Assembly: GCA_030432905.1 (NCBI GenBank)
Contig: JAUILU010000001.1
Location: 372,001 to 436,000, forward strand
Length of the DNA stretch: 64,000 nt
Source of the DNA: Phycisphaerae bacterium
GTDB taxonomy: Bacteria > Planctomycetota > Phycisphaerae > Phycisphaerales > UBA1924
Direction of reading: 5' to 3'
The notes under the pieces: generated by a model
The model's input: only the letters and a program-made list of their open reading frames with translations
Told to the model about the DNA's origin: nothing
Databases searched by the model: none
In this document: piece after piece, positions 1 to 64,000 of the stretch
Position numbering within the stretch: position 1 is the first letter of the stretch
How the letters are laid out: each line of letters begins with the position of its first letter
Program-made: the position numbers and the translations under genes

Positions 1-2
1 GC

Positions 3-425
3 GAGCCGGTCATGCCTCGCGGCATCTGGAACCCGCTCACACTTGAGGGAGCCGACAACCCAGACATGCCCGAATTCTACCTCAAGGGCGGCTGCATCAT
101 CCCGACAGGCCCAGTCATGCAGCATGTCAGCGAGAAAGCGCTCAATCCGCTCACACTCGTCGTAGCTCTCGATGAGAACGGAAGCGCCGAGGGCACGCTC
201 TACGAAGACAGCGGCGACGGCTACGAGTTCAAAGAAGGCGACTTCCTCCTGAGCACCTACTCGGCAGAACGCCGAGGCGATACGGTTGTTGTTACGCTCA
301 GTTCGAGCGATGGCGAGCGCGAACGACCGGATCGCCAGATGAACGTCAGGCTCATCCTCGAAGACGGCACCGAAGTACAGGGCCAAGGCACCGACGGCGA
401 AGAGATCACAATCGAGCTGCCGTAA
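3..425 (+). CDS. GH31-family alpha-glycosidase, C-terminal fragment (truncated by window start)
   Basis: Open frame from the window edge; ...PEFYLKGGCIIPTGPVMQHVSEKALNPLTLVVALDENGSAEGTLYEDSGDGYEFKEGDF resembles the GH31 C-terminal beta domain/DUF5110. Confidence 0.8.
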   Translation, partial: EPVMPRGIWNPLTLEGADNPDMPEFYLKGGCIIPTGPVMQHVSEKALNPLTLVVALDENGSAEGTLYEDSGDGYEFKEGDFLLSTYSAERRGDTVVVTLSSSDGERERPDRQMNVRLILEDGTEVQGQGTDGEEITIELP

Positions 426-439
426 GTCGCCAGGGTCAG

Positions 440-2068
440 CTACAACGCAGCCGCTGATTCCTGCGTCGCGAGCGTGAGCACGCCGGTCTGGGTCATCTCG
501 TCGCCTTCGAGTGTGCCCGTGCAGACACCGTCGGCGAGGACCATGATGCGATCCGAGAGCGCCAGCAGTTCGGGCATCTCGCTCGAGACGAGCACGACCG
601 CGAGCCCGCCGTCCACTGCTTTGCGGATCAGCTTGTAAACCTCGGCCTTGGTCCCGACGTCGATGCCCCGAGTCGGTTCGTCGAGCAAGAGGACCTTTGT
701 TTCCTTGCCCATCCACCGCGCGATGAGGAGCTTCTGCTGGTTGCCGCCCGACAGCTCGCCCGGCTTGCTGCTCGTGGACGCGGTCTTGACGTGGAACTTC
801 TCGACCCGCTGATTCACGACGCCCATCTCGGCCTGGCGGCGGCGCAGCCCAAACGGAAACTTTCGGTTTGCCAATGCGGGCATCCGTGGGGCAACGATGT
901 TCTCATCCACACCGAGTTGGAAGAACAGGCCTTCGTGGCGCCGGTCTTCAGGAACAAGTCCGATGCCGGCTTTGATCGCTGCACGGACATCGCGCATGGG
1001 AAGCGACCGCTGGCCCACCGTAACAGTTCCGGTAGCTTTGCTATCTAAGCCAAAGATCGCCGCGAGCAGTTCGCTTCGACCAGCGCCCACAAGCCCCCCG
1101 ACACCGAGCACTTCGCCCGCGCGAACTTCGAGTGAGATTTTGTGCAAAGTGCCCGGCGACGAGATCGACTCTGCCTTGAGCACCACGCTGCCGGGCGGGG
1201 CGTGCGCGCTGTCGATGCCCGAAAGTTCTTGCAACGCCTCGGCTTCGCTGGTTTCCGATTCGATTTTGCCCGTAGGAGTAACGATGCGTTTGCCGATCAT
1301 CTGTTCGACGAGCGTGGCCTCGTCGATCTCGCTCACGTTGTTCGTCGCGACGAATCTGCCGTCACGCAGCACAGTCACCCGATCACAGCACGAGAAGATC
1401 TCGCCCATGCGATGCGAGACATAGATCACCGTCAATCCCTGCTCGGCCAGCTCACGGACGATCTCGCCGAGCCTGTCCGCTTCTGCTATCGAGAGCGAGC
1501 TCGTCGGTTCATCGAACACGATGACTCTCGGCGATGACCCGCCGCGGCGAGCGCCGTCTTCGAGCGAAGCCGCAATCTGGCAGATCTGCCGCTTACCCGG
1601 GCTAAGTTCACCGAGCGGCTTTCGGACATCGATCGCGGGGTCGAGCCGGTGCACAAGATCCTGGGCTCGCTTGATCATCTCGTCGAAATCGACTGTGCCG
1701 AGTTTGCTGCAAGGCAGATCGTGCAGGCACAGATTCTCGGCGACGCTCAGGTTCGGGCACTGCGCGAGTTCCTGGTGCACGATGCGGACACCCGCCGCGA
1801 ACGCGTCATCGATAGACCCGAGCCTGAGCTGCTTGCCGTCGAGTGCGATCGTGCCCGTGTCTGGCTTGTGCAGTCCCGCGATAGCCTTGCCGAGCGTGCT
1901 TTTGCCAGCGCCGTTCTCGCCCATGAGCGCGTGCACCTCGCCCGAGCGGAAGCTGACCGAAACATCGCTGAGTGCTTGCGTGATCCCAAAACGCTTTGAC
2001 ACGCCTTCGACACGCAGAAACTCGTTGTTGTTCGAATCGGCCAATGTAACGCTCACATAAAAAGACAA
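440..2068 (-). CDS. Sugar ABC transporter ATP-binding protein, CUT2/RbsA-MglA type (tandem ATPase)
   Basis: Two NBDs: GENGAGKS Walker A with signature LSPGKRQ, and a second degenerate GLVGAGRSE with LSGGNQQK. The annotated start is TTG inside a hairpin; GTG at about 2056 is an alternative. Confidence 0.93.
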   Translation of the reverse strand: MSFYVSVTLADSNNNEFLRVEGVSKRFGITQALSDVSVSFRSGEVHALMGENGAGKSTLGKAIAGLHKPDTGTIALDGKQLRLGSIDDAFAAGVRIVHQELAQCPNLSVAENLCLHDLPCSKLGTVDFDEMIKRAQDLVHRLDPAIDVRKPLGELSPGKRQICQIAASLEDGARRGGSSPRVIVFDEPTSSLSIAEADRLGEIVRELAEQGLTVIYVSHRMGEIFSCCDRVTVLRDGRFVATNNVSEIDEATLVEQMIGKRIVTPTGKIESETSEAEALQELSGIDSAHAPPGSVVLKAESISSPGTLHKISLEVRAGEVLGVGGLVGAGRSELLAAIFGLDSKATGTVTVGQRSLPMRDVRAAIKAGIGLVPEDRRHEGLFFQLGVDENIVAPRMPALANRKFPFGLRRRQAEMGVVNQRVEKFHVKTASTSSKPGELSGGNQQKLLIARWMGKETKVLLLDEPTRGIDVGTKAEVYKLIRKAVDGGLAVVLVSSEMPELLALSDRIMVLADGVCTGTLEGDEMTQTGVLTLATQESAAAL

Positions 2069-2091
2069 CCGGCTGGCTTTCGCCTGCCGGT
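2068..2091 (-). terminator. Intercistronic hairpin + T-tract between substrate-binding protein and ATPase genes (attenuator-like)
   Basis: Minus strand ACCGGCAGGCGAAAGCCAGCCGGTTGTCTTTTT. Confidence 0.55.
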
Positions 2092-2107
2092 CGCGAGAGT
2101 AGTTTAC

Positions 2108-3142
2108 TTATTCCCCGCCGCGCGGGTCCCAGACTTTCCAGTTCTCTGCGTACTCGTCCACGTTGTCGGCGTTGACGATATCGAACTCGGCGTAGTTCAT
2201 GACGCTCTCAGGATCTTGGCCGTTGTGGACCTTGTTGAAGAGGAGCATGACAGACTCGTAGCCCCAGCCGTAGTAAGGCTGACCGACGAGAACCTGAACT
2301 TGGCCTGCCTTGACGTAGTCGAGCGGGAGCGGGAGCGGATCCATGGAGACGACCTTGGCACTCTCGTAGATGCCATCGAGGGCGTTGTCTGTGTAGAGAG
2401 GCCAGCCGCCGACGAGCGCCCATCCAGTGATGTCAGGGTTGCTCGTCTGGACCTGTTGCATCTTGGCGGCCATGTCAGCCGCGGTTTCCTGTGCGTAGAA
2501 GACATCGCGGATTTCGATGCCCTCGTGCTTGGCGGCTTCTTCCCGGACGCCATCGACACGGGCCGAGAGGTTTGCCGAGTTCGGGTTGCCGCTGAGCACC
2601 GCAACCACACCAGTGCCATTGAGCTGGCCAGCGAGTTCTTCCATTACCTTGGCACCGGCGGCCTTGTCGTCGACGCCGTAGTACGCAAAGCGGTCGGAGC
2701 TTGACGCATCAGAGTCGAACGTTACGACGGGAACGTTGCCAGCCGCGGCTGCGTTGATCGAGCTCTCGAGCAGGTTCGCATCCGTACAACTGATCGCGAT
2801 GCCGTCGACACCTTGGCTGGTCAGCAATTCGACAAACTCGGCCTGCTTCTGGGCATCCTCGGTCGCTGGGGTGCGCCAGTTGACCGTGACCGTGATGCCT
2901 TCGTGCTGCTCACTAAGCTCCTTCGCCGCGGCTTCAGCGCCGACCCGGGCAGCTTGGAAAACCGGGTTCTGCTCCGCTTTGGCGATCACACCGAAGGTGT
3001 ACGTCTGGGCGGAAGCCGCGGGTGCTGCGCCGTCACCGCCCGAGGTTGCCGTGTTGTCTCCGCCGCCTTCGTTGCCGCAGGAAGCGAGCAGCGTCGCCGC
3101 GCCGAGGCCGAGCATCATTGAAACTGTTCTGCGTCCGAACAT
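2108..3142 (-). CDS. Sugar ABC transporter substrate-binding lipoprotein (RbsB-like, periplasmic binding protein type 1)
   Basis: Lipobox ATLLASCGN; ...YTFGVIAKAEQNPVFQAARVGAEAAAKEL...GVDGIAISCTDANLLESSINAAAAGNVPVVTFDSDA typical of RbsB. Confidence 0.92.
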   Translation of the reverse strand: MFGRRTVSMMLGLGAATLLASCGNEGGGDNTATSGGDGAAPAASAQTYTFGVIAKAEQNPVFQAARVGAEAAAKELSEQHEGITVTVNWRTPATEDAQKQAEFVELLTSQGVDGIAISCTDANLLESSINAAAAGNVPVVTFDSDASSSDRFAYYGVDDKAAGAKVMEELAGQLNGTGVVAVLSGNPNSANLSARVDGVREEAAKHEGIEIRDVFYAQETAADMAAKMQQVQTSNPDITGWALVGGWPLYTDNALDGIYESAKVVSMDPLPLPLDYVKAGQVQVLVGQPYYGWGYESVMLLFNKVHNGQDPESVMNYAEFDIVNADNVDEYAENWKVWDPRGGE

Positions 3143-3184
3143 GGGTCATCCCCCTGTAAGTAAATCTCTGAGATTGTGAACGGC

Positions 3185-4423
3185 TCACCCCTTCGGTGCG
3201 AGCCTCGTCTTTGCCTGGTCGATCACCACCGCGATGATAATCGCCACCCCCATTACGATCTGGTTGTACGCCTGATCCACGCCGAGGATAATCATGCCGT
3301 TGTCGATGAGCTGGATCACGATGGCCCCGAGGACAGCACCCATCGCCGAGCCCCTTCCGCCCATGAGCGACGCCCCGCCGATGACGGTTGCTGCGATCAC
3401 TTTGAGCTCGTACGCCATGCCCGCGTTAGGCTCTGCCGCACCGAGGTAGCCGAGATACACCGCAGCGCTCAGACCCGCGAGCAGGCCGAGCAGCGTGTAA
3501 ACGATGATCTTGACCCGCCCGACCGGGATGCCCGCGTATTTAGCCGCGGTCTCGTTGCCGCCCACGGCGTACACCTGCCTGCCGACCACAGTTTTCGAAA
3601 GCAAGAACACACCAACCGCGCCGACCAAAAGCATGACGATCACGGGCACCGGGTAAACGCCCGCGATCTCAGCCTTGAAGAAACCGCTTGTGAAACTCTC
3701 GGGGAACTGGCCAACGGACTGGCCTTTGCTGAGCACGAAGATGATGCCCCGATATGCCGCCATGGTGCCCAGTGTGATCACAAACGGATGAACGCGTAAG
3801 CCGACGATCATCGCGCCGTTTGCCGCGCCGCACGCCGCACCTACAAGACAACACACACCGATGCCAACTGGCACCGATACCAGCAGACCCGCATCGTCAC
3901 CCACGACGTTTTTGAGCGCGAACGCCCCGATGAGCGCCGCCAAGCCGTAGATAGCACCAACCGAGAGGTCGATACCCGCGAGGATAATGACCGCGGTCAT
4001 CCCAACTGCCATGATCGCGATAAAGCTCGCATCCTTGGCAACGAGGACCAGGTTCTCCTGGTCAAGAAACTTGTTGACAGTCTTCCGACCAAACACCGCG
4101 TTCTGCCCGGCGTTGTATGAATAGCCGTTGTTCTTCGCGTAGGTTTCTGTGCCGGAATCGGTGGTGACATTCCATCCCGCAACTTGCGGCAAGGGCCTAG
4201 CTCCGGGCTCCCCCTCGGTCCCGTCAGCGTAGTACTCGACAACCGTTGCCGACTGGGCGACTTCGATCCTGAATTGTTTCTGCTTCGTCCCGCCTCGGAT
4301 CGCGAGGATCACGCCGATCAAAACAATGACGAGCACAAGCCCGGCTTCCTGCGCACCTGCGAGTCGGCGCATCAGCGATGGCTGGCTTGCGTTTCCGGTT
4401 TGTGAGATTGTGTCTTTAGTCAC
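3185..4423 (-). CDS. Sugar ABC transporter permease (RbsC/BPD_transp_2 family) with enlarged first extracytoplasmic loop
   Basis: Polytopic; VIILAGIDLSVGAIYGLAALIGA and GRQVYAVGGNETAAKYAGIPVGRVK motifs of CUT2 permeases. Confidence 0.92.
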   Translation of the reverse strand: MTKDTISQTGNASQPSLMRRLAGAQEAGLVLVIVLIGVILAIRGGTKQKQFRIEVAQSATVVEYYADGTEGEPGARPLPQVAGWNVTTDSGTETYAKNNGYSYNAGQNAVFGRKTVNKFLDQENLVLVAKDASFIAIMAVGMTAVIILAGIDLSVGAIYGLAALIGAFALKNVVGDDAGLLVSVPVGIGVCCLVGAACGAANGAMIVGLRVHPFVITLGTMAAYRGIIFVLSKGQSVGQFPESFTSGFFKAEIAGVYPVPVIVMLLVGAVGVFLLSKTVVGRQVYAVGGNETAAKYAGIPVGRVKIIVYTLLGLLAGLSAAVYLGYLGAAEPNAGMAYELKVIAATVIGGASLMGGRGSAMGAVLGAIVIQLIDNGMIILGVDQAYNQIVMGVAIIIAVVIDQAKTRLAPKG

Positions 4424-4536
4424 GGGAGAAACTGTAGCGGATAATCATGCACTAGGTGCAGAGTTCAAAGCTTCAACCCTCCGTGACGCATGGCGTCGAC
4501 CGATCCGTTGGTCAACCACACTCCCAACACAGTCTC

Positions 4537-5499
4537 TTAGTCGATCGTCTGCAGGAATACAGAGCGATCCTTCTTGTGAGCATTGATGCTCTGCGGGTTG
4601 CCTCTCAGGTCGGGGCGCGTATCTGTGGATGAAAAGAAGAGATCATGGATCGAGATCGTGATCCCCTTGTATTCCTGCTGGTTCTTCAGGAACTCGGCGT
4701 GCCCATCTGAGAAGACGAAATTGCCGCCCTCGTCACCGAAGGTGTCAAACTCGGAGTAGAAACCGGGTGTCGTACCAGCAGAAGTCGCCAGCGACGAAGA
4801 AGCCGAGTTGGTGCCGCCTCCGTACCAAGCAGAGGTGCCGATATCCGGGCCAGCAGTCTCGGTTCCCCAGAGCGGGACAGGGTATGTCACAGCTGGTTCA
4901 ACAGCCCTCAGCCCAGAGAGGTAGAGGTAGCTGATGTTGTACGAGATCACCTCGAACTCACTGCCCGGGGGCTGAGGCCTGACAGGACGGCCCTGATCGA
5001 TCGAAGAGATGGTCGAAGGATTGATGATGGGCGGGCCGTGGTAGTCGTAGTCTTCTTTCTGCGCTGGCGAAGTCAGCACCTCGAGCGAATCAACATAGGT
5101 AGACATGATCGGGGTCTTGCTGCCCGCCCAGTTCCGTGAATCGTCAGGCGACCCACCAAGACGCGACCACCCTTCGGGCGAGTCGATGGTGCCGTCCTGT
5201 GTGCCGACCTGCCAGTGACTGAAGAGCCCGGCCACGCCGCCCATCTTGTGCTGATCGCCAAAGACGTTCGCGTTGTTGCCCGGAGTCGGAAGCACAGGGA
5301 ACCAGTCTTTGTGGTCGTTTGCGTAGAGCGTCATCATGAGGCCCATCGACCGCACGTTTGAAAGATCCGAAGCCTTCCTTGCCGACTCGCGGGCCTTGCC
5401 GAGGGCAGGCAGCAAGATGCCGATCAGCAGCGCGATGATGGCGATGACCACCAAGAGTTCAATAAGAGTGAAGCCCTGGGCAGAGTGATGCTTCTTCAT
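4537..5499 (-). CDS. Prepilin-type N-terminal cleavage/methylation domain protein (planctomycete pseudopilin, H-X9-DG-like C-terminus)
   Basis: [43 protein letters not shown]-terminal [14 protein letters not shown]. Start moved from the ORF-track 5631 to ATG 5499. Confidence 0.88.
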
Positions 5500-5604
5500 T
5501 TCGGTGACTACCTCATTTACTGCCCGTGTGCACGAGTCGTCTGCGGGCTGATGCGGCTTCGGAATCCAGAAGCGTGTTGAGCGTTCCGGGCATCCCGCTT
5601 TGCC

Positions 5605-7617
5605 ATGTATCATGCTATACGAATTCTTCAAGGAGTGGCCATGATTTCTATGTGTCTATCGGCCTTTTTGGCCCCGGCTGTTCTCCATTCAAACACCGTG
5701 GTATACAAACCCCGTTGTATACAACCCGAATTCACAATCGTGCATAAACAGACTCGGCTCGTGGACATCGTCATGCCCAATCAGGGCGATGTGGTAGAGC
5801 GGTCAACACAGGCCCGCAGCGTGTCGGCGCCGATCGATGGATCACAGATCCGGCTCATGCTCGACATGGATGAACAGATCCGGATTCGCTCTACCGATGG
5901 CCGAGCCACAGAGTGGAGCGATCCGTTCAAGCAGCATGCCCCAGAACCCGAAGCCGAGCAGACCCCGTCATGGGCCCTCGGGGCGGTCTGGTACAACATC
6001 TTCCCCGAGCGATTCGACAACGCCGAGCCTCGCAACGATCAAGGCTGGCCCCACGGCACACCAATCGGCTGGCAAGACAACTGGTTCACGGTCACCCCAG
6101 ACGAGTTCGAAGCCTCAGCGAATCGCGCCATCGCATCACCCAGACGCTACCGGGACGACCACGAACGAGACCGACAGCCGCTTCATGACGTCGTGTTCGA
6201 GCGCCGGTTCGGCGGAGATATCCAGGGCATTCAGCGGCGCCTCGGCCACGTCGAATCACTCGGAGCGACAGCAATCTGGCTCTGCCCAGTGTTCGATGCG
6301 GTCAGCCTGCACAAGTACGACGCGACCGATCACCGTCACATCGATCCAAACCTCGGCTGGCCCGGCAAGGTCCCGCCGAACGCGCGTCAAGAATTCACTC
6401 AGGACCATAACCACTGGGACTGGACACCCGCGGACTTGGCATTCGTTGACGGGCTGATTCCAGCGGTGCACGAACGGCAGATGAAACTCATAATCGACGG
6501 CGTGTGGAACCACGTCGGAACAGCCCACCCGGCCTTTCAGAACGCGCTCGAACAAGGTGCGGCGAGTCCTTACAGCGACTGGTTTGATCTACACTACGAT
6601 GGTTCGGGGCGTGTCACTGCTTGGCGTGCATGGGACAGAAGGAACGGCAATTTACCCGCTTTTTCTCAGAGAATGGGCGATCTTGTGGCCGGACCGAAGC
6701 GCCACGTTTTTGACGTGACCAGCCGATGGATGGACCCGAACGGCGACGGGGATCCGTCAGACGGCATCGACGGCTGGCGGCTCGATGTTGCTAACGAAGT
6801 CGGTATGGCGTTCTGGAAAGACTGGCGCAGCCACGTTCGATCGATCAACCCAGATACTGTGCTTTTCGGCGAACTCTGGTTCGACGGCGAGGACTACTTC
6901 GGCGGCAAGGCGTTCGATGCGCAGATGAACTACCCGGTCGCGTTTGCTCTGCTGCCCTGGCTCTCGGGTGAACCGAATGCAGAGATTGCTGAAGACGTGA
7001 CCAAGGCACTCGATCACCATCCGGCGACGGTGCTGACGCAGATGAACTTGCTCGCATCTCACGACACAGCCCGACTCGTTTCTCTCCTTGCCAACCCCGG
7101 GCTTGAGTATGACCAAGGTGCAGGACTTGGCGCCGAAGACTTCGACCGGTCAAAGCCAAACCCAGAGAGCTTCGACCGGCTCGAACTCGCGTATGCAGTG
7201 CTGACGGCGCTACCCGGCTCGCCCATGGTCTTTGCTGGCGATGAACTCGGCGTGTGGGGCGCGGATGATCCGGAGAATCGGAAACCATTGCCCTGGCCCG
7301 ATCTCACGGGTGACCCGAGGGAAGCCGAGTTGGCACTGCGTACGACCGACAGGATTTCTCGCTGGCTCCGGCTGCGATCAGACCCAATCGTCGGCGATGT
7401 CCTCCGATACGGCGGCTGGAGATTGTCAACAGTGCAGGACATTCTGGTCATCGAGCGCGATCTCAACGGACAACGGGTTCGGTTGTACGCCAATCCGTTA
7501 AGGTTGCGCAAAGAGACTGATATCGGTCCTGTATGGCCGTGCTCAGCTCGGCTTGTTGTGCTCAACGAATCAGGAGACTGGGTCGATATTCACGGACCGT
7601 CCGAGAAGCCAGGGTGA
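5605..7617 (+). CDS. GH13 family alpha-glucan hydrolase (cyclomaltodextrinase/neopullulanase-like)
   Basis: GH13 motifs: [34 protein letters not shown]. Start uncertain: 5605, 5641 or 5773. Confidence 0.88.
5701..5724. promoter_or_regulatory. Tandem GTATAC palindromes (GGTATACAAACCCCGTTGTATACAACCCG), putative operator of the GH13 gene
   Basis: GTATACAA at 5701 and TTGTATACAA at 5715-5724; same core found upstream of the genes starting at 7778 and 10999. Confidence 0.5.
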
Positions 7618-7642
7618 GCCCTAGGTGTTCGCCGTAAGTCCC

Positions 7643-7660
7643 TGTATACAGCTGTATTTT
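7643..7660. promoter_or_regulatory. TGTATACA palindrome plus degenerate repeat (CTGTATACAGCTGTATTTT), putative operator
   Basis: TGTATACA at 7643-7650, 128-135 bp upstream of ATG 7778. Confidence 0.5.
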
Positions 7661-7777
7661 CGTTCCCATTGATGCGCCCGCGTCGACTATGATGTGGGAG
7701 TGAAAAACCGCGTTTTCGCGGGGAGTTGTAGTAGAACCAGGAGGGGCTCGCGAAAGCGATCTCGGGAGATGATTACG

Positions 7778-9925
7778 ATGAAGACTTCGATATCTGCGGC
7801 GATGCTCGCGATGCTTTGCGGCCAAGCCATGGGCCAGGTCACTGTTGACGGCCAGATCGACGGGAGCGAGTCCTCGCTCTACACACGCGCGTGGGTTCAG
7901 AACCAGCCGACCAGTTTCGGCGACAACCTGCCGCAGACCGGCGAGCCAGAAGACAACTCCGACGCGGTCAACGTCACCACGGGTCTCGAGGTGCGCATCC
8001 CGCTCTCGAACTTCTCGCTCAGTGACGCGATCCCGACCGGCCAGATCCGCATTGCAGGCTGGGTCATCAGCTCGGGCAACGACTTCATGTCCAACCAGGT
8101 CATCGGCGGCCTTGGTGGCCCGGGTGCCAACCTCGGTGATCCTGCGATCGTCAATTTCAAAGCCCCAAGCGGCTCAAACCCCAGCGGCGTTCCCGGTGAC
8201 CAGTTTGCGATCGTTCCGGCTGGCGTCGTCTCCGGCGCACTGACCATCGACGGTACAGCCGACGGTGCATACGGCGCCCCCATCTTTGTCAGCGATACAG
8301 GCACCGGCTTCGGCGACGCCGGCGACCCGGACGCGGTTCTCACCGGCGGCGGCTCGGAGATCTCCAACCTGTACGCGACGCTCGCAGATGAAGACTCCGA
8401 CGGCAACGCGGACGCCCTGTACGTCCTTGTCGGCGGCAACCTCGAAGAGAACTTCAACAAACTCCACCTCTGGTTCGATGTCGATGCCGACGCGGGTTCG
8501 CCCGCGGGCCAGAACGTTGTCCGCGATGACAACGTTGACATCAACTTCAACGCCATCAACCGCCAGGCAGGACTCGAGTTCGACGACGGCTTCACCGGCG
8601 ATTTCATGTTCATCTACGGCTTCGGCGATACCGGCGGCCAGTTCGAGTCGTTCGCCGACTTCGCGAGCACTCCGACCGACGGCGGCGGCATGGGTGCGTT
8701 CATCGGTGCAGGCACACCAGTCCTGCTCACCTCGACCGTTGGGTCGGGTCTCGGTGAAGGCATCACCGCTTCAGTCGATAACTCCAACGTCGGCGGCGTC
8801 GGTCCTTCAGGCTTCTCGCCGACCCTCCCTGACCGCGATGTCGCGCTCGGCTCGGAACTCGACGCGGTTTACACCTACGTCGATGTCCCCAACAACAGAC
8901 TCAATGTTCTGTTCGCCGGCAACCTGCAATCCAACAACAACCGCCTTGTGATCTTCCTCGACGGCGATCCCACTGACGGTCAGAACACGCTCCGCAACGA
9001 CAACATCGACATCGCGTTCAACACACTCGACCGCATGGGCACCAACGACGGCACCGACCCGAACGATGTCGAACCGGAAGGTCCCGGCCTGACCTTCGAC
9101 ACTGACTTCAACGCCGACTACGTCGTAATCGTCAACAACAACGGCGAGACCGGCAGCACCAACACGTTCTTCTCCAACGCCGCTGTCCTCCGCCTCAACG
9201 GCCCGAACATCATCCAGGGCTTCAACACCGACTTCGGCGCCTACGACGGCGGCCTCAAGTCCGCTCCGGGCAACGACCCGATCCTCTTCGACGGCGATGT
9301 GCCCCCGACTGGCGTCGATGTCGAGCCGGGCACCGGTGAGGACATCTTCACCAACTTTGCCCCGCGCGACGCGGCTGCGGCGTTCCTCGCCAACGGCGTA
9401 CTCGGCTTCGAGACACCGAACCTGCTGCAACTCGCACTGGATAACAACAACATCGGCGGCGTCTCCGACGTGGCCGGCGGCGATGTCAGCGACGCGTGCA
9501 ACGTCACGACCGGTGTTGAACTGAGCATCGATCTCGACGAACTCGGCTGGGACAACGCCACACCGATCAAGATCGCGGCGATGATCACCAGCGGCGACAG
9601 CGGCTTTGTCTCTAACCAAGTCGCAGGCGGCCTGCCGAGCGACGCAGAGCTCGGCGAAGTCCGCGACATCGACTTCTCGATGATCGCTGGTACGCAGTAC
9701 GTCACCGTCGGGGACACCGGCGATTGCAGCGCGGCCCGCCTCTGTGCTGACCAGAACAACGACGGCCTTGTGACGCCGACCGACTTCTCGGCATGGATCG
9801 GCAACTACAACGCCAACAGCCTCATCGCCGACGTCAACCAAGACGGCATGGTCACACCGACCGACTTCTCCGCCTGGGTTGGTGCGTTCAACCAGGGCGC
9901 CAATGGCCCGACCTGCATGCCGTAA
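7778..9925 (+). CDS. Secreted multi-module protein (DOMON/carbohydrate-binding-like repeats) with C-terminal dockerin-like duplication
   Basis: Signal peptide MKTSISAAMLAMLCGQAMGQ; repeated SNQVIGG and FDxDxxxGQNxLRxDNxDxxFN modules; C-terminus DQNNDGLVTPTDFSAWIGNYN...DVNQDGMVTPTDFSAWVGAFN. Confidence 0.8.
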   Translation: MKTSISAAMLAMLCGQAMGQVTVDGQIDGSESSLYTRAWVQNQPTSFGDNLPQTGEPEDNSDAVNVTTGLEVRIPLSNFSLSDAIPTGQIRIAGWVISSGNDFMSNQVIGGLGGPGANLGDPAIVNFKAPSGSNPSGVPGDQFAIVPAGVVSGALTIDGTADGAYGAPIFVSDTGTGFGDAGDPDAVLTGGGSEISNLYATLADEDSDGNADALYVLVGGNLEENFNKLHLWFDVDADAGSPAGQNVVRDDNVDINFNAINRQAGLEFDDGFTGDFMFIYGFGDTGGQFESFADFASTPTDGGGMGAFIGAGTPVLLTSTVGSGLGEGITASVDNSNVGGVGPSGFSPTLPDRDVALGSELDAVYTYVDVPNNRLNVLFAGNLQSNNNRLVIFLDGDPTDGQNTLRNDNIDIAFNTLDRMGTNDGTDPNDVEPEGPGLTFDTDFNADYVVIVNNNGETGSTNTFFSNAAVLRLNGPNIIQGFNTDFGAYDGGLKSAPGNDPILFDGDVPPTGVDVEPGTGEDIFTNFAPRDAAAAFLANGVLGFETPNLLQLALDNNNIGGVSDVAGGDVSDACNVTTGVELSIDLDELGWDNATPIKIAAMITSGDSGFVSNQVAGGLPSDAELGEVRDIDFSMIAGTQYVTVGDTGDCSAARLCADQNNDGLVTPTDFSAWIGNYNANSLIADVNQDGMVTPTDFSAWVGAFNQGANGPTCMP

Positions 9926-9970
9926 TCACGCAAGCTCCTCCGGGAGCAGCAGACAACTCAAGTACACACA

Positions 9971-9999
9971 GCGGCTCCGCATTGCGGGGCCGCTTTTTT
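9971..9999 (+). terminator. Rho-independent terminator
   Basis: GCGGCTCCGC-ATT-GCGGGGCCGC-TTTTTT. Confidence 0.85.
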
Positions 10000-10045
10000 G
10001 CGCCCATGCCTCTGACATCCGCGAGCGAATCGGCGAACAAGCAAA

Positions 10046-10083
10046 TAGAAAAGGGGACGGCCCATGCAAGCCGTCCCCTTTGG
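10046..10083 (-). terminator. Rho-independent terminator for the 10106-10999 gene
   Basis: Minus strand AAAGGGGACGGC-TTGCATGG-GCCGTCCCCTTTTCTATTT. Confidence 0.8.
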
Positions 10084-10105
10084 GAGTGATGAAAGTGTGT
10101 AAGAC

Positions 10106-10999
10106 TTAGCGGCGGCGACGAGTCGCTGCGATACCGCCCAGACCGAGCAGAACAGCAGAAGCCGGTGCCGGAACCTTGAGGGTGACGAATTGGTCACCGG
10201 CGAGGTTGTTGAAATCGATACCGGCGAGGCTGCCGTCGATGAAGTTGCCCATCATGTCGTTGCCGAGGCTGCCAGTGCCAGCCGGAGCGCCGCCAATGAT
10301 CTGGTTCGAGACGTAGTCGTGCGACCCGCCGTTGATGAAACCAGCAAGGCGGAGCAAGCCGCCTGTGTAGCCGAGTTCTGAGAGCGGAATGGCGATCTCG
10401 GTACCGGTCGAAACGAGTGCGGGGTCCGAATCATTCGGGTTGCCGAAGTCAGCGACGCCGCCCACGTTGGACTGGTTTGTGCCGAGTGTGTAACCGTTGC
10501 CGTTGGCACCGCCTGCAGCGATCTGGTCGCCGTCAACGTAGGCGCCGCCGCCCTGGAAGCCACCGGGGCCGCCTCCTGCGGAGTTGAGCTGGGCAGCACT
10601 GGTGTAGTGCTCATTCCGGTCACCGTTGACGGTGTATGTGAGGTAGTAGTCGGCCTCGAAGCCCGAATCGAAAGTCAGGCCGCCGAGCTTGTCGTTGAGC
10701 TGGTTAAAGTCAACGTCGGCGTTATCGTTCCGGAGTGAGTTCTGGCCGCCCGCGGTCGAGTCGAAGAACAACTCAAGCTTGTTGAAGTCCTGAACGTTGC
10801 CCGTAACACCGAGGTACAGGTTGTTGGTGTCGCAGTAGGCCCAGATGCCGTTGATCTCGCTGCGGTTGTTGCCGAAGGTCGTGCCTTCGTTGTTCGACCA
10901 GATCAGCTGGTAGTCGGTTTCGACGATCTGGCCGTCGATAACCTGACCCATAGCCGAGCCGGACAGCCCAATGAGGGCCATAGCGCAAATATTCTTCAT
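10106..10999 (-). CDS. Secreted protein related to the 7778-9925 modules, with PEP-CTERM-like sorting tail
   Basis: Signal peptide MKNICAMALIGLSGSAMGQ; NKLELFFDSTAGGQNSLRNDNADVDFN and GGSHDYVSNQIIGG shared with 7778-9925; tail VPAPASAVLLGLGGIAATRRRR. Confidence 0.82.
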   Translation of the reverse strand: MKNICAMALIGLSGSAMGQVIDGQIVETDYQLIWSNNEGTTFGNNRSEINGIWAYCDTNNLYLGVTGNVQDFNKLELFFDSTAGGQNSLRNDNADVDFNQLNDKLGGLTFDSGFEADYYLTYTVNGDRNEHYTSAAQLNSAGGGPGGFQGGGAYVDGDQIAAGGANGNGYTLGTNQSNVGGVADFGNPNDSDPALVSTGTEIAIPLSELGYTGGLLRLAGFINGGSHDYVSNQIIGGAPAGTGSLGNDMMGNFIDGSLAGIDFNNLAGDQFVTLKVPAPASAVLLGLGGIAATRRRR

Positions 11000-11115
11000 G
11001 TGTTATCTCTCCCTGGTTACCCATGTAAATACCACCCGGTTCCCGCCGGGATGGCTGTGTCTCTTCCGTTAAGAGTGTACAAGGTTGCCAGCCGTGGGTG
11101 AATCAGGAAAAGGGC

Positions 11116-11145
11116 TGTATACACGATTTCATGGCGCTGTATACA
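11116..11145. promoter_or_regulatory. Two direct CTGTATACA palindromes 22 bp apart, putative operator of the 10106-10999 gene
   Basis: CTGTATACACGATTTCATGGCGCTGTATACAG; GTATAC cores at 11117 and 11139, 118-145 bp upstream of the 10999 start. Confidence 0.55.
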
Positions 11146-11147
11146 GC

Positions 11148-12032
11148 CTAAATCTTCGTGGTATTCTTCTCGGACCCGACGTACGAGGACGTAGCCTCTC
11201 GCTTGACCACCAGCTCAACTAGTTTCTCAGGCGGATCGGCACTGGTTTGCGATTGCGGCTGGCACTGCCGGCACATGATGACCGGCTCTCCCCCAACTTC
11301 ACAGCCGACCCTGCCATCGACACGGAACACCGATTCGAATATGCGCGGGCAGAGCACTTCGCTTGGCAGGCCATCGGCAGCGACGACCCCCTCGTGGATC
11401 ACGACGACTCGCTTAAAGAACCTCAGCGCGAGATCCAAGTCATGCAGCACACACACCACCGTGCGTTGCTTGGCTGAGTTGAGCTCCTGGAGCAGATGCA
11501 ACAAGCCAAGTTGGTGCTCGATATCTAAACCAGTCAGTGGCTCATCGAGCAAGAGGTGATCCGGATCCTGTGCCAGAAGCGTGGCGAGGCGGACGCGTTG
11601 TCGTTCGCCGCCTGAGAGATTCTCCATCCGGCGTTTGGCGAGGTGAGTCACCTCGCACGTCTGCATTGCGTCGCGGACAGCTTCCGTGTCGGTGTGCGTC
11701 CAGCGTGACAGGAACGAACGCTTGGAGTGACGCCCGAGCCCAACATGCTCTTCGACGGTGGTCAGACTCGGAGGCTCGGCGGTCTGTGTCAGCAGGCCCA
11801 ACTTGCCAGCGCGTGTCCGCGGCGGCATCGCGGTCACCGCTTGGTCATTGATGGTCGCGCTGCCAGAAGTCGGCTTAAGCAGCCCCGCGAGCGTGCGGAC
11901 AAGCGTGGACTTGCCCGAGCCATTGGGCCCGACAACCGCGACGATCTCGCCGGTCTGGATCGTCAGATCAACCCCGCGGAGTATCTCCGTTGGACCGAAG
12001 CTGACTCGGAGTTTGTCGGCCGCGATGGTCAT
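11148..12032 (-). CDS. FecE/FhuC-type ABC transporter ATP-binding protein
   Basis: GPNGSGKSTLVRTLAGLL, LSGGERQRVRLATLLAQDPDHLLLDEPLTGLD. Confidence 0.92.
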   Translation of the reverse strand: MTIAADKLRVSFGPTEILRGVDLTIQTGEIVAVVGPNGSGKSTLVRTLAGLLKPTSGSATINDQAVTAMPPRTRAGKLGLLTQTAEPPSLTTVEEHVGLGRHSKRSFLSRWTHTDTEAVRDAMQTCEVTHLAKRRMENLSGGERQRVRLATLLAQDPDHLLLDEPLTGLDIEHQLGLLHLLQELNSAKQRTVVCVLHDLDLALRFFKRVVVIHEGVVAADGLPSEVLCPRIFESVFRVDGRVGCEVGGEPVIMCRQCQPQSQTSADPPEKLVELVVKREATSSYVGSEKNTTKI

Positions 12033-13063
12033 CGGAGCCAGCCCGATCGATAAAGCAAGTAGATGAAGTACGGCCCACCGATGAGCCCAGTGACAACACC
12101 GACGGGCAGTTCACTCGGCGCGAGAACGGTGCGTGCAAGCAGATCGGACCAGAGCAGAACAGATGCGCCCGCGAACGCTGAAACGGGGAGGACGAAACGG
12201 TTCGTGCCGAGCACGAGGCGTACGAGGTGCGGCACAACTAGGCCTATGAAACCAACTAAACCCGCGACACTCGCAGCAGATCCCGCAAGCAGCGAAGCCG
12301 CAGCGAACGCGATGAGCCTCGTGCGCTCTACACGGACTCCCATGGTTGAAGCCGCGTCGTCACCGAGTTCGAGCACACGCATACTCCGGTGGAGCGACAT
12401 CGCCATGACCATGCCGACGATGGAATAGGGCAGCATGAGTCTGAGGTGCTGCCAGCCCCGGCCGTTGAAGGAACCGGTGGTCCAGAACATGACAGCAGGG
12501 ATGCGGTCAGCGAACGCGGTGATGAGCAGCCCGATGATCGCGCCGAGGATCGCGTTCACTGCAACGCCTGCGAGGATCATGCGCACAGGTGACGCTCCCC
12601 CGCCTGGTCGCCAAGACACGGCATAGACAAAGACCGCGGAGACCATCGCCCCGATGAACGCGGCGATCGGAAGCAGCACCGCGACCCCTGGCAGCACAGC
12701 GAGCACAACCGTTGCCGCCATGCCCGCGCCGGCGGTGATGCCGATCAGCCCCGGATCAGCGAGCGGGTTCCGCGTCACGCTCTGAAGCAGCACGCCCGAA
12801 ACCGCGAGGTTACAACCAGCGAGAACCGCGCACAACGCTCGTGGGAGTCTTGCATCAAGCACAATCCGGCGGGTGGTCTCGGCTGCATCACCCGCGAACA
12901 CAGCCAGCACCTCGGCGACCGATATATCAACCGCTCCGAGCGCAAGCGACGCCAGCAGGCCCGCGATAATCGACACGCCGACCACGCACGCGCCGATCTT
13001 CAGTCGAAGCGCATTCGGGCTGGATGCTTCCAGCTCGGATTGGTTCGCGGCAAGCGTGGTCAA
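12029..13063 (-). CDS. FecCD-family ABC transporter permease (iron/heme/siderophore type)
   Basis: RLPRALCAVLAGCNLAVSGVLLQSVTRNPLADPGLIGITAGAG is diagnostic of FecCD/BtuC permeases; overlaps its neighbours. Confidence 0.94.
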   Translation of the reverse strand: MTTLAANQSELEASSPNALRLKIGACVVGVSIIAGLLASLALGAVDISVAEVLAVFAGDAAETTRRIVLDARLPRALCAVLAGCNLAVSGVLLQSVTRNPLADPGLIGITAGAGMAATVVLAVLPGVAVLLPIAAFIGAMVSAVFVYAVSWRPGGGASPVRMILAGVAVNAILGAIIGLLITAFADRIPAVMFWTTGSFNGRGWQHLRLMLPYSIVGMVMAMSLHRSMRVLELGDDAASTMGVRVERTRLIAFAAASLLAGSAASVAGLVGFIGLVVPHLVRLVLGTNRFVLPVSAFAGASVLLWSDLLARTVLAPSELPVGVVTGLIGGPYFIYLLYRSGWLR

Positions 13064-13986
13064 GGAAGCTTGGACCTCGCCTCGTCGATAATGCCCCGGA
13101 TCTCGGCGATGGCGCGAGGCAGCTCGGAGCCGGGACGCATCGCGTAAAGATCATCCTTCAGGAACGTGACATGGTTGCCCTTAACCGCTGAGAGTTCACT
13201 CCAAAGCGCATCGCGTTGGAGCATCGCTCGCGCTGATTCCTCAGCACCGTGGAAGATCACGAGCAGATGATCAGGGTCGCGATCGATGACGGCTTCCATG
13301 CTCAGTGGTGCAAGCCCGCGGAACACCCCGTGGGTTTCCATGTCGTCGGTGATCATCACACCACCGGCGCTTGCGACGAGATTGCCGAGGTAGCTGCTCG
13401 GCAAGAACGCGTAGAACGCGTGCGGGGTGCCGAACACAGCGAGCACACTGACTGGCTCAGCGTCTTCAGCAGGAGCCGAGATACTCGCGCGTACCGAATC
13501 AGCCAGTTCACTCGCGGCTTCGGTCGTATCAACAAGTTCGCCGAGTGTCTCGATGTGCTTCGTCACGTCGGCGATCGTGTCAACGTCCATCGTGACGATC
13601 TTGGCGCCGGTGGATTGCTCGATCGCGGGCATGAACTGGGCGTAGACGCTGGTTGTCACGACCACGTCAGGTGAAGCCGCCATGAGTTGTTCAAGGTTTG
13701 GCCCCGCGGAGTGGTCAACGGTGATCGCAGGGATGCCCTCCCAGGTGGGCGGGATGTCGCCTCTTAAGAGCGGGACAGCGACCGGGGTAACGCCCATCTC
13801 GATGAGTTGATCAGCCGCGAAAGGCAGCAGCGTCGCAACTCGGATGGTTTCCGATGCTTCCGAAGTTGTCGCTGTGGTGTCGGTCGTTGGCGCATTTGAA
13901 TCTTTGCCGCTGTCACAGGCGGCAAGACTCAACGAGACGACGAGACCCACTGAGAGTGTCGTAAGTCGATTGATCTTTGCTGACAT
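13060..13986 (-). CDS. ABC transporter substrate-binding lipoprotein (periplasmic binding protein type 2, FepB/FecB-like)
   Basis: Lipobox VSLSLAACDS; ASPDVVVTTSVYAQFMPAIEQSTGAKIVTMDVDTIADV; operonic with the FecCD permease. Confidence 0.9.
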   Translation of the reverse strand: MSAKINRLTTLSVGLVVSLSLAACDSGKDSNAPTTDTTATTSEASETIRVATLLPFAADQLIEMGVTPVAVPLLRGDIPPTWEGIPAITVDHSAGPNLEQLMAASPDVVVTTSVYAQFMPAIEQSTGAKIVTMDVDTIADVTKHIETLGELVDTTEAASELADSVRASISAPAEDAEPVSVLAVFGTPHAFYAFLPSSYLGNLVASAGGVMITDDMETHGVFRGLAPLSMEAVIDRDPDHLLVIFHGAEESARAMLQRDALWSELSAVKGNHVTFLKDDLYAMRPGSELPRAIAEIRGIIDEARSKLP

Positions 13987-14090
13987 GAATAGTTCCGTTT
14001 GCGTTGTTCGATGAGCCGAGTTCTTGCCTTGCGATAATTTTCAAAGGGCATCGCTGGACGCTGTGTTCATATGGGGGTACGGTAGCACTC

Positions 14091-14107
14091 TTGAGACTGC
14101 GTCTCAA
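14091..14107. promoter_or_regulatory. Fur-box-like palindrome upstream of the ABC operon
   Basis: TTGAGACTGCGTCTCAA is a perfect 7-3-7 inverted repeat and resembles TTGAGAATGATTCTCAA-type Fur boxes. Confidence 0.5.
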
Positions 14108-14490
14108 TTGCAACTGGGAATTCCCGGAATCCCACGAGCACCCCAGGCCCCGACGCGACCGATCGTACGCCGATTGGACGGACCTGGAGCTCGAAAACAA
14201 CCCGGAAAGACCCCGCAGGTCCGGTTAGAAAGCCGGCACTCGTGGGAGGTTTGAGCTGTGCCGTTGACAGGTCACGGCGTTCATGCCGCATCCCTGTTTC
14301 GCGTCATCCCTGTGTGCAACGAAATCGAGCAGACGACGAAGGCCCGTGCGCCCACTTGAGCCACGTGCTAAGGCGATCTGTTCGCGCTCATGAACCGCCT
14401 AGTCCAGTCGCGGTGCTTGCCGTAACAGTTCGGCTGCTCACTCAAACCAAGACAACACGTTCATTCGTTTATGCAAGGAGAGAGATTCAA

Positions 14491-15213
14491 ATGACTATCT
14501 GCACTCACACAGCCGCCGTACTTACCATCGCCGCCGCCGGCCAAGCCATCGCCCAGCCGACTGAGATCCTGGTTGACAAGGACTACATGTCTTCCGGTTT
14601 CTTCCAGAGCGACTACCTCCGCGGCGAAGAAGTCGGCAGTTCGAGAGATTCGAGCCGGGTGTCATCGCCGACTATCTTCGGTGTGACCGGCGAGACCGCG
14701 TACTTCGGTTTCGATTTCGACCTGTCGCAGTTCAGCGGCCCGGTACCCTCGGCTGTCTTCCGCGTTGAGACAATCAACAACAGCTTCTTCGGCAACCCGG
14801 ACCCGTCGAACCCTGCTGACATCTCTGTTCACAGCCTCTCGGCGGATCCGCTTGCTGTGGTCGATCAATCGCTCGCATCTGGCGCAGGCTCTTGGATCGA
14901 CTTCCGCGACAGCGAGATCACCGCCGGCTCCGTAGTTTCGACCACTTCGGTTGACGGCCTCGGTGTGTTCGAGTGGGACATCACGGCGCTCGTCAACGAG
15001 TGGATCGCCAACGGCAGCACCAACTTCGCCTACACCATCGGTACGAGTGCTCTGCTCGATCCGGAGGGTGATGCCGCGGTCGCGTTTGTCAATTCGACCT
15101 ACTCGGGCCTGACCGGCAGCGAACTGACCGCACGGATCTCGATCGTTCCGGCGCCCGCGTCAGGCCTGCTCATTGCTTCCGCTGGCCTGATCGCATTCCG
15201 CAGGAGAGGGTGA
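14491..15213 (+). CDS. Secreted DNRLRE-like domain protein with PEP-CTERM-like tail
   Basis: MTICTHTAAVLTIAAAGQAIAQ signal; FEWDITALVNEWIANGSTNFAYTI typical of DNRLRE domains; tail VPAPASGLLIASAGLIAFRRRG. Start moved from GTG 14242 to ATG 14491 (AAGGAGAGAG RBS). Confidence 0.75.
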   Translation: MTICTHTAAVLTIAAAGQAIAQPTEILVDKDYMSSGFFQSDYLRGEEVGSSRDSSRVSSPTIFGVTGETAYFGFDFDLSQFSGPVPSAVFRVETINNSFFGNPDPSNPADISVHSLSADPLAVVDQSLASGAGSWIDFRDSEITAGSVVSTTSVDGLGVFEWDITALVNEWIANGSTNFAYTIGTSALLDPEGDAAVAFVNSTYSGLTGSELTARISIVPAPASGLLIASAGLIAFRRRG

Positions 15214-15346
15214 CACCCATGTCTCGCGGTGGCGGGGATTCGCGTCGGGCGGCTCTGTCTTGTTGACACCCGTTCCGTACCCCGCCACTGCGAGGCTTTC
15301 GACGCTCATTCATCTAAGCCCAACGACTCACACAAGGAACGCACAC

Positions 15347-16099
15347 ATGCCCACAACAGTTGCCAAATTTGCACTGCCGATTCTTGCCAGCACTATCTGC
15401 TCCCAGGCAAGTGCACAGTTCGTAACCCCCGATGGCTACGGCTGGATCCGCGGGACCACAAACACGGTCTGGGGAGAATGGGACGATTTCTCCTCCGCCT
15501 CCGGCCCGAACACACCCGACGTCGGAACATTCCCTGCCCCGCTACCCGCTGGATGGGATGAACTCGCGGCGACCTGCATCACTCCTTCGGCCTTCCTGAC
15601 CTCTACGGGGAACATCTACTCGTTCAGCGAGCCGATAGAATTTGAGATCGTGGTACCCAGCTATGACTTGTCAGGCAGCACGACGACGATCCTGCTTCAG
15701 ACACGCACACTCGGCAGTGAGGTCGATCCGAAAACCGTGACCTGCAACGACTTGCCGCCGGTGGAAGTTGTCGAAACGATGCGAGTCGACGTCGGCCAGG
15801 GATTCCTTGTTCAGACACTCTGGCGTTTCGAAGTAGCCGCAGCCACAAGCCATCTCATCGAGTTTGGCGCGATCGCATCGTCCATGAGCCTCGACGGTCT
15901 TGCTGTCGATACATATACGACACAATCCGCCTGCCTTGCCGACGTCAACGCCGACGGCAGCGTGACCCCCACCGACTTCTCCGCGTGGGTCGCTGCGTTC
16001 AACAACAACCTGCCAGGTTGTGACCAGAACGGCGACGGCGCCTGCTCGCCGACCGACTTCTCGGCATGGATCACAAACTACAACAACGGCTGCCCGTAA
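15347..16099 (+). CDS. Secreted protein with C-terminal dockerin-like duplicated motif
   Basis: MPTTVAKFALPILASTICSQASAQ signal; CLADVNADGSVTPTDFSAWVAAFNNNLPGCDQNGDGACSPTDFSAWITNYNNGCP. Confidence 0.8.
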   Translation: MPTTVAKFALPILASTICSQASAQFVTPDGYGWIRGTTNTVWGEWDDFSSASGPNTPDVGTFPAPLPAGWDELAATCITPSAFLTSTGNIYSFSEPIEFEIVVPSYDLSGSTTTILLQTRTLGSEVDPKTVTCNDLPPVEVVETMRVDVGQGFLVQTLWRFEVAAATSHLIEFGAIASSMSLDGLAVDTYTTQSACLADVNADGSVTPTDFSAWVAAFNNNLPGCDQNGDGACSPTDFSAWITNYNNGCP

Positions 16100-16139
16100 A
16101 GAGCAAGCCCATAGCAAATCAATACGTCCTGATCTCGAG

Positions 16140-16173
16140 AGCCGTCGCACCCACCCTCGTGCGGCGGCTTTCT
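16140..16173 (+). terminator. Rho-independent terminator-like hairpin
   Basis: AGCCGTCGCAC-ccaccctc-GTGCGGCGGCTTTCT. Confidence 0.6.
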
Positions 16174-16230
16174 CATAGGTTTGGAGAATCAGGAGTCAGC
16201 TGTTGAAGGTGGTGTTGAATAAGTAAGAAA

Positions 16231-16301
16231 GCGGGTGATCGGAGTCGAACCGACGACATTCAGCTTGGAAGGCTGACGTTCTACCACTGAACTACACCCG
16301 C
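16231..16301 (-). tRNA. tRNA-Gly(TCC)
   Basis: Minus strand GCGGGTGTAGTTCAGTGGTAGAACGTCAGCCTTCCAAGCTGAATGTCGTCGGTTCGACTCCGATCACCCGC; cloverleaf with TCC anticodon. Confidence 0.96.
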
Positions 16302-16349
16302 GTGGTCTGGGATCATAGCTCCCTCAACCTGACCGTGTCTCGTGTCGGG

Positions 16350-18758
16350 CTACCGGGTATTGAGCCGCGTCTCGAACAGCTTGTAGATCCGGCGGTACTC
16401 ATCGAGCCAGGCGTCGGGCTCGGCGAAGCCGTGGGCCTCCATCGGGTAGAGCGCGACTTCCCAGTCCTGTTTTTCCAGTTCGATGAGCCTCTGCTGGAGT
16501 CTAATCGTGTCCTGCACGAGGACGTTGTCGTCGAGCATGCCGTGGCAGATCAGCAGCCCGCCCTCGAAGCCCTCGGCGAACTCGATCGGGCTCGACCGCT
16601 CATACGCCTCGGGGTCGATGTCGGGGGTGTTGAGGATGTTCGAGGTGTAGCCGTGGTTGTAGTGCGCCCAGTCTGTCACGGGCCTTAGAGCCGCGGCGGC
16701 CGTGAACACATCGGGCTCCTTGAACGACGCCATGATCGCAAGGAAGCCCCCGTACGACCCGCCGTAGGTTCCGATGCGATCGGGTGACACGCCGAGTTCT
16801 TCGACCATCCAACTTGCGGTATCGACCATGTCCTCGAGTTCCGGGCCTCCCATGTTGCGGTAGATCGCCTCGCGGAAGTCTTTGCCGTAACCGGCCGAGG
16901 CGCGGAAGTCGATGTCGAGCACGACGTAGCCCTTGTACGCCAACAGCGAATGGAACATCATCTCCCGGAAGTAGTAAGGCCATCCCCGATGCACGTTCTG
17001 CGTGTAGCCCGCGCCGTGCACGAAAATCACGCCGGGTTTGTCATTGGTCACCCCACCACCGCCGTCAAACGAGTACACACGCCCGCGGATGGTCCGCCCG
17101 TCCCTGCACGGCACATCGACATACTCGGGCTCGATCCAGGGCAGTTGCATAAACGCCTTACTCACCGAATGCGTCAGTTGTGTCGGCTGCGCGCCCTGCG
17201 CTAACTCCTGCACGAACAACTCGCCATCGGAGTCGTTCGTCGAGACCTCCATTAGCAGCCGATCACCGGCAGGCGACAGCTCGAACCGCTCGACCCGTTC
17301 GCCGAACTCAGTGACTAGCTCGGCCGCATCCGACGTGAGATCGATCTGCGCCACCTCGTACACCGCCGGGTCCGTCATGTTCGTCAGCGCCAAGAGCAAG
17401 GAAGGCTCCGGTGTCTGCACGACATCCCAGAACTCGAACGAGCCGCTGGTCACCTGCCGAACCGAACCGCCTTCGTAAGCATGAATGTGCGAGAACCCAG
17501 AGGATTCGGATAGGAACCAGAACCGCTCGCCGTTCGGCGTCCAGCCCATGCGGTTCGTCCGCCAGTTGATCCAACCCTCGGTCGATTCCCTGAACAGCGA
17601 CTTTGCAACCGGGTCATCATCACCAAGATCCACCGACACGATCCAGCGGTCCTTGTGGTCGTGGCTGCTGACACGGAACACAAGCGAACCCAACCCGGGA
17701 CGGAAACTCAGGTTGCCGATCGACACCGACCTCGGCTCGGGCCCTGTGGCTTCATCCGTCTCGTCAGCATCGTTTGCTTCGTCAACTCTGAGAAACGCGA
17801 GCGGGTCGTCCGTGATACCGGGTAAACCCGACAGATCAATACGAACTGATGTGTCTTTGTGTGTATCGATCAGGAACAGCATCTCCGCCGGGCTCTCACG
17901 TACACCGACCTTGTGGCGCACGCTGCTCGTATCCACATACCCGTCTTCGGTCACGTACGCGGGCATCTCGTCACGCTCGGCGTTCTCCCAAGGCTCCGAG
18001 ATCACCACCGCGAGAAATCGGCCGTCGTCGGATAACGCATGCCGACGCCGCTGGTACTTCTTTCCTAAGTAGAAAGGCCCGGGCACATCGAGCGTGTTGG
18101 CCCGGCTCACCTGACGCGACACATCGCGTCTGTGCCGGTCGCGTTCTTGCCGCTTGGTGATTGTTGTAAACAGACGCTCCTGCTGACGGTCCAGGTAGTC
18201 GTCGCCCTCTTCCTCTTCCTCGTCCTTTGGCTCGTCCTCGAAACGAACGTCCGCGACCTGACTGACCGACCCGCTTACAAGGTCGAGCACGAACCAGTCG
18301 CCGCCCGACTCGTAACCAATCCGCTTTCCGCCCGAGAGAAACCTCGGCGACGATTCACGCGATACCGTCCGTGTCAGCTGCACACGCTCTGCGTCCGACA
18401 AATCCTCACAGAACAAGTCCCCGCCCCGCGAACAGACCCTCGCTGACCGGTCAGCGCTGTACACCCAGCTCGCCCTTGCAAGCTCGGCGTGTTCTTGCAT
18501 CCCAAGAAGCGTCTCCTCACCGGTTGAGAGATCGATCGAGACGAAGTCCTCACCCAAGCCGCCCAGGGCGTCACGGAAGAACAGCACCGACTTCCCATCG
18601 TCTGACCAGTACGAACGTTCAGGGAACAGCCCGATCCACTCGGGGTCGGCCATGATGCGTTCGAGCGTGATGCCGTGGGTGTCGTCACCCGGCTGAGACG
18701 ACACACCGAAGCACACGCAGGACACACAGACAGCAATCGCGGCAAGCAGTACGTTCAT
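16350..18758 (-). CDS. S9 family peptidase (prolyl oligopeptidase/DPP-IV-like)
   Basis: GVIFVHGAGYTQN, YGGSYGGFLAIMASFKEPDVF (GxSxGG), CHGMLDDNVLVQDT, MEAHGF catalytic context. Confidence 0.93.
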   Translation of the reverse strand: MNVLLAAIAVCVSCVCFGVSSQPGDDTHGITLERIMADPEWIGLFPERSYWSDDGKSVLFFRDALGGLGEDFVSIDLSTGEETLLGMQEHAELARASWVYSADRSARVCSRGGDLFCEDLSDAERVQLTRTVSRESSPRFLSGGKRIGYESGGDWFVLDLVSGSVSQVADVRFEDEPKDEEEEEGDDYLDRQQERLFTTITKRQERDRHRRDVSRQVSRANTLDVPGPFYLGKKYQRRRHALSDDGRFLAVVISEPWENAERDEMPAYVTEDGYVDTSSVRHKVGVRESPAEMLFLIDTHKDTSVRIDLSGLPGITDDPLAFLRVDEANDADETDEATGPEPRSVSIGNLSFRPGLGSLVFRVSSHDHKDRWIVSVDLGDDDPVAKSLFRESTEGWINWRTNRMGWTPNGERFWFLSESSGFSHIHAYEGGSVRQVTSGSFEFWDVVQTPEPSLLLALTNMTDPAVYEVAQIDLTSDAAELVTEFGERVERFELSPAGDRLLMEVSTNDSDGELFVQELAQGAQPTQLTHSVSKAFMQLPWIEPEYVDVPCRDGRTIRGRVYSFDGGGGVTNDKPGVIFVHGAGYTQNVHRGWPYYFREMMFHSLLAYKGYVVLDIDFRASAGYGKDFREAIYRNMGGPELEDMVDTASWMVEELGVSPDRIGTYGGSYGGFLAIMASFKEPDVFTAAAALRPVTDWAHYNHGYTSNILNTPDIDPEAYERSSPIEFAEGFEGGLLICHGMLDDNVLVQDTIRLQQRLIELEKQDWEVALYPMEAHGFAEPDAWLDEYRRIYKLFETRLNTR

Positions 18759-18820
18759 GCCGCGTATCGTACGAGATCCCGAGCCAATACGCCCGGGTTC
18801 CAGTTCGTGATTCGGCTGCG

Positions 18821-19942
18821 TTACCCGTTCTTCTTCGAGAAGTCGTCCATGAACGAGGCCAGTGCCTCAGCGCCGGCGATCGGGAATGCGTTGTACATGC
18901 TCGCGCGCATGCCGCCAATCGAGCGGTGGCCCTTCAGGTTCGCCATTCCGTTCGCCTCGGCCTCTGCGACAAACTTCTTGTCGAGCTCTTCGCTGGGCGT
19001 CTTGAAAGTCACGTTCATCAGCGAGCGATCGCCAACCCTCGCGTGCGGCGTGTAGAAGTCGTTCGAGTCGATCGCGTCGTACAGCACCTTCGCCTTCGCT
19101 TGGTTGATCTTCTCGATCTCAACCAGGTCGCCCTGACGCTCGATCCACTTAAACACCTGACCCATCAGGTAGATCCCAAACGTCGGCGGCGTGTTGTACC
19201 GGCTCTGCTTCTTCGCCTGAAGCTGGTAGTCGAGCATCCAGGGCAGATCACGGACCTGTTTCTCGAGAATGTCGTCGCGCACGATCACAAGCACAGTGCC
19301 CGCGGGGCCTAGGTTTTTCTGACCGCCCGCGTAGATGAAGCCGTACTTCGTGACGTCGATCGGCCTGCTGAAGATGTCGCTCGACGCGTCGCACACGAAC
19401 CACGCATCGCCCGGAGGCGTCGGCGGCATGCGGTGCCACTCGGTGCCCATGATTGTGTTGTTGCTCGTAAAGTGCACATAGGTCGGGTTGTCCGAGTAGT
19501 TGATATCCGCGTCATCGGGGATCCGGTCGAACGCGGTCGCCTCAGACGAGCCCGCGACGTGGACCTTGCCGTAGCGCCCGGCTTCTTTCATCGAATCCGT
19601 CGCCCACTTTCCGGTGCCGAAGTAGTCAGCAGTTTTGCCATCGGCGAGGAACGCCATGGGGACCTGGTAGCACTGGGTCGTCGCGCCGCCCTGCAGGAAC
19701 AGCACCCGGTAGTTGTCCGGGATGTTGCCCACACGTCTGCAGTCGGCCTCGGCCTCTTCGAGCACCCGGTCGAACTCCTTGCCGCGGTGGCTGTGCTCGA
19801 GGATGCCGATACCGGAGCCGAACAGCGACCACAGGTCCTGCTGCGTGTTCTTGATGACATCCTCCGGGATCGCGCCCGGGCCAGCGGAAAAGTTGAATGC
19901 ACGCTTGTCGGTGTTCAATTCGGTCGTTGCGTACGTCGTCAT
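18821..19942 (-). CDS. serC: Phosphoserine transaminase
   Basis: RAFNFSAGPGAIPEDVI...ILEHSHRGKEFDRVLEEAEAD...VLFLQGGATTQ...YGFIYAGGQKNLGPAGTVLVIV. Confidence 0.96.
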   Translation of the reverse strand: MTTYATTELNTDKRAFNFSAGPGAIPEDVIKNTQQDLWSLFGSGIGILEHSHRGKEFDRVLEEAEADCRRVGNIPDNYRVLFLQGGATTQCYQVPMAFLADGKTADYFGTGKWATDSMKEAGRYGKVHVAGSSEATAFDRIPDDADINYSDNPTYVHFTSNNTIMGTEWHRMPPTPPGDAWFVCDASSDIFSRPIDVTKYGFIYAGGQKNLGPAGTVLVIVRDDILEKQVRDLPWMLDYQLQAKKQSRYNTPPTFGIYLMGQVFKWIERQGDLVEIEKINQAKAKVLYDAIDSNDFYTPHARVGDRSLMNVTFKTPSEELDKKFVAEAEANGMANLKGHRSIGGMRASMYNAFPIAGAEALASFMDDFSKKNG

Positions 19943-19969
19943 GGCTGTCTCCAGTTGCCGAGCGTTGGC

Positions 19970-20971
19970 TCAGGCTTCTGCCGATTGTTTGCTGAGCTGA
20001 TCGCTGTTGATCACGTTCTCGCATGTTCCTGTTGCTTTGAAGTGCGACACAAGCCGTACCACCTCGTCGGCCACCGCGAGCTGCGCCTGGTCAGTTGAGG
20101 CGCCGCAGTGGTGCGAGCAGTAAACACCCGGGGTATTGGCGATCTCTGGGCACCAATCGCCGTCTTTAAAACCGGGCTGGTCGCAGTACACGTCGAGCCC
20201 CGCGCGGATGCCCTTGGTTCGGCACGCCTCAGCCAGCGCCTGCTCATCGACGACGGGCCCTCGGCTCGTGTTAATGAAGTACGCACCGGGCTTCATCGCG
20301 TTGAAGAACTCTGTGCCACAAGAACCCTCCGTCTCGTCTGTCGCAGGAACATGCACCGACACAGCGTCCATCTTGGGAAGTTGCTCAATGATCTCTTCTC
20401 GGGTGCAGCCGATCATGGTCGCGCCTAGCCGCTCCACTTCCCCCGCAGTCAGGTGCCGAGAAGTGGTGTAGACATGCATTCCGAATGCCTGAGCGCGTTT
20501 GGCGACTTCTTGGCCGATCGCGCCAAAGCCGTGGACGAACAGATTCATGCCCTTGAGCCCGCGTGCCTTGCTGAACTCTTTCTTGTTCCACCGGCCGCCC
20601 TTGAGCTGCTGATCCTGATCAGGCAGCCTGCGATCGAGATTGATCAGATGCCCCATCGCCGCCTCAGCAACTGCGACCGCGTTCATGCCCGGGCAGTTGC
20701 TGACCGCGATGCCCCGCTCTCCTGCTGCGACGTAGTCGATGTTGTCGTACCCAGAGCCCGCCCGGATGATGTACTTCAACGGCCCACCGGCGGCGATCAC
20801 ATCTGCGGGCACTTTCGTGCTCCGGACGACGAGCACCTCCGGCTGGATCCTGCCCAGAGCCTCAGCGAGCGTTTCAGGCCCGAGTTCCGGCTCGACCACG
20901 ACCTCGCAGCCGAGGGCCGACAGCCCCTCGATGCCCTGATCCTCAAACTTATCCGCAATCAGCACACGCAC
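19970..20971 (-). CDS. serA: D-3-phosphoglycerate dehydrogenase-like NAD-dependent 2-hydroxyacid dehydrogenase
   Basis: GSGYDNIDYVAAGERGIAVSNCPGMNAVAVAE...GFGAIGQEVAKRAQAFGMHVY...FINTSRGPVVDEQAL; adjacent to serC. Confidence 0.88.
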   Translation of the reverse strand: MRVLIADKFEDQGIEGLSALGCEVVVEPELGPETLAEALGRIQPEVLVVRSTKVPADVIAAGGPLKYIIRAGSGYDNIDYVAAGERGIAVSNCPGMNAVAVAEAAMGHLINLDRRLPDQDQQLKGGRWNKKEFSKARGLKGMNLFVHGFGAIGQEVAKRAQAFGMHVYTTSRHLTAGEVERLGATMIGCTREEIIEQLPKMDAVSVHVPATDETEGSCGTEFFNAMKPGAYFINTSRGPVVDEQALAEACRTKGIRAGLDVYCDQPGFKDGDWCPEIANTPGVYCSHHCGASTDQAQLAVADEVVRLVSHFKATGTCENVINSDQLSKQSAEA

Positions 20972-21107
20972 GGCTGGCTCCTTACTGGAGGTCTACACCT
21001 GATCCGCGGATGATAGCTCAGTCCCACCTGACAAAACGTTCTTCTGTGAGCCTCCGCCGGCTGCTTTTTTGTCACTTCCCACATATGTTGAGTCCGATCC
21101 AAATCAC

Positions 21108-21139
21108 AAAAAAGCGGCACCCCCGCTCGGGAGTGCCGC
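21108..21139 (-). terminator. Rho-independent terminator of the 21171 pseudopilin gene
   Basis: Minus strand GCGGCACTCCCGAGCGGGGGTGCCGCTTTTTT. Confidence 0.9.
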
Positions 21140-21170
21140 ATTGAAACTACTTAATGGCAGCCGAATTGGT

Positions 21171-22304
21171 TTAGTTGCCAACCAAATTCATGAGACCCTC
21201 ATTCGTGACCGGGTCACCACCAAAGTCAACGCCTTGGAGTCCCATCCGGGTCTGATCGAAGTAAGAAGGGACCAGAGTGATCGATGCCCCGGGGGGATCC
21301 CACCATCTGATCGGTGTGTAGTTGTACAAATCTGTCTTGAGTCTATCAAACGGATCGTCCGCCCCCTTACCGGGCTTGTTTGGCTCGAAACCATAGTTCG
21401 AATCCTTGACGTTCTTGTTGTCGGCGTGGCCGTCGTAGAACAGAACCGGGACTTGGCTGTCCTCGAAAGCAAAGTACTGCTCGGGACCCGTAAAGCGCTG
21501 ATACGTTTCGTAGAGCAAGACCTTTTGACCGGGATATGCAACGTCGTCGAGTGACCTGCGACCCAGAACGTTTTTCTTGTTCGGCATAATGTAACGGTTG
21601 CTCGTGGCAGCACGCCCGACCGTTCGCGGCCACTGGTCGGAATCATTTAAGTTACCATAGTCAGGCGAGTAGTGCGCAGAGATCGTGGAGTAGGAAGAAC
21701 TGAACCCCCAACGCCAGAGATCTCTGAATGAAGTCGCGCCAGAAGGCGGACGAAATCCATTACCACCCATGGGATCATCCAAGTACCCGTTCATATCCTC
21801 CTGCCAAGTCGCACGGGCCTTGTCTCCGGGGGAAATCACCATCTCCGAGGGCAGTTGCTCGCCGATGTGATCATTGATCACCAAGTGATTGTAAAGCACA
21901 AAAGGTGTATGCCCGGTGGGAGCAGTGCCAACCGTCGGCGTAAGTTGATCATGCTTATACAGCCTCGTCACGATGTCGAGCTGCTGATACACAGCAGCGC
22001 GTGTGTCGCCATCTTGTGCATTTGGATTCAGGGCGGCACAGGCGAGCGCGAGGTCGGTATTCGAGGTCTGTGGAACTTGGCCGGCTTTCCATGAGAACGA
22101 ATACGCACGAGCATCATTTTCAGCGCCGTAGGAGGCGCTGGCAACACCCTGCTGGCGTTGGTTGTTTAGGCTCAACATGAGCTGCGCCCGCTTGCGTGCG
22201 TTACCGAGAGCTGGTAACAGAATTGAGATCAGGAGCGCGATAATCGCGATCACGACCAAGAGTTCAATCAGAGTGAACCCGCGACGGCCCTTCTGGCTGA
22301 CCAT
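21171..22304 (-). CDS. Prepilin-type N-terminal cleavage/methylation domain protein (pseudopilin)
   Basis: [42 protein letters not shown]-terminal [14 protein letters not shown]. Confidence 0.9.
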
Positions 22305-22486
22305 TTGAACCTCCCCTTATTTACATATCGTCAAGGCCGAAGAATCCAGCACCAACGATCGGCGGCACCTTCAAGCAGAACGCTGTCAGGTAGAAGCATT
22401 ATATCGGCTTTTCGCTCTGAACGCACGAAAGGTTCGACTCAGAGCCGATTTCGTGTGAATCTGGTAAAAGAAGAGCCGCGGAAAGT

Positions 22487-23644
22487 CTAGTTTCCGGCCC
22501 GTCCGAGCCTCATCTGCTCGACCCGCCTGGCACGGGCATCAACCAAATCTTGGCGGCGTCTCTCGCTCACCTGAGCCAGCAGGGTATCGAATTCGGCATC
22601 ATCCAAAGACCCCGAGGCGATACCAAGCAAAGCACGATCATATGCGATCTGTTCTGCCGATTGTGTCTCAGCGCTGGTGTCGCCTGCCTGTTCGACCGCA
22701 GGTGATGGATCAATCTGGACCTCTTCACCCGGCGTCGGTTCTGGCTCAGGCACCTCAGCCGAATCCCGCGGTTCATCAGTAACGTGATCGGCGGCACCAT
22801 TGGTCAATTCATTCGATTCGTTGACTGCTGACGGGTCTGCGACTGCAGCATCCTCGTTCTGCACCTGCACCGGCGACGCCTGTGTCGTTTCGGGTTCTGA
22901 CAACTCAGAGATATACCCCCATGCCCAGAGCCCGACACCCGCGACGAGCACGGCTGCGAACGCCAGCGCAACGATCAAACCAACAGGCTTGCGCTGCTCG
23001 TCCGCAGAAATCACACGCACCTCGGGCACATCGAACGGCGGGTCATCGAACTCGTCATCCTCCTCAACTTTTTCCGGAGGCGGCGCAACCGGCATAGGCA
23101 AAGGCGTCTGAGTCGGGATCGTCGGCGTCGGGCCTTTCGTGCCGATCGAAGCCGCGATCGTCGCGGCGTCCGCATCGCCGGGCAGCAAATGCACTGGGCT
23201 CAGCCCCATGTTCTGCCGGTCGTCGTCAGCAACAAACGAAGCGTTGCACGACGGGCACAGCTTCGCAATCGGCATGACCGCGGTGTGGCACGCGTGGCAC
23301 TCGCCGAACAGGTGCCCGATCCCAGGCGTGTTCTTGGCGAACGTCCAGAACTGACGGGTCGAAGGACCGCGGATCACTGTCTCGGGACGGATCCGACCCC
23401 GTTGAACCATCCGGGTCAGCGTGCTCAGCGAGCAGCCCGGGTTGAACGGCCTCGTGACATCACGGATGAACCAAGGGCCCATCGCGTTCTGGGAACGCTG
23501 CCGCGAAAGGAGATCGAAGTGGCCGCCGCAGTGAGCACACTGTTTGTGGTGGGCGCTCAGCGAGCCGCAGTACGGGCAGAGGACCATCGACGGCCCCATG
23601 CCCTCGGGTTGTTCCGGGCGGTCCTGCGCTGGCTGATGGTCCAC
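22487..23644 (-). CDS. Zinc-ribbon/GYF-like membrane protein of unknown function
   Basis: CPYCGSLSAHHKQCAHCGG and CHACHTAVMPIAKLCPSCNASF Cys clusters flanking a GPWFIRDVTRPFNPGCSLSTLTRMVQRGRIRPETVIRGPSTRQFWTFA module; TM helix VGLIVALAFAAVLVAGVGLWAWGYI. Confidence 0.6.
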   Translation of the reverse strand: MDHQPAQDRPEQPEGMGPSMVLCPYCGSLSAHHKQCAHCGGHFDLLSRQRSQNAMGPWFIRDVTRPFNPGCSLSTLTRMVQRGRIRPETVIRGPSTRQFWTFAKNTPGIGHLFGECHACHTAVMPIAKLCPSCNASFVADDDRQNMGLSPVHLLPGDADAATIAASIGTKGPTPTIPTQTPLPMPVAPPPEKVEEDDEFDDPPFDVPEVRVISADEQRKPVGLIVALAFAAVLVAGVGLWAWGYISELSEPETTQASPVQVQNEDAAVADPSAVNESNELTNGAADHVTDEPRDSAEVPEPEPTPGEEVQIDPSPAVEQAGDTSAETQSAEQIAYDRALLGIASGSLDDAEFDTLLAQVSERRRQDLVDARARRVEQMRLGRAGN

Positions 23645-23692
23645 TCACATCCCTCCGCTTGACGTGCAGTCTATCCGACGCTCTGATCCCGC

Positions 23693-24679
23693 ATGACGAA
23701 ATCTCTCGCCGTACACGGTCTGACGTTGGCTGTCCTGCTCGGTTCCAGCATATCCGGCTGCACCTCCCCCGGGACCTCAAACCCGCTCACAACGCCCACA
23801 ACCGCGGATCAGCGATCCAGAAACAACACAACAAGCGCAAGACCCGCGCTCCTGATCGAGAATTCTGCTCTCTCCCGCGACGCGCTCTGGCCCGTGCTCG
23901 CCGAGATCGCCGGCACCGAGGCGATCCGCGAGATCGTGCTCGACCACGCCGTCAGCACCGAGCTTGGCCGAGCGGGACTGACGATCACGGAGTCCGACAT
24001 CGAAGCCGAGCGCACCAAACTCTCGAACCGACTCGCGCCTGAGAGCAGCGACGAAGAAGCCGCGGAGATCATGCGGCTCGTCCTCGAACGCCGAGGGCTC
24101 GGCCCGACAAGACTGGGCGCCCTCCTCAAACGCAACGCGGGCATGCGCAAGCTGATCGCTGACGAGGCAGTCCCGACCGTGGACATGATCGAGCTTGCAT
24201 ACAACGTCCGCTTCGGCGAGCAGCACCAGACGCGGATGATCACCACTGCGACACCGCAGTCGGCGCAGCAGGCGCTGCAAGAGATCAAGACCCGTTCGCT
24301 GGATACGGGGCTGCGCATCGCGTTTATGCAGGTCGCGGTCGAACGCTCGACCGACCAATCCGCGACACTCGGCGGCGACCTCGGGCCGATCAGCATGGAC
24401 GACCCGGGGCTTCCAGTGGCGATCCGCCAAACGCTCGCCGAGCTTGAGCCGATGCAACTCTCGACGATTGTCGCGCTCGACAACGGCTACGCGATCCTGC
24501 TCGTCGAGGAGATCATCCCCGCGCAGCAAACACTGATCGACGAGGTCTACGACTCGCTCGAACAGGAAGTCCGCGACAGACAGGAACGCCTGCTCATGGA
24601 TCGCCTTGGCCAGAATCTGCTGAACGAGTACTCGCCGAGCGTGCTGGACGCCTCGCTGCGCTGGAGCTGGGAACGCTAA
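23693..24679 (+). CDS. SurA/PpiC-like peptidylprolyl isomerase lipoprotein
   Basis: Lipobox GSSISGCTS; ...MITTATPQSAQQALQEIKTRSLDTGLRIAFMQVAVERSTDQSATLGGDLGPISMDDPGLPVAIRQTLAELEPMQLS matches parvulin-like layout. Confidence 0.7.
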   Translation: MTKSLAVHGLTLAVLLGSSISGCTSPGTSNPLTTPTTADQRSRNNTTSARPALLIENSALSRDALWPVLAEIAGTEAIREIVLDHAVSTELGRAGLTITESDIEAERTKLSNRLAPESSDEEAAEIMRLVLERRGLGPTRLGALLKRNAGMRKLIADEAVPTVDMIELAYNVRFGEQHQTRMITTATPQSAQQALQEIKTRSLDTGLRIAFMQVAVERSTDQSATLGGDLGPISMDDPGLPVAIRQTLAELEPMQLSTIVALDNGYAILLVEEIIPAQQTLIDEVYDSLEQEVRDRQERLLMDRLGQNLLNEYSPSVLDASLRWSWER

Positions 24680-24685
24680 GACGCT

Positions 24686-26281
24686 TTAGCGAGCGATCTC
24701 GATCGCGCGGGTCTCGCGGAGCACTGTCACGCGGATCTCGCCCGGGAAGGTCATCTCGGTGCTGACGCGTTTGGCGATCCGGTCGGCGACAAGGTATGCC
24801 TCGTCGTCGGTGATCTTGTTCGCATCGACCATGACGCGCACCTCTCGGCCCGCTTGGATCGCGTACGCCTCTTGGACGCCGTTCTCTGCGAGCGCGATGT
24901 CCTGCAGTTCGGTGAGTCGCTGGATGTAGCGTTCCATCGACTCACGCCGAGCGCCGGGTCTGGCGCTGCTGATCGCGTCGGCGGCCATGACGATGGGCGT
25001 GTAGAACGATGTTGACGGGATATCCGCGTGGTGACCGCCGATGACGTTGAGGATCGGTTCCTTCTCGCCGTGCTGCTTTGCAAAGGCCATACCGATCGCA
25101 GGGTGGCCGCCCTCCTGCTCGTGGTCCATCGATTTACCTATGTCGTGCAGGTAGCCCGCACGGCGAGCGATCGTGCCGTCGAGCCCGAGCTGGTCAGCGA
25201 TGATCTGGCTGAAGAACGCGACCTCGATCGAGTGACGGAGCACGTTCTGGCCGAAACTCGTGCGGTAGTGCAGCTTGCCCATCGCCTCGGAAACCTTCGG
25301 GTGCAGGCCACGCAGATTGACCTCGATCGCGGCTTCCTTGCCCGCCTTGATAACCTGCTGACCGATCTCGTCGCGGACCTTCTCGACGACCTCTTCGATG
25401 CGAGTCGGGTGCATCCTGCCGTCTTTGATGAGCTTGTTGAGCGACTGGACCGCGATGGCCTGGCGGATCTTGTCGAAACACGACACAACGATCACGCCTG
25501 GGGTGTCGTCCACGATGATGTCAGCGCCGGTCGCCTTCTCGATCGCGCGGATGTTCCGGCCCTCGCGTCCGATGATCCGGCCCTTCATGTCGTCGGAAGG
25601 AATCTGCACCGAGCGGACCGTTGAATCCGCGGTCACCTCGGTCGCGAACCGCTGAACCGCGTGGACGAGGATCTCGGTCGCCTTCTCATGCGCCTCGGCC
25701 TCGGTCTCTTCGCCGACTTTGCGGACGATCTTCGCCGCGTCGTGCCGGCATTCTTCTTCGATGCGCTCAAGCACGAGCGTCTTGGCCTCGTCGGCGTTCA
25801 TGCCCGAGATCGCGAGCAGCTTCTCTTTCTGCTGTTCGAGTGTCTGCTCGATTTCCTTCTGGGATTCGTTCAGCTTCGTCTCGCGGCTGTCCAGCTTCGA
25901 GCGAGTCTCGTCGATCTTTGACTGCTCACGTTCGAGCGCCGATTCGCGTTTGTCGAACTGCGACTCCCGCTTGTCCAGCCGACGCTCGGCCTCCCGGAGT
26001 TCCTTGCGGCTGTCATCGACCTCTTTGTCCAATTCGTCCCGGCGAGCCCGGAGTTCTTTCTCGAGTTCGAGTTCCCGCTCTTGCTTCTCAGACTTGGCTT
26101 TGAGCTCTGCGGTCTCGACGATGTTCTTGGCCTCGCTCTTGGCGGTGCCGATCGTCATGCCAACAAGCATCCGGAGCGCCAGCGCACCGAGCGGTGCGCC
26201 GACGACGATCCCGATCAGGATCCAGAGCCACGCCGGCATCGACGAGCCTGATTCAGTTTGAGCAATCCATGCGTTTACCAT
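24686..26281 (-). CDS. rny: Ribonuclease Y
   Basis: N-terminal TM + coiled coil, KH domain (GRIIGREGRNIRAIEKATGADIIVDDTPG), HD domain (RRAGYLHDIGKSMDHE), IRVTVLRETRAIEIAR end. Confidence 0.97.
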   Translation of the reverse strand: MVNAWIAQTESGSSMPAWLWILIGIVVGAPLGALALRMLVGMTIGTAKSEAKNIVETAELKAKSEKQERELELEKELRARRDELDKEVDDSRKELREAERRLDKRESQFDKRESALEREQSKIDETRSKLDSRETKLNESQKEIEQTLEQQKEKLLAISGMNADEAKTLVLERIEEECRHDAAKIVRKVGEETEAEAHEKATEILVHAVQRFATEVTADSTVRSVQIPSDDMKGRIIGREGRNIRAIEKATGADIIVDDTPGVIVVSCFDKIRQAIAVQSLNKLIKDGRMHPTRIEEVVEKVRDEIGQQVIKAGKEAAIEVNLRGLHPKVSEAMGKLHYRTSFGQNVLRHSIEVAFFSQIIADQLGLDGTIARRAGYLHDIGKSMDHEQEGGHPAIGMAFAKQHGEKEPILNVIGGHHADIPSTSFYTPIVMAADAISSARPGARRESMERYIQRLTELQDIALAENGVQEAYAIQAGREVRVMVDANKITDDEAYLVADRIAKRVSTEMTFPGEIRVTVLRETRAIEIAR

Positions 26282-26567
26282 GCCGCGGCCCCTTCTGGCT
26301 GCGGGTCGGGTTCATCTAAGCACCCGTTCTGGTAGCGGACCGCCAACGCGACAATTGAGTCCGAAGCACACGTTCACATGCGGCAAAGACCGAAGCCGGC
26401 CTCGCCCAAAATCGCCTCTAGGAGACGGATAACGCGGTTGTCTGGGCAAATGTTCAAGGCCCAAGTGGAGTCAAAGCAGGTTTGGCGGGCCGGGATCAGA
26501 GCGTTCTCTTAGCCGACCACTGCCTGTATTGTTAGGCAGCCTACCGGCTCAACGCGACTCCCGCACC

Positions 26568-27413
26568 CTACGCAGCCTGGTTCATCCCCGAATCGGGTTT
26601 CTGAAGGCTTGCGACGTACCTGCAGACCTGCTCGGCAACGAACGGCTCGTACGCCCGATTCCGGATGAAGTCGAACGCGAAGCCCGCGTGGACATCGCCG
26701 CTGGAGTCCACCCGGGTGTGGGCCAGGCGAGCGGTCAGCCCGAGCGGGATCGGGACCGAGGGGGTCAGGTCGAGCCGCATCCAGAAGAGGTGGTGCTTGT
26801 TCAGGACCGCGACCTCAGAAGCCGGGATCAGCAGCCCCACGCCACCGCCGCCGATGTTGATCATGCTGGACGACAGGCTCTCGCCGAGATCGGGCTTGGC
26901 CAGCTCAAACGGGTCGTTGCAGGTTCCATGAGCCAGAGCGTCGATGACGGCTGACTGAGTCGCGACTTCGAGCGGCAAGGCCGACTCGGGGTTGTTCAGC
27001 TTGTACACGCGGATCGGGGGCAGCGAAAGCGACGTCGTCGAGGTGCGGTAGAAATTCCGACGCTGGCAGCGTTCGACGTTCATCGGCATCACGAGGCGGA
27101 GCGCCTTTGTGGTGCCGAAGCGCGTGTTGTAGTCGGTGTGCTCGATCACGCGGGAGCGGAACATCCAGCGGTTCTGCCCGATCGAGATGCCGCCGACCAG
27201 TTCGGTGCCGTTCTCGAGCGGCACATCGACGTGCATCGTAGAGGGCTGCTCGACGACAAGCGATTCGTCATCCATATCCAAGAGTCTGACACGCCAGATC
27301 AGATCTTTCGTGTTCTCAGGGCTATCCACACTGATCTCGATCGGACCGTTGCGTTCAACGAGACCGCTGAGGGAATCTCTCCACCGTTCCGTGCGTGATC
27401 GTCTGGCGGGCAT
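26568..27413 (-). CDS. YcgR-like PilZ-domain protein (putative c-di-GMP receptor)
   Basis: N-terminal YcgR-like barrel; MPMNVERCQRRNFYRTSTT resembles the RxxxR switch of YcgR PilZ proteins; PLGLTARLAHTRVDSSGDVHAGFAFDFI. Confidence 0.65.
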   Translation of the reverse strand: MPARRSRTERWRDSLSGLVERNGPIEISVDSPENTKDLIWRVRLLDMDDESLVVEQPSTMHVDVPLENGTELVGGISIGQNRWMFRSRVIEHTDYNTRFGTTKALRLVMPMNVERCQRRNFYRTSTTSLSLPPIRVYKLNNPESALPLEVATQSAVIDALAHGTCNDPFELAKPDLGESLSSSMINIGGGGVGLLIPASEVAVLNKHHLFWMRLDLTPSVPIPLGLTARLAHTRVDSSGDVHAGFAFDFIRNRAYEPFVAEQVCRYVASLQKPDSGMNQAA

Positions 27414-27571
27414 GGTTGCCTCCTGGCTGCCCGGTCCTACACCGGGCCACCGTTGCGGATCGGCCAGCGCTTGGTCCGTCTTTATCAGAGCGGAGCAATG
27501 CCCCTGTAGGTTGGGTCAGTTCTCACAACTGGAACCCCCATAATAGTTGGTCTTGTGGATTCTCGGACGGG

Positions 27572-29668
27572 TCAGTTGGGTTCAGATTCGGCAATCTGTG
27601 CGAGAAGCTCGTGCGAACGAGCCGTGTGCCGATCTGCCCAATCGGTCGAACCAAACGCGGCGGCACAGAGCATGCTGGCCAGTTCGGTCTCTCGAGCGCC
27701 CTCCGCATGAGCAATTAGTCCCACCCACTCAGGCCGCTCCCGCCCGGAATCTTTCCAGTGGCTCAGCAGTTTCTGTCTGATTTCAAGGGCCGCCCTGGGG
27801 AGTTCCACAACGCGTGCCCGGTCACTATCCAGCCTGGGCTTGCGGTACCAGCGGTAGACCATGAATCCAGCGAGCGCCGACAGACCGACACTGAACACGA
27901 TCCTGAATATACGAACGCTCTCGCTGCCCGAGACACTGCTCCGCCCGGAGGACGAGAGATCTCGTTCATCCAAGCCGAACAACTTCATCTGATTGGTCTC
28001 GCTGAAGGAGACGACCGACGAAAGCCAGAAGCCGTCGATTGCGTCGAGGAACTTGCGCAGGAATCTGAGCTGCGATTCTTCGGGTGCGTGCAACGCGATG
28101 ACATCTGGCGTCGGGTCGAACGTTTCCCATCGACCCCGGCTCGTCTCGGCCTCGACCCATGCGTGCGCGTTCGAGCGCCTGACGATGTAGCTCTCATTGA
28201 CTGTGTCGTACTCAGCCATGACGTAGCCTGTCACGACCCGGGCGTTGATCCCGACGCTCCGGCACAGCCCCACCATCGCCGAGGCGTAGTACTCGCAGTG
28301 CCCTGTTTTGGCCTCGGTCAGGAACCATTCGATCGGGTCGATGTCCGCGGCGGCGTCCTGGATATCGAGCGTGTATGTGAACCCGCCGGTCTCAGCGAGC
28401 CAGGTCTCGATCGCCTCGGCGGCCTCGCTATCCCCATTCTGAAAGCGCAACTCGGGATTTGGCTCGATCTCCTCGGAAACTAAGACACCCTCCGCGATCC
28501 CGCGGATTACTTCATTGTTGAGAAAGTACGGATCGAGTGTTCGACCACGAGAGCCACGCAACCTCCTCGGCGATTTGTTTGAAACAACCTCGTAGGTAGT
28601 CAGTTGTGACCTGCTAGAACCGAGCCGCATGGTGAGTTGCTTTGTATCGACGGTGACGGTGCTTTCTTGCATTGTCGGAAAGTCAACCCTGCTTGGCTGC
28701 CAGATGGAAAACAGAATGCCGCTGTCAGAGGCGTTCGGTGTAAGCTTTATGATCTGCTTGAGAGATGCTTCGCTTGAGGCACCTTGGAACGTAAATCCGT
28801 GCCGGACTGGCTGGGGCCTGACGTCGTTGCTGGAGCCGTCGTCCAAGGTGCTCGTCCATCTTCTGTCTTCGTACTTTGTGAGCGCGTTGCCGCGAAGGTG
28901 GTAGACCTTGCCGAGCGCACCGAGCGAGCTGTCCGTGTAACGGTCACGGACTTGGACTTCCATAACCACGGTCTCGTCGTTTGAGATGAGCCCGCCCCGG
29001 CCGAGCTCGACCGAGTTCCGGAAGCCTGTCGCCCGGCCCATGGCGGGTCTGCTGAACCCGCCCAAGGTGTTGTCGCCCAGCCCCCGGGGCAAGAGCACAA
29101 ACGCAACGATCGAGATCCCGGAAACGAGCAGCAGTGCCGTGATGAACGTGCCCATCAGCGGGTTCTTGTCTGCCGATCTAGTTGGCTTGGTTTCGAGTTT
29201 GTCTTCGCCGCCGAACGTGATCGCGCCCTCGATCTGAAGCCGCATCGCTGTGTAGCCGAGCAGGGGAACAAAGATCAGGAGCATGACCCCGATGGCAAGC
29301 GTGCTGCTCGAGATTGAGGCGGCAAGCACGAGGAAGATCGCGATGATCAGCATCTGCATGTCGTCGCGTGCGGACCACCGCTCCATCGACTTGATGACCG
29401 CGATGAGTGCGACGAACTCCGCGAGCACCTCGATCTCGGCGCCGAGTTTCAGCACCCGGTACCCCGCGTACACCACAGCAAGAAACGTGCAGAGCGCCAC
29501 GAACCACTGCGGCGCGATCTGTTCCTCGCGTGTAAACGCGAAGTACCGCACCGCGACCATCACGGGCAGTGTCAGCAGCACGATCTCGCTGCCGGTCACC
29601 GCGAGCGAGTAGGTCAGGATCGCGATTGCCAGCGTGACTGTTGTGAGCCATGCAGCCTTCGGAGTCAT
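27572..29668 (-). CDS. TgpA-like DUF3488/transglutaminase-like membrane protein
   Basis: Multiple N-terminal TMs; AKTGHCEYYASAMVGLCRSVGINARVVTGYVMAEYD...NAHAWVEAETSRGRWETFDPTP catalytic Cys/His/Asp context. Confidence 0.92.
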   Translation of the reverse strand: MTPKAAWLTTVTLAIAILTYSLAVTGSEIVLLTLPVMVAVRYFAFTREEQIAPQWFVALCTFLAVVYAGYRVLKLGAEIEVLAEFVALIAVIKSMERWSARDDMQMLIIAIFLVLAASISSSTLAIGVMLLIFVPLLGYTAMRLQIEGAITFGGEDKLETKPTRSADKNPLMGTFITALLLVSGISIVAFVLLPRGLGDNTLGGFSRPAMGRATGFRNSVELGRGGLISNDETVVMEVQVRDRYTDSSLGALGKVYHLRGNALTKYEDRRWTSTLDDGSSNDVRPQPVRHGFTFQGASSEASLKQIIKLTPNASDSGILFSIWQPSRVDFPTMQESTVTVDTKQLTMRLGSSRSQLTTYEVVSNKSPRRLRGSRGRTLDPYFLNNEVIRGIAEGVLVSEEIEPNPELRFQNGDSEAAEAIETWLAETGGFTYTLDIQDAAADIDPIEWFLTEAKTGHCEYYASAMVGLCRSVGINARVVTGYVMAEYDTVNESYIVRRSNAHAWVEAETSRGRWETFDPTPDVIALHAPEESQLRFLRKFLDAIDGFWLSSVVSFSETNQMKLFGLDERDLSSSGRSSVSGSESVRIFRIVFSVGLSALAGFMVYRWYRKPRLDSDRARVVELPRAALEIRQKLLSHWKDSGRERPEWVGLIAHAEGARETELASMLCAAAFGSTDWADRHTARSHELLAQIAESEPN

Positions 29669-30780
29669 CGTCTGCCCCTTGGCTGCAACACGAGAGATTC
29701 CTCACGTGCCGGGTCTAGAACAAGCGATCGACCGGGCGTTGTGCCGGGACCGATGGCGATGATGCCGTCGTTCATCCCGAGCGAGCGAGGTACGGAAGTG
29801 ATCTCGCCCTCGTCGCCGAGCATGGCGAGCATCGGTGCCCACGCGGGCCAGGCCGAGTCGGCATGGTCGGGTACGATCGTCACGCCGCAGGAGGGCACGT
29901 GCAGCCCCGCCGCAACTCCGTTTTCAACAAGCCTGCGCCCGGCGGCGAGCGCGAGCCTGACCGACGACTCCGCGAGCGGCTTGCGGTCTCGTAGGTCGTT
30001 TACGCTGGATTCGATGACAATCCAGACACGCTTGGTCTGCGGGGCTGCGACTTCTCGGCTGATGAGTTTGTTCCAGCGAGCCGACGCCTGCCAAGCGATC
30101 GTGGAGACTGGGTCGCCCCGCTGGTAGTCGCGGAGGTTGTAGAGCTCCGCCCCGCCGCCTTTGCGGCGCAGGTCCGCCCTGCCGTCGTCGCCGAGCGATT
30201 CGAACATGCCCAAACCGCCCCGAACCAACTCAACAGCTTTGGGCATCACGACGAGCGAGTCCTTGCCGTCGAAGCGGATGGATTTCTTTGAGATGCCGAA
30301 CGGGAACATCGTGTAGAGCCGGCCCGGCCCGAGCACCCATCGGCCCCGGTGCGGGAACTCGACATGCGCGAATGCCCGGGCATGATCGCCCGCGGCAACT
30401 CTCCCGATGCCGGCGTTCAAGGGAACAGCTGCCTCGGCTGGCCCAGCAGCGGCATCGACAATCCGCACCGCGAAGGCGGACACGACTCTGTTCTTGTTGT
30501 GGGTGTGGTACTCGATCCGCGTCGGCGTATCGGCTTCGATGCGAACAGGCAGCCGCCGGGCAAAGCGGAGCCCCATCATCGAGCTGCCAGCGATGAATCC
30601 GCTGACGATGACCGCCGCGAGGGCAAGGCCGACGGTAGCAAAGAGAAGATTGTTCTGGCTGCTCATCGCACCGAGCAAGAGCATGAACGTCGCGCCCACA
30701 TAGAGCACCGCGACGATGTGCACATGGTCACGTCGCGCGTCTGGGGCACGGAGGTCCAGGTTCCTGCCGAGGGTGCTCAT
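29665..30780 (-). CDS. DUF58 domain-containing protein
   Basis: Two N-terminal TMs; RKGGGAELYNLRDYQRGDPVSTIAWQASARWNKLISRE typical of DUF58. Confidence 0.92.
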   Translation of the reverse strand: MSTLGRNLDLRAPDARRDHVHIVAVLYVGATFMLLLGAMSSQNNLLFATVGLALAAVIVSGFIAGSSMMGLRFARRLPVRIEADTPTRIEYHTHNKNRVVSAFAVRIVDAAAGPAEAAVPLNAGIGRVAAGDHARAFAHVEFPHRGRWVLGPGRLYTMFPFGISKKSIRFDGKDSLVVMPKAVELVRGGLGMFESLGDDGRADLRRKGGGAELYNLRDYQRGDPVSTIAWQASARWNKLISREVAAPQTKRVWIVIESSVNDLRDRKPLAESSVRLALAAGRRLVENGVAAGLHVPSCGVTIVPDHADSAWPAWAPMLAMLGDEGEITSVPRSLGMNDGIIAIGPGTTPGRSLVLDPAREESLVLQPRGRR

Positions 30781-30787
30781 GCCATAC

Positions 30788-31183
30788 TTATTCGCTTGAA
30801 GCCCGCATCGGCTTCAAAACCACCAAAAGCTTTTCGTTCGGGGTGGGTGTAGGCATCGAGACCTGAGCCGAGAGATAGCCCTCGGCTTCGACGGTAAAGG
30901 TGATCGGCTGGCCGAGCGCTCCATCGCCCTTGAGCGGGATCGAGAACACGCCCTGTTCGTCGGCGACCGCGGTCAGCGTCGTGCCCTGCCTTGCTTCCTG
31001 CTGTGCTTTGATGTTGGCGCCCGCGATGCCGACACCTTCGAGCCTCGTGTCGTTCAGCGGGACAGCCGTGATCACGCTCAGCCGACCCGAGATCACCTTC
31101 CCGGACACGTTCACCGGCGCACAGCCGACGACGAGCAGTGAGAGTGCAAATGCAGATAGAGACGCAGCGGGTTTGAATTTCAT
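30788..31183 (-). CDS. Small lipoprotein with carboxypeptidase-regulatory-like fold
   Basis: Lipobox LLVVGCAPV; GVGIAGANIKAQQEARQGTTLTAVADEQGVFSIPLKGDG. Confidence 0.6.
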   Translation of the reverse strand: MKFKPAASLSAFALSLLVVGCAPVNVSGKVISGRLSVITAVPLNDTRLEGVGIAGANIKAQQEARQGTTLTAVADEQGVFSIPLKGDGALGQPITFTVEAEGYLSAQVSMPTPTPNEKLLVVLKPMRASSE

Positions 31184-31836
31184 GCCTCAGAACCTTCCAT
31201 GGTTGCCTCGGGTGTCGTGGCTACTTCTTCATCGGCTTCCTGATTGGATTCAGGCGAGTCCTCGGGTTTGACTCTCGCGGTGTTGACGACCGGCGCATCT
31301 GCCATCTCGGGCAGGTCTTTGAGATTGGCCAGACCGAACTGGGTGAGGAAGTCGCGTGTGGTGCCGTAGAGCATCGGGCGTCCGAGCTCCTCGGCTCGGC
31401 CTGCGATGGTGACGAGTCTTCTGTCCATGAGCGACCTGAGGACCTCGCCGCAGGCGACGCCTCGGATGGACTCGATCTCCGCACGAGTGACCGGCTGGCG
31501 GTACGCGACGATCGAGAGCGTTTCGAGGGCGGCTCTGCTGAGACGGTTGCTCGCGCGGTGCCCGTGGAATGACGCCAAGACCCCAGCCAACTCCGGCCTT
31601 GCCATGATGCGGAATCCCGAGGCGATGGTCTCGATGGTGAACGATCGGCCCGACTCGGTGTAGTCGGCGTTGAGCTTCTCGACCGCGGCGCGGATGGCGT
31701 CTGAATCGAGGCTTAGTCCCAGCGATTCGTTGAGAGCGTCGGCGATCTGGGCCGGCTTGACGGACTTGTCGGTCGTCATGAGGACCGATTCCACGGCCAT
31801 CTCGACGGAAACACTGGTAGCTTCTGTATCACTCAC
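31180..31836 (-). CDS. scpB: Segregation and condensation protein B
   Basis: AVESVLMTTDKSVKPAQIADAL...RLSRAALETLSIVAYRQPVTRAEIESIRGVACGEVLRSLMDRRLVTIAGRAEELGRPMLYGTTRDFLTQFGL. Start set to GTG 31836 behind an AAGGAGG RBS. Confidence 0.93.
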   Translation of the reverse strand: MSDTEATSVSVEMAVESVLMTTDKSVKPAQIADALNESLGLSLDSDAIRAAVEKLNADYTESGRSFTIETIASGFRIMARPELAGVLASFHGHRASNRLSRAALETLSIVAYRQPVTRAEIESIRGVACGEVLRSLMDRRLVTIAGRAEELGRPMLYGTTRDFLTQFGLANLKDLPEMADAPVVNTARVKPEDSPESNQEADEEVATTPEATMEGSEA

Positions 31837-31904
31837 GGCTGGGCCTCCTTGCCGGTTCTGCACACATGTTAGCAGGACCGCGGGAACCGGATATCCTCTG
31901 CCAT

Positions 31905-32744
31905 ATGACGCACCACGGCGACATGCTCCCTGATCAGCAGCACCGCTACCCGGGTCTTCCGGAACTCTCACCAAGACAGCTCCATGACCGCAGAGAGGGC
32001 CTGTTCCTGCTCTTTGCCGGGATCTTTCTGGGCACGCTGGCCATGCTCAATATCCTGGGCATCTCGCGTTTCATCAAGCTCGCCGAGATCGATTTCAACG
32101 GCAACGGCACCCCGACCGTGTTCGCCGTCGCCGTCGGTGTGCTCCCGTACCCGATGACGTTCCTCTGCACCGACTTCATCAGCGAGCTGTACGGCAGAAA
32201 GCGGGCCAACCTCGTCGTCTGGATCGGGCTGGTACTGAACATCTGGGTCATGTTCATTCTGTGGATCGGCGGTGTGCTGCCCGGTATGGAGCAGCTGACA
32301 AGCGACGGCGAGATCGCGGTCGATGCCGCCGAGCGGTTGCCGGTGTTCTTCGAGATCCGATCGCTCGCGTTCGGGGCTGTCACCGCTTCGATGATCGCCT
32401 ACCTCATCGCCCAGCTTGTTGATGTCCACGTCTTCCACTACTGGAAGAAGCTGACGCGGGGCAGGCACCTCTGGCTCCGCAACAACGGCTCAACGCTTGT
32501 GAGCCAGCTCGTCGATACGGTCGCGGTGATCCTGATTACATTCTGGCTCGGCGCTCTCCCGATTGCCGACAAAGCGCCGACGTCCGAAGTCGTTACAACG
32601 CTGGCGGTGTTCATCGCGACGGGCTACGCGTTCAAACTGGCGGTCGCGTTATTGGACACAATCCCGTTTTACTATGGGGCCCACAGGCTTTCTCGGTACC
32701 TGAGGCTTCCTCCGCCGGGTCATGAAGGCTCGGCACAGTCCTAA
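31905..32744 (+). CDS. VUT family (queuosine precursor) transporter
   Basis: FTDFISELYGRKRAN-type motif (FLCTDFISELYGRKRANLVVW); VDVHVFHYWKK; LVSQLVDTVAVILITFW. Confidence 0.87.
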   Translation: MTHHGDMLPDQQHRYPGLPELSPRQLHDRREGLFLLFAGIFLGTLAMLNILGISRFIKLAEIDFNGNGTPTVFAVAVGVLPYPMTFLCTDFISELYGRKRANLVVWIGLVLNIWVMFILWIGGVLPGMEQLTSDGEIAVDAAERLPVFFEIRSLAFGAVTASMIAYLIAQLVDVHVFHYWKKLTRGRHLWLRNNGSTLVSQLVDTVAVILITFWLGALPIADKAPTSEVVTTLAVFIATGYAFKLAVALLDTIPFYYGAHRLSRYLRLPPPGHEGSAQS

Positions 32745-32863
32745 CAGAGTAACTTTGAATCTGGCTATCGGGTGCTGTGTGCAGCGGAAACGCCCCAGGT
32801 CAAACAAGTTGAAGCGGCTTCACGTCGATAATTGCTCTGTCCGAAAGATGGAGCGATTGTTAC

Positions 32864-33262
32864 ATGGACCTCAAGAGAATCCTGCTTGTTGATGATGAGC
32901 CGCACGTGACGCTGGTGCTCTCGCGGAAACTCGAAAGAGCCGGTTTCCGCGTGGAAGTGGCACGTGACGGCGAAGAAGGCTTCGCGGTTGCCTGCGACTA
33001 TCTGCCTGATCTTGTGATCAGCGATCTGCAGATGCCTCGCGCCGATGGTCTCACGCTCGCGACCAATCTCGCAGCCAACGAATCGACTTCATCGATCCCG
33101 ATTCTCATGCTCAGCGGTCGGGGGTTTCTGCTTGACACCTCGCTTGCGGCTTCGACTCGGATCACCAAGGTTCTCGAGAAGCCCTTTGCTGCGAGCGACA
33201 TCATCCAGAACGCGATCGAAATCCTCAGCGTCCACAGCGATGCAGGCGAGAAAGCGGCATGA
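32864..33262 (+). CDS. Response regulator receiver-domain protein
   Basis: ILLVDDEPHVTLVLSRKLERAGFRVEVARDGEEGFAVACDYLPDLVISDLQMPRADG...LMLSG...LEKPF. Confidence 0.95.
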   Translation: MDLKRILLVDDEPHVTLVLSRKLERAGFRVEVARDGEEGFAVACDYLPDLVISDLQMPRADGLTLATNLAANESTSSIPILMLSGRGFLLDTSLAASTRITKVLEKPFAASDIIQNAIEILSVHSDAGEKAA

Positions 33263-34827
33263 GCAGCCTGACCACACTCGAATCGGACATCAACAGCAGG
33301 TGCGTCAACTCCGTCGGCACCGAGATCGCCGAACGCGCAGCCAAGCTCGGGTTCCGGACGCTCGTGCTCGATACAGAGCTTGAGCAGATCCGCAGCTTCG
33401 ATCTTGCCAGCGGCGACCTGCTTGGCAGCGAACGCTGGCACGCGGTCCTGCGATCCAAGCAGCACGAGTGGTCACAGGGAAAGTTCCGCGGCGGGACCGG
33501 CGTGCGTGTCTACGCGTGCCCGATCAGCCGGCGCCACCGCGAGATCGGCTGCGTGTTTCTTCACCGATTCCTGCCAAGGGTCGAGAAGAACGCCCTCTTC
33601 ACGGGCATACTCGAAGACCCGCGTGCACGCAAGTCACTCGATGATTCAGTGGCGATTAAGCACGCGGACGACGACATCATCGCATCGCTGCTGAAACAGT
33701 CGATCAACGACTTGGTCAGCATGCACGAATCCGACAACGACGTCGAGGACCTCAGCCATCGGCTCAGCGAGGCGTACGAAACGCTCGAGGTGCTCTACGC
33801 GCTCGGGCGTTCGATGGTGAACATCGACAAGCCGGAGAAGTTCGTGGTTCAGGCGTGCCACCGCATCCGTGAAGCGCTCGGCTTCGGGTTCGTCGCGATG
33901 CACGTCGGCAAGGACATGAACATCCTCCCCGCCAGCACGATCTGGGAGGGCGACCCCGACACAGGACCCGAGACGATCGAATCACGCGATCGGCTTCTCA
34001 ACGCGATCAAGCACAACGCCTCACTCAACGAGTGGGACGACTCGCTTGGCTCGGTCGTGCGAGCTGTGCCGAACGCCCAGGGATCCAACGCGCTCATCGT
34101 CGCGGGCGACAAGCAGACCGACGGCGGCCACATCTCCAGCTACGACACCAAGCTCATCGAAGCCTCTGCGCGATTCACTTCGACCTTCCTCTCGAACGCG
34201 CAGCTGTTTGATATCCAGAAACGCCTGTTCGTCGGGATCGTCGAGTCGCTCTCGGCGGCCATCGATGCAAAGGACGCGTACACCGAGGGTCACTCCCGCC
34301 GCGTTGCGTATCTAGCTGAACAGATCGCGCTGAACATGGGGCTGACCAGCTCGGAAGCGGAACGGGTCCGGATCTCTGGGCTCCTGCACGACGTCGGCAA
34401 GATCGGCGTGCCCGAGGCGGTTCTCTGTAAGCTAGGCCGACTGACTGACGAAGAATTCGAGGACATCAAGAAGCACCCCGAGATCGGCCACCGGATTCTG
34501 AAGGATCTAACCGGCCTTGAGGATGTGCTCCCCGGCGTTCTTCACCACCACGAACGCTACGACGGCAGGGGCTACCCCCACGGCCTCGCCGGCGAGGACA
34601 TCCCGATGATGGCCCGCATCCTCGCCTGCGCCGACACGTTCGACGCGATGAGCTCGAACCGTTCCTACCGATCCGCCATGCCACGCGAGAAAGTACTAGC
34701 CGAGGTGGACCGTTGCCGCGGCACGCAGTTCGACAGCGACGTCGTGACGGCGTTCCTGAAGATCGATCTGACGGTGTACGACTCGATGGTCGCCGAGGAA
34801 GCCGCGACCGTTCAGAAGGCCGCGTGA
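33259..34827 (+). CDS. GAF/HD-GYP domain phosphodiesterase-like protein
   Basis: HSRRVAYLAEQIALNMGL...LLHDVGKIGVPEAVL...HHHERYDGRGYPHGLAGEDIPMMARILACADTFDAM. Confidence 0.95.
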   Translation: MSSLTTLESDINSRCVNSVGTEIAERAAKLGFRTLVLDTELEQIRSFDLASGDLLGSERWHAVLRSKQHEWSQGKFRGGTGVRVYACPISRRHREIGCVFLHRFLPRVEKNALFTGILEDPRARKSLDDSVAIKHADDDIIASLLKQSINDLVSMHESDNDVEDLSHRLSEAYETLEVLYALGRSMVNIDKPEKFVVQACHRIREALGFGFVAMHVGKDMNILPASTIWEGDPDTGPETIESRDRLLNAIKHNASLNEWDDSLGSVVRAVPNAQGSNALIVAGDKQTDGGHISSYDTKLIEASARFTSTFLSNAQLFDIQKRLFVGIVESLSAAIDAKDAYTEGHSRRVAYLAEQIALNMGLTSSEAERVRISGLLHDVGKIGVPEAVLCKLGRLTDEEFEDIKKHPEIGHRILKDLTGLEDVLPGVLHHHERYDGRGYPHGLAGEDIPMMARILACADTFDAMSSNRSYRSAMPREKVLAEVDRCRGTQFDSDVVTAFLKIDLTVYDSMVAEEAATVQKAA

Positions 34828-34870
34828 GTCGGCGCCTAGTGACTCGTACACCTACCGTTGAATAGAATAG

Positions 34871-35983
34871 TTAGTTGACAATCCGTCGCCAGCTGCCTGG
34901 GACGATCGAGTAGCCCTCGGTCTCGGTGAAGCCGCGTGGCGGACCGTTGGAAGCTGAGGGATGATCGTTGACGGTGACATAGAACACAGAAGAATCAACA
35001 ACCAGATCTCCAGTGACGAAGATCTGTCCGACATGGAGCATGCTGCCATCAATCTCAAGATCACCATTGATATAGATGAGGCCCTGCTGCGATACGCTTG
35101 AGAAGTCTGATTCGTATCGCATATCACCATCTACGATTAGTGTTGGTCCGCCATGAGCCCCAAAGGACAGCTTCGAGTCTGCGAAGGTCACACGCTGATT
35201 TCCGAGGTTTGTGATCACGAGCGTGCCCGCGACTCTGACTTCGAAGAGATCGAGGTTTTGCCCGCCGGCATCGATGACGTAGATCCCGTTCGTGTCCGGC
35301 TTCAGGCCGTACGGCGCAGTTGAGGAACTAAAGTTAAGTGATTCGATTCGACCACCGTGCTGCGCTCTTGTTATAACGGTTCCGGCGTTCTCCCAGATGC
35401 TAATAAGAGCAGGGTCTGGCAGGTCCACTGGATTTGCTTCGTCGACGAGCGGGGGGCTGTGCTGCCCCCTGCTTGTCGTGTAGTGATCGAGCGCCGTACC
35501 GCCGTCCTCAAGGGACATCGTGAACCGATCAACAACCAGGGCTCCGCCGACTGTGATTGATTCAGTTAGTGACGGGTGTGGATCGGTTGAACCGGGATCG
35601 ATCGTGACCTCGAACGTTTGAGTCGCAGTACCGACGGTACCGGTGCCCGTAATCGTGAAGCCCTCGGTTGTGTCGTCGCCTAGGTCGCCGTCGGGGTCGG
35701 TGATCGTAGCCGAGATCTGGCCGTTTCCGAGGTTCATGGTGCGGATCGGAGTACCCGACGTGATCGCGTCGCGCCAGTCTTCTTTGAGTGAGACAAGGTG
35801 GATGCCCCACTGCACAGCAGACTCGGCGAGCACCGCGGCCTCGTCCCGCTCGGCGTCGGCCCGCGCGATGGCGTTCTGAGACTGCATCATCTTGTAGCCC
35901 ATGAGACCAATCATGGTCACGATCATGGAGGAGACGAGCACGAAAACGTAAATGGTGCCGCGACGTGAAGAAGGCTGATTCAT
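34871..35983 (-). CDS. PilX/GspK-like protein with large beta-rich passenger region
   Basis: MNQPSSRRGTIYVFVLVSSMIVTMIGLMGYKMMQSQNAIARADAERDEAAVLAESAVQWGIHLV N-terminus; then repetitive beta-rich GDLEIDGS / GDLVVDSS segments. Last gene of the pilus-like operon. Confidence 0.65.
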   Translation of the reverse strand: MNQPSSRRGTIYVFVLVSSMIVTMIGLMGYKMMQSQNAIARADAERDEAAVLAESAVQWGIHLVSLKEDWRDAITSGTPIRTMNLGNGQISATITDPDGDLGDDTTEGFTITGTGTVGTATQTFEVTIDPGSTDPHPSLTESITVGGALVVDRFTMSLEDGGTALDHYTTSRGQHSPPLVDEANPVDLPDPALISIWENAGTVITRAQHGGRIESLNFSSSTAPYGLKPDTNGIYVIDAGGQNLDLFEVRVAGTLVITNLGNQRVTFADSKLSFGAHGGPTLIVDGDMRYESDFSSVSQQGLIYINGDLEIDGSMLHVGQIFVTGDLVVDSSVFYVTVNDHPSASNGPPRGFTETEGYSIVPGSWRRIVN

Positions 35984-36540
35984 GGCTGGACCACCTCCCA
36001 TTCGCTGCTGCGCAGGAAGGTCGTTGAGGCAATAGGCTTGCCCGCGTAGCTGGCCTCCACTGTGATCTTGCGGAGTCCCATTTCACTAGCGCTCACCGCG
36101 TTTGGATTCGAGAAGCCAACGACCTCGACGGTCACCGTTCTGGTCCAGCCGGTGTAGCCAGGCAGTACGTTGTCGTCCTGGTCTTTAGGAGGTGACTCTG
36201 TGTATCCGTGGTAGTTATCAATCACCGAGAAGAGGCTCCGCTGCCCCGCAGCTGAGACAACATTCGCGGCCTTTGCGTCAGCGCCATCTATCGTGTAACC
36301 GCCGGTCTTAATAAACAGGTCGATCCCATCCGTAGACCAATCCGCTACAGGGAGGTTTGAGATCTCTTCAGCGAGCGATCGGCAGAGCACCCGCCCTCTG
36401 GCCTGATTCGCGGCTCGGGCTTTGTGCCCCGCACTCGAAGCCGCGAGCGATAGAGCCGCGACCGCCAAGCCGCCCACGATAGCGGTCGCCATGACAACTT
36501 CGACCATCGCAAAGCCGCGGTATGTTTGCCTCAACATCAC
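35980..36540 (-). CDS. Minor pseudopilin (PilV/GspI-like)
   Basis: YRGFAMVEVVMATAIVGGLAVAALSLAASSAGHKARA N-methylation-like motif. Confidence 0.75.
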   Translation of the reverse strand: MMLRQTYRGFAMVEVVMATAIVGGLAVAALSLAASSAGHKARAANQARGRVLCRSLAEEISNLPVADWSTDGIDLFIKTGGYTIDGADAKAANVVSAAGQRSLFSVIDNYHGYTESPPKDQDDNVLPGYTGWTRTVTVEVVGFSNPNAVSASEMGLRKITVEASYAGKPIASTTFLRSSEWEVVQP

Positions 36541-37049
36541 GGCACCCTCGCGTTGAACAAACGGTACTCTGCGGACACGTTGACTGGTTCGCTGATCCCG
36601 GCGGAGATATCAACCCGGATTCGGTCAGCGGGCGAACTGGTCCGGCCTCTTGCAACGAGGCTTCCTGACTGGATCGGCGTGAACTTCATATCGATGACTG
36701 TCGCAAGCAGGTTGACCTGACCGCCGCCGTTGAACTCGCGCGTGAACGCGGTGCCGGCGGCCCCAGACCACTGGTACACCACAGCTTCTGGCGAAGTGTC
36801 GCCATCCTGATCCGGCAAGCGCAGGTTCAGGGTTCGAACATTTGGCATCGTGACCGAGCCAGCAAGCCTGATGTCATTGCCGAGCAGCGTAAGCGACTTG
36901 CCCGCCGCTGTCTGCATCTCAGCGAACCCGCCGGCTGTGGGCAGTGTCTTGGTGCTGATGACAATCGACGAACCGATCGCCGTCATGAGTATCCCCACGA
37001 CACTGAGACTGACGACGAGTTCAATAAGTGTGAAGCCACGACGTTTCAC
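36537..37049 (-). CDS. Minor pseudopilin (GspJ/PilW-like)
   Basis: [37 protein letters not shown]. Confidence 0.85.
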   Translation of the reverse strand: MKRRGFTLIELVVSLSVVGILMTAIGSSIVISTKTLPTAGGFAEMQTAAGKSLTLLGNDIRLAGSVTMPNVRTLNLRLPDQDGDTSPEAVVYQWSGAAGTAFTREFNGGGQVNLLATVIDMKFTPIQSGSLVARGRTSSPADRIRVDISAGISEPVNVSAEYRLFNARVP

Positions 37050-37669
37050 AGCAGCCCCCCGATCGAGAGCGAGATGCCGAGGATGTCAACTTTGATCGGC
37101 GGATCCGAGCTTTCCACATCTATGTCTTCATCTTCCGTGGGCTCGGCGAGGTTGAGATTGACGATCTGCACACTCGATAGCCCCTGTGTGAACACGATTC
37201 GTCGGCCTTCCCGGCCCGCGGTCAATGTCATCTGCCCAGACTCGAGCATCAGGCCGTGGCCTGAGATATCAAGCTGCGAATCGCCTCCAAACGAAACACC
37301 AAGCAGGTTCACGTTAAAGGGCTCTCTGCTCAGGTCGGTCACCTGATCAACCGCCGGGTCGCGTTCGCTCGGTTGACCGACCATTGTGTATGACTCGGTG
37401 TCTGCATCAACAACGATCGACATCGTACTGCTTGTTCTGTTCGCCTCGGCCGCCGTCACGTTTATGTCGGCGAGGACCTGCTGGATCGCGGAATCAACAC
37501 GGTAGCGTGTTGAAGCTCCAGAAAGCCTGGGTATCGCGATTACTGCGGTGACAGAAATAATGACGAGCACAACGATCAGCTCGACTAATGTAAACGCCCG
37601 CGTACGGCGTGAACCGTACGCGGCGTGAGATGATCTGGTTTGGGTTGCAATCTGCGTCATAGGACGCAC
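37046..37669 (-). CDS. Minor pseudopilin (GspH/FimT-like)
   Basis: RTRAFTLVELIVVLVIISVTAVIAIPRLSGASTRYRVDSAIQQVLADINVTAAEANRT. Confidence 0.87.
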   Translation of the reverse strand: MRPMTQIATQTRSSHAAYGSRRTRAFTLVELIVVLVIISVTAVIAIPRLSGASTRYRVDSAIQQVLADINVTAAEANRTSSTMSIVVDADTESYTMVGQPSERDPAVDQVTDLSREPFNVNLLGVSFGGDSQLDISGHGLMLESGQMTLTAGREGRRIVFTQGLSSVQIVNLNLAEPTEDEDIDVESSDPPIKVDILGISLSIGGLL

Positions 37670-37681
37670 CTCACCCGATGA

Positions 37682-38161
37682 TTAGAAGTCGTTCCACTGA
37701 TCGCCCGAGCCGTTAACCTCAGCGTCGGTGCAGTTGGCGGTGATGGTGCCCGAGGCAGCAACGTAGAGCCAGCCAATGCCCGCGCCGTCAGCAGCTGCGA
37801 CACCGTTGGAACCCTGGCGGGTGCCGACCGGGAGAGCCGGGACCGAACGGAGGTACGGGCCGTAGATGTAGGCACCGGTCTTGGTTGCGTTGGTGTTACC
37901 CGATGCGTCGGAGTAGAGCAGCATCTGGTCACTGAAGTCTGCAACGGTCGGGAATGCGCCGCCGTGCTCTGCCGAGTAAAGCTCGATCGCACCGCGGAGT
38001 GTTGCCAGGTTGGAGACGAGTGCAGACTCAGCCGCACCTTCGGCACCACGGCTCATTCGTGGAATCGCGACAGCGCCGATGACTCCGAGAATGACGACAA
38101 CGATTACAAGTTCAATAAGGCTGAACGCACGACGGCTTGACCGATTTCGAAACAACTTCAT
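37682..38161 (-). CDS. Major pseudopilin (GspG-like)
   Basis: RRAFSLIELVIVVVILGVIGAVAIPRMSRGAEGAAESALVSNLATLRGAIELYSAEHGG. Start set to ATG 38161. Confidence 0.88.
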   Translation of the reverse strand: MKLFRNRSSRRAFSLIELVIVVVILGVIGAVAIPRMSRGAEGAAESALVSNLATLRGAIELYSAEHGGAFPTVADFSDQMLLYSDASGNTNATKTGAYIYGPYLRSVPALPVGTRQGSNGVAAADGAGIGWLYVAASGTITANCTDAEVNGSGDQWNDF

Positions 38162-38265
38162 CCCATTTCCCCCTTTAAGGTTGGTGTGTGAAGAAGATCG
38201 GTTCAACAATCATGGGGCTTGATGACTCAGTCTGCGAATCGGCAGTATTTGCCTGTTGCAGGCCG

Positions 38266-38784
38266 TTATCGGTCGAGTCCAGGCCTTGCCAGGGGCAGGC
38301 GGATCTCGATCTCGCCGGACTGGAATATCGCCCCGTCCTTCTCGACTTTGATCAGTTTCACGCCGTCGATGGTCTCGCCGACCTTGATGAGCAACCCGTC
38401 AACGACAGCGATATCGCCGCCCTCTTGACTGAGGACCGAGGTCAGCCTGTGACGGGACGCGAACCCGCCTCCCGCTGTTGGCTCGGTGACTTTCGGAGTC
38501 CCGATCTCGATGTCGTCAACAGGCTCGCTAAATGCATCCAGCCTTCGCAGCGCCGGGATCAGCAGTTGCCCCTCCGCATTATCGAAGCGACCAGCCAACG
38601 GCTCACGCTCGATCGTCGGGGACTTCGAGGCATTCTGCTCAGGCTGACCGGCTTCGGCAGCAACCGGTGTCGCTTCGCCCACCCCCGCGTCTGCGCGTAA
38701 GACGAACTTATCGAACATAAGTCCACCGCCGGCTACAGCCAGAACGGCAACGTACACGAGATTTGGTTTCTTGTTCTCCGCCAC
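38266..38784 (-). CDS. GspB/PilP-like periplasmic-domain protein
   Basis: Single N-terminal TM; ASRHRLTSVLSQEGGDIAVVDGLLIKVGETIDGVKLIKVEKDGAIFQSGEIEIRLPL resembles a T2SS GspB/GspC HR-type domain. Start (GTG 38784) is tentative. Confidence 0.6.
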   Translation of the reverse strand: MAENKKPNLVYVAVLAVAGGGLMFDKFVLRADAGVGEATPVAAEAGQPEQNASKSPTIEREPLAGRFDNAEGQLLIPALRRLDAFSEPVDDIEIGTPKVTEPTAGGGFASRHRLTSVLSQEGGDIAVVDGLLIKVGETIDGVKLIKVEKDGAIFQSGEIEIRLPLARPGLDR

Positions 38785-38836
38785 GGTTCGAGTTTCATAT
38801 TCGGTGCCGCGGCGTGCAAGTGAGTTGGACGAGATA

Positions 38837-39400
38837 TCAGCCGCCCTTGCCCGCACCACCGGTATGACCGTCAGGAGCCGCATACCAGACCATGCTGAGC
38901 TGGAGCCTGCCTGTAATGTCATCGTCGGTTTTGATGCGCTCAAAGCGGATGCCTTCGAGGCCCGTGTCCGGGAACTGACGCAGGAGTTCTTCGAGGAAGT
39001 TTCCCGCTTCGACGTACCCGGTACGCCCAACCAGGCTAATCGCCACGGCTCGATATCTGTCGGTCCGAACTTCAGCCCCGGGACGCACCGATTCCAGAGT
39101 CATCCCCGCATCCTCGGCGATGCTCGTTACACGCGAGAGCCTTGTGTTCATCTGATCGATGCTCGAAAGCTCGATGTCAAGGTCTTCGAGGCGTTGCGTG
39201 AGCTGCTGTGCGGTCTCGGTCGCCCGGCTCTCGGACGACTTCTGCTCTGCCATCTTGTTCTTAGCGACCCAGAGCTCTGCCTTTAGAGACACCGTGTCCG
39301 CGTACGCGAGTTGCAGCGGCCGAACACCGCCGATGTACATGCCGGCGATCGCGACCGCGACCATGCCGACTCCCATCAGATCAACCGATTTGAGATTCAT
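38837..39400 (-). CDS. PilO-like protein
   Basis: N-terminal TM + coiled coil then ferredoxin-like NFLEELLRQFPDTGLEGIRFERIKTDDDITGRLQLSMVWYA; between PilN-like and GspB-like genes. Confidence 0.7.
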   Translation of the reverse strand: MNLKSVDLMGVGMVAVAIAGMYIGGVRPLQLAYADTVSLKAELWVAKNKMAEQKSSESRATETAQQLTQRLEDLDIELSSIDQMNTRLSRVTSIAEDAGMTLESVRPGAEVRTDRYRAVAISLVGRTGYVEAGNFLEELLRQFPDTGLEGIRFERIKTDDDITGRLQLSMVWYAAPDGHTGGAGKGG

Positions 39401-40005
39401 GGTGTGGCCTCTTCAATGATTTCACCGATCTCACATGCGATCTCGAACCCGACAGCGCTGCCGCTGACATCGGGGCGTGGCGTCGTGGCAACAAGCCGTA
39501 CTGAATCGAACAGTCTGCATTCTTCGAGGAAGAGCGCGTACTTCGTGGCATCGACCTGCAGCAGCGAGACGCCCGAGATCTTCACCCGGTAAGGCCCCGA
39601 AGCCGCGATGCTCGGCGGAGAGACTTCTGTTGGGTTATCACGCACAATCGACGTCTCGACCAGTTCGAGATACACGTCCTCGTTCAAGCCCGCCGCGAGC
39701 ACCGCAAGAAGCACGCTCCACTTGGGCTGCCCCGCGATGTCCTCGGCGACCCCGAGCTCGTGCGTTACCGTTTCGATCTGTTTCCATGCCGCCGCTTCAG
39801 AGGCGTCGAGCTGATTGATGACCGATTGCACGTTGTGCAGTTCATCCCGAACTGGTGTGTCCATGTCGCGCAGGAACACATTGGCCAAGACGCATGCGGT
39901 CACACCGAACAGGATCAGCGCCCCCACGCCTCGGATCCAAACGACCATTCTTCGACGGTACCTGATCTTCTCGCGATACGGCGCTGGCAGGAGGTTGGTT
40001 TCCAT
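39397..40005 (-). CDS. PilN-like protein
   Basis: METNLLPAPYREKIRYRRRMVVWIRGVGALILFGVTACVLANVFL: NLLP motif then TM. ORF-track start 40545 is an out-of-frame extension over pilM. Confidence 0.8.
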   Translation of the reverse strand: METNLLPAPYREKIRYRRRMVVWIRGVGALILFGVTACVLANVFLRDMDTPVRDELHNVQSVINQLDASEAAAWKQIETVTHELGVAEDIAGQPKWSVLLAVLAAGLNEDVYLELVETSIVRDNPTEVSPPSIAASGPYRVKISGVSLLQVDATKYALFLEECRLFDSVRLVATTPRPDVSGSAVGFEIACEIGEIIEEATP

Positions 40006-40892
40006 CACGCGGCCTCCTTGCTGCGCATGGCAAGCCCGATCGCGGTCGCCCACTTCGAGTCGAAGTTGATCCCGCTCAACCAAGGCTTCGGTGCCAGATC
40101 GATCGGCATGTCGTTGGTGATGTCGGCCTCGAAATCCTGCAGGATGATCTCGCAGACCTTGTCGTACACATCGGGTTGGCCCAGCACGACGATGGTCGCG
40201 TTCTCGAGCGACGGGAAACGAGACGCAAGGTAGTCGATTGTCCCGCCGATGCCGGCGCTGGCTTTCTGGATTACATCCGACCCGCTCGAGTGCGCGATGT
40301 TCCTGGCAAAGAGCACGTTGCTGCCTTCGAGCGCGTAGAGACGAACACTCCGGCGGCCAGCATCGATAATGACCCGGCTGTTGGCGCCGGTCACCCTTCC
40401 CAGTGCCACGACCTCGGGCTCGATCGCTTCGACCACGACACCTTCGTTCTCGAATGGCTGGATCATCTGTGTCGCGTCTTCGTGCGAGTAAGCGATTGAA
40501 AAGTACTCCGAAGCGCCCTGCCTGCCATCGCTTGGGAGATCCCACAGCCGAGACTCGAACGGGCCCTTGATGGTCTTTGACATCTCGGCATTGGCGAGCG
40601 ACTCGACCGGCGCACCGGATGACCTTGGCGGGAGTTCGAGTATCGAAGTCGCGAGCCTATCGGGCGAGGCGCTGATCGCGATCCGGTGCATGTTGACGCC
40701 TTGCCGCTGCATCGCACTGATGAGCCTCTGGACGTCACGTTCGATCGGACAGACGTGGTTCGGTGTCCTCTGCGTTTCTGTAGCCGCGACAACCTCAACG
40801 CCCGTGCCTGATTGGCGCAACGCCACAGCACGGAGCGTAGTGCTTCCGACGTCTACACCGATTGACAGTCTGCTGAGCACGTTGTTTCCCAT
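40005..40892 (-). CDS. PilM-like actin-fold pilus assembly protein
   Basis: LSIGVDVGSTTLRAVALRQSG...RVIIDAGRRSVRLYALEGSNVLFARNIAHSSGSDVIQKASAGIGGTIDYL. Confidence 0.85.
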   Translation of the reverse strand: MGNNVLSRLSIGVDVGSTTLRAVALRQSGTGVEVVAATETQRTPNHVCPIERDVQRLISAMQRQGVNMHRIAISASPDRLATSILELPPRSSGAPVESLANAEMSKTIKGPFESRLWDLPSDGRQGASEYFSIAYSHEDATQMIQPFENEGVVVEAIEPEVVALGRVTGANSRVIIDAGRRSVRLYALEGSNVLFARNIAHSSGSDVIQKASAGIGGTIDYLASRFPSLENATIVVLGQPDVYDKVCEIILQDFEADITNDMPIDLAPKPWLSGINFDSKWATAIGLAMRSKEAA

Positions 40893-42103
40893 TAGCCGGC
40901 CCCCGTCGAAGCTGTCAGGTCGAACAGCGGCAAGAAGAGGCTGAGCGCGATAAACCCGACGAACAAGCCGAGCACCACAAGGATCAACGGCTCGATAATG
41001 CTCGTGAGCGACCGAATCACGATGTCGTTGTCTTCATCCATAATGTCCGCGAGACTCATGAGCACCTCGCCGACCCGGCCTGTCTGCTCGCCGTTACGGA
41101 TTGCTTCACAGACCGACGTAGACAGCAGGCTCGACCCCGAGAACGCGTCGCTCATCGACTCGCCCCGCTCGACCTTGTCACGGGCGGACACGATCAGCTC
41201 TTCGTAGAGCACGTTGTTCGAGCTGTTCTGCGCAATCTCGAGTGATTCGAGCAACGGCACGCGGGCTTCCATCAGCACACCCAGAACTCGCGCGAACTTC
41301 GCGGTTTTGAACTCGCGAACAAGTTTGCCGAAGACCGGGATGCGGATATGAACGATGTCCTTAATCCGGTTGCCTTTCTCAGTGCGGATCCACTTGAATA
41401 AGCTGAACCCGGTGACGCCCACAACCGAGAGCACGATCCACCAGTAGGTCTTGGCGTACTCAGCGGTGACCATAATCATCGAAGTCGATGCGGGGATCGG
41501 CGCATCAAGGGTTTCGAAGAGTTCCTTGAACCTCGGTAGCACCGTGAACGCGAGCAGCACCAGGACGCCTGACGCGACCACCAGCAGGAGCGACGGGTAC
41601 ACCATCGCACCGGAGACGCTGTTACGAATCGACAGCTCTTGTCTGACGATCTTGGTGAGACGGTTGAGGATGTTCTGGAAGTCGCCGCCCGATTCGCCCG
41701 CGGCGATCATCGCGCGGTACAACTCGTCGAAGGCCGGGTACTTGGCCATCGCCTCGGCCAACGGCGTGCCCTCCTCGACATGCGACCTCAAGTCAGAAAG
41801 GACTTCCTTCCATTTCGCGTCGGAGGACTGATTCTCGACGGCTTCGAGCGCTTGAACGATCGGCGTGCCGCTGGTGATGAGCACCGACATCTGCCGGGTA
41901 AACGCTGCGACGTTCTTGAGCTGGCTGCCTGCGAACAGCGGCCTCGACACCTTCTCGCCTGTCGCCTTGCCGTCTTCGGCGATCGAGTCGACGTAGAGAC
42001 CATCTGCCTCGATCAGCGAGCGTGCCTCGGCCTCTGACGACGCTTCTTTTAGGCCGTTCTTCTTCGACCCGTCTTTGGTGTAAGCCGTGTACCGGTAGTT
42101 CAT
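40892..42103 (-). CDS. PilC/GspF family inner-membrane protein
   Basis: FTRQMSVLITSGTPIVQALEAVE...MIAAGESGGDFQNILNRL...CEAIRNGEQTGRVGEVL...FLPLFDL. Confidence 0.95.
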   Translation of the reverse strand: MNYRYTAYTKDGSKKNGLKEASSEAEARSLIEADGLYVDSIAEDGKATGEKVSRPLFAGSQLKNVAAFTRQMSVLITSGTPIVQALEAVENQSSDAKWKEVLSDLRSHVEEGTPLAEAMAKYPAFDELYRAMIAAGESGGDFQNILNRLTKIVRQELSIRNSVSGAMVYPSLLLVVASGVLVLLAFTVLPRFKELFETLDAPIPASTSMIMVTAEYAKTYWWIVLSVVGVTGFSLFKWIRTEKGNRIKDIVHIRIPVFGKLVREFKTAKFARVLGVLMEARVPLLESLEIAQNSSNNVLYEELIVSARDKVERGESMSDAFSGSSLLSTSVCEAIRNGEQTGRVGEVLMSLADIMDEDNDIVIRSLTSIIEPLILVVLGLFVGFIALSLFLPLFDLTASTGAG

Positions 42104-43857
42104 GCCGCCAACCTCGTTTCATTGGCGGCAGGGCCCTCATCTTCTTCCTGCCCATCGACATGCGTCACACGCAGCGCCTCTTCGAGACTCGTCAAGCCTT
42201 CCATAGCAACGCGCACCGCTTCTTCACGCAGCGATGGCACGCCCTGCTCACGCAGCTTGACCCGCAGCTCGTGCGATGGCGCACCGATGTGGACAAGCTT
42301 CCTGATCGCCGGCGTCACCGCCATGAGTTCGTAGACACCGACCCGGCCGCTGAAGCCTGAGTCGTGGCAGTTCTGACAGCCGGCACCCTTGTGGAAGGAT
42401 CTTGGCGACTCTGTCGAGAGCCCGGCGTCGAGCAGAGCCGCGTCGCTCGGGTAGTACTTCGAGACACATTGTGGGCAGATCTTCCGCAAGAGTCGCTGCG
42501 CCACGGACCCGATGATCGCGCCCGAGAGCAGGTACGACTCGATACCCATGTCAACCAGTCGCGCAACCGCACCCGGGGCGTCGTTCGTGTGCAGGGTCGC
42601 AAGCACGAGGTGACCCGTGAGCGATGCCTGCACCGCGACGCGAGCGGTGTCCTCGTCTCGGATCTCGCCGATCATGATCGTGTCAGGGTCCTGACGGAGA
42701 ATACTCCGCAGCGCCCGCGAGAAGCTCAGACCGATCTGCTCGTTCACCTGGATCTGGTTCACCAGACCGACCTGATACTCGACCGGATCTTCAACTGTAA
42801 GGATGTTTCGTTCTGGTGTTCGCAGCTGATCCAGCGCTGAGTAGAGCGTCGTCGTTTTACCCGAACCAGTAGGACCCGTCACGAGTAGCAAGCCGTGCGG
42901 CCTATCGAGGAGATCCCTGAACGTCGTCATGTCATCCTGGCGGAAACCAAGGTCTTCAAGGCGCACACGCAGGTTTGACTTATCGAGCACACGCGCCACG
43001 ATCTTCTCGCCGAGTAGCGTGGGCATACTCGACATACGGAGGTCAACCTCTCGGCCCTCGGCAATAATCCGCACACGACCCTCTTGCGGCAGACGCTTCA
43101 CGGCGATGTCCATCTTCCCGATGACTTTGAGTCGGCTGATGATCGCCGAGTGCATGCCCGGGGGTGGGTTCATCAGATCGCGGAGCACGCCGTCGATCCG
43201 GTAGCGGATCCGCGTGCCACGTTTGTCGGGCTCGATGTGGATATCGCTCGACCCGTCTTTAACCGCGGTCAGCAGCGCAATGTTGACGAGATTGACGATC
43301 GGGCTTCCCGCGATCATCTTGTCGAGGTCTGTTTCGGGGCCGTCGTCTACGGATTCACGCTCGACAACCTCAAGATCCTGATCGCCGAGCGACATCAAGA
43401 ATTCGTCTACATTAACGTTTCCGCCCTTGTACTTGCGCACATACTCGAGGATGTTCGCCTCGAGCGCGAGCACGGGCCTGATCTCGTACCCGGTCGCCGA
43501 CTTGAGTCTGTCGATCGTCGGCAGGCTCTTGGGGTCCATCATCGCAACCGTCAGCGTGTTCCCGACCTTGAACATAGGGATAACAACGGATTTCTCGCAC
43601 TCTTCTTCGCCGATCTCGGAGATCAGAGTCGGATCGATCAGGCCGTGACGCAGGTGACAGCCTCGCACGCCCATGCACTTGGCCAGCGAATGGACGAGCA
43701 CCTGCCCGGAGACGATGCCCTGATCGACGAGCAGCGCACCGAGTTTTTCGCCGGTTCTGGCCTGCTCCATGAGCGCGCGCTGCAGCTGCTCTTCGTTGAT
43801 GGCGCCATCTTCAATCAGCGCCTCGCCTACCCGCTTGTGTCGCCTACGCAGACTCAA
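42100..43857 (-). CDS. PilB/GspE family ATPase
   Basis: N-terminal MshEN-like region; GPTGSGKTTTLYSAL, EDPVEYQVGLVNQIQVNEQIGLSFSRALRSILRQDPDTIMIGEIRDEDTA, CPQC...CQNC zinc motif. Confidence 0.97.
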   Translation of the reverse strand: MSLRRRHKRVGEALIEDGAINEEQLQRALMEQARTGEKLGALLVDQGIVSGQVLVHSLAKCMGVRGCHLRHGLIDPTLISEIGEEECEKSVVIPMFKVGNTLTVAMMDPKSLPTIDRLKSATGYEIRPVLALEANILEYVRKYKGGNVNVDEFLMSLGDQDLEVVERESVDDGPETDLDKMIAGSPIVNLVNIALLTAVKDGSSDIHIEPDKRGTRIRYRIDGVLRDLMNPPPGMHSAIISRLKVIGKMDIAVKRLPQEGRVRIIAEGREVDLRMSSMPTLLGEKIVARVLDKSNLRVRLEDLGFRQDDMTTFRDLLDRPHGLLLVTGPTGSGKTTTLYSALDQLRTPERNILTVEDPVEYQVGLVNQIQVNEQIGLSFSRALRSILRQDPDTIMIGEIRDEDTARVAVQASLTGHLVLATLHTNDAPGAVARLVDMGIESYLLSGAIIGSVAQRLLRKICPQCVSKYYPSDAALLDAGLSTESPRSFHKGAGCQNCHDSGFSGRVGVYELMAVTPAIRKLVHIGAPSHELRVKLREQGVPSLREEAVRVAMEGLTSLEEALRVTHVDGQEEDEGPAANETRLAA

Positions 43858-44189
43858 GAGAAGCTCCGTACCGCGGTGCTGATGTCATCGAACTGCTCGC
43901 AGATCGCACCGACTTCTGTAAGCGCGAGAACCTCGCGGATCGTTTCGTTTGTGCCAGAGAGCCTCAGCACCCGGCCCGAGTTGACGAGCTTGGTACCAAA
44001 GGTGTTGATCATGTCGAGGCCCTTGCTGTCCGTGTAGGGCACCATCGAGAGATCGAGCACGAGTCGGCCCTTGTTCTCCATGTAGGCCTGCTCAAGCGAA
44101 TCGTGGAGCGACATCGCATCGATCCCCAGGAGTGGCCCCTTAGGCGACAAGATCGTGACCGCGGCTTGTTGCTGGATATCGATGTTCAT
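43854..44189 (-). CDS. STAS-domain anti-sigma factor antagonist-like protein
   Basis: LVLDLSMVPYTDSKGLDMINTFGTKLVNSGRVLRLSGTNETIREVLALTEV; phosphorylatable-type DSKG motif; 4-nt overlap with the pilB-like gene. Confidence 0.9.
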   Translation of the reverse strand: MNIDIQQQAAVTILSPKGPLLGIDAMSLHDSLEQAYMENKGRLVLDLSMVPYTDSKGLDMINTFGTKLVNSGRVLRLSGTNETIREVLALTEVGAICEQFDDISTAVRSFS

Positions 44190-44200
44190 GTCTTGCCGTC

Positions 44201-45670
44201 CTACGCCGCCAGTCTCGGCTTGGGCATCGAGAGCGTGAACGTGCTGCCCTTGTTGAGTTCGGAATCGAGGTGGAGCTCCCCGCCGTGCATCTGAGCGACC
44301 TGCCTCGCGAACGCGAGACCGAGCCCAGTGCCCTCGATGTCAGAGACCCTGCTGTCATCCGAACGAAAGAACTTCTCGTACACCTTCTCCTGCTCTTCCG
44401 GCGCGATGCCGATTCCCGTGTCCTCGATCGCGATCCGCAGGATCGATTCCTCGTCCTCGGCGCGAACAACCACTGAACCACCCGACGGCGTGTACTTGAT
44501 CGCGTTGCCGACAAGGTTGTGAAGCGTCGCAGCGATCTTGTCGCGGTCGCCGTGCAACACGGGAATTTTCGGAGGCAGATCAAACGTGAGCGATACGCCC
44601 CTGTTCGCGGCAAGCGACGCAAAGTCTTTCTCTAAGTCTTCGAGAAGCTGCTCGATACGAACATCGCCGCGGTCCATGCTGCGTGCGCCGGCTTCGAGCT
44701 CGGAGATATCGAGCAACTCAGAGACGATCCGCTCAAGGCGTAGAGATTCGCTGGAGATCACATTCAGAGCCTCGGCCCGGCACTTGTGATCCTCTTCGCC
44801 CGCTTCGATTGCCTCATCAACATACAAACGGATGTTTGTCAGTGGCGTCCGGAGTTCGTGCGTCGCCTGAGCTAGGAAATCGTGACGGGAACGCTCGGCA
44901 AGTCTCTGGCGTGTCACGTCGTGGACGATGACCGAGGCGCACACGTCTGGGTTATCCTTGATCGGCGCGACAGACATCCGCAAGATTTCTTCGTAGGTCT
45001 TCATTCCGTTCTCGCGCACGATGTCAACACCAACCCGGCGTTGAACCCTGCCCGAGAGCACATCTTCGAAGCTCGCCAGCGAGTCTCCCTCAAGGTACTG
45101 GCGAAGATCCTTGCCGATGAGCGTTTCTTCCCCATCTGCGAGGACTGACACGCTTGACGTGTTGTGCAGGACAACTCTGCCAGCAGCGTCAACGATGCAT
45201 ATCGCGTCCGGGTGAGATTCGAGCGCCACGACTGCAGCACCGGCATCCATCGCAGCGCCTTGCGCGTCGGTGACGATCGGGAGCTGCGTGGCGCAGATTC
45301 GGCTGTGAACCAGACTGTTCCACGCGTTTGCGGGCCCTGATCCCGGGTCGGTGACCAGCAGTTCTGCCTCGGTCACTTCTGGTTCATTGGCGATGGTCAC
45401 CGCTTCGGCGACGCACGCGATGTGAAACAGGTTCTTTCTGGTTCGGGCAAGAAGTATCAAACCCACGACAACCGGCAAACCAACGACGCCGTAGAGAATC
45501 GGATCGATGTTTGCAAGCCCGCCGAGCTTCCAAGCCGAGAAAGCGAGAACCAGCGCCCCCGCGAGAACCGGTGTAGCGGCGAGCATGACGAGATCGGCCG
45601 GTGTTCGCGCCGATTGCCTCGACAGGACACTGTCCGTCTTTGATTTCTTTAGATTTGTACCGATTTGCAT
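44201..45670 (-). CDS. PAS-domain sensor histidine kinase
   Basis: N-terminal TMs, PAS, HisKA (FLAQATHELRTPLTNIRLYVDEAIEAG), HATPase (LVGNAIKYTP, DTGIGIAPEEQEKVYEKFFR, GTGLGLAFARQV). Confidence 0.95.
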   Translation of the reverse strand: MQIGTNLKKSKTDSVLSRQSARTPADLVMLAATPVLAGALVLAFSAWKLGGLANIDPILYGVVGLPVVVGLILLARTRKNLFHIACVAEAVTIANEPEVTEAELLVTDPGSGPANAWNSLVHSRICATQLPIVTDAQGAAMDAGAAVVALESHPDAICIVDAAGRVVLHNTSSVSVLADGEETLIGKDLRQYLEGDSLASFEDVLSGRVQRRVGVDIVRENGMKTYEEILRMSVAPIKDNPDVCASVIVHDVTRQRLAERSRHDFLAQATHELRTPLTNIRLYVDEAIEAGEEDHKCRAEALNVISSESLRLERIVSELLDISELEAGARSMDRGDVRIEQLLEDLEKDFASLAANRGVSLTFDLPPKIPVLHGDRDKIAATLHNLVGNAIKYTPSGGSVVVRAEDEESILRIAIEDTGIGIAPEEQEKVYEKFFRSDDSRVSDIEGTGLGLAFARQVAQMHGGELHLDSELNKGSTFTLSMPKPRLAA

Positions 45671-45825
45671 ATGTACAATCCGCCCAGCCGGGGCCATTCC
45701 CGGTAGGACGGATATCGGTCGACAGGACTTTCACTTCAACCCCTGCCCGGATTAGCGGACCGCAAGTGAGGAATTCACACTTCTCACCAGGCATTCCCCT
45801 TACCCGGGCAGCGAGTTATCCGGCC

Positions 45826-48800
45826 CTAGAGCGTGTTACGCAGACGTCGCCCGCTATCTCGTGCAGGCTCCTCGGGCGGCACCAGCATTATCTGGACGTT
45901 AACGATCTCGAAGTCGTCGTAGTCGTCACCCGAACTGATCCGGCTCTCGATCTCGATCGTGTTCTCGCCCTCATTGAGCCACTCGGCGGGGAACGCCGCG
46001 AAGAACGGCCCGAAGCTGCCATCTCTTGGGGAACCAGTCAGCGGTTTGCGAACACGGTTGCCGTTGATACGGATCACGTTGTTGGTCTGCAGCCCCTTGG
46101 CCAGCATCGTCACACCCGCCAGTTCGCCGAGCATCGCGTGCTGCTCCGCGTTGACAACAAAGTCGGCCTCGTACACCGTGCCCTCGCTGTCTTTCTGGAA
46201 CTGGCTGTTAATCCGACCACCGAACGCGTTGTTGCCCAGGTGGTGCACCTCTGGGTTCTCTTCGATCGAGATCACCGCCTGACGTATCGGATCGAGCCGG
46301 ATCTCTCTGACTACGCCTTCTTCAAGGCGCGCTATTGGCAGGTTGAACGCCGAAGGTGTGTAGCCGGCGAGTGAAGCTGTGACCGCAACAAAGTCCGCGT
46401 CGAACTCCGGGCGGAGCACAAACGTGCCGTCGTCGCCAGTGTGCGTCTCAACAAGCCCGCCGAGGTCGGAGTCGATTTTCACGAGCGCATTCGGGATCGG
46501 CTCATTAGTCACCGCATCGCGGACAACACCCGAGAAATGACGCTCGATCGCTACCTGCTCAGGTGCCTCGATGCTTGCGGGCAGGGCAAGGTCGAGATCG
46601 AGCATCCCGATGTCTTGATCCTCAAAGTCAGGTCTAGACGCAGCGTTCGAGCGCATGTGCTCAGATACATCAGTTATCGAGTCGTCGAATGCGGATGCAT
46701 TGAGCGAGGCTTCATCAAGCAGAGGTTCAGCAAAGTCGGGGTTGCTGTCTCCTGAGAGCGCGAGTTCCGCTTCACCGATGTCCTCGAACGAGGCTTCAAC
46801 TTCGCCGACATCCGCCTGCTCTGTGGATGATTCCGCCGATTCTCGCATCACTTCACCAGGGAGGTCCAACTCGGCGAACGAATCGTCAGCCTGTGCCAGG
46901 TCTGGCATATCGAAGTCATACTCACGCGGAGCGGATGAATCTGTAGTCGGCAGATCCATATCAAGTCGCTCATCGATGATGCTCAACCCCACATCGGCGA
47001 TCTCGGTTTGCTGCGTAGAACCACCGATACGCACTGCCGCGGCCGACGACTCATCTGACATCAAAGATGGCGATACCGCAAGCTGAGTTTCTTCTCCGGT
47101 TCGCTCGCTGCCCGCGCGATCTGGCAACTCAACAGAATCCGTCACGCTCCCGATCGCCTCTAGTTCAGGCACGACCTGATCCATGACCTGCCTAGGGGTT
47201 GGTTCGCTGTGACTCGGCACCGACACCGGATTCACCGCATGCAGCGATTCGGACGATGAATCGAATGCCTGAAGCGTCAGCGCCTGATCTGAGAACTGAT
47301 CAGTCGCCGTGAGCTGAACCTCGGCCTGGCTCGGATCGGATTGACCACGCGCAAGCGCGGACTCTGACGTCGCCTGCTGTTCCGTCACAGCTTCGCGGCT
47401 CGAGGTCGCCGGCAATTCGTACGCGACTTCAGCCTGCTGCTGCGGCAATTCCGCCTGAGTCGTCTGGTCCTGCTCACGCGTCGGCATCGCCTGCGTCAAC
47501 CGAACCTCTGCCGGTGCGAGTTGGTCGTTCACCTGTGTCGGCGTGAGCTCAGACCGCAGTTCAGAGTCGAAGCGCGGCGCCTGAGTCAACTCCATCGCCG
47601 CCTGATCGACAGCCATCTCGATCGAATCGCTTTGAACTTCAGAAGCCACTTCTCCTCTAATCTGCGAGATCGCGCCCCCGCCAACCGACGACGAGACCAG
47701 CGTGACCTTCGATCCGCCGGGCGTGTTGAATAAGCCGTCGAGGTTGTTCGAGACCTGCCACACGGTCAAGAGCGCCAGTAGAAGCATGTGGACCAAACCC
47801 GAGATAATCAGGCACTTCGCCAGCAGACCCAGCTTTCGCCAGCGGGCCTTCCAGCGGTCGTCCGTCGTAATCTTCCGAAGCAGGGCGAGCAACGCAAGCA
47901 GGGCCAGCAGGAGCAAGAGCCAAGGCACAACGATCTTCAGGAAGTCGACGAGCGACATCCGAGCCGCGAGCATCTCGACGTCACGGTACACCTCGCGCGA
48001 ATGCGTGCGGTAGAGGTTATAGTCCCGGTCGTCGTCAGCACCATCAATGCGGTCAGAACTGAACGCTAGCCCGAAGCCGCCCATGCCGAGAGTCGGATCG
48101 AGTTCGTTCTGCGCTGTGTTAACACCGTCGCCGAGGTGCTCGATCGGAAAGTACTCGCCGTCAACGAGCCGAACGCGGTAGAGATCAAACCCGCCCACGC
48201 CGCCCGGCCTGTCTGACGCGAAGTACATGAAGTCGTTGACAGGGCTGACCTCGGGCGCGCCGTCGTTGAACGCGCTCGACAGTTCTTCAACGAGTGACGC
48301 CTCGGCGATACCGCGGTCGGTGATCTCCGCCGAGTAGATGTCGTACGGCAAGTTCTGAAACGACTCCCGCACGGTCGCTGGCCAGCGCCCGGAAGAATCG
48401 AGCACCTTCTCATCCGGGTTTCGTGGCCGATTAGATGCGAAATAGAATCGCATAGAGTCGGGCGAAATTGATGGGCCGTAGTCGTTGAACACGCTGTTGA
48501 CGCTCGATCCGAGCACGCGAGGCTCGCCCCAGCTGACGCCTTCGCGTTCAACAAACCAGATATCGTACCCACCGAGTGACCCCGGGCGGTCGCTGTAGAA
48601 ATACAGCCCGTCGCCGTCGGGCGTAAACGCGGGGCCGAGATCGTCGTACTCGGTATTCAGAGCGGCAACAGGTTCCGGCTCGGTCCAGCCATCGGGCGTG
48701 CGGATCGACTGGTAGATATCCGCACCGTCACCAGGCCGGCCTCGCACGAACAGCAGCGTCAGCCCATCGGGACTGAGCGTCGGTTCGTACTCGTCGTAGT

Positions 48801-49005
48801 CTGTGTTGAGACGATCGCCGAGCCATTCCGGCGGTTGCCACAGAACATCGCGCAGCTTGGCAACTTCTTTCGATGCCCTAATCGTGTCCGCATCCGTGTA
48901 CACCGCGCTCGAGCGCGGCAACGTGAGCCAGAGCGCGGCTCCAACGACAACCGCACCAAGAATCACGCCAAGCATGACCGGGAATGTCTTTGCCGATCGC
49001 ATCAT
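45826..49005 (-). CDS. Large PD40 (TolB-like) propeller protein with TonB/TolA-like TM helix, disordered linker and C-terminal carboxypeptidase-regulatory-like domain
   Basis: PD40 repeats (YDEYEPTLSPDGLTLLFVRGRPG, YDDLGPAFTPDGDGLYFYSDRPG, FNDYGPSISPDSMRFYFASNRP); TM pair LKIVVPWLLLLLALLALLALLRK...KCLIISGLVHMLLLALLTVWQ; Q/S/E-rich linker; HFSGVVRDAVTNEPIPNALVKIDSDLGGLVETHTGDDGTFVL. Confidence 0.8.
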   Translation of the reverse strand: MMRSAKTFPVMLGVILGAVVVGAALWLTLPRSSAVYTDADTIRASKEVAKLRDVLWQPPEWLGDRLNTDYDEYEPTLSPDGLTLLFVRGRPGDGADIYQSIRTPDGWTEPEPVAALNTEYDDLGPAFTPDGDGLYFYSDRPGSLGGYDIWFVEREGVSWGEPRVLGSSVNSVFNDYGPSISPDSMRFYFASNRPRNPDEKVLDSSGRWPATVRESFQNLPYDIYSAEITDRGIAEASLVEELSSAFNDGAPEVSPVNDFMYFASDRPGGVGGFDLYRVRLVDGEYFPIEHLGDGVNTAQNELDPTLGMGGFGLAFSSDRIDGADDDRDYNLYRTHSREVYRDVEMLAARMSLVDFLKIVVPWLLLLLALLALLALLRKITTDDRWKARWRKLGLLAKCLIISGLVHMLLLALLTVWQVSNNLDGLFNTPGGSKVTLVSSSVGGGAISQIRGEVASEVQSDSIEMAVDQAAMELTQAPRFDSELRSELTPTQVNDQLAPAEVRLTQAMPTREQDQTTQAELPQQQAEVAYELPATSSREAVTEQQATSESALARGQSDPSQAEVQLTATDQFSDQALTLQAFDSSSESLHAVNPVSVPSHSEPTPRQVMDQVVPELEAIGSVTDSVELPDRAGSERTGEETQLAVSPSLMSDESSAAAVRIGGSTQQTEIADVGLSIIDERLDMDLPTTDSSAPREYDFDMPDLAQADDSFAELDLPGEVMRESAESSTEQADVGEVEASFEDIGEAELALSGDSNPDFAEPLLDEASLNASAFDDSITDVSEHMRSNAASRPDFEDQDIGMLDLDLALPASIEAPEQVAIERHFSGVVRDAVTNEPIPNALVKIDSDLGGLVETHTGDDGTFVLRPEFDADFVAVTASLAGYTPSAFNLPIARLEEGVVREIRLDPIRQAVISIEENPEVHHLGNNAFGGRINSQFQKDSEGTVYEADFVVNAEQHAMLGELAGVTMLAKGLQTNNVIRINGNRVRKPLTGSPRDGSFGPFFAAFPAEWLNEGENTIEIESRISSGDDYDDFEIVNVQIMLVPPEEPARDSGRRLRNTL

Positions 49006-49015
49006 GACCTATCCC

Positions 49016-49429
49016 CTATCGCGTGGGCACGGTGTCCAAATACGGCTCTTGAATCCCCGACAGCTTGCACGCATCGAGCACACCAACAACCTGGCTGTAC
49101 GTCGCGGCCTGATCCGCGCGGATCGTCACCTTCTGCTCCGGATTTGCCGCGACGGCCTCCGACACAATCGCCCGCAGGTCCTCGATGCTCACTGTTCGCC
49201 CGCTGACGATGATCTCGCCGTCGGATTGAACGTTGATGATCAGTTCGCGCAGCGTCATCGAAATAGGCCCGCCGCTCTCGGCGACCGGGAGCGCGATCTG
49301 CATCTCTCGCTCCGATTGCTGGAACGTCGTTGCAACCAAGAAGAAGATCAGCAGCAGGAACACAATGTCGATGATCGGCGTGAGTTCGATCGACGGCGAC
49401 GAATCGGTTGACTTGGCTTTGAGTAGCAT
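49016..49429 (-). CDS. ExbD/TolR family protein
   Basis: SIELTPIIDIVFLLLIFFLVATTFQQSEREMQIALP...KVTIRADQAATYSQVVGVLDACKLSGI. Start moved to ATG 49429. Confidence 0.94.
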   Translation of the reverse strand: MLLKAKSTDSSPSIELTPIIDIVFLLLIFFLVATTFQQSEREMQIALPVAESGGPISMTLRELIINVQSDGEIIVSGRTVSIEDLRAIVSEAVAANPEQKVTIRADQAATYSQVVGVLDACKLSGIQEPYLDTVPTR

Positions 49430-49439
49430 GCTTGGGTCC

Positions 49440-50213
49440 TTAGCCGATCGCGCCGCCGCGCACCGGGAACGAATCGGCAACGACGCCGCTGTGCTCGTCT
49501 TCCAACTCTTCATCCGCGTGGCCGGTCGCGCTGGCGATCGCCTCGACCGCGTCCATGCACACCGAGTCCATCTGACGTGTTAGGTTCTCGATGCGGGAGG
49601 AGAACCAGTGGTACACAACCAGCGCCGGGATCGCAACGACGAGGCCCGCGGCGGTTGTGATCATGGCCTCATAGATTCCGCCTGCGAGCAGTTCGGTTTT
49701 ACCGAGCGAATCCGCCGAGACCGCGACGGTTTGGAACGCCTTAATCATGCCGAATATCGTGCCGACAAGACCGAGCAGAGGAGCGATCGCCGCGACGACT
49801 GACAACGCGCGCAGTCTTCTGCGGAGCATGAAGATCTCGTGCTCACCCGCGGCGGCCATGTGCTTCTCGACTGACTCCATCGGTCTGCCGATCCGCTCCA
49901 CACCACCGAGCACTGTGCGTGCGATCGGGCTGTCGGACTGCTTGCAGTAGTTGACCGCGTCTTGCTTGCCGCTTGTGCCGCGTTCGAGTAGCGGGAACAG
50001 GCCGCTGGCGAAGTTGTCGGGTATGACTTGTTTCTTGCGGAGCACGACCGCGCGTTCGACCGTGACCGTGACGATCACAAGCGAGCAGATCGCGATCGGG
50101 ATCATCATCAGGCCACCCTTGACCACGAAATCCCAGACCGAGTTGACTGCGACCTCCGTGGCCTCGGCTCCGGCGGCTTCCTGCGCGAGTGTGAGCAATA
50201 GTGACGTATCCAC
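49440..50213 (-). CDS. MotA/TolQ/ExbB proton channel family protein
   Basis: AIAPLLGLVGTIFGMIKAFQTVAVSADSLGKTELLAGGIYEAMITTAAGLVVAIPALVVYHWF. Confidence 0.96.
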   Translation of the reverse strand: MDTSLLLTLAQEAAGAEATEVAVNSVWDFVVKGGLMMIPIAICSLVIVTVTVERAVVLRKKQVIPDNFASGLFPLLERGTSGKQDAVNYCKQSDSPIARTVLGGVERIGRPMESVEKHMAAAGEHEIFMLRRRLRALSVVAAIAPLLGLVGTIFGMIKAFQTVAVSADSLGKTELLAGGIYEAMITTAAGLVVAIPALVVYHWFSSRIENLTRQMDSVCMDAVEAIASATGHADEELEDEHSGVVADSFPVRGGAIG

Positions 50214-50231
50214 AGTTCCGACCTTTCTCTT

Positions 50232-53200
50232 TTACCCGCCCTGTTCTGTTCGTGGCATCAGCCGTTCGAGTCTGCGTTCGGACATCACGGCCCAGTCTGT
50301 TTCATTGAACCGCTCGATCACATCCGTGAACTGGCTGATCGCGTCCGCGTCACGGTCGAGTTCCTCGAAGCACCGGCCCGCCTCGTAGAGAGCCGCCGCC
50401 GACCACTTCGGGTAGGCGTACACAAGATCAACCCGCAGGAATTCGCGGACCGCTTCGTCGTGCTTACCCTGCGCGAAGAGGCATTCACCGATCTGGAACT
50501 GCGCCCTCGCGGCGGTCTCGCCGTCGTGGTGCTCGACGACCTTGCGGTACTCCGCGATCGCTTCGTCGTGCCTGCTCTGGTTCTCGATCGCCCACGCGAA
50601 TCCGAATCTCGCAAGGTACAACCGATCGTCGGTCGGATACTCGTCGATGAATTCTGTGTATGTATCTTCGGCTCTGGACCAGTACTGAAGCCCCCCGAAC
50701 ACCTCACCAAGCCTGAGCATCGCGACTGGACGGATCGCATCGTCATCGAACCCCTGCGCGATCTCAAACAGCATCTGCGCCTCGGACAGCTTACCAAGAT
50801 GCAGGTTCGATTCCCCGGCGAGCAGCGCCGACGACGCGTTGATCCGCTGGGTCGGCTCACGGGTGGCGAGTTCGTAGAGCGCATCGATCGCACGGGTGTG
50901 CTCGTTCATCTCTCTTGCACAGACGCCGAGCCTGTACATGGCCTGATCCGCAACCGTGGGGTCTAGCCCCTCGCGATCATGGAGAATCTGCTCGCAGAAT
51001 TCCGCAGCTTCGGCGTACTCGCCCGCGTTCATCGACAGCACAGCAAGCTCTAGCCCCGTGTGCTGCGCGAGCCGATCATCGGGATAGAGATCGAGCAGCA
51101 GAACGAACGAACCGGCCGCGTCTTCGGCGCGTTCGAGGGCAACGAGCGATCGGCCCCGTTCGTACAGAACAGTCGCCGCGGTCTCGGCTGCGAGTGCGCC
51201 AAGATCAGCTGGCCTGCGTGTGAACATCTCGGACGCCTCGACCGCCCGTTCGTGTTCACCAAGCCTGGCGAGCGCGATCACGCCGAGTGCGCCGGCCTTT
51301 GTCCGTATCTCAGCCTGCTCTGCGTTATCCGCCAGATCCGCGAGCACCCTGTACGCTCTCTCGTAGGAACCCGACGTCAGAAGAGCCCTGCCCTGTTCGA
51401 GTGACGAAGCGCCCGACAGCTCTCCATCGGACACCGACGCGGCACGCGCGAAGTACTCCGCCGCGTCCTCATCGTTGCCCGAATCTCGCGCAAGCTGTGC
51501 GAGTTGGCGGAGCGCGTAGCCGGCGACTTCGTCATCACCAGCCGAAGCCGCCGATTCAAACGCGGCAACAGCTTGGTCTGACTCGTCGAGTTCGAGCAGC
51601 ACGAGTCCGAGTTCGTACCTCGCCCGGCCGTCGGCATCATTGCCGGCGTCAACGATCTGGCTGAACGCCGACTGCGCCGCTCTGCGGTCCCCCGCCTGTT
51701 TGTGCGCCAGCCCAAGGCGAAGAGCCGCGGCGTCCCACGAGGGCACATCGGTGCCCAGCTCGACATACCGGCTAAGCCACGCCGCCGATTCCTGCCAATC
51801 CTCGTCGGAGTAAGCCATATCTCCGAGCGCTAGCAGTCCCGCCCTGTACTCGCTACTGACCTCGCCCGAATCGAACAAGTCGCTCAGCACGCGCCGTGCT
51901 TCTTCGCGTTCGCCGATCTGGCGGAGGCTCATACCGAGCCGGTACTGGACCGTACCACTTAGCCTGTGATTGGCCGGCATGTCTTCCCCCAGCCGAGCAA
52001 ACAGCCGAGCGGATGACTGGTAGTCGTCCTGCTGGTACGCGCTCTCTGCGGACAGGAATCTCGCTTCGTAAGCCGAATCACCGTCCAAACCGTCGGCGGC
52101 TTCGTCGGCGAGTCGGCTCGCGAGCCTTTGGTCATCTGAGTTCTGTGCAAAAGAAGCCGCAGCGAGCAGGGCTTGGTGAGAGAGCGAGTGGCCCGTGTAC
52201 AACTGGTTGAATCGGCGGAGTGTTCTGATCGCGGCCTCGTGGTCGCCGCTCTTTCCCTGCGCCAAACCAAGCTCGTACATCATCTCGGGAAGCAACTCGG
52301 AACGGTCGTGCTCCTCAACAGCGTCGGCCAGAAGCCGAGCCGCGCCTGCCGCGTCACCGGCCTCGCTGAGCGCCCGAGCCTGCCAATACGCCGCGTCGTC
52401 TTGCAACCGCTCGGGGCCGCGGGTCCGCACCTCATCGAGGAATTCATCGGCAGCCGCGTAGTCGCCGAGCAGCGTCGCGACCCGCCCGCGTTCAAGCTGG
52501 AGCTTGGCCATCGTCACTTCATCGAGATCGCGCTCACGGATCGTGCCCAGCATCTCGTTGGCTTCGGTGTGGCGATCAAGATCAGAAAGTACCTGCGCCA
52601 AGCCGAGCCTCGCGTCGAACGCGGGCATGCCCCCGGCTCGTTCCACAGCTCCCGAGTACGCCCGCAGCGCCTCGTCCAACCTGCCGATCGCTTGCAGGCT
52701 TCGACCCTGCGCAAGTAGTGCCGCTTGCGCGAGCGACGAGTTGCCCCTACCGATCCGTGCGAACCTGTCAGCCGCTGCTTGGTGCCGACCCAGCTTCGCC
52801 TCGGCAAGCCCCGCAAAGTAGGACGCCCGCTCGCCGACCGCACCGCTTAAATCAGACTCGTACTCTTCGAATGCCTCGATCGCGCGTTCCGATTGGTCCC
52901 CTCGGAATCGCGCCTCGACGAGTAACGCCGCGGCTTGGGGCGCCAGCTTGTGATCGCCGTGCCTTGAGAGCGCCCTTTCGAGCACACCCGCCGAGTCTCG
53001 TGATTCACCGATGGCGAGCTTGCTCCGCCCGACGAGCACCGCCGACTCCATCGCGTACTGGAACCTGTGTTTGTTCAGGATCGGCTCGAGCGCCTCGATC
53101 GTTTCGTCGTGCCTGCCAAGCCTGCTGGCCGCGACCGCCAAGCCGTAGCGTGCCTGGTCCGCGAGTTCGTGGTCGCCGTGCTTCTCGAGGAACCGCTTGT

Positions 53201-53360
53201 ACTCATCGATCGCGAGATCGTCGAGGCCCCTGCTGAGCATGCCTGAGGCGGCGTTGTAGTTGTCCACTGCCCTACCACCGTCCTGGGCCGCCGCCGGCGC
53301 GATAATCGCAAGCCCCGCCGATGCCGCAAGAACACCCGCCAATACACGTTTCTGGTTCAT
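50232..53360 (-). CDS. Large secreted tetratricopeptide-repeat protein
   Basis: Signal peptide MNQKRVLAGVLAASAGLAIIAPAAAQ; many TPR-like helices (e.g. AIDEYKRFLEKHGDHELADQARYGLAVAASRLGRHDETIEAL). Confidence 0.9.
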   Translation of the reverse strand: MNQKRVLAGVLAASAGLAIIAPAAAQDGGRAVDNYNAASGMLSRGLDDLAIDEYKRFLEKHGDHELADQARYGLAVAASRLGRHDETIEALEPILNKHRFQYAMESAVLVGRSKLAIGESRDSAGVLERALSRHGDHKLAPQAAALLVEARFRGDQSERAIEAFEEYESDLSGAVGERASYFAGLAEAKLGRHQAAADRFARIGRGNSSLAQAALLAQGRSLQAIGRLDEALRAYSGAVERAGGMPAFDARLGLAQVLSDLDRHTEANEMLGTIRERDLDEVTMAKLQLERGRVATLLGDYAAADEFLDEVRTRGPERLQDDAAYWQARALSEAGDAAGAARLLADAVEEHDRSELLPEMMYELGLAQGKSGDHEAAIRTLRRFNQLYTGHSLSHQALLAAASFAQNSDDQRLASRLADEAADGLDGDSAYEARFLSAESAYQQDDYQSSARLFARLGEDMPANHRLSGTVQYRLGMSLRQIGEREEARRVLSDLFDSGEVSSEYRAGLLALGDMAYSDEDWQESAAWLSRYVELGTDVPSWDAAALRLGLAHKQAGDRRAAQSAFSQIVDAGNDADGRARYELGLVLLELDESDQAVAAFESAASAGDDEVAGYALRQLAQLARDSGNDEDAAEYFARAASVSDGELSGASSLEQGRALLTSGSYERAYRVLADLADNAEQAEIRTKAGALGVIALARLGEHERAVEASEMFTRRPADLGALAAETAATVLYERGRSLVALERAEDAAGSFVLLLDLYPDDRLAQHTGLELAVLSMNAGEYAEAAEFCEQILHDREGLDPTVADQAMYRLGVCAREMNEHTRAIDALYELATREPTQRINASSALLAGESNLHLGKLSEAQMLFEIAQGFDDDAIRPVAMLRLGEVFGGLQYWSRAEDTYTEFIDEYPTDDRLYLARFGFAWAIENQSRHDEAIAEYRKVVEHHDGETAARAQFQIGECLFAQGKHDEAVREFLRVDLVYAYPKWSAAALYEAGRCFEELDRDADAISQFTDVIERFNETDWAVMSERRLERLMPRTEQGG

Positions 53361-53677
53361 AGCTGTAGCTCCCGTGTGACCAGATGCGCCGCTCTGTCGG
53401 TTCCGTCAGAGAAAGTGTGTGTACCGGGCTTCGTTGGGAAGTGGTGCACACCGCTTGCAGCGGCCGCTGATATATTTATTATTTTTCCAATATGTAGTTT
53501 ATGAGCGCAGCACAAACACCCGGAACCCACCGGGCATCGCGACGCAACAACTCACTCTGTTCGGCACAGGGTCGGCCCACCACCGTCTAGCCCAATCCCG
53601 ATACCGGATACCCTAGCGGAAAGTGCCGCCCGCACCAAGTCGGCCTCGCCGGGTTGGAGATATTCCGTGCCGACAAA

Positions 53678-53711
53678 GCAACCGACCCCTCGGATTTGGC
53701 GGTCCGAGGGG
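53678..53711. terminator. Strong hairpin between the TPR and PEP-CTERM genes, possible terminator of the 53793-54437 gene
   Basis: ACCGACCCCTCGGA-tttggcgg-TCCGAGGGGTCGGT; only a weak T-tract on either strand. Confidence 0.45.
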
Positions 53712-53792
53712 TCGGTCTTGCGCTATGTGCCTGGCCCCGCCCTCCCTACTTCCATTCAGGAGGGCAGGACCCGTCACATCCCTTTGCCGTGT

Positions 53793-54437
53793 TTAACGCC
53801 TGCGTCGCCCCGCGATCAGCCCCGCGGCTCCGAACAGAGCAGCCGAAGCCGGTGCCGGGACCGGGCGGACGTTGACGCCGTCGATGCCCATGTAGGCCGC
53901 CGAGTCGCCGCCGCTGACCCACTGGGAAGCGATCGCCAGTTCGAAATCGTCTGCTGGCGCGATGAAGTCGAGCGTGCCGAACGTCCAGACGATGTCGTCG
54001 GCTGCGTTGATCTGCTTCGACAGCGTGACGGTGTCACCGAATGCGACTCCGTCTGCGTACATGCGGAAGAAGCCGTCGGCGCCGCTCCAGCCGGCCCCGT
54101 TGAACCCGAGGTTTGTGATGTAGAACTCGACCGTGTAGAGCTGCCCAGCGGTGAAGCCGGTCAGATCCTGCGCGAACGCCTCGTTGACGCCTGTGCCGTT
54201 GGCCCCTGCTCGGACGAACGTGCCACCATTGGGCGAGAGCACCCACGGGTTTCCGGTCACATTGAACGGGCCGGCTGAGTCGCAGGTGTCAACCGAGCCT
54301 GACCAGGAGAACCAGTCGGTCGGGGCGATGCTCGAACCGACCGGGCCGGTGAGATCGCCATTGGTGATGGCCTGTGCCCCCGCTACCGAGGCCATGCCAG
54401 CCGAGAGTGCGAACGCGATTGCTTTGTAGGTGTACAT
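53793..54437 (-). CDS. Secreted protein with PEP-CTERM-like sorting tail
   Basis: MYTYKAIAFALSAGMASVAGAQ signal (GGAGGAAGAC RBS); tail VPAPASAALFGAAGLIAGRRRR. Confidence 0.82.
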   Translation of the reverse strand: MYTYKAIAFALSAGMASVAGAQAITNGDLTGPVGSSIAPTDWFSWSGSVDTCDSAGPFNVTGNPWVLSPNGGTFVRAGANGTGVNEAFAQDLTGFTAGQLYTVEFYITNLGFNGAGWSGADGFFRMYADGVAFGDTVTLSKQINAADDIVWTFGTLDFIAPADDFELAIASQWVSGGDSAAYMGIDGVNVRPVPAPASAALFGAAGLIAGRRRR

Positions 54438-54545
54438 GTCTTCCTCCGTTGATCCTGTTTCCCCCCGCCAACTCGGCGAGACACAGGAACATCCGGAGTC
54501 CGTCACCAGACACGACACGGCTTGTAGAAATTTCTTCGAGTTAGC

Positions 54546-55985
54546 TCAGCACTCGATCACGCGGACGCTGACGTTGAGCGCCAGACCACCCTCAGCGGTC
54601 TCTTTGTACTTGGTCGCCATGTCCACCGCGGTCTCCCACATGGTCTTGATGACGTCGTCCAGCGAGACCCTCGCCTCCGCCGGATCACTGCCGATGGCGA
54701 TGTTGGCTGCTGTAATCGCCTTGATCGCGCCCATCGTGTTCCGCTCGATGCAGGGGATCTGGACCAGACCGCCGGCAGGGTCGCACGTCAGCCCGAGGTG
54801 GTGCTCCATCGCGATCTCGGCGGCCATCAGGCACTGAGCCACGGTCCCGCCCAAGCAGTGCGCCAACCCGGCCGCCGCCATCGCGCTGGAAACCCCGATC
54901 TCCGCCTGGCAGCCGCCCATAGCCGCGGAGATGGTCGCGCCTTTCTTGAACAGGCTCCCGATCTCGCCCGCGACCAGCAGGAACTCGGCGATCCCGTCCT
55001 CGGTCGAGTCCTCGTAGAAGCACCAGTAGTACATCAGCACCGCCGGGATCACGCCCGCAGCGCCGTTGGTCGGCGCGGTCACGACGCGCCCGAAGCAGGC
55101 GTTCTCCTCGTTGACCGCGAGCGCGAACGTGCTGACCCAGCGGTTGATCTTCGTGAAATCGTTTGTGCTCTTGGCGATCGAGCCGAGCCACTGCTCGATG
55201 TTCGCCTCGGGCGTATTGCCCGGCACATCACCCAGCATCTGCTTGTTCATCCGGGCGGCGCGACGCACCACGTCAAGCCCGCCGGGCAGCATGCCCACCG
55301 TATGGCAACCCCGGTAGATACTCTCAAGCATCACTCGCCAGAGTTCGCGGAGACCGTCGCGGGTTTCTTGCTCGTTTTGCCAGGCCGCCTCGTTAGCCAG
55401 GACCAGATTCGCAATGGACCAGCCCTTCTCGTCGCAGATCTCCTGGATCTCTCGCGCTTTCTCGATCGGGTACGCGAGCTCGACGCTCCGGTGCTCGTTG
55501 GGGTGGTAGTCCTCTTGAACGACGAAGCCGCCTCCGACAGAAAAATAAGTAATCTCGTGCGTTGTGCCGTCGTCAAGGTAGGCGGTGAACCGCATGCCGT
55601 TCGTGTGGAAGTCCAGCCTCTCGTCCATGTGGTAGACGAGGTCCTCGGCCGCCGTGAAAGGCAGATCCTTCTCACCGCCTAAACAGATCTTACCAGAAGC
55701 GGCGATTGCCTTGGCCCGATCTTCAACGCCGGTCGTGCTGCAGGTTCTGTAGTCCTCGCCTGACAGCGCGAGGATGATCGCAACACCGGTCCCGTGGCCC
55801 CGGCCTGTCTTGGCGAGTGAGCCGTAGAGATCCGTCTTGACACGAGTGACCTTCTCAAAGTCACCCGCCTCGAGCAGCTTGCCCAGAAACTTCTGAGCCG
55901 CCCGCCAAGGCCCGAGCGTATGAGAACTCGACGGGCCGACGCCAACCTTAAAGATATCGAAAACGCTGATGGGTTCCATAGCCAA
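54546..55985 (-). CDS. sdaA: L-serine ammonia-lyase (single-chain)
   Basis: [93 protein letters not shown]. Confidence 0.97.
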
Positions 55986-56014
55986 TTGTTGCGCGGCTAG
56001 GACGCACTTCTATC

Positions 56015-56869
56015 TCAATCCACACCTGATTCGGCATCAGCCCAAGGTGTGCGGACCCGCCAGATGCACAGACCCGATGCTTTAGGTGTCCCCGTTGCCC
56101 GCCCGCTAGTGAAGTACAGCCAGTTCCCATCGGGGCTCAGGCAAGGGCTGCCGTCGATCGCGCCCGTGTTGAATGGCAGCAGTTCTGGCTCGCTCCAGCC
56201 ATCTTCTGTCCGTTCGCTCATGTAAAGATCCGACAACCCCGGCCCCTCGGGCTCGCCCATCCGCACAAAGATCAACCGTTTCCCGTCGGGCGTGAGAAGC
56301 GCATCGTGTTCACGGTATCGCGTGTTGATCGGCGCGCCGAGCCGGTCCGGCTTGCCCCAGCCTTCACCGTCGGGCTGGGCGAGGTAGATATCCCAGTTCC
56401 CGGCCGCCTGCCTCGTAAAGCACAGCTCGCCGTCCTTTGACACCGTGGGGTAAGCCTCGGGCTCTCTGGTGCTGATCTCGCCCGCTACCTCCGAAGGCTC
56501 AGACCACTTCCCATCCTCGTCGCGCTGCATCGTCCACACGTCGGCATCGCGGTACATCAGAAAGCGTTTGCCGTCGGGCGAAAGATGCCCGTCCCCGGCA
56601 TCGACGCCGTCGAGCTGGCCGTCGAAGTAGTCCGTTTGCTCCCACGCGCCATCAACAAGCCTGAGCGATTCGATCGTGCCCACGCCGGTGGTATCGTCGT
56701 ACCGGGTCAGCACCAGCAGACCGCCCTCGGGCGAGAGCGTTGTGTTAAACTCCGTGTTCGTCGTCGAGACAACGCCCGGCCCGACCAGCTCGGGTGTGCC
56801 CCACCCTTGTTCTTGAGTTTCTTGTTCCGAAACCAAAACTAGTGCGCACAACACGCCGACACAGACCAT
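56015..56869 (-). CDS. PD40 (TolB-like WD40) repeat protein
   Basis: Repeated blocks: DGHLSPDGKRFLMYRDADVW, AYPTVSKDGELCFTRQAAGNWDIYLA, HDALLTPDGKRLIFVRMGE, GSPCLSPDGNWLYFTSGR. Confidence 0.85.
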   Translation of the reverse strand: MVCVGVLCALVLVSEQETQEQGWGTPELVGPGVVSTTNTEFNTTLSPEGGLLVLTRYDDTTGVGTIESLRLVDGAWEQTDYFDGQLDGVDAGDGHLSPDGKRFLMYRDADVWTMQRDEDGKWSEPSEVAGEISTREPEAYPTVSKDGELCFTRQAAGNWDIYLAQPDGEGWGKPDRLGAPINTRYREHDALLTPDGKRLIFVRMGEPEGPGLSDLYMSERTEDGWSEPELLPFNTGAIDGSPCLSPDGNWLYFTSGRATGTPKASGLCIWRVRTPWADAESGVD

Positions 56870-56968
56870 CGCTTGAACTCCCTGCCCGCTGCGGGAGAGC
56901 TGTACAAGAACGGCGGCTGCCGGATGCGATTTGATCAGGTTTTATGATCAGTTCATGAGCACTCAGAA

Positions 56969-57901
56969 TCACGCCTTGTAGAGATCCAACAGTGCCGCGG
57001 TCAATTCGGGATGCTCGAACTCAAAGCCGTCCTCTTCGAGCCTGATCGATCGGCAGTATCTGCCATACAGAGCCAGTTCCGGGTCTGTTCTCATGACCAG
57101 CGGCGCACCGATACGCACGAGCCACGCGGGCGCGGGCAAGCCAAACGGCACACCCTTAACCACGCGCCGAAGCTCACGCATGAACACCGCGTTCGAAACA
57201 GGGTTCGGAGCGGTCGCGATGTACACACCCTTGGCAGAGTCGCTCTCGATCGCCCACTGCATGATCCGGTTCATGTCAGTTTCGTGAATCCAGCTCATGC
57301 CCTGATTGCCGTGACCGACCTTGCCGCCAAGACCGAACTTTGCGAGCTTAGATAGCGTGAGCATCGCCCCACCAGATCGGCCTAGCACAAAACTCGTCCG
57401 AAGTACCACGCTCCGCATGCCCTCCGGAATCGCAGACTCGAACGCCTCCTCCCAAGCCCGGCCGACCGTCGGTGCCAACCCATAGCCTTGTGCCGAGTTC
57501 TCATCGCACATCAGAGACGGCGGGTCGCCATAGATATGCGCCGTTGACATCTGCACCCACACGCGTGGCTGCTTAGAAATCGTGCGCAGAGCCTCACCCA
57601 ATACACCGGTCGATTCGACACGCGACCTGAGAATCTCGTCGCAGTTGTCAGACGTTTTCATACAATCAACCGTCCGCCCCGCGAGATTGACGATTGCTTC
57701 CGCGCCATCGAGCGACGATGCCCATTCGCCGAGCGATCTCGCATCCCATTTGAGATGCGTCCATGGCCCATCCTCGGCGGGTGTACGCCGTGACAGGATG
57801 ACAACCTCATATCCGTCGCTTGAAAGGTGCCTCGCGAGATTCAGCCCGAGAAACCCGCTGCCGCCGGCGATCACGACTCGTTTCTTGTCCACCTCACCCA
57901 T
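56969..57901 (-). CDS. TIGR01777-type NAD(P)-binding epimerase/SulA-like protein
   Basis: [78 protein letters not shown]. Start set to 57901. Confidence 0.88.
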
Positions 57902-58289
57902 CGCGCTGCACCTCATCCGCGCTCGGCAGTCGGCAAGCCTTGGAAATTTTGTAACGGTTGGCCGCGAACTTGCGGTACGCCTTCTCGAAGAGCCACCGCC
58001 CGACCGGGACGATTGAAAGCACATAAACCGGCCAGAGCCACCACACACGCCGCATCACGAACCGGTACACATCCGCGCCGACGCAGTCTGGGCTTTCGTC
58101 TTCGAAAATCATCCTGATGTTGGCGACCAGTTCTTCCGGCGTGATGTCAATCCGCTCACGCACCCATCCCGCCTGCAGCGGCGCCACACCGATGCCGCGT
58201 TTTTCGAGCATGGGTTTCATCTTCGGAACCCAGCTCCGGCAGAAACCGCAAGTATCGTCATAGAGCACATGGCCGACCGTTTCACTCAT
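57894..58289 (-). CDS. DCC/DUF393 thiol-disulfide oxidoreductase-like protein
   Basis: [28 protein letters not shown] (DxxCxxC) ... [51 protein letters not shown]. Start set to 58289. Confidence 0.88.
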
Positions 58290-59032
58290 TGCAAATCCGA
58301 TCCTTTTAGCACCACCCGCGGGAACACCTCGACCGCCGACCCCTCGGCAAGAAACGCCGACGCAGGTTCGTTCGCCAGACACTCTGCGAATCGGTCGCCG
58401 TACATCAAAGCCGCGTCGAGATCCGCCCAGGCCCGGCTCGCCTTGGCAACGCGCCACTGCGGATGGGCGACCTCATACTCGGCGGTCTTGGCATCTCCGA
58501 GCCACGTGTAGCCCCAGTAGTGCTCGGCGATGAACTCTTCCACACTCCCGGTATCGGGCAGCGTGTACGCCGAATCGACCTCCACCCCGATTTCGCTCGG
58601 CCGCCCCTTGTAGTCCCACCGGTACGCAGCGGACGTCGCCTCACCAAGCCCGTTGAACCCGAGCTCATGGGACATGCGCACAGCCCGATATGGCTCGTTG
58701 TACACCGCCCTCGCGACCAGCGCCACGGCTCGCTTCGGAACAAGCTCCTTCACAAAGACTACCGCCCGCCGAGTCTCGCCCTGGACAGTGCGTTTGACAT
58801 AGAAACGCAGGTTCAGTTCCTCGAATCGACCATGCAGCGGGATCGGAAACCCACGCAGACGCGAGCCCTTGAACAGAAAGCCGACCAGACTGACATAGCA
58901 ACGCCCGTTGTGTGTGTCTAGCTCAGTGCCTGCTGGAACCAGCGGCTGAAGAATTCGGGGATCAATGTCGTAACTGAGCATCACAAGGTGACGCCAGCAG
59001 GCCGTCATGAATGGCTTACGGCTCTGTTTCAC
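58286..59032 (-). CDS. DUF2071/YqjF family protein
   Basis: MTACWRHLVMLSYDIDPRILQPLVPAGTELDTHNGRCYVSLVGFLF...RGFPIPLHGRFEELNLRFYVKR. Confidence 0.87.
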   Translation of the reverse strand: MKQSRKPFMTACWRHLVMLSYDIDPRILQPLVPAGTELDTHNGRCYVSLVGFLFKGSRLRGFPIPLHGRFEELNLRFYVKRTVQGETRRAVVFVKELVPKRAVALVARAVYNEPYRAVRMSHELGFNGLGEATSAAYRWDYKGRPSEIGVEVDSAYTLPDTGSVEEFIAEHYWGYTWLGDAKTAEYEVAHPQWRVAKASRAWADLDAALMYGDRFAECLANEPASAFLAEGSAVEVFPRVVLKGSDLQ

Positions 59033-59060
59033 TCGCGCATTCTAGCTCTCATCTTTGCTT

Positions 59061-59606
59061 CTATCCGCGAAGCGTGCTCATGCCCTTGGCCTTTCTGGCC
59101 TCGTTCAAAGCAACCAGCACCGCTGGTTCTTTCGCGAGCAGCTTGATCAACTGGCTCCGCGTGCAATAAAGCCTGATCGACGCTTTCTTCATGTCCAGCG
59201 ACGCCGAGTAGATGACGTCTAGCGCCTCGGCGACCATCGCTGGGTAGTCGTTGTGGTCTACGTTACAGGCGATCTTGCCGTCCTTCACACGCGACTTCCA
59301 CATCGCCGAGCCGATGTCACCGATCGGGACCGGCGAGCGAGTCTGCAGGGCAAGCTGCAACCGAAGGCGCTTGAGCGCGACCCGTTTATTCTCTTGAGCG
59401 CTCCGGCGTTCGCCCGCATGCGCCTCCACGCCCGTTGGTCTGTGCGTCAGTTCAACAAGCGACTGAACCTTGTTGCGGTGCTGGCCGCCCGGCCCGGAGC
59501 TTCGGCCCCTGCCGAGGTCGCAGTCCTTCAATAGCGCCTCGTCATCGAGCGTCGCCGGGTGGGGCGATTTCACGAAGATCGGTTCAACAAGCGGGTGCGA
59601 ACTCAT
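59061..59606 (-). CDS. Class I peptide-chain-release-factor-like protein (GGQ domain, no codon-recognition domain visible)
   Basis: GRGRSSGPGGQHRNKVQSLVELTHRPTGVEAHAGERRSAQENKRVALKRLRLQLAL. Start set to ATG 59606, overlapping the tsaD stop. Confidence 0.88.
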   Translation of the reverse strand: MSSHPLVEPIFVKSPHPATLDDEALLKDCDLGRGRSSGPGGQHRNKVQSLVELTHRPTGVEAHAGERRSAQENKRVALKRLRLQLALQTRSPVPIGDIGSAMWKSRVKDGKIACNVDHNDYPAMVAEALDVIYSASLDMKKASIRLYCTRSQLIKLLAKEPAVLVALNEARKAKGMSTLRG

Positions 59607-60652
59607 GCCATGCTCGGCGATGCGCGGAGTGTCAGATCGTCCGGCTTGCCCTGCTGCAACCGGTGAAAGCCGAGCCCGGCGATCATCGCCGCGTTGTCGA
59701 CGCAGTAGCACATCGCGGGTACAACGAGCCGAAGCCCGTGGCGATCGGCGAGCGACGCAAGCTCGCTGCGGATCCGCGAGTTCGCCGATACCCCGCCACC
59801 AACAACCAAGGACTTCGGTTTGGTCTGCATCGCTTCGAGCGCGCGTTCGAGTTTGAGCACGATCGCCCGGCTCGCCGCCCGCTGGAAGCTGGCGCATAGA
59901 TCACGGATCTGCTGTTCGTTCAGCTCGTCTTTCTCATTTGGGAACTTACCGCCAGGTCCTGGCACGCCGCGGACTTGGTAGAGCAGCGACGTCTTCAAAC
60001 CCGAGAACGAGAAATCGAGCGAATCCTTGCCGAGCCTGCTGACCGGAAAGTCGACCGCCCGTTCGTCCGCCCCCTCGCTCGATGCCAACGCATCGACCAA
60101 AGGACCACCCGGATGACCAAGCCCAAGAATCGCCGCGGCTTTGTCGTACGCCTCTCCGACTGCGTCATCGATCGTTCCGCCAAGCTTGCAAAGCTCGTCG
60201 GGCGATGCGCACTCGAACATCGCCGTGTGCCCGCCGCTGATGACCAGCCCGAGCGCCGGGTAGACCTCATCGAGTTGAAGCTCGGTATCCAGCAGCCCCG
60301 CCCAGAGATGCGCACGCACATGGTCAACCCCGACCAGCGGCACTCCGAGCGACCACGACAGAGCTTTGGCCGCCGAAACCCCTACGAGGAGCGCACCGAT
60401 CAACCCGGGCCTGTGCCCCACCGCGATAGCGTCCAGATCCGAAAGCTCGCAGCCCGCGTCCGCGATCGCTTGCTCGACAACGCCCGTGATCCGCTCGGCG
60501 TGCGCCCGGCTGGCGAGTTCCGGGACCACCCCGCCGTACTCTTCGTGGATCTCGTGCTGGCTCGAAACCACACTCGAACGCACGGCCCTACCGCCTTCAA
60601 CGACAGAGGCCGCGGTTTCGTCGCACGAGCTTTCGATGCCAAGAACAAGCAT
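59603..60652 (-). CDS. tsaD: tRNA N6-adenosine threonylcarbamoyltransferase
   Basis: MLVLGIESSCDETAASVVEGGR; VVPELASRAHAERI; GLVISGGHTAMFE; VVGGGVSANSRIRSEL. Confidence 0.97.
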   Translation of the reverse strand: MLVLGIESSCDETAASVVEGGRAVRSSVVSSQHEIHEEYGGVVPELASRAHAERITGVVEQAIADAGCELSDLDAIAVGHRPGLIGALLVGVSAAKALSWSLGVPLVGVDHVRAHLWAGLLDTELQLDEVYPALGLVISGGHTAMFECASPDELCKLGGTIDDAVGEAYDKAAAILGLGHPGGPLVDALASSEGADERAVDFPVSRLGKDSLDFSFSGLKTSLLYQVRGVPGPGGKFPNEKDELNEQQIRDLCASFQRAASRAIVLKLERALEAMQTKPKSLVVGGGVSANSRIRSELASLADRHGLRLVVPAMCYCVDNAAMIAGLGFHRLQQGKPDDLTLRASPSMA

Positions 60653-60709
60653 TGCAGCATGATACGCTTCGATACCCGGCCCGCCGGCTGCTAGAATCCG
60701 GCAGAACCT

Positions 60710-62146
60710 ATGAATGATTCAACACGCGACCATGTCGCGATCCAATCCGAACGAGCCGTGCTCGCCGCCGTCAGACTCCCAGATTCCAAGTACAACCCGG
60801 ATGATCCGTTCGGCGAACTCCAATCGCTTGTCGAGCAAGCCGGCGCGATCGTTGTGGGCACTCTCGACCAGATGCTCAACAGACCAGTCTCGGGCACCTA
60901 CATCGGCTCGGGCAAGCTCGAAGAACTCAAAGCCCTCTGCAACGAGCTCAACGCTCAGACAGTCATCTTCGACCACGAGCTCAGCCCGAAGCAGATCGCC
61001 AACATCGAGAAGGTCGTCGAACGCAAGGTGCTCGACCGCTCCGAGGTGATCCTCGACATCTTCGCTAGCCGAGCGACGACGCACGAGGCCAAGCTCCAGG
61101 TCGAGATCGCCCAGCTCGAGTACACCTACCCGAGACTCCGCTCGATGTGGTCCCACCTCGAACGCATCGCCGGCGGGTCGGCGGGCGGTGTGGGCACGCG
61201 CGGCCCCGGTGAGCAGCAGCTCGAAATCGACAGAAGACTCGTCCAGCGCCGGAAGTCGCACCTCAAGCAAGAACTCGACAAGATCCAGTCCCGCAAGGAA
61301 CGCTCCGTCGAGAAACGCAACAGCGACAACTTCACAGTCGGGCTCGTGGGCTACACCAACGCGGGCAAGAGCACGCTCTTCAACACACTCACCGAGGGCG
61401 GCGCGTACGCGGACGACCGACTCTTCGCAACGCTCATGACCCGCACCAGAAAGTGGGAACTCGGCAGCGGCATCGACGTCATGCTCTCGGATACCGTCGG
61501 TTTCGTCCGCGACCTGCCCCACAACCTCGTCGCGAGCTTCAAGGCCACGCTCGAAGAAGCGACGCACGCGGACCTGCTTCTGATCGTCGTCGATGTGTCC
61601 GACCCAGCCGCCGAGCTGCACTTCTCGGAGGTCAACCGCACGCTCGACGAGCTCTTCGATGGCGTCGCCAAAGCAAGCGCACGCGCCGCTTCGAAGGGCG
61701 TCCGCGAAAGCAGCGACGAGATCTGGCAACCGCCGGAACGGCTGGTCTTGCTGAACAAAGTCGATCGGCTCAAGAACAACACCGAACTACTCATCTGGCA
61801 GCAGCGGATCCCGAGTTCGCTTCCGATCAGCGCGCTTCCCGGCACCACCAACCAGCCGAGCCGGGGCCAGGACGAACTCGCAAATCGCGTCCGGCAAGCC
61901 ACACTCGGCGAACAGCTCGAACTCGAGCTGACTCTCCCGATGCGAGAAGCCAAAGCCCTGCACACGCTCGAGACCAAAGCAGAGATACTCGACCGAAAGT
62001 ACGAGGGCGACAAGGTCATCATCAAAGCACGGGTCGGGTCGAGATTGCTCGCGCAGCTCAGATCGGGCGGCGCACACATCTCGACCGACAAAGACTCCGA
62101 TCTCGCAGCCGCCCAGAGCGCGTGGCGAGAAGCACCCGAGTCGTAG
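60710..62146 (+). CDS. hflX: GTPase HflX
   Basis: TYIGSGKLEELKALC; GGVGTRGPGEQQLEIDRRLV; GLVGYTNAGKSTLFNTLTEG; DTVGFVRDLPHNLVASFKATLEEATHADLLLIVVD. Confidence 0.97.
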   Translation: MNDSTRDHVAIQSERAVLAAVRLPDSKYNPDDPFGELQSLVEQAGAIVVGTLDQMLNRPVSGTYIGSGKLEELKALCNELNAQTVIFDHELSPKQIANIEKVVERKVLDRSEVILDIFASRATTHEAKLQVEIAQLEYTYPRLRSMWSHLERIAGGSAGGVGTRGPGEQQLEIDRRLVQRRKSHLKQELDKIQSRKERSVEKRNSDNFTVGLVGYTNAGKSTLFNTLTEGGAYADDRLFATLMTRTRKWELGSGIDVMLSDTVGFVRDLPHNLVASFKATLEEATHADLLLIVVDVSDPAAELHFSEVNRTLDELFDGVAKASARAASKGVRESSDEIWQPPERLVLLNKVDRLKNNTELLIWQQRIPSSLPISALPGTTNQPSRGQDELANRVRQATLGEQLELELTLPMREAKALHTLETKAEILDRKYEGDKVIIKARVGSRLLAQLRSGGAHISTDKDSDLAAAQSAWREAPES

Positions 62147-62147
62147 T

Positions 62148-62185
62148 CCAAAAAAGAATAACCGGCCGGAGTTGCTCCGACCGGT
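62148..62185 (-). terminator. Rho-independent terminator downstream of tRNA-Glu
   Basis: Minus strand ACCGGTCGGAGCAACTCCGGCCGGTTATTCTTTTTT. Confidence 0.75.
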
Positions 62186-62196
62186 GCTTCTGAAAG

Positions 62197-62271
62197 TGAC
62201 CCCACGGGGATTCGAACCCCGGTTTTCAGGATGAGAACCTGACGTCCTAGACCGGACTAGACGATGGGGCC
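62197..62271 (-). tRNA. tRNA-Glu(CTC)
   Basis: Minus strand GGCCCCATCGTCTAGTCCGGTCTAGGACGTCAGGTTCTCATCCTGAAAACCGGGGTTCGAATCCCCGTGGGGTCA; anticodon CTC. Confidence 0.96.
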
Positions 62272-62320
62272 ATCGGCTAAGCCAATCGTAGCCGACCGCG
62301 TCGAATGTTCAAGCTGCCCG

Positions 62321-63085
62321 CTACTTGCCGCTGGACATCATCGGGAGCGCCACCATCACCAGCAGGTCGTAGACCGCGTGCGCCCCTGCCGCGATCCCGA
62401 GCCCCCGCCCAAGAAAGAGCGTCCCGAGGAACACGCCGGACGCGAAGTAGAAGATAACCACTTCGACGTTCACGCCGCCCCCGCCGCCCGAGCGGTGATA
62501 GGCCGCGAAGACCAAGGCAGAGAACCCGACCGAGAGGACATTGCCAAGCTGTTTCCGCACGCCGCAGATGTCAACGAGCAATCCGTGCGCGAGCGCGATG
62601 AGGACGAACCTGAACACCAGTTCCTCGTAAACCCCCGCGCCTACCGCGATCGTCGCTCTCGCCCCGGCTGGCATCTCGGCGAACTCGCCACCAACGCCGC
62701 CGAGCAGCCCGGTCATCGCCGCCAGCACGAGCAGCGGCATCGCCCAGATGCACGACTCAGCCGCCATCAGCAGCAGCCCGCTTGCGCGAATCTTCCAAGG
62801 TCGTCGCTCGATCACCTGCCACGACACCAGCACCGTGACGAGCGCGATCGCCGGCAGGTGCATGCCAACGACACCGAAAAGCTCAAACAGCGTGCTCAGC
62901 AATCGGCGCGCAGCCAGGCCCATCGAGGCCAGTTCGTCCTGCCAGATCAGCGAGCCGAGTTCGTAAAACAACACCAACGGCAAAAGAAACACCAGAACCT
63001 GCAAAGGCCTGGTGGATTCCTGCCAGTAGTTGTCAAGATCGGATTCTTCGAGAACGATCGCGTCGGTATCGTCTGCGGCGCTCAT
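62321..63085 (-). CDS. CPBP-family intramembrane metalloprotease
   Basis: GAGVYEELVFRFVLIALAHGLL (EExxxR) and late HAVYDLLVMVAL motif in a polytopic protein. Confidence 0.85.
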   Translation of the reverse strand: MSAADDTDAIVLEESDLDNYWQESTRPLQVLVFLLPLVLFYELGSLIWQDELASMGLAARRLLSTLFELFGVVGMHLPAIALVTVLVSWQVIERRPWKIRASGLLLMAAESCIWAMPLLVLAAMTGLLGGVGGEFAEMPAGARATIAVGAGVYEELVFRFVLIALAHGLLVDICGVRKQLGNVLSVGFSALVFAAYHRSGGGGGVNVEVVIFYFASGVFLGTLFLGRGLGIAAGAHAVYDLLVMVALPMMSSGK

Positions 63086-63101
63086 CGAGTTCCTTGCAGC
63101 G

Positions 63102-63371
63102 TTACGAGGCGCTCTTGGCCTTGAGCTGCGCGGTCAGGCGGCTCTTTCTGCGGGCGGCCTGACGCTTGTGGATCACGCCCTTCTGAGCGGTGCGATCTAT
63201 GATCGAGCAGGCGCTGCGGAGCGCTTCCTGTGCGCCGCCGTTGTCGCCGGCGGACAGCTTGGTCTCAAACGTCTTGATGGCTTCGCGCATGGTGCGGAGG
63301 CGCCATCTGTTGCGTGAACGGTGCGAAAGGTTCTGACGAACGCGCTTCTTTGCTGAGACCGAGTGAGCCAT
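63102..63371 (-). CDS. rpsT: 30S ribosomal protein S20
   Basis: MAHSVSAKKRVRQNLSHRSRNRWRLRTMREAIKTFET...DRTAQKGVIHKRQAARRKSRLTAQL. Confidence 0.97.
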   Translation of the reverse strand: MAHSVSAKKRVRQNLSHRSRNRWRLRTMREAIKTFETKLSAGDNGGAQEALRSACSIIDRTAQKGVIHKRQAARRKSRLTAQLKAKSAS

Positions 63372-63549
63372 TGAGCCGATTTCCTTTGGGCACGCAGCCC
63401 GTCGCTATCATCCCGGACGCCACGCCCGGACCCCCAGCGGGGCCTTCCCGCCGGGCGGTAGTCTTGCCCCGAAATCACGAAAGATCAACTCCTGACCCCC
63501 TAGGACTTGCCTCAGGGCTGGATTCTTCCCTATTGTCGCATCCGCAAAT

Positions 63550-63623
63550 GCGGGCGTAGCTCAACTGGATAGAGCACCTGACTACGGATCAGGAGGTTGG
63601 GGGTTCGAATCCTCCCGCCCGTG
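63550..63623 (+). tRNA. tRNA-Arg(ACG)
   Basis: GCGGGCGTAGCTCAACTGGATAGAGCACCTGACTACGGATCAGGAGGTTGGGGGTTCGAATCCTCCCGCCCGT; anticodon ACG. Confidence 0.96.
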
Positions 63624-63932
63624 CTTCTTTGGCCCCTTGCCGAGCCACCCCACTCTACACAGATCCCAGCCCCTCAGACCGGGACCTCTTTTCGGGTCAG
63701 CCGATCACGTTCTCACCCAGCCTGAAGCAGTTGTGCCACCAACAAATCCTGCTATCGGCCCCACCCCATCCCAGCCAGAAGGCTCCACAAAGCTGTGTAC
63801 ACAACCCTCGCTACCGCCCTCGAACCGCGGCCTACCCACAGACGAAAGGGCTCGTCCAAGCCCTGACCCGTGTTTATTCACTTCATCTCGCTTACCGTGA
63901 AGTGATCGCTGGATCTGGCCGAATTCTGGGAC

Positions 63933-64000
63933 ATGAAGCGGCTCTTGGCTCTAGGTGTGCTCACACTCGCTGGCGGCAGTCTTGCCCCGGCGGTCGGACA
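63933..64000 (+). CDS. Start of a secreted/exported protein (truncated by window end)
   Basis: ATGAAGCGGCTCTTGGCTCTAGGTGTGCTCACACTCGCTGGCGGCAGTCTTGCC = MKRLLALGVLTLAGGSLAPAVG, a signal-peptide-like N-terminus, open to the window edge. Confidence 0.5.
   Translation, partial: MKRLLALGVLTLAGGSLAPAVG

Follow-up and report, generated by a model that had tools for sequence, protein, structure and literature searches.

A palindrome shared by central-metabolism promoters in a genus of Phycisphaerae is the probable operator of an FCD-type GntR regulator

Described regulators and the locus in the window

VanR-type FCD regulators of the GntR family are known mainly from local operons. Atu1419 of Agrobacterium fabrum is a VanR-type FCD GntR of known structure (PDB 6z74, 6za0, 6za3, 6za7); it binds ATGTATACAT and was crystallised with this DNA, Arg45 touching the essential G of each half-site (PMC7797058). 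The candidate regulator considered here resembles Atu1419 in its GntR and FCD architecture, in the 8-bp core common to ATGTATACAT and the palindrome of this study, TGTATACA, and in its DNA-contact residues and FCD histidines, and single palindromes would likewise suffice for binding. Atu1419, however, represses a few hydroxycinnamate-degradation genes, whereas about 38 sites are spread across central metabolism here. PmiR of Pseudomonas aeruginosa (PDB 7xp0, 7xp1), also an FCD GntR, is the top PDB sequence match to the candidate regulator; it reportedly responds to an intermediate of the 2-methylcitrate cycle, a ligand which would parallel the propionate-type targets found here. The preliminary description of this DNA had drawn its comparison with UxuR/ExuR, whose operators (TGGTATACCA) have the GTATAC core and the GntR superfamily in common with our system but carry the outer bases GG/CC instead of TG/CA, and Atu1419 on ATGTATACAT is the closer model. 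Two other GntR genes of the class (L193 and L203) have TGGTATACCA upstream, and the UxuR/ExuR type is therefore seen as a sister specificity. CcpA, Cra/FruR, HexR and GlxR are global carbon regulators, and the proposed regulon is like theirs in that genes for sugar breakdown, glycolysis, the TCA cycle and nitrogen metabolism would answer to a single regulator, and that there are candidates for both repressed and activated promoters. They belong to other protein families with other operators, and the candidate GntR is not a member of these.

The window, by which we mean the whole 64-kb stretch of DNA analysed, contains the following features around the palindromes; the genes given as targets are so in the proposed regulon.

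4537..5499, minus strand: pilin-like (N_methyl) gene, possible divergent target of site 1
5641..7617, plus strand: GH13 alpha-amylase-family gene, alternative starts 5605 or 5773; target
5700..5707: GGTATACA, one mismatch to TGTATACA, 16 bp from the exact site 1
5701-5724: GTATACAAACCCCGTTGTATACAA, containing exact TGTATACA at 5716-5723
5716..5723: site 1, TGTATACA, 216 bp upstream of the divergent pilin-like gene; probably falls within the GH13 coding sequence, in its 5' part
7642-7660: CTGTATACAGCTGTATTTT, containing TGTATACA at 7643-7650
7643..7650: site 2, TGTATACA, 127 bp upstream of the 7778 ATG
7688..7693, plus strand: TATGAT, putative -10 of the 7778 gene; the centre of site 2 lies about 41 bp upstream
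7778..9925, plus strand: 715-aa secreted protein with a dockerin-like segment at its C-terminus; target
10106..10999, minus strand: secreted PEP-CTERM-like protein of 297 aa; target
11074..11079, minus-strand reading: TACACT, putative -10 of the 10999 gene
11115-11146: CTGTATACA-N13-CTGTATACAG, containing TGTATACA at 11116-11123 and 11138-11145
11116..11123: site 3a, TGTATACA, 116 bp upstream of the 10999 start
11138..11145: site 3b, TGTATACA, 138 bp upstream of the 10999 start, its centre 22 bp from that of 3a

All palindromic strings reported in the preliminary description are thus present where it had placed them. Four exact copies of TGTATACA occur in the window against 0.06 expected from dinucleotide shuffles, and under a third-order Markov model this sequence ranks first in over-representation among the window's 256 palindromic 8-mers (p = 5e-6; p = 0.009 for the runner-up). 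Copies with at most one mismatch show a mild excess (11, the exact ones included, against 4.0 expected), and it is possible that GGTATACA forms the second half of a pair with site 1. The two secreted proteins resemble each other in sequence, and the pilin-like gene is followed on its strand by genes for a sugar ABC permease, binding protein and ATPase (4423-440).

An ABC importer operon of the iron-siderophore/cobalamin type (binding protein, permease and ATPase; 11148-13986, minus strand) terminates 2 bp from the 11138 site. Methylmalonyl-CoA mutase, normally a B12 enzyme, is among the regulon targets, but the TGTATACA sites are downstream of the importer operon and no riboswitch was found in the 64-kb window with Rfam. 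Many secreted proteins (7778-9925 and 15347-16099 in the window; L020, L034 and L041 elsewhere) end in a common dockerin-like segment, TPTDFSAWIxNYN, possibly an export or anchoring tag, and several of these have TGTATACA upstream.

Distribution and conservation of the sites

The genome-wide scan suggested in the preliminary description places the 8-mer well above background, with 38 copies of TGTATACA against 6 of the reversed control ACATATGT. Of these 38 sites, 28 are intergenic and at most 250 bp upstream of a gene start as called by our own gene caller, where 5.6% would be expected (p = 2e-27), and the same intergenic, start-proximal placement is seen in the related genomes G002, G004 and G001. 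The paired arrangement that had been taken as the signal is not general, most genomic sites being single.

For the assignment of targets about 12 kb was fetched around every site, genes were called by a simple hexamer model and the neighbours annotated with Pfam. By Pfam, the genes behind the sites include glycoside hydrolases (GH13 amylases, GH31, GH57), phosphoglucose isomerase, UDP-glucose dehydrogenase, central-carbon genes (pyruvate dehydrogenase E1, citrate synthase), acyl-CoA and propionate genes (thiolase, an enoyl-CoA hydratase-like protein, 3-hydroxyacyl-CoA dehydrogenase, methylmalonyl-CoA mutase) and nitrogen genes (glutamate dehydrogenase, type III glutamine synthetase). Inorganic pyrophosphatase, cysteine synthase and secreted dockerin- or PEP-CTERM-like proteins also stand behind sites, and the relatives add a class I aldolase, GAPDH and a PrpD-like gene, named by translation alone. 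The local sugar regulon that had been proposed is therefore too small a description, since the set of sites covers central carbon and nitrogen metabolism.

Across the genomes compared, 34 target groups share a site in two genomes or more, 25 of them in at least three, and at orthologous promoters the distance from site to gene is nearly unchanged in G002 and G004 and often also in the more distant G001. Phylogenetic footprinting, another check proposed at the outset, is well illustrated by site 2, where the 8-mer at 7643 is invariant amid diverged intergenic sequence in these three genomes; the site is present in G475, of another genus, as well. The sites 3a and 3b of the 10999 gene have a single counterpart at 133-139 bp in G002, G004 and G001, and the order of the amylase/GH31, GH13 and secreted-protein sites is unchanged in G002 and G475. 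Several of the genomes compared are incomplete, and G003 (70% complete, 16 sites against 12 control copies) is of little use for footprinting. The 5716 site has an exact copy at the corresponding place in G002, G001 and G475. Since this site probably belongs to GH13 coding sequence near the 5' end, with the in-frame codons TGT ATA CAA (Cys-Ile-Gln), its conservation may partly reflect the protein level; corresponding codons are present in the same three genomes. Coding constraint may contribute at this site only.

It could be argued that the regulon is purely local to the sugar cluster, the remaining copies in the genome being due to chance, and sites are indeed most densely clustered at the window locus together with the neighbouring one at C1:370158, an arrangement retained in G475 and partly in G168. 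The distant sites are, however, equally conserved at orthologous promoters, and the genome count far exceeds the control, which makes a purely local regulon extremely improbable. The window contains a dense cluster of sites of a central-metabolism regulon.

Some other occurrences of TGTATACA differ in arrangement. Two copies abut directly (TGTATACATGTATACA) upstream of a GH57 gene in G002 (L101:4005-4020), where the relatives have a single copy. Two copies lie inside one coding sequence of 456 aa in the window's genome (L035); its G002 orthologue (L098) has two intragenic copies at partly different positions, and G003 and G475 have one each.

The candidate regulator and its phylogenetic range

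Among 61 relatives, enrichment of TGTATACA is limited to the genus of the window, with site/control counts of 38/6, 21/5, 38/16, 16/12 and 27/7 in its five genomes and a mean of 2.6/2.1 for 32 genera elsewhere in the family. Each genome of the genus has a single strong match to GntR (PF00392) above cut-off, in an unchanged neighbourhood, and in the window's genome it lies outside the window:

C2:74215-74973, minus strand: GntR gene, product of 253 aa

The product combines an N-terminal GntR winged helix (PF00392; 45.1 bits, cut-off 27) with a C-terminal FCD domain (PF07729; 60.4 bits, cut-off 24.3), in which the metal-binding histidines H144, H189 and H211 are conserved in 26 homologues. The fold is predicted with confidence (pLDDT 85), with six modelled sensor helices (72-95, 103-119, 130-151, 154-169, 179-197 and 201-230) and a low-confidence tail helix, where a VanR-type domain would have six helices and a FadR-type domain seven, and the best structural match of the model is the Atu1419-DNA complex (VanR type) at about 23% identity. 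The Atu1419 contacts R31, E34, S44, R45, T46 and R49 align with R27, E30, S40, R41, S42 and R45, identical except for T46 to S42, but this conservation alone is weak evidence since the SRxPVREA helix is common in the GntR family. If this GntR reads the site, TGTATACA fits the GntR operator form (N)yGT(N)xAC(N)y with x = 2. Homologous FCD-GntR genes of the class have TCTTGTATACAAGA, TGTATACA or TGGTATACCA upstream of themselves. The preliminary description had also proposed a search for a GntR or LacI gene with its own copy of the site; an autoregulatory TGTATACA was looked for at the candidate regulator's gene and was not found.

A second GntR specificity was seen in several families of the class, where the palindrome TTGTCGACAA (mostly ATTGTCGACAAT) lies about 36-73 bp upstream of FCD-GntR genes themselves (L185, L194, L195, L198, L202 and L205). 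Within the genus the GntR gene stands between genes for a coiled-coil protein and a TauE/SafE-like permease (L155, G000:C2:73273-76455). The permease gene also adjoins the GntR gene in G475 (L290); it was not found beside it in G521 or G168, and it might be a clue to the effector.

This canonical FCD-GntR is carried by 8 of 163 genomes of the family, namely all five of the genus and three of the 158 others (G475, G521 and G168); an earlier search at E <= 1e-6 had found none in those other genera of the family that it covered save G168, with a weak match in G025. Enrichment in G475 and G521 was forecast, and the forecast recorded, before their sites were counted, while G168 had been counted earlier. 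In G475, which has a close orthologue of the regulator, 26 sites were found against 0 control copies, and 13 of the 26 are upstream of orthologues of known targets, 11 clearly so; of the two doubtful cases, one matches a glutamate dehydrogenase paralogue at 40% identity and the other a secreted protein of the dockerin type. The forecast enrichment was absent in G521, where the orthologue is diverged (37% identity) and 4 sites were counted against 2, one of them at glutamate dehydrogenase as in the genus of the window. G168 has 7 sites against 1, of which one precedes the orthologous amylase by 129-189 bp and another is beside the orthologous sugar-ABC/pilin-like/secreted-protein locus. The sites thus track the regulator, strongly for the close orthologue and weakly for the diverged ones, and distant FCD-GntR carriers in the order and class have TGTATACA counts without enrichment. 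The p value of 8e-5 from a rank test overstates the independence of the data, because the carriers are few and related, and its support comes from about two clades.

Readers of two other families were tried and rejected. No LacI match was found in G001 (96% complete, 21 sites) or G003 (70% complete), and TetR genes occur in every relative searched, so that their range is unrestricted. The regulon may be real and yet read by another transcription factor of the same lineages, the co-occurrence with the GntR being coincidental. One genus amounts to one evolutionary event, only LacI and TetR were screened as alternatives, the GntR gene itself is without TGTATACA, and G521 has an orthologue without enrichment. 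Against this, the operator agrees with the DNA bound by Atu1419, the closest structural homologue solved in complex with DNA, and the enrichment in G475 was as forecast from the presence of the regulator. On balance we regard another reader as unlikely. That the operators are shared and served by one regulator outside the window, as first proposed, is very probable from the number of sites and their conservation in relatives, and co-occurrence, the enrichment in G475 and the operator and contacts of Atu1419 together make a reader of the GntR family, also proposed then, the most likely one.

A putative dual-acting regulon

It is thus very probable that TGTATACA serves as the operator throughout a single regulon, genome-wide and of about 30-38 sites, and that its one reader is a VanR-type FCD GntR encoded outside the window. 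Enrichment, promoter location, conservation, co-occurrence and contact residues were computed, and from these we infer binding; the direction of control and the effector are proposals of the same kind. In a GntR dimer each recognition helix (SRSPVREA) would sit on one of the two halves of the palindrome, and the regulon would extend over alpha-glucan breakdown, glycolysis, pyruvate dehydrogenase, citrate synthase, acyl-CoA and propionate metabolism, glutamate/glutamine assimilation and secreted proteins.

Conserved -10-like hexamers, putative boxes picked by eye with a loose score, fall into two spacing classes when aligned to the sites. In the first the -10 starts at most about 15 bp from the site centre (citrate synthase, methylmalonyl-CoA mutase, thiolase, pyrophosphatase, cysteine synthase, DegT aminotransferase), and in the second 29-58 bp downstream (the 7778 gene of the window, GH31, GAPDH, aldolase, an MFS transporter, glutamate dehydrogenase). 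The putative -10 of the 7778 gene has the counterparts TACGAT in G002 and G004 and, at equal spacing, TAGAAT in G475, and in the latter genome methylmalonyl-CoA mutase retains the first spacing and the secreted gene the second. A site of the first class would overlap the core promoter, and binding could repress sterically; one of the second class, upstream of the -10, may allow activation. On this spacing, some targets would be repressed and others activated.

The presence of -10-like boxes also bears on whether TGTATACA is itself a promoter element, e.g. an extended -10 (TATACA resembles TATAAT), or a general sequence preference. The 8-mer does contain a -10-like hexamer and certain sites are near start codons, but the full 8-bp palindrome is enriched while its flanking bases are not, separate conserved -10-like boxes stand beside the sites at variable spacing, and sister genera, whose sigma factors are presumably the same, show no enrichment. 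A promoter element is therefore very improbable, and an operator remains the preferred reading.

The effector is likely to be a central carboxylic acid by analogy, a natural guess because regulators of the FadR subfamily bind carboxylic acids (PMC4494728). As in the global carbon regulators, conserved sites are found at sugar-catabolic, glycolytic and TCA genes (GAPDH and aldolase by translation only). Evenly balanced, in our judgement, is the further proposal that a VanR-type FCD GntR has been turned into a dual-acting global regulator of carbon and nitrogen in a few related genera. On this view a glucan-locus core common with the distant genus of G168 would have been extended, in two genera, to genes of glycolysis, the TCA cycle, and propionate and glutamate metabolism. 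No central-metabolism regulon in this kind of bacterium (Planctomycetota) was described in the literature searched, and a search for TTGTATACAA gave unrelated matches only. The finding yields an operator, a candidate regulator, a list of targets and a phylogenetic range with sharp limits (8 of 163 genomes of the family). With the regulator absent from nearly all sister genera, and the sites absent where tested, the birth of a global regulon would here be open to study.

Follow-up and report, generated by a model that had tools for sequence, protein, structure and literature searches.

The window, i.e., the whole 64,000-nucleotide stretch of Phycisphaerae bacterium DNA that was analysed (contig JAUILU010000001.1), carries a cassette of four genes in the order TPR-ExbB-ExbD-transducer, placed on one strand with operon-like spacings of about 18, 10 and 10 bp (with ExbD taken to start at Met29, which is kept in 46/47 relatives). 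The genes, and the parts of the 1059-aa product of the last one, are as follows:

50232..53360, minus strand: exported TPR protein of 1042 aa with YbgF/CpoB-type repeats (TIGR02795; signal peptide).
49440..50213, minus strand: TolQ/ExbB-like proton-channel gene; S44, T152, T187 and P196 conserved.
49016..49429, minus strand: TolR/ExbD-like gene, starting at Met29 as counted in the longest ORF (to 49513), a conserved start; pore Asp49 (ORF numbering).
45826..49005, minus strand: propeller, TM hairpin, linker and CRD/jelly-roll protein, the putative transducer; 1059 aa from an ATG ORF.
48922..48978, minus strand: TM1, aa 10-28, signal anchor or signal peptide predicted to export the propeller (hydropathy; helix 4-28 in the AlphaFold2 model).
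47965..48864, minus strand: five-repeat PD40 β-propeller, PorE/TolB-like, about aa 48-347 (Pfam PD40, NCBIfam, AlphaFold2, Foldseek).
47875..47940, minus strand: TM2, about aa 356-377, predicted to run from periplasm to cytoplasm (hydropathy; AlphaFold2 model).
47815..47874, minus strand: short basic loop, aa 378-397, predicted cytoplasmic (net charge across relatives).
47752..47814, minus strand: TM3, aa 398-418, with S402-x3-H406-x6-L413, predicted motor-binding helix (hydropathy; conservation).
47788..47802, minus strand: S402 to H406 codons (S402 at 47802-47800, H406 at 47790-47788).
47689..47712, minus strand: motor-box-like β strand, aa 432-439, SKVTLVSS (conserved columns), then QIRG at aa 448-451.
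46543..47688, minus strand: Q/S/E/A-rich low-complexity linker, about aa 440-821, of differing length and sequence among relatives.
46285..46542, minus strand: CRD/transthyretin-like domain, aa 822-907 (Pfam CarboxypepD_reg; AlphaFold2 model).
45874..46284, minus strand: jelly-roll, carbohydrate-binding-module-like domain, aa 908-1044 (structure model; Foldseek and Z-scores).

The preliminary description of this DNA had recognized in the 1059-aa ORF an N-terminal TM, PD40 repeats, a second TM, a basic loop and a third TM, and the same arrangement was recovered from the ORF, Pfam and hydropathy, with E 1.5e-26 for the PD40 repeats and no TM-like segments besides the three (aa 10-28, 358-376 and 398-416). 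The S-x-x-x-H that it had placed in TM3, with codons at about 47802-47788, was read from the ORF at that place, S402 and H406 being four residues apart and close to the N-terminal side of the helix. The Gln/Ser/Glu/Ala-rich linker, ~400 aa long, and the carboxypeptidase-regulatory-like domain are also both present, the latter as a CarboxypepD_reg match at aa 825-887 (E 1.3e-6; 29.1 bits, slightly below the 32.3 cut-off).

Directly upstream of the transducer gene lie, as had been noticed before, the ExbD gene (PF02472, E 1.1e-29) and the ExbB gene (PF01618, E 1.0e-29), and both products have the Pfam domains and the pore Thr/Asp residues of the ExbB/TolQ and ExbD/TolR families. Asp49 of ExbD is found in 47/47 relatives and aligns with TolR D23, while ExbB S44 and the pore threonines T152 and T187 are each kept in 50/50 relatives; S44, T152, T187 and P196 align with TolQ S28, T145, T178 and P187. 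In the cryo-EM structure TolQ S28 hydrogen-bonds TolA H22 (PMC12583513). TolQ Trp32, a neighbour of the TolQ-TolA contact, is not kept, and Leu or Val stands there in relatives of the cassette ExbB. In NCBIfam the motor genes score nearer to TolQ/TolR than to ExbB/ExbD, below the TolQ/ExbB equivalog cut-offs, and with 212.8 bits the TPR protein lies above the cut-off (90.1) of TIGR02795, the YbgF/CpoB model. The TPR partner gene had no place in the preliminary description, and the same holds for the motor box and for the exchange of domains presented below.

The exbB/exbD linkage, on whose conservation the earlier interpretation depended, was followed by synteny, and the ordered same-strand TPR-ExbB-ExbD-transducer cassette is intact in 74 of the 80 loci outside the window. 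The other six are five loci near a contig edge and L115, a tandem copy whose contig carries another TPR-ExbB-ExbD set. The histidine kinase, STAS and T2SS-type genes that lie downstream were considered as further parts of the system and rejected; the histidine kinase matches are sporadic in relatives.

The motif in TM3 was scanned in 81 relatives (none >97% identical to another; roughly 33-50% identity), and it proved to be conserved, as the earlier interpretation required: His406 is present in 78, Ser402 in 73, and Ala occupies position 402 in 5. A first alignment of 49 rows kept H406 in 48 and S402 in 46. Among 78 aligned relatives the lowest-entropy columns of the hairpin region are S402 (0.34 bits) and H406 (0.00 bits), and other TM3 positions near the motif drift among hydrophobics. 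The scan gave no motif in L080, L132 and L139; since L139 carries ALVLH when inspected by eye, the true His losses are two relatives, both of which keep the cassette. The essential residue of the motif in the literature is His, with which the S-to-A changes that retain His agree (PMC12215075). L413 at H406+7 completes the S-H-L of the SHLS motif; the final Ser, replaced by Q in the 1059-aa protein, is unconserved among relatives. It may be argued that so short a motif arose by coincidence in a leucine-rich TM helix, yet it is kept in 73-78 of the 81 relatives at such low identity, whereas SxxxH stands at the equivalent position in only 3/863 background TM-like segments taken from other ORFs of the fetched loci, and this explanation, to which we leave a negligible chance, is effectively refuted already.

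The orientation of this helix was approached from the loop between TM2 and TM3. This loop is basic, with a net positive charge in 66/78 picked sites and +2.3 on average, although these averages include a few wrong sites, the simple motif picker having erred in several toroid-containing relatives. Judged from sequence, such a loop before TM3 is what an N-in topology would need. The AlphaFold2 model (mean pLDDT 84.5) contains TM1, the propeller and a helical hairpin. If the propeller is exported, TM3 should run from inside to outside, and the motif would then be on the cytoplasmic side, like that of TonB and TolA. The N-in topology proposed earlier, with a periplasmic propeller and a cytoplasmic-side SxxxH, thus agrees as a prediction with the basic loop and the modelled hairpin, and the opposite placement of the motif is not borne out, the loop being basic. 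TM1 may be an anchor or a cleaved signal peptide; the conclusion on topology is independent of cleavage.

After TM3 an alternating hydrophobic strand (V434/L436) is conserved in the 78 aligned relatives, as is QIRG. By eye, its KVTLV lies at a similar distance from His as ISVTMV of E. coli TonB and IDAVMV of TolA. A motor-box strand at the equivalent position is reported for all TonB and for 93% of TolA (PMC12204202). The TonB/TolA feature of a motor-box strand behind the TM helix is found in the 78 relatives, as a sequence pattern only.

TolB is a soluble periplasmic carrier of Pal with six blades and a TolB_N domain. The preliminary description called the propeller TolB-like; the PD40 propeller stands, and the name TolB is too specific, for there are five sequence repeats, a better PorE score and no Pfam match to TolB_N in the 1059-aa protein. 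The NCBIfam values are 1.6e-37 for PorE (NF052230, 129 bits vs cut-off 600) and 3.8e-5 for TolB (TIGR02800, 22.8 bits vs cut-off 343), both below cut-off, and an OmpA-type integrity protein model related to PorE, also below cut-off, was likewise preferred over TolB. Z-scores favour five-bladed folds, the best being glycoside hydrolases and phosphorylases, a likeness of the model that is read as a shared five-blade fold, not as enzyme function.

One might still take the protein literally for TolB and TolA in one chain, the propeller binding or mobilising a Pal-like lipoprotein and the same chain giving the TolA stroke. The best Foldseek matches of the propeller by E-value are all TolB structures (1c5k, E 1.3e-12), the motor and TPR genes score towards TolQ/TolR and YbgF/CpoB, and the genome has an unlinked Pal-like OmpA-domain lipoprotein (lipobox LAGC) while TolB_N is absent. 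Against this stand the five repeats in place of six blades, the PorE score far above that of TolB, the missing TolB_N domain, a distal head that is a different domain, and a cassette without a pal gene. Moreover, TM2 (and TM1 too, if it is not cleaved) fastens the propeller to the inner membrane, so that the propeller cannot serve as a soluble Pal carrier like TolB. A propeller that resembles PorE and stays at the inner membrane weakens the one-chain TolB+TolA reading, which we regard as improbable; what remains of the earlier proposal of a one-polypeptide TolB+TolA/TonB-like transducer is a motor-type helix served by adjacent ExbB/ExbD genes, without a literal TolB.

PorE is built of TPR, a five-bladed propeller, a CRD and an OmpA domain (PMC5053529, PMC7192894). 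The 1059-aa protein also has a five-bladed PD40 propeller followed by a CRD, with hairpin and linker intervening; it has no Pfam match to the OmpA-type peptidoglycan domain and no lipobox for a lipoprotein anchor as in PorE, three TMs being present instead. Its C-terminal head, for which a sequence search against PDB gave nothing significant, was modelled with pLDDT 89 as CRD and jelly roll, and Pfam found neither TonB_C nor TolA_III in the protein. The CRD part resembles the TTL domain of carboxypeptidase D (Z 12.5, rmsd 1.9 over 80) and the NTE domain of SusC (9hfj; Z 11.4, rmsd 2.7 over 79), and the jelly-roll part resembles the carbohydrate-binding-like domain of cellulose synthase BcsB (Z 10.4, rmsd 3.3 over 117 residues), its Foldseek matches including CBM35 and rhamnogalacturonan lyase. 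Heads differ among relatives: an alpha/alpha toroid, related to squalene-cyclase and pectate-lyase models, in 37 complete and 4 truncated proteins, the toroid followed by CRD-jelly roll in 17, and CRD-jelly roll alone in 16 and in the window, six proteins being cut before the head. Helix, motor box and motor behave as a reusable module, since relatives swap the distal head but retain the part that binds the motor.

The domain set of PorE (PMC5053529, PMC7192894), here with TPR as a neighbour gene, and heads (jelly roll and toroid) that resemble sugar-active proteins may suggest a PorE-like scaffold in the inner membrane, or a sensor of glycans; its hairpin would bring in the motor in order to gate or place it, without pulling across the periplasm, and its head would bind polysaccharide. 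However, the conserved His, the motor box and the long linker are traits of force transducers that scaffolding alone does not require, and we hold this alternative to be unlikely. The likeness of the CRD to the SusC-type N-terminal extension, together with the CBM-like head, could also point to a TonB replacement that energises outer-membrane glycan uptake, but no TonB-dependent receptor barrel and no TonB_C were found in the genome and no SusC/D or carbohydrate enzymes lie beside the cassette within the window, which leaves it very improbable.

The host genome gave no matches to TolB_N, TonB_C or TonB-dependent receptor barrels; it is 94.75% complete, so these absences are not absolute. It encodes three OmpA-domain proteins (MotB and two with lipobox-like N-termini) and four MotA/ExbB genes, i.e., the cassette ExbB, flagellar MotA, a lone ExbB and the ExbB of a vWA transducer cassette (L095), in which a vWA protein with SLLVH lies beside its own ExbB/D genes. 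Class-wide, TolB_N was found in 4/248 genomes (3 over cut-off) and TonB_C in 95/248, sometimes together with the propeller-transducer family, so that the two are not mutually exclusive. Because TolB_N is nearly absent from the class, the family is a specific candidate for the means by which planctomycetes without TolB might energise the outer membrane.

The same-class search, which scored no more than the three best candidates of each genome, gave matches in 55/248 genomes, and a phylum-wide profile search in 50/392. Degenerate patterns from the single transducer sequence recovered no relatives; an alignment query recovered them. In a named-genome scan close matches came from Phycisphaerae, other Planctomycetota, Kiritimatiellia, Opitutia and Verrucomicrobiales, the nearest being Phycisphaera sp. 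isolate Bin4 (79% identity); matches from Bacteroidota and similar groups cover the propeller only, with no cassette alongside. A quick tree places the rows of Kiritimatiellota and Verrucomicrobiota together, apart from nearly all planctomycete rows, with one long-branch row of the window's class grouping with them. The patchy distribution of the cassette argues against a universal role. Literature searches found no paper on PD40 with ExbB in Planctomycetes, none on SxxxH with TolA and TonB, and nothing relevant on biopolymer transporter/squalene/TPR/ExbD; this is apparently an undescribed, conserved family of envelope energy transducers in Planctomycetota and their relatives.

On the grounds of anatomy and conservation (of the motif, the cassette and the motor residues), which were established by computation, we consider it likely that the 1059-aa protein is a PMF-driven force transducer that serves its own proton motor, of Tol/Ton type, in the inner membrane; its binding to the motor, its dependence on PMF and the transfer of force are what we infer. 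TM1 would export the five-bladed propeller to the periplasm, TM2 would bring the chain back to the cytoplasm and TM3 would cross outward again, so that S402 and H406 come to lie at the position by which TonB and TolA attach to the flank of the ExbB/TolQ pentamer. As protons pass the ExbB-ExbD (TolQ-TolR-like) motor next door, their flow would act on TM3 and on the motor-box strand, and the force would travel along the long flexible linker to the C-terminal head (CRD and jelly roll; toroid or both in relatives), which may take hold of a partner (outer-membrane, peptidoglycan or glycan). At the inner membrane, where it would stay, the propeller would probably dock the large TPR protein of the same cassette. 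It is possible that the cassette replaces Tol-Pal. That PVC-wide modular motors, composed of TPR, TolQR-like and propeller/SxxxH-hairpin proteins with exchangeable heads, perform the outer-membrane-to-cell-wall coupling of Tol-Pal in TolB-less bacteria is a tentative and somewhat doubtful extension.

Among known systems, PorE/PG1058 of type IX secretion in Bacteroidetes shares the order TPR, five-bladed PD40 propeller and CRD, if the TPR gene of the cassette is counted, and is the best NCBIfam match of the propeller. It differs in being a lipoprotein of the outer membrane that has an OmpA-type peptidoglycan domain, TPR in the same chain and no motor hairpin described, whereas in the cassette TPR is a separate gene, hairpin and linker separate propeller and CRD, and a jelly roll replaces the OmpA domain. 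TolB is alike in its PD40 propeller and as the top Foldseek match, and differs by six blades, TolB_N and its soluble periplasmic state. The TPR protein is CpoB/YbgF-like by TIGR02795, yet has 1042 aa and many repeats, while that of E. coli has about 260 aa. The vWA-domain force transducers of the PVC group (Williams-Jones et al., 2025; PMC12204202) share the SHLS helix, the TPR and TolQ/TolR-like neighbours, the occurrence in Planctomycetes and Verrucomicrobia and a head unrelated to TonB/TolA, and the L095 cassette, which matches them, is a parallel within the same genome. They differ by a vWA head and a pair of TolR genes, both present in L095 and missing from the 1059-aa protein and its cassette, and they have no propeller, CRD or toroid; no propeller-fused transducers are described in the main text of that study. 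With TonB and TolA the protein shares a TM helix bearing S-x3-H-x6-L, the motor-box-like strand, the long periplasmic linker, a C-terminal head and adjoining ExbB/TolQ and ExbD/TolR, but its head is CRD and jelly roll (or toroid) rather than a TonB_C/TolA_III fold, and its motif is not in the N-terminal TM as theirs but in TM3 (aa 398-416), within an internal hairpin. As this helix follows an exported propeller, a periplasmic domain would lie on each side of it. Most likely the protein works like TonB/TolA, but by these features it is no TonB, TolA or TolB: the TonB/TolA-type transducers that we found described, the vWA proteins of 2025 included, begin with the motor helix, and here the helix stands mid-chain.

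Among the relatives of the transducer, which carries a PD40 propeller, a transmembrane motor hairpin and a C-terminal head, two that are borne on a cassette (L080:6958-12192 and L132:4436-8563) lack the otherwise invariant histidine of the SxxxH motif, and these are natural tests of whether the motor can still drive a transducer without it. The domain layout varies as well: in one relative (L076:563-5797) the propeller is separated from the motor hairpin by an additional toroid-like region and two more transmembrane segments. Verrucomicrobiota and some Kiritimatiellia carry, directly ahead of the transducer gene, a shorter relative in tandem, about 800 aa long, with a toroid domain that appears between two propeller-profile segments (L133:6174-11622; L134, L135, L136, L138 and L145, the sequence of the last stopping before the second gene of the pair). 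At L115:3441-17161 a single contig carries two TPR-ExbB-ExbD sets in tandem, and the first transducer gene precedes the second set.

Two neighbours of the cassette lie in the window:

34871-43857, minus strand, type II secretion/type IV pilus-like cluster
56015-56869, minus strand, stand-alone PD40 protein of 284 aa, near the cassette

The latter has no transmembrane hairpin and is a free-standing propeller paralogue. The cluster, composed of an ATPase (MshEN/T2SSE), T2SSF, a PilN-like protein and several pseudopilin-like proteins, is separated from the transducer gene by a STAS protein and a PAS histidine kinase.

Elsewhere in the same genome there is a solitary TolQ/ExbB-family gene (L094:8223-9086), beside which neither ExbD nor a transducer was seen.

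Besides the window cassette, this genome holds a second transducer cassette:

L095:4188-10616 (G000:C1, about 184 to 191 kb), vWA transducer cassette

Its vWA-domain transducer bears SLLVH inside the transmembrane segment, and beside its gene lie ExbB and a pair of ExbD genes, together with two long proteins that have no Pfam match. This cassette matches the class of vWA transducers published in 2025 (PMC12204202).
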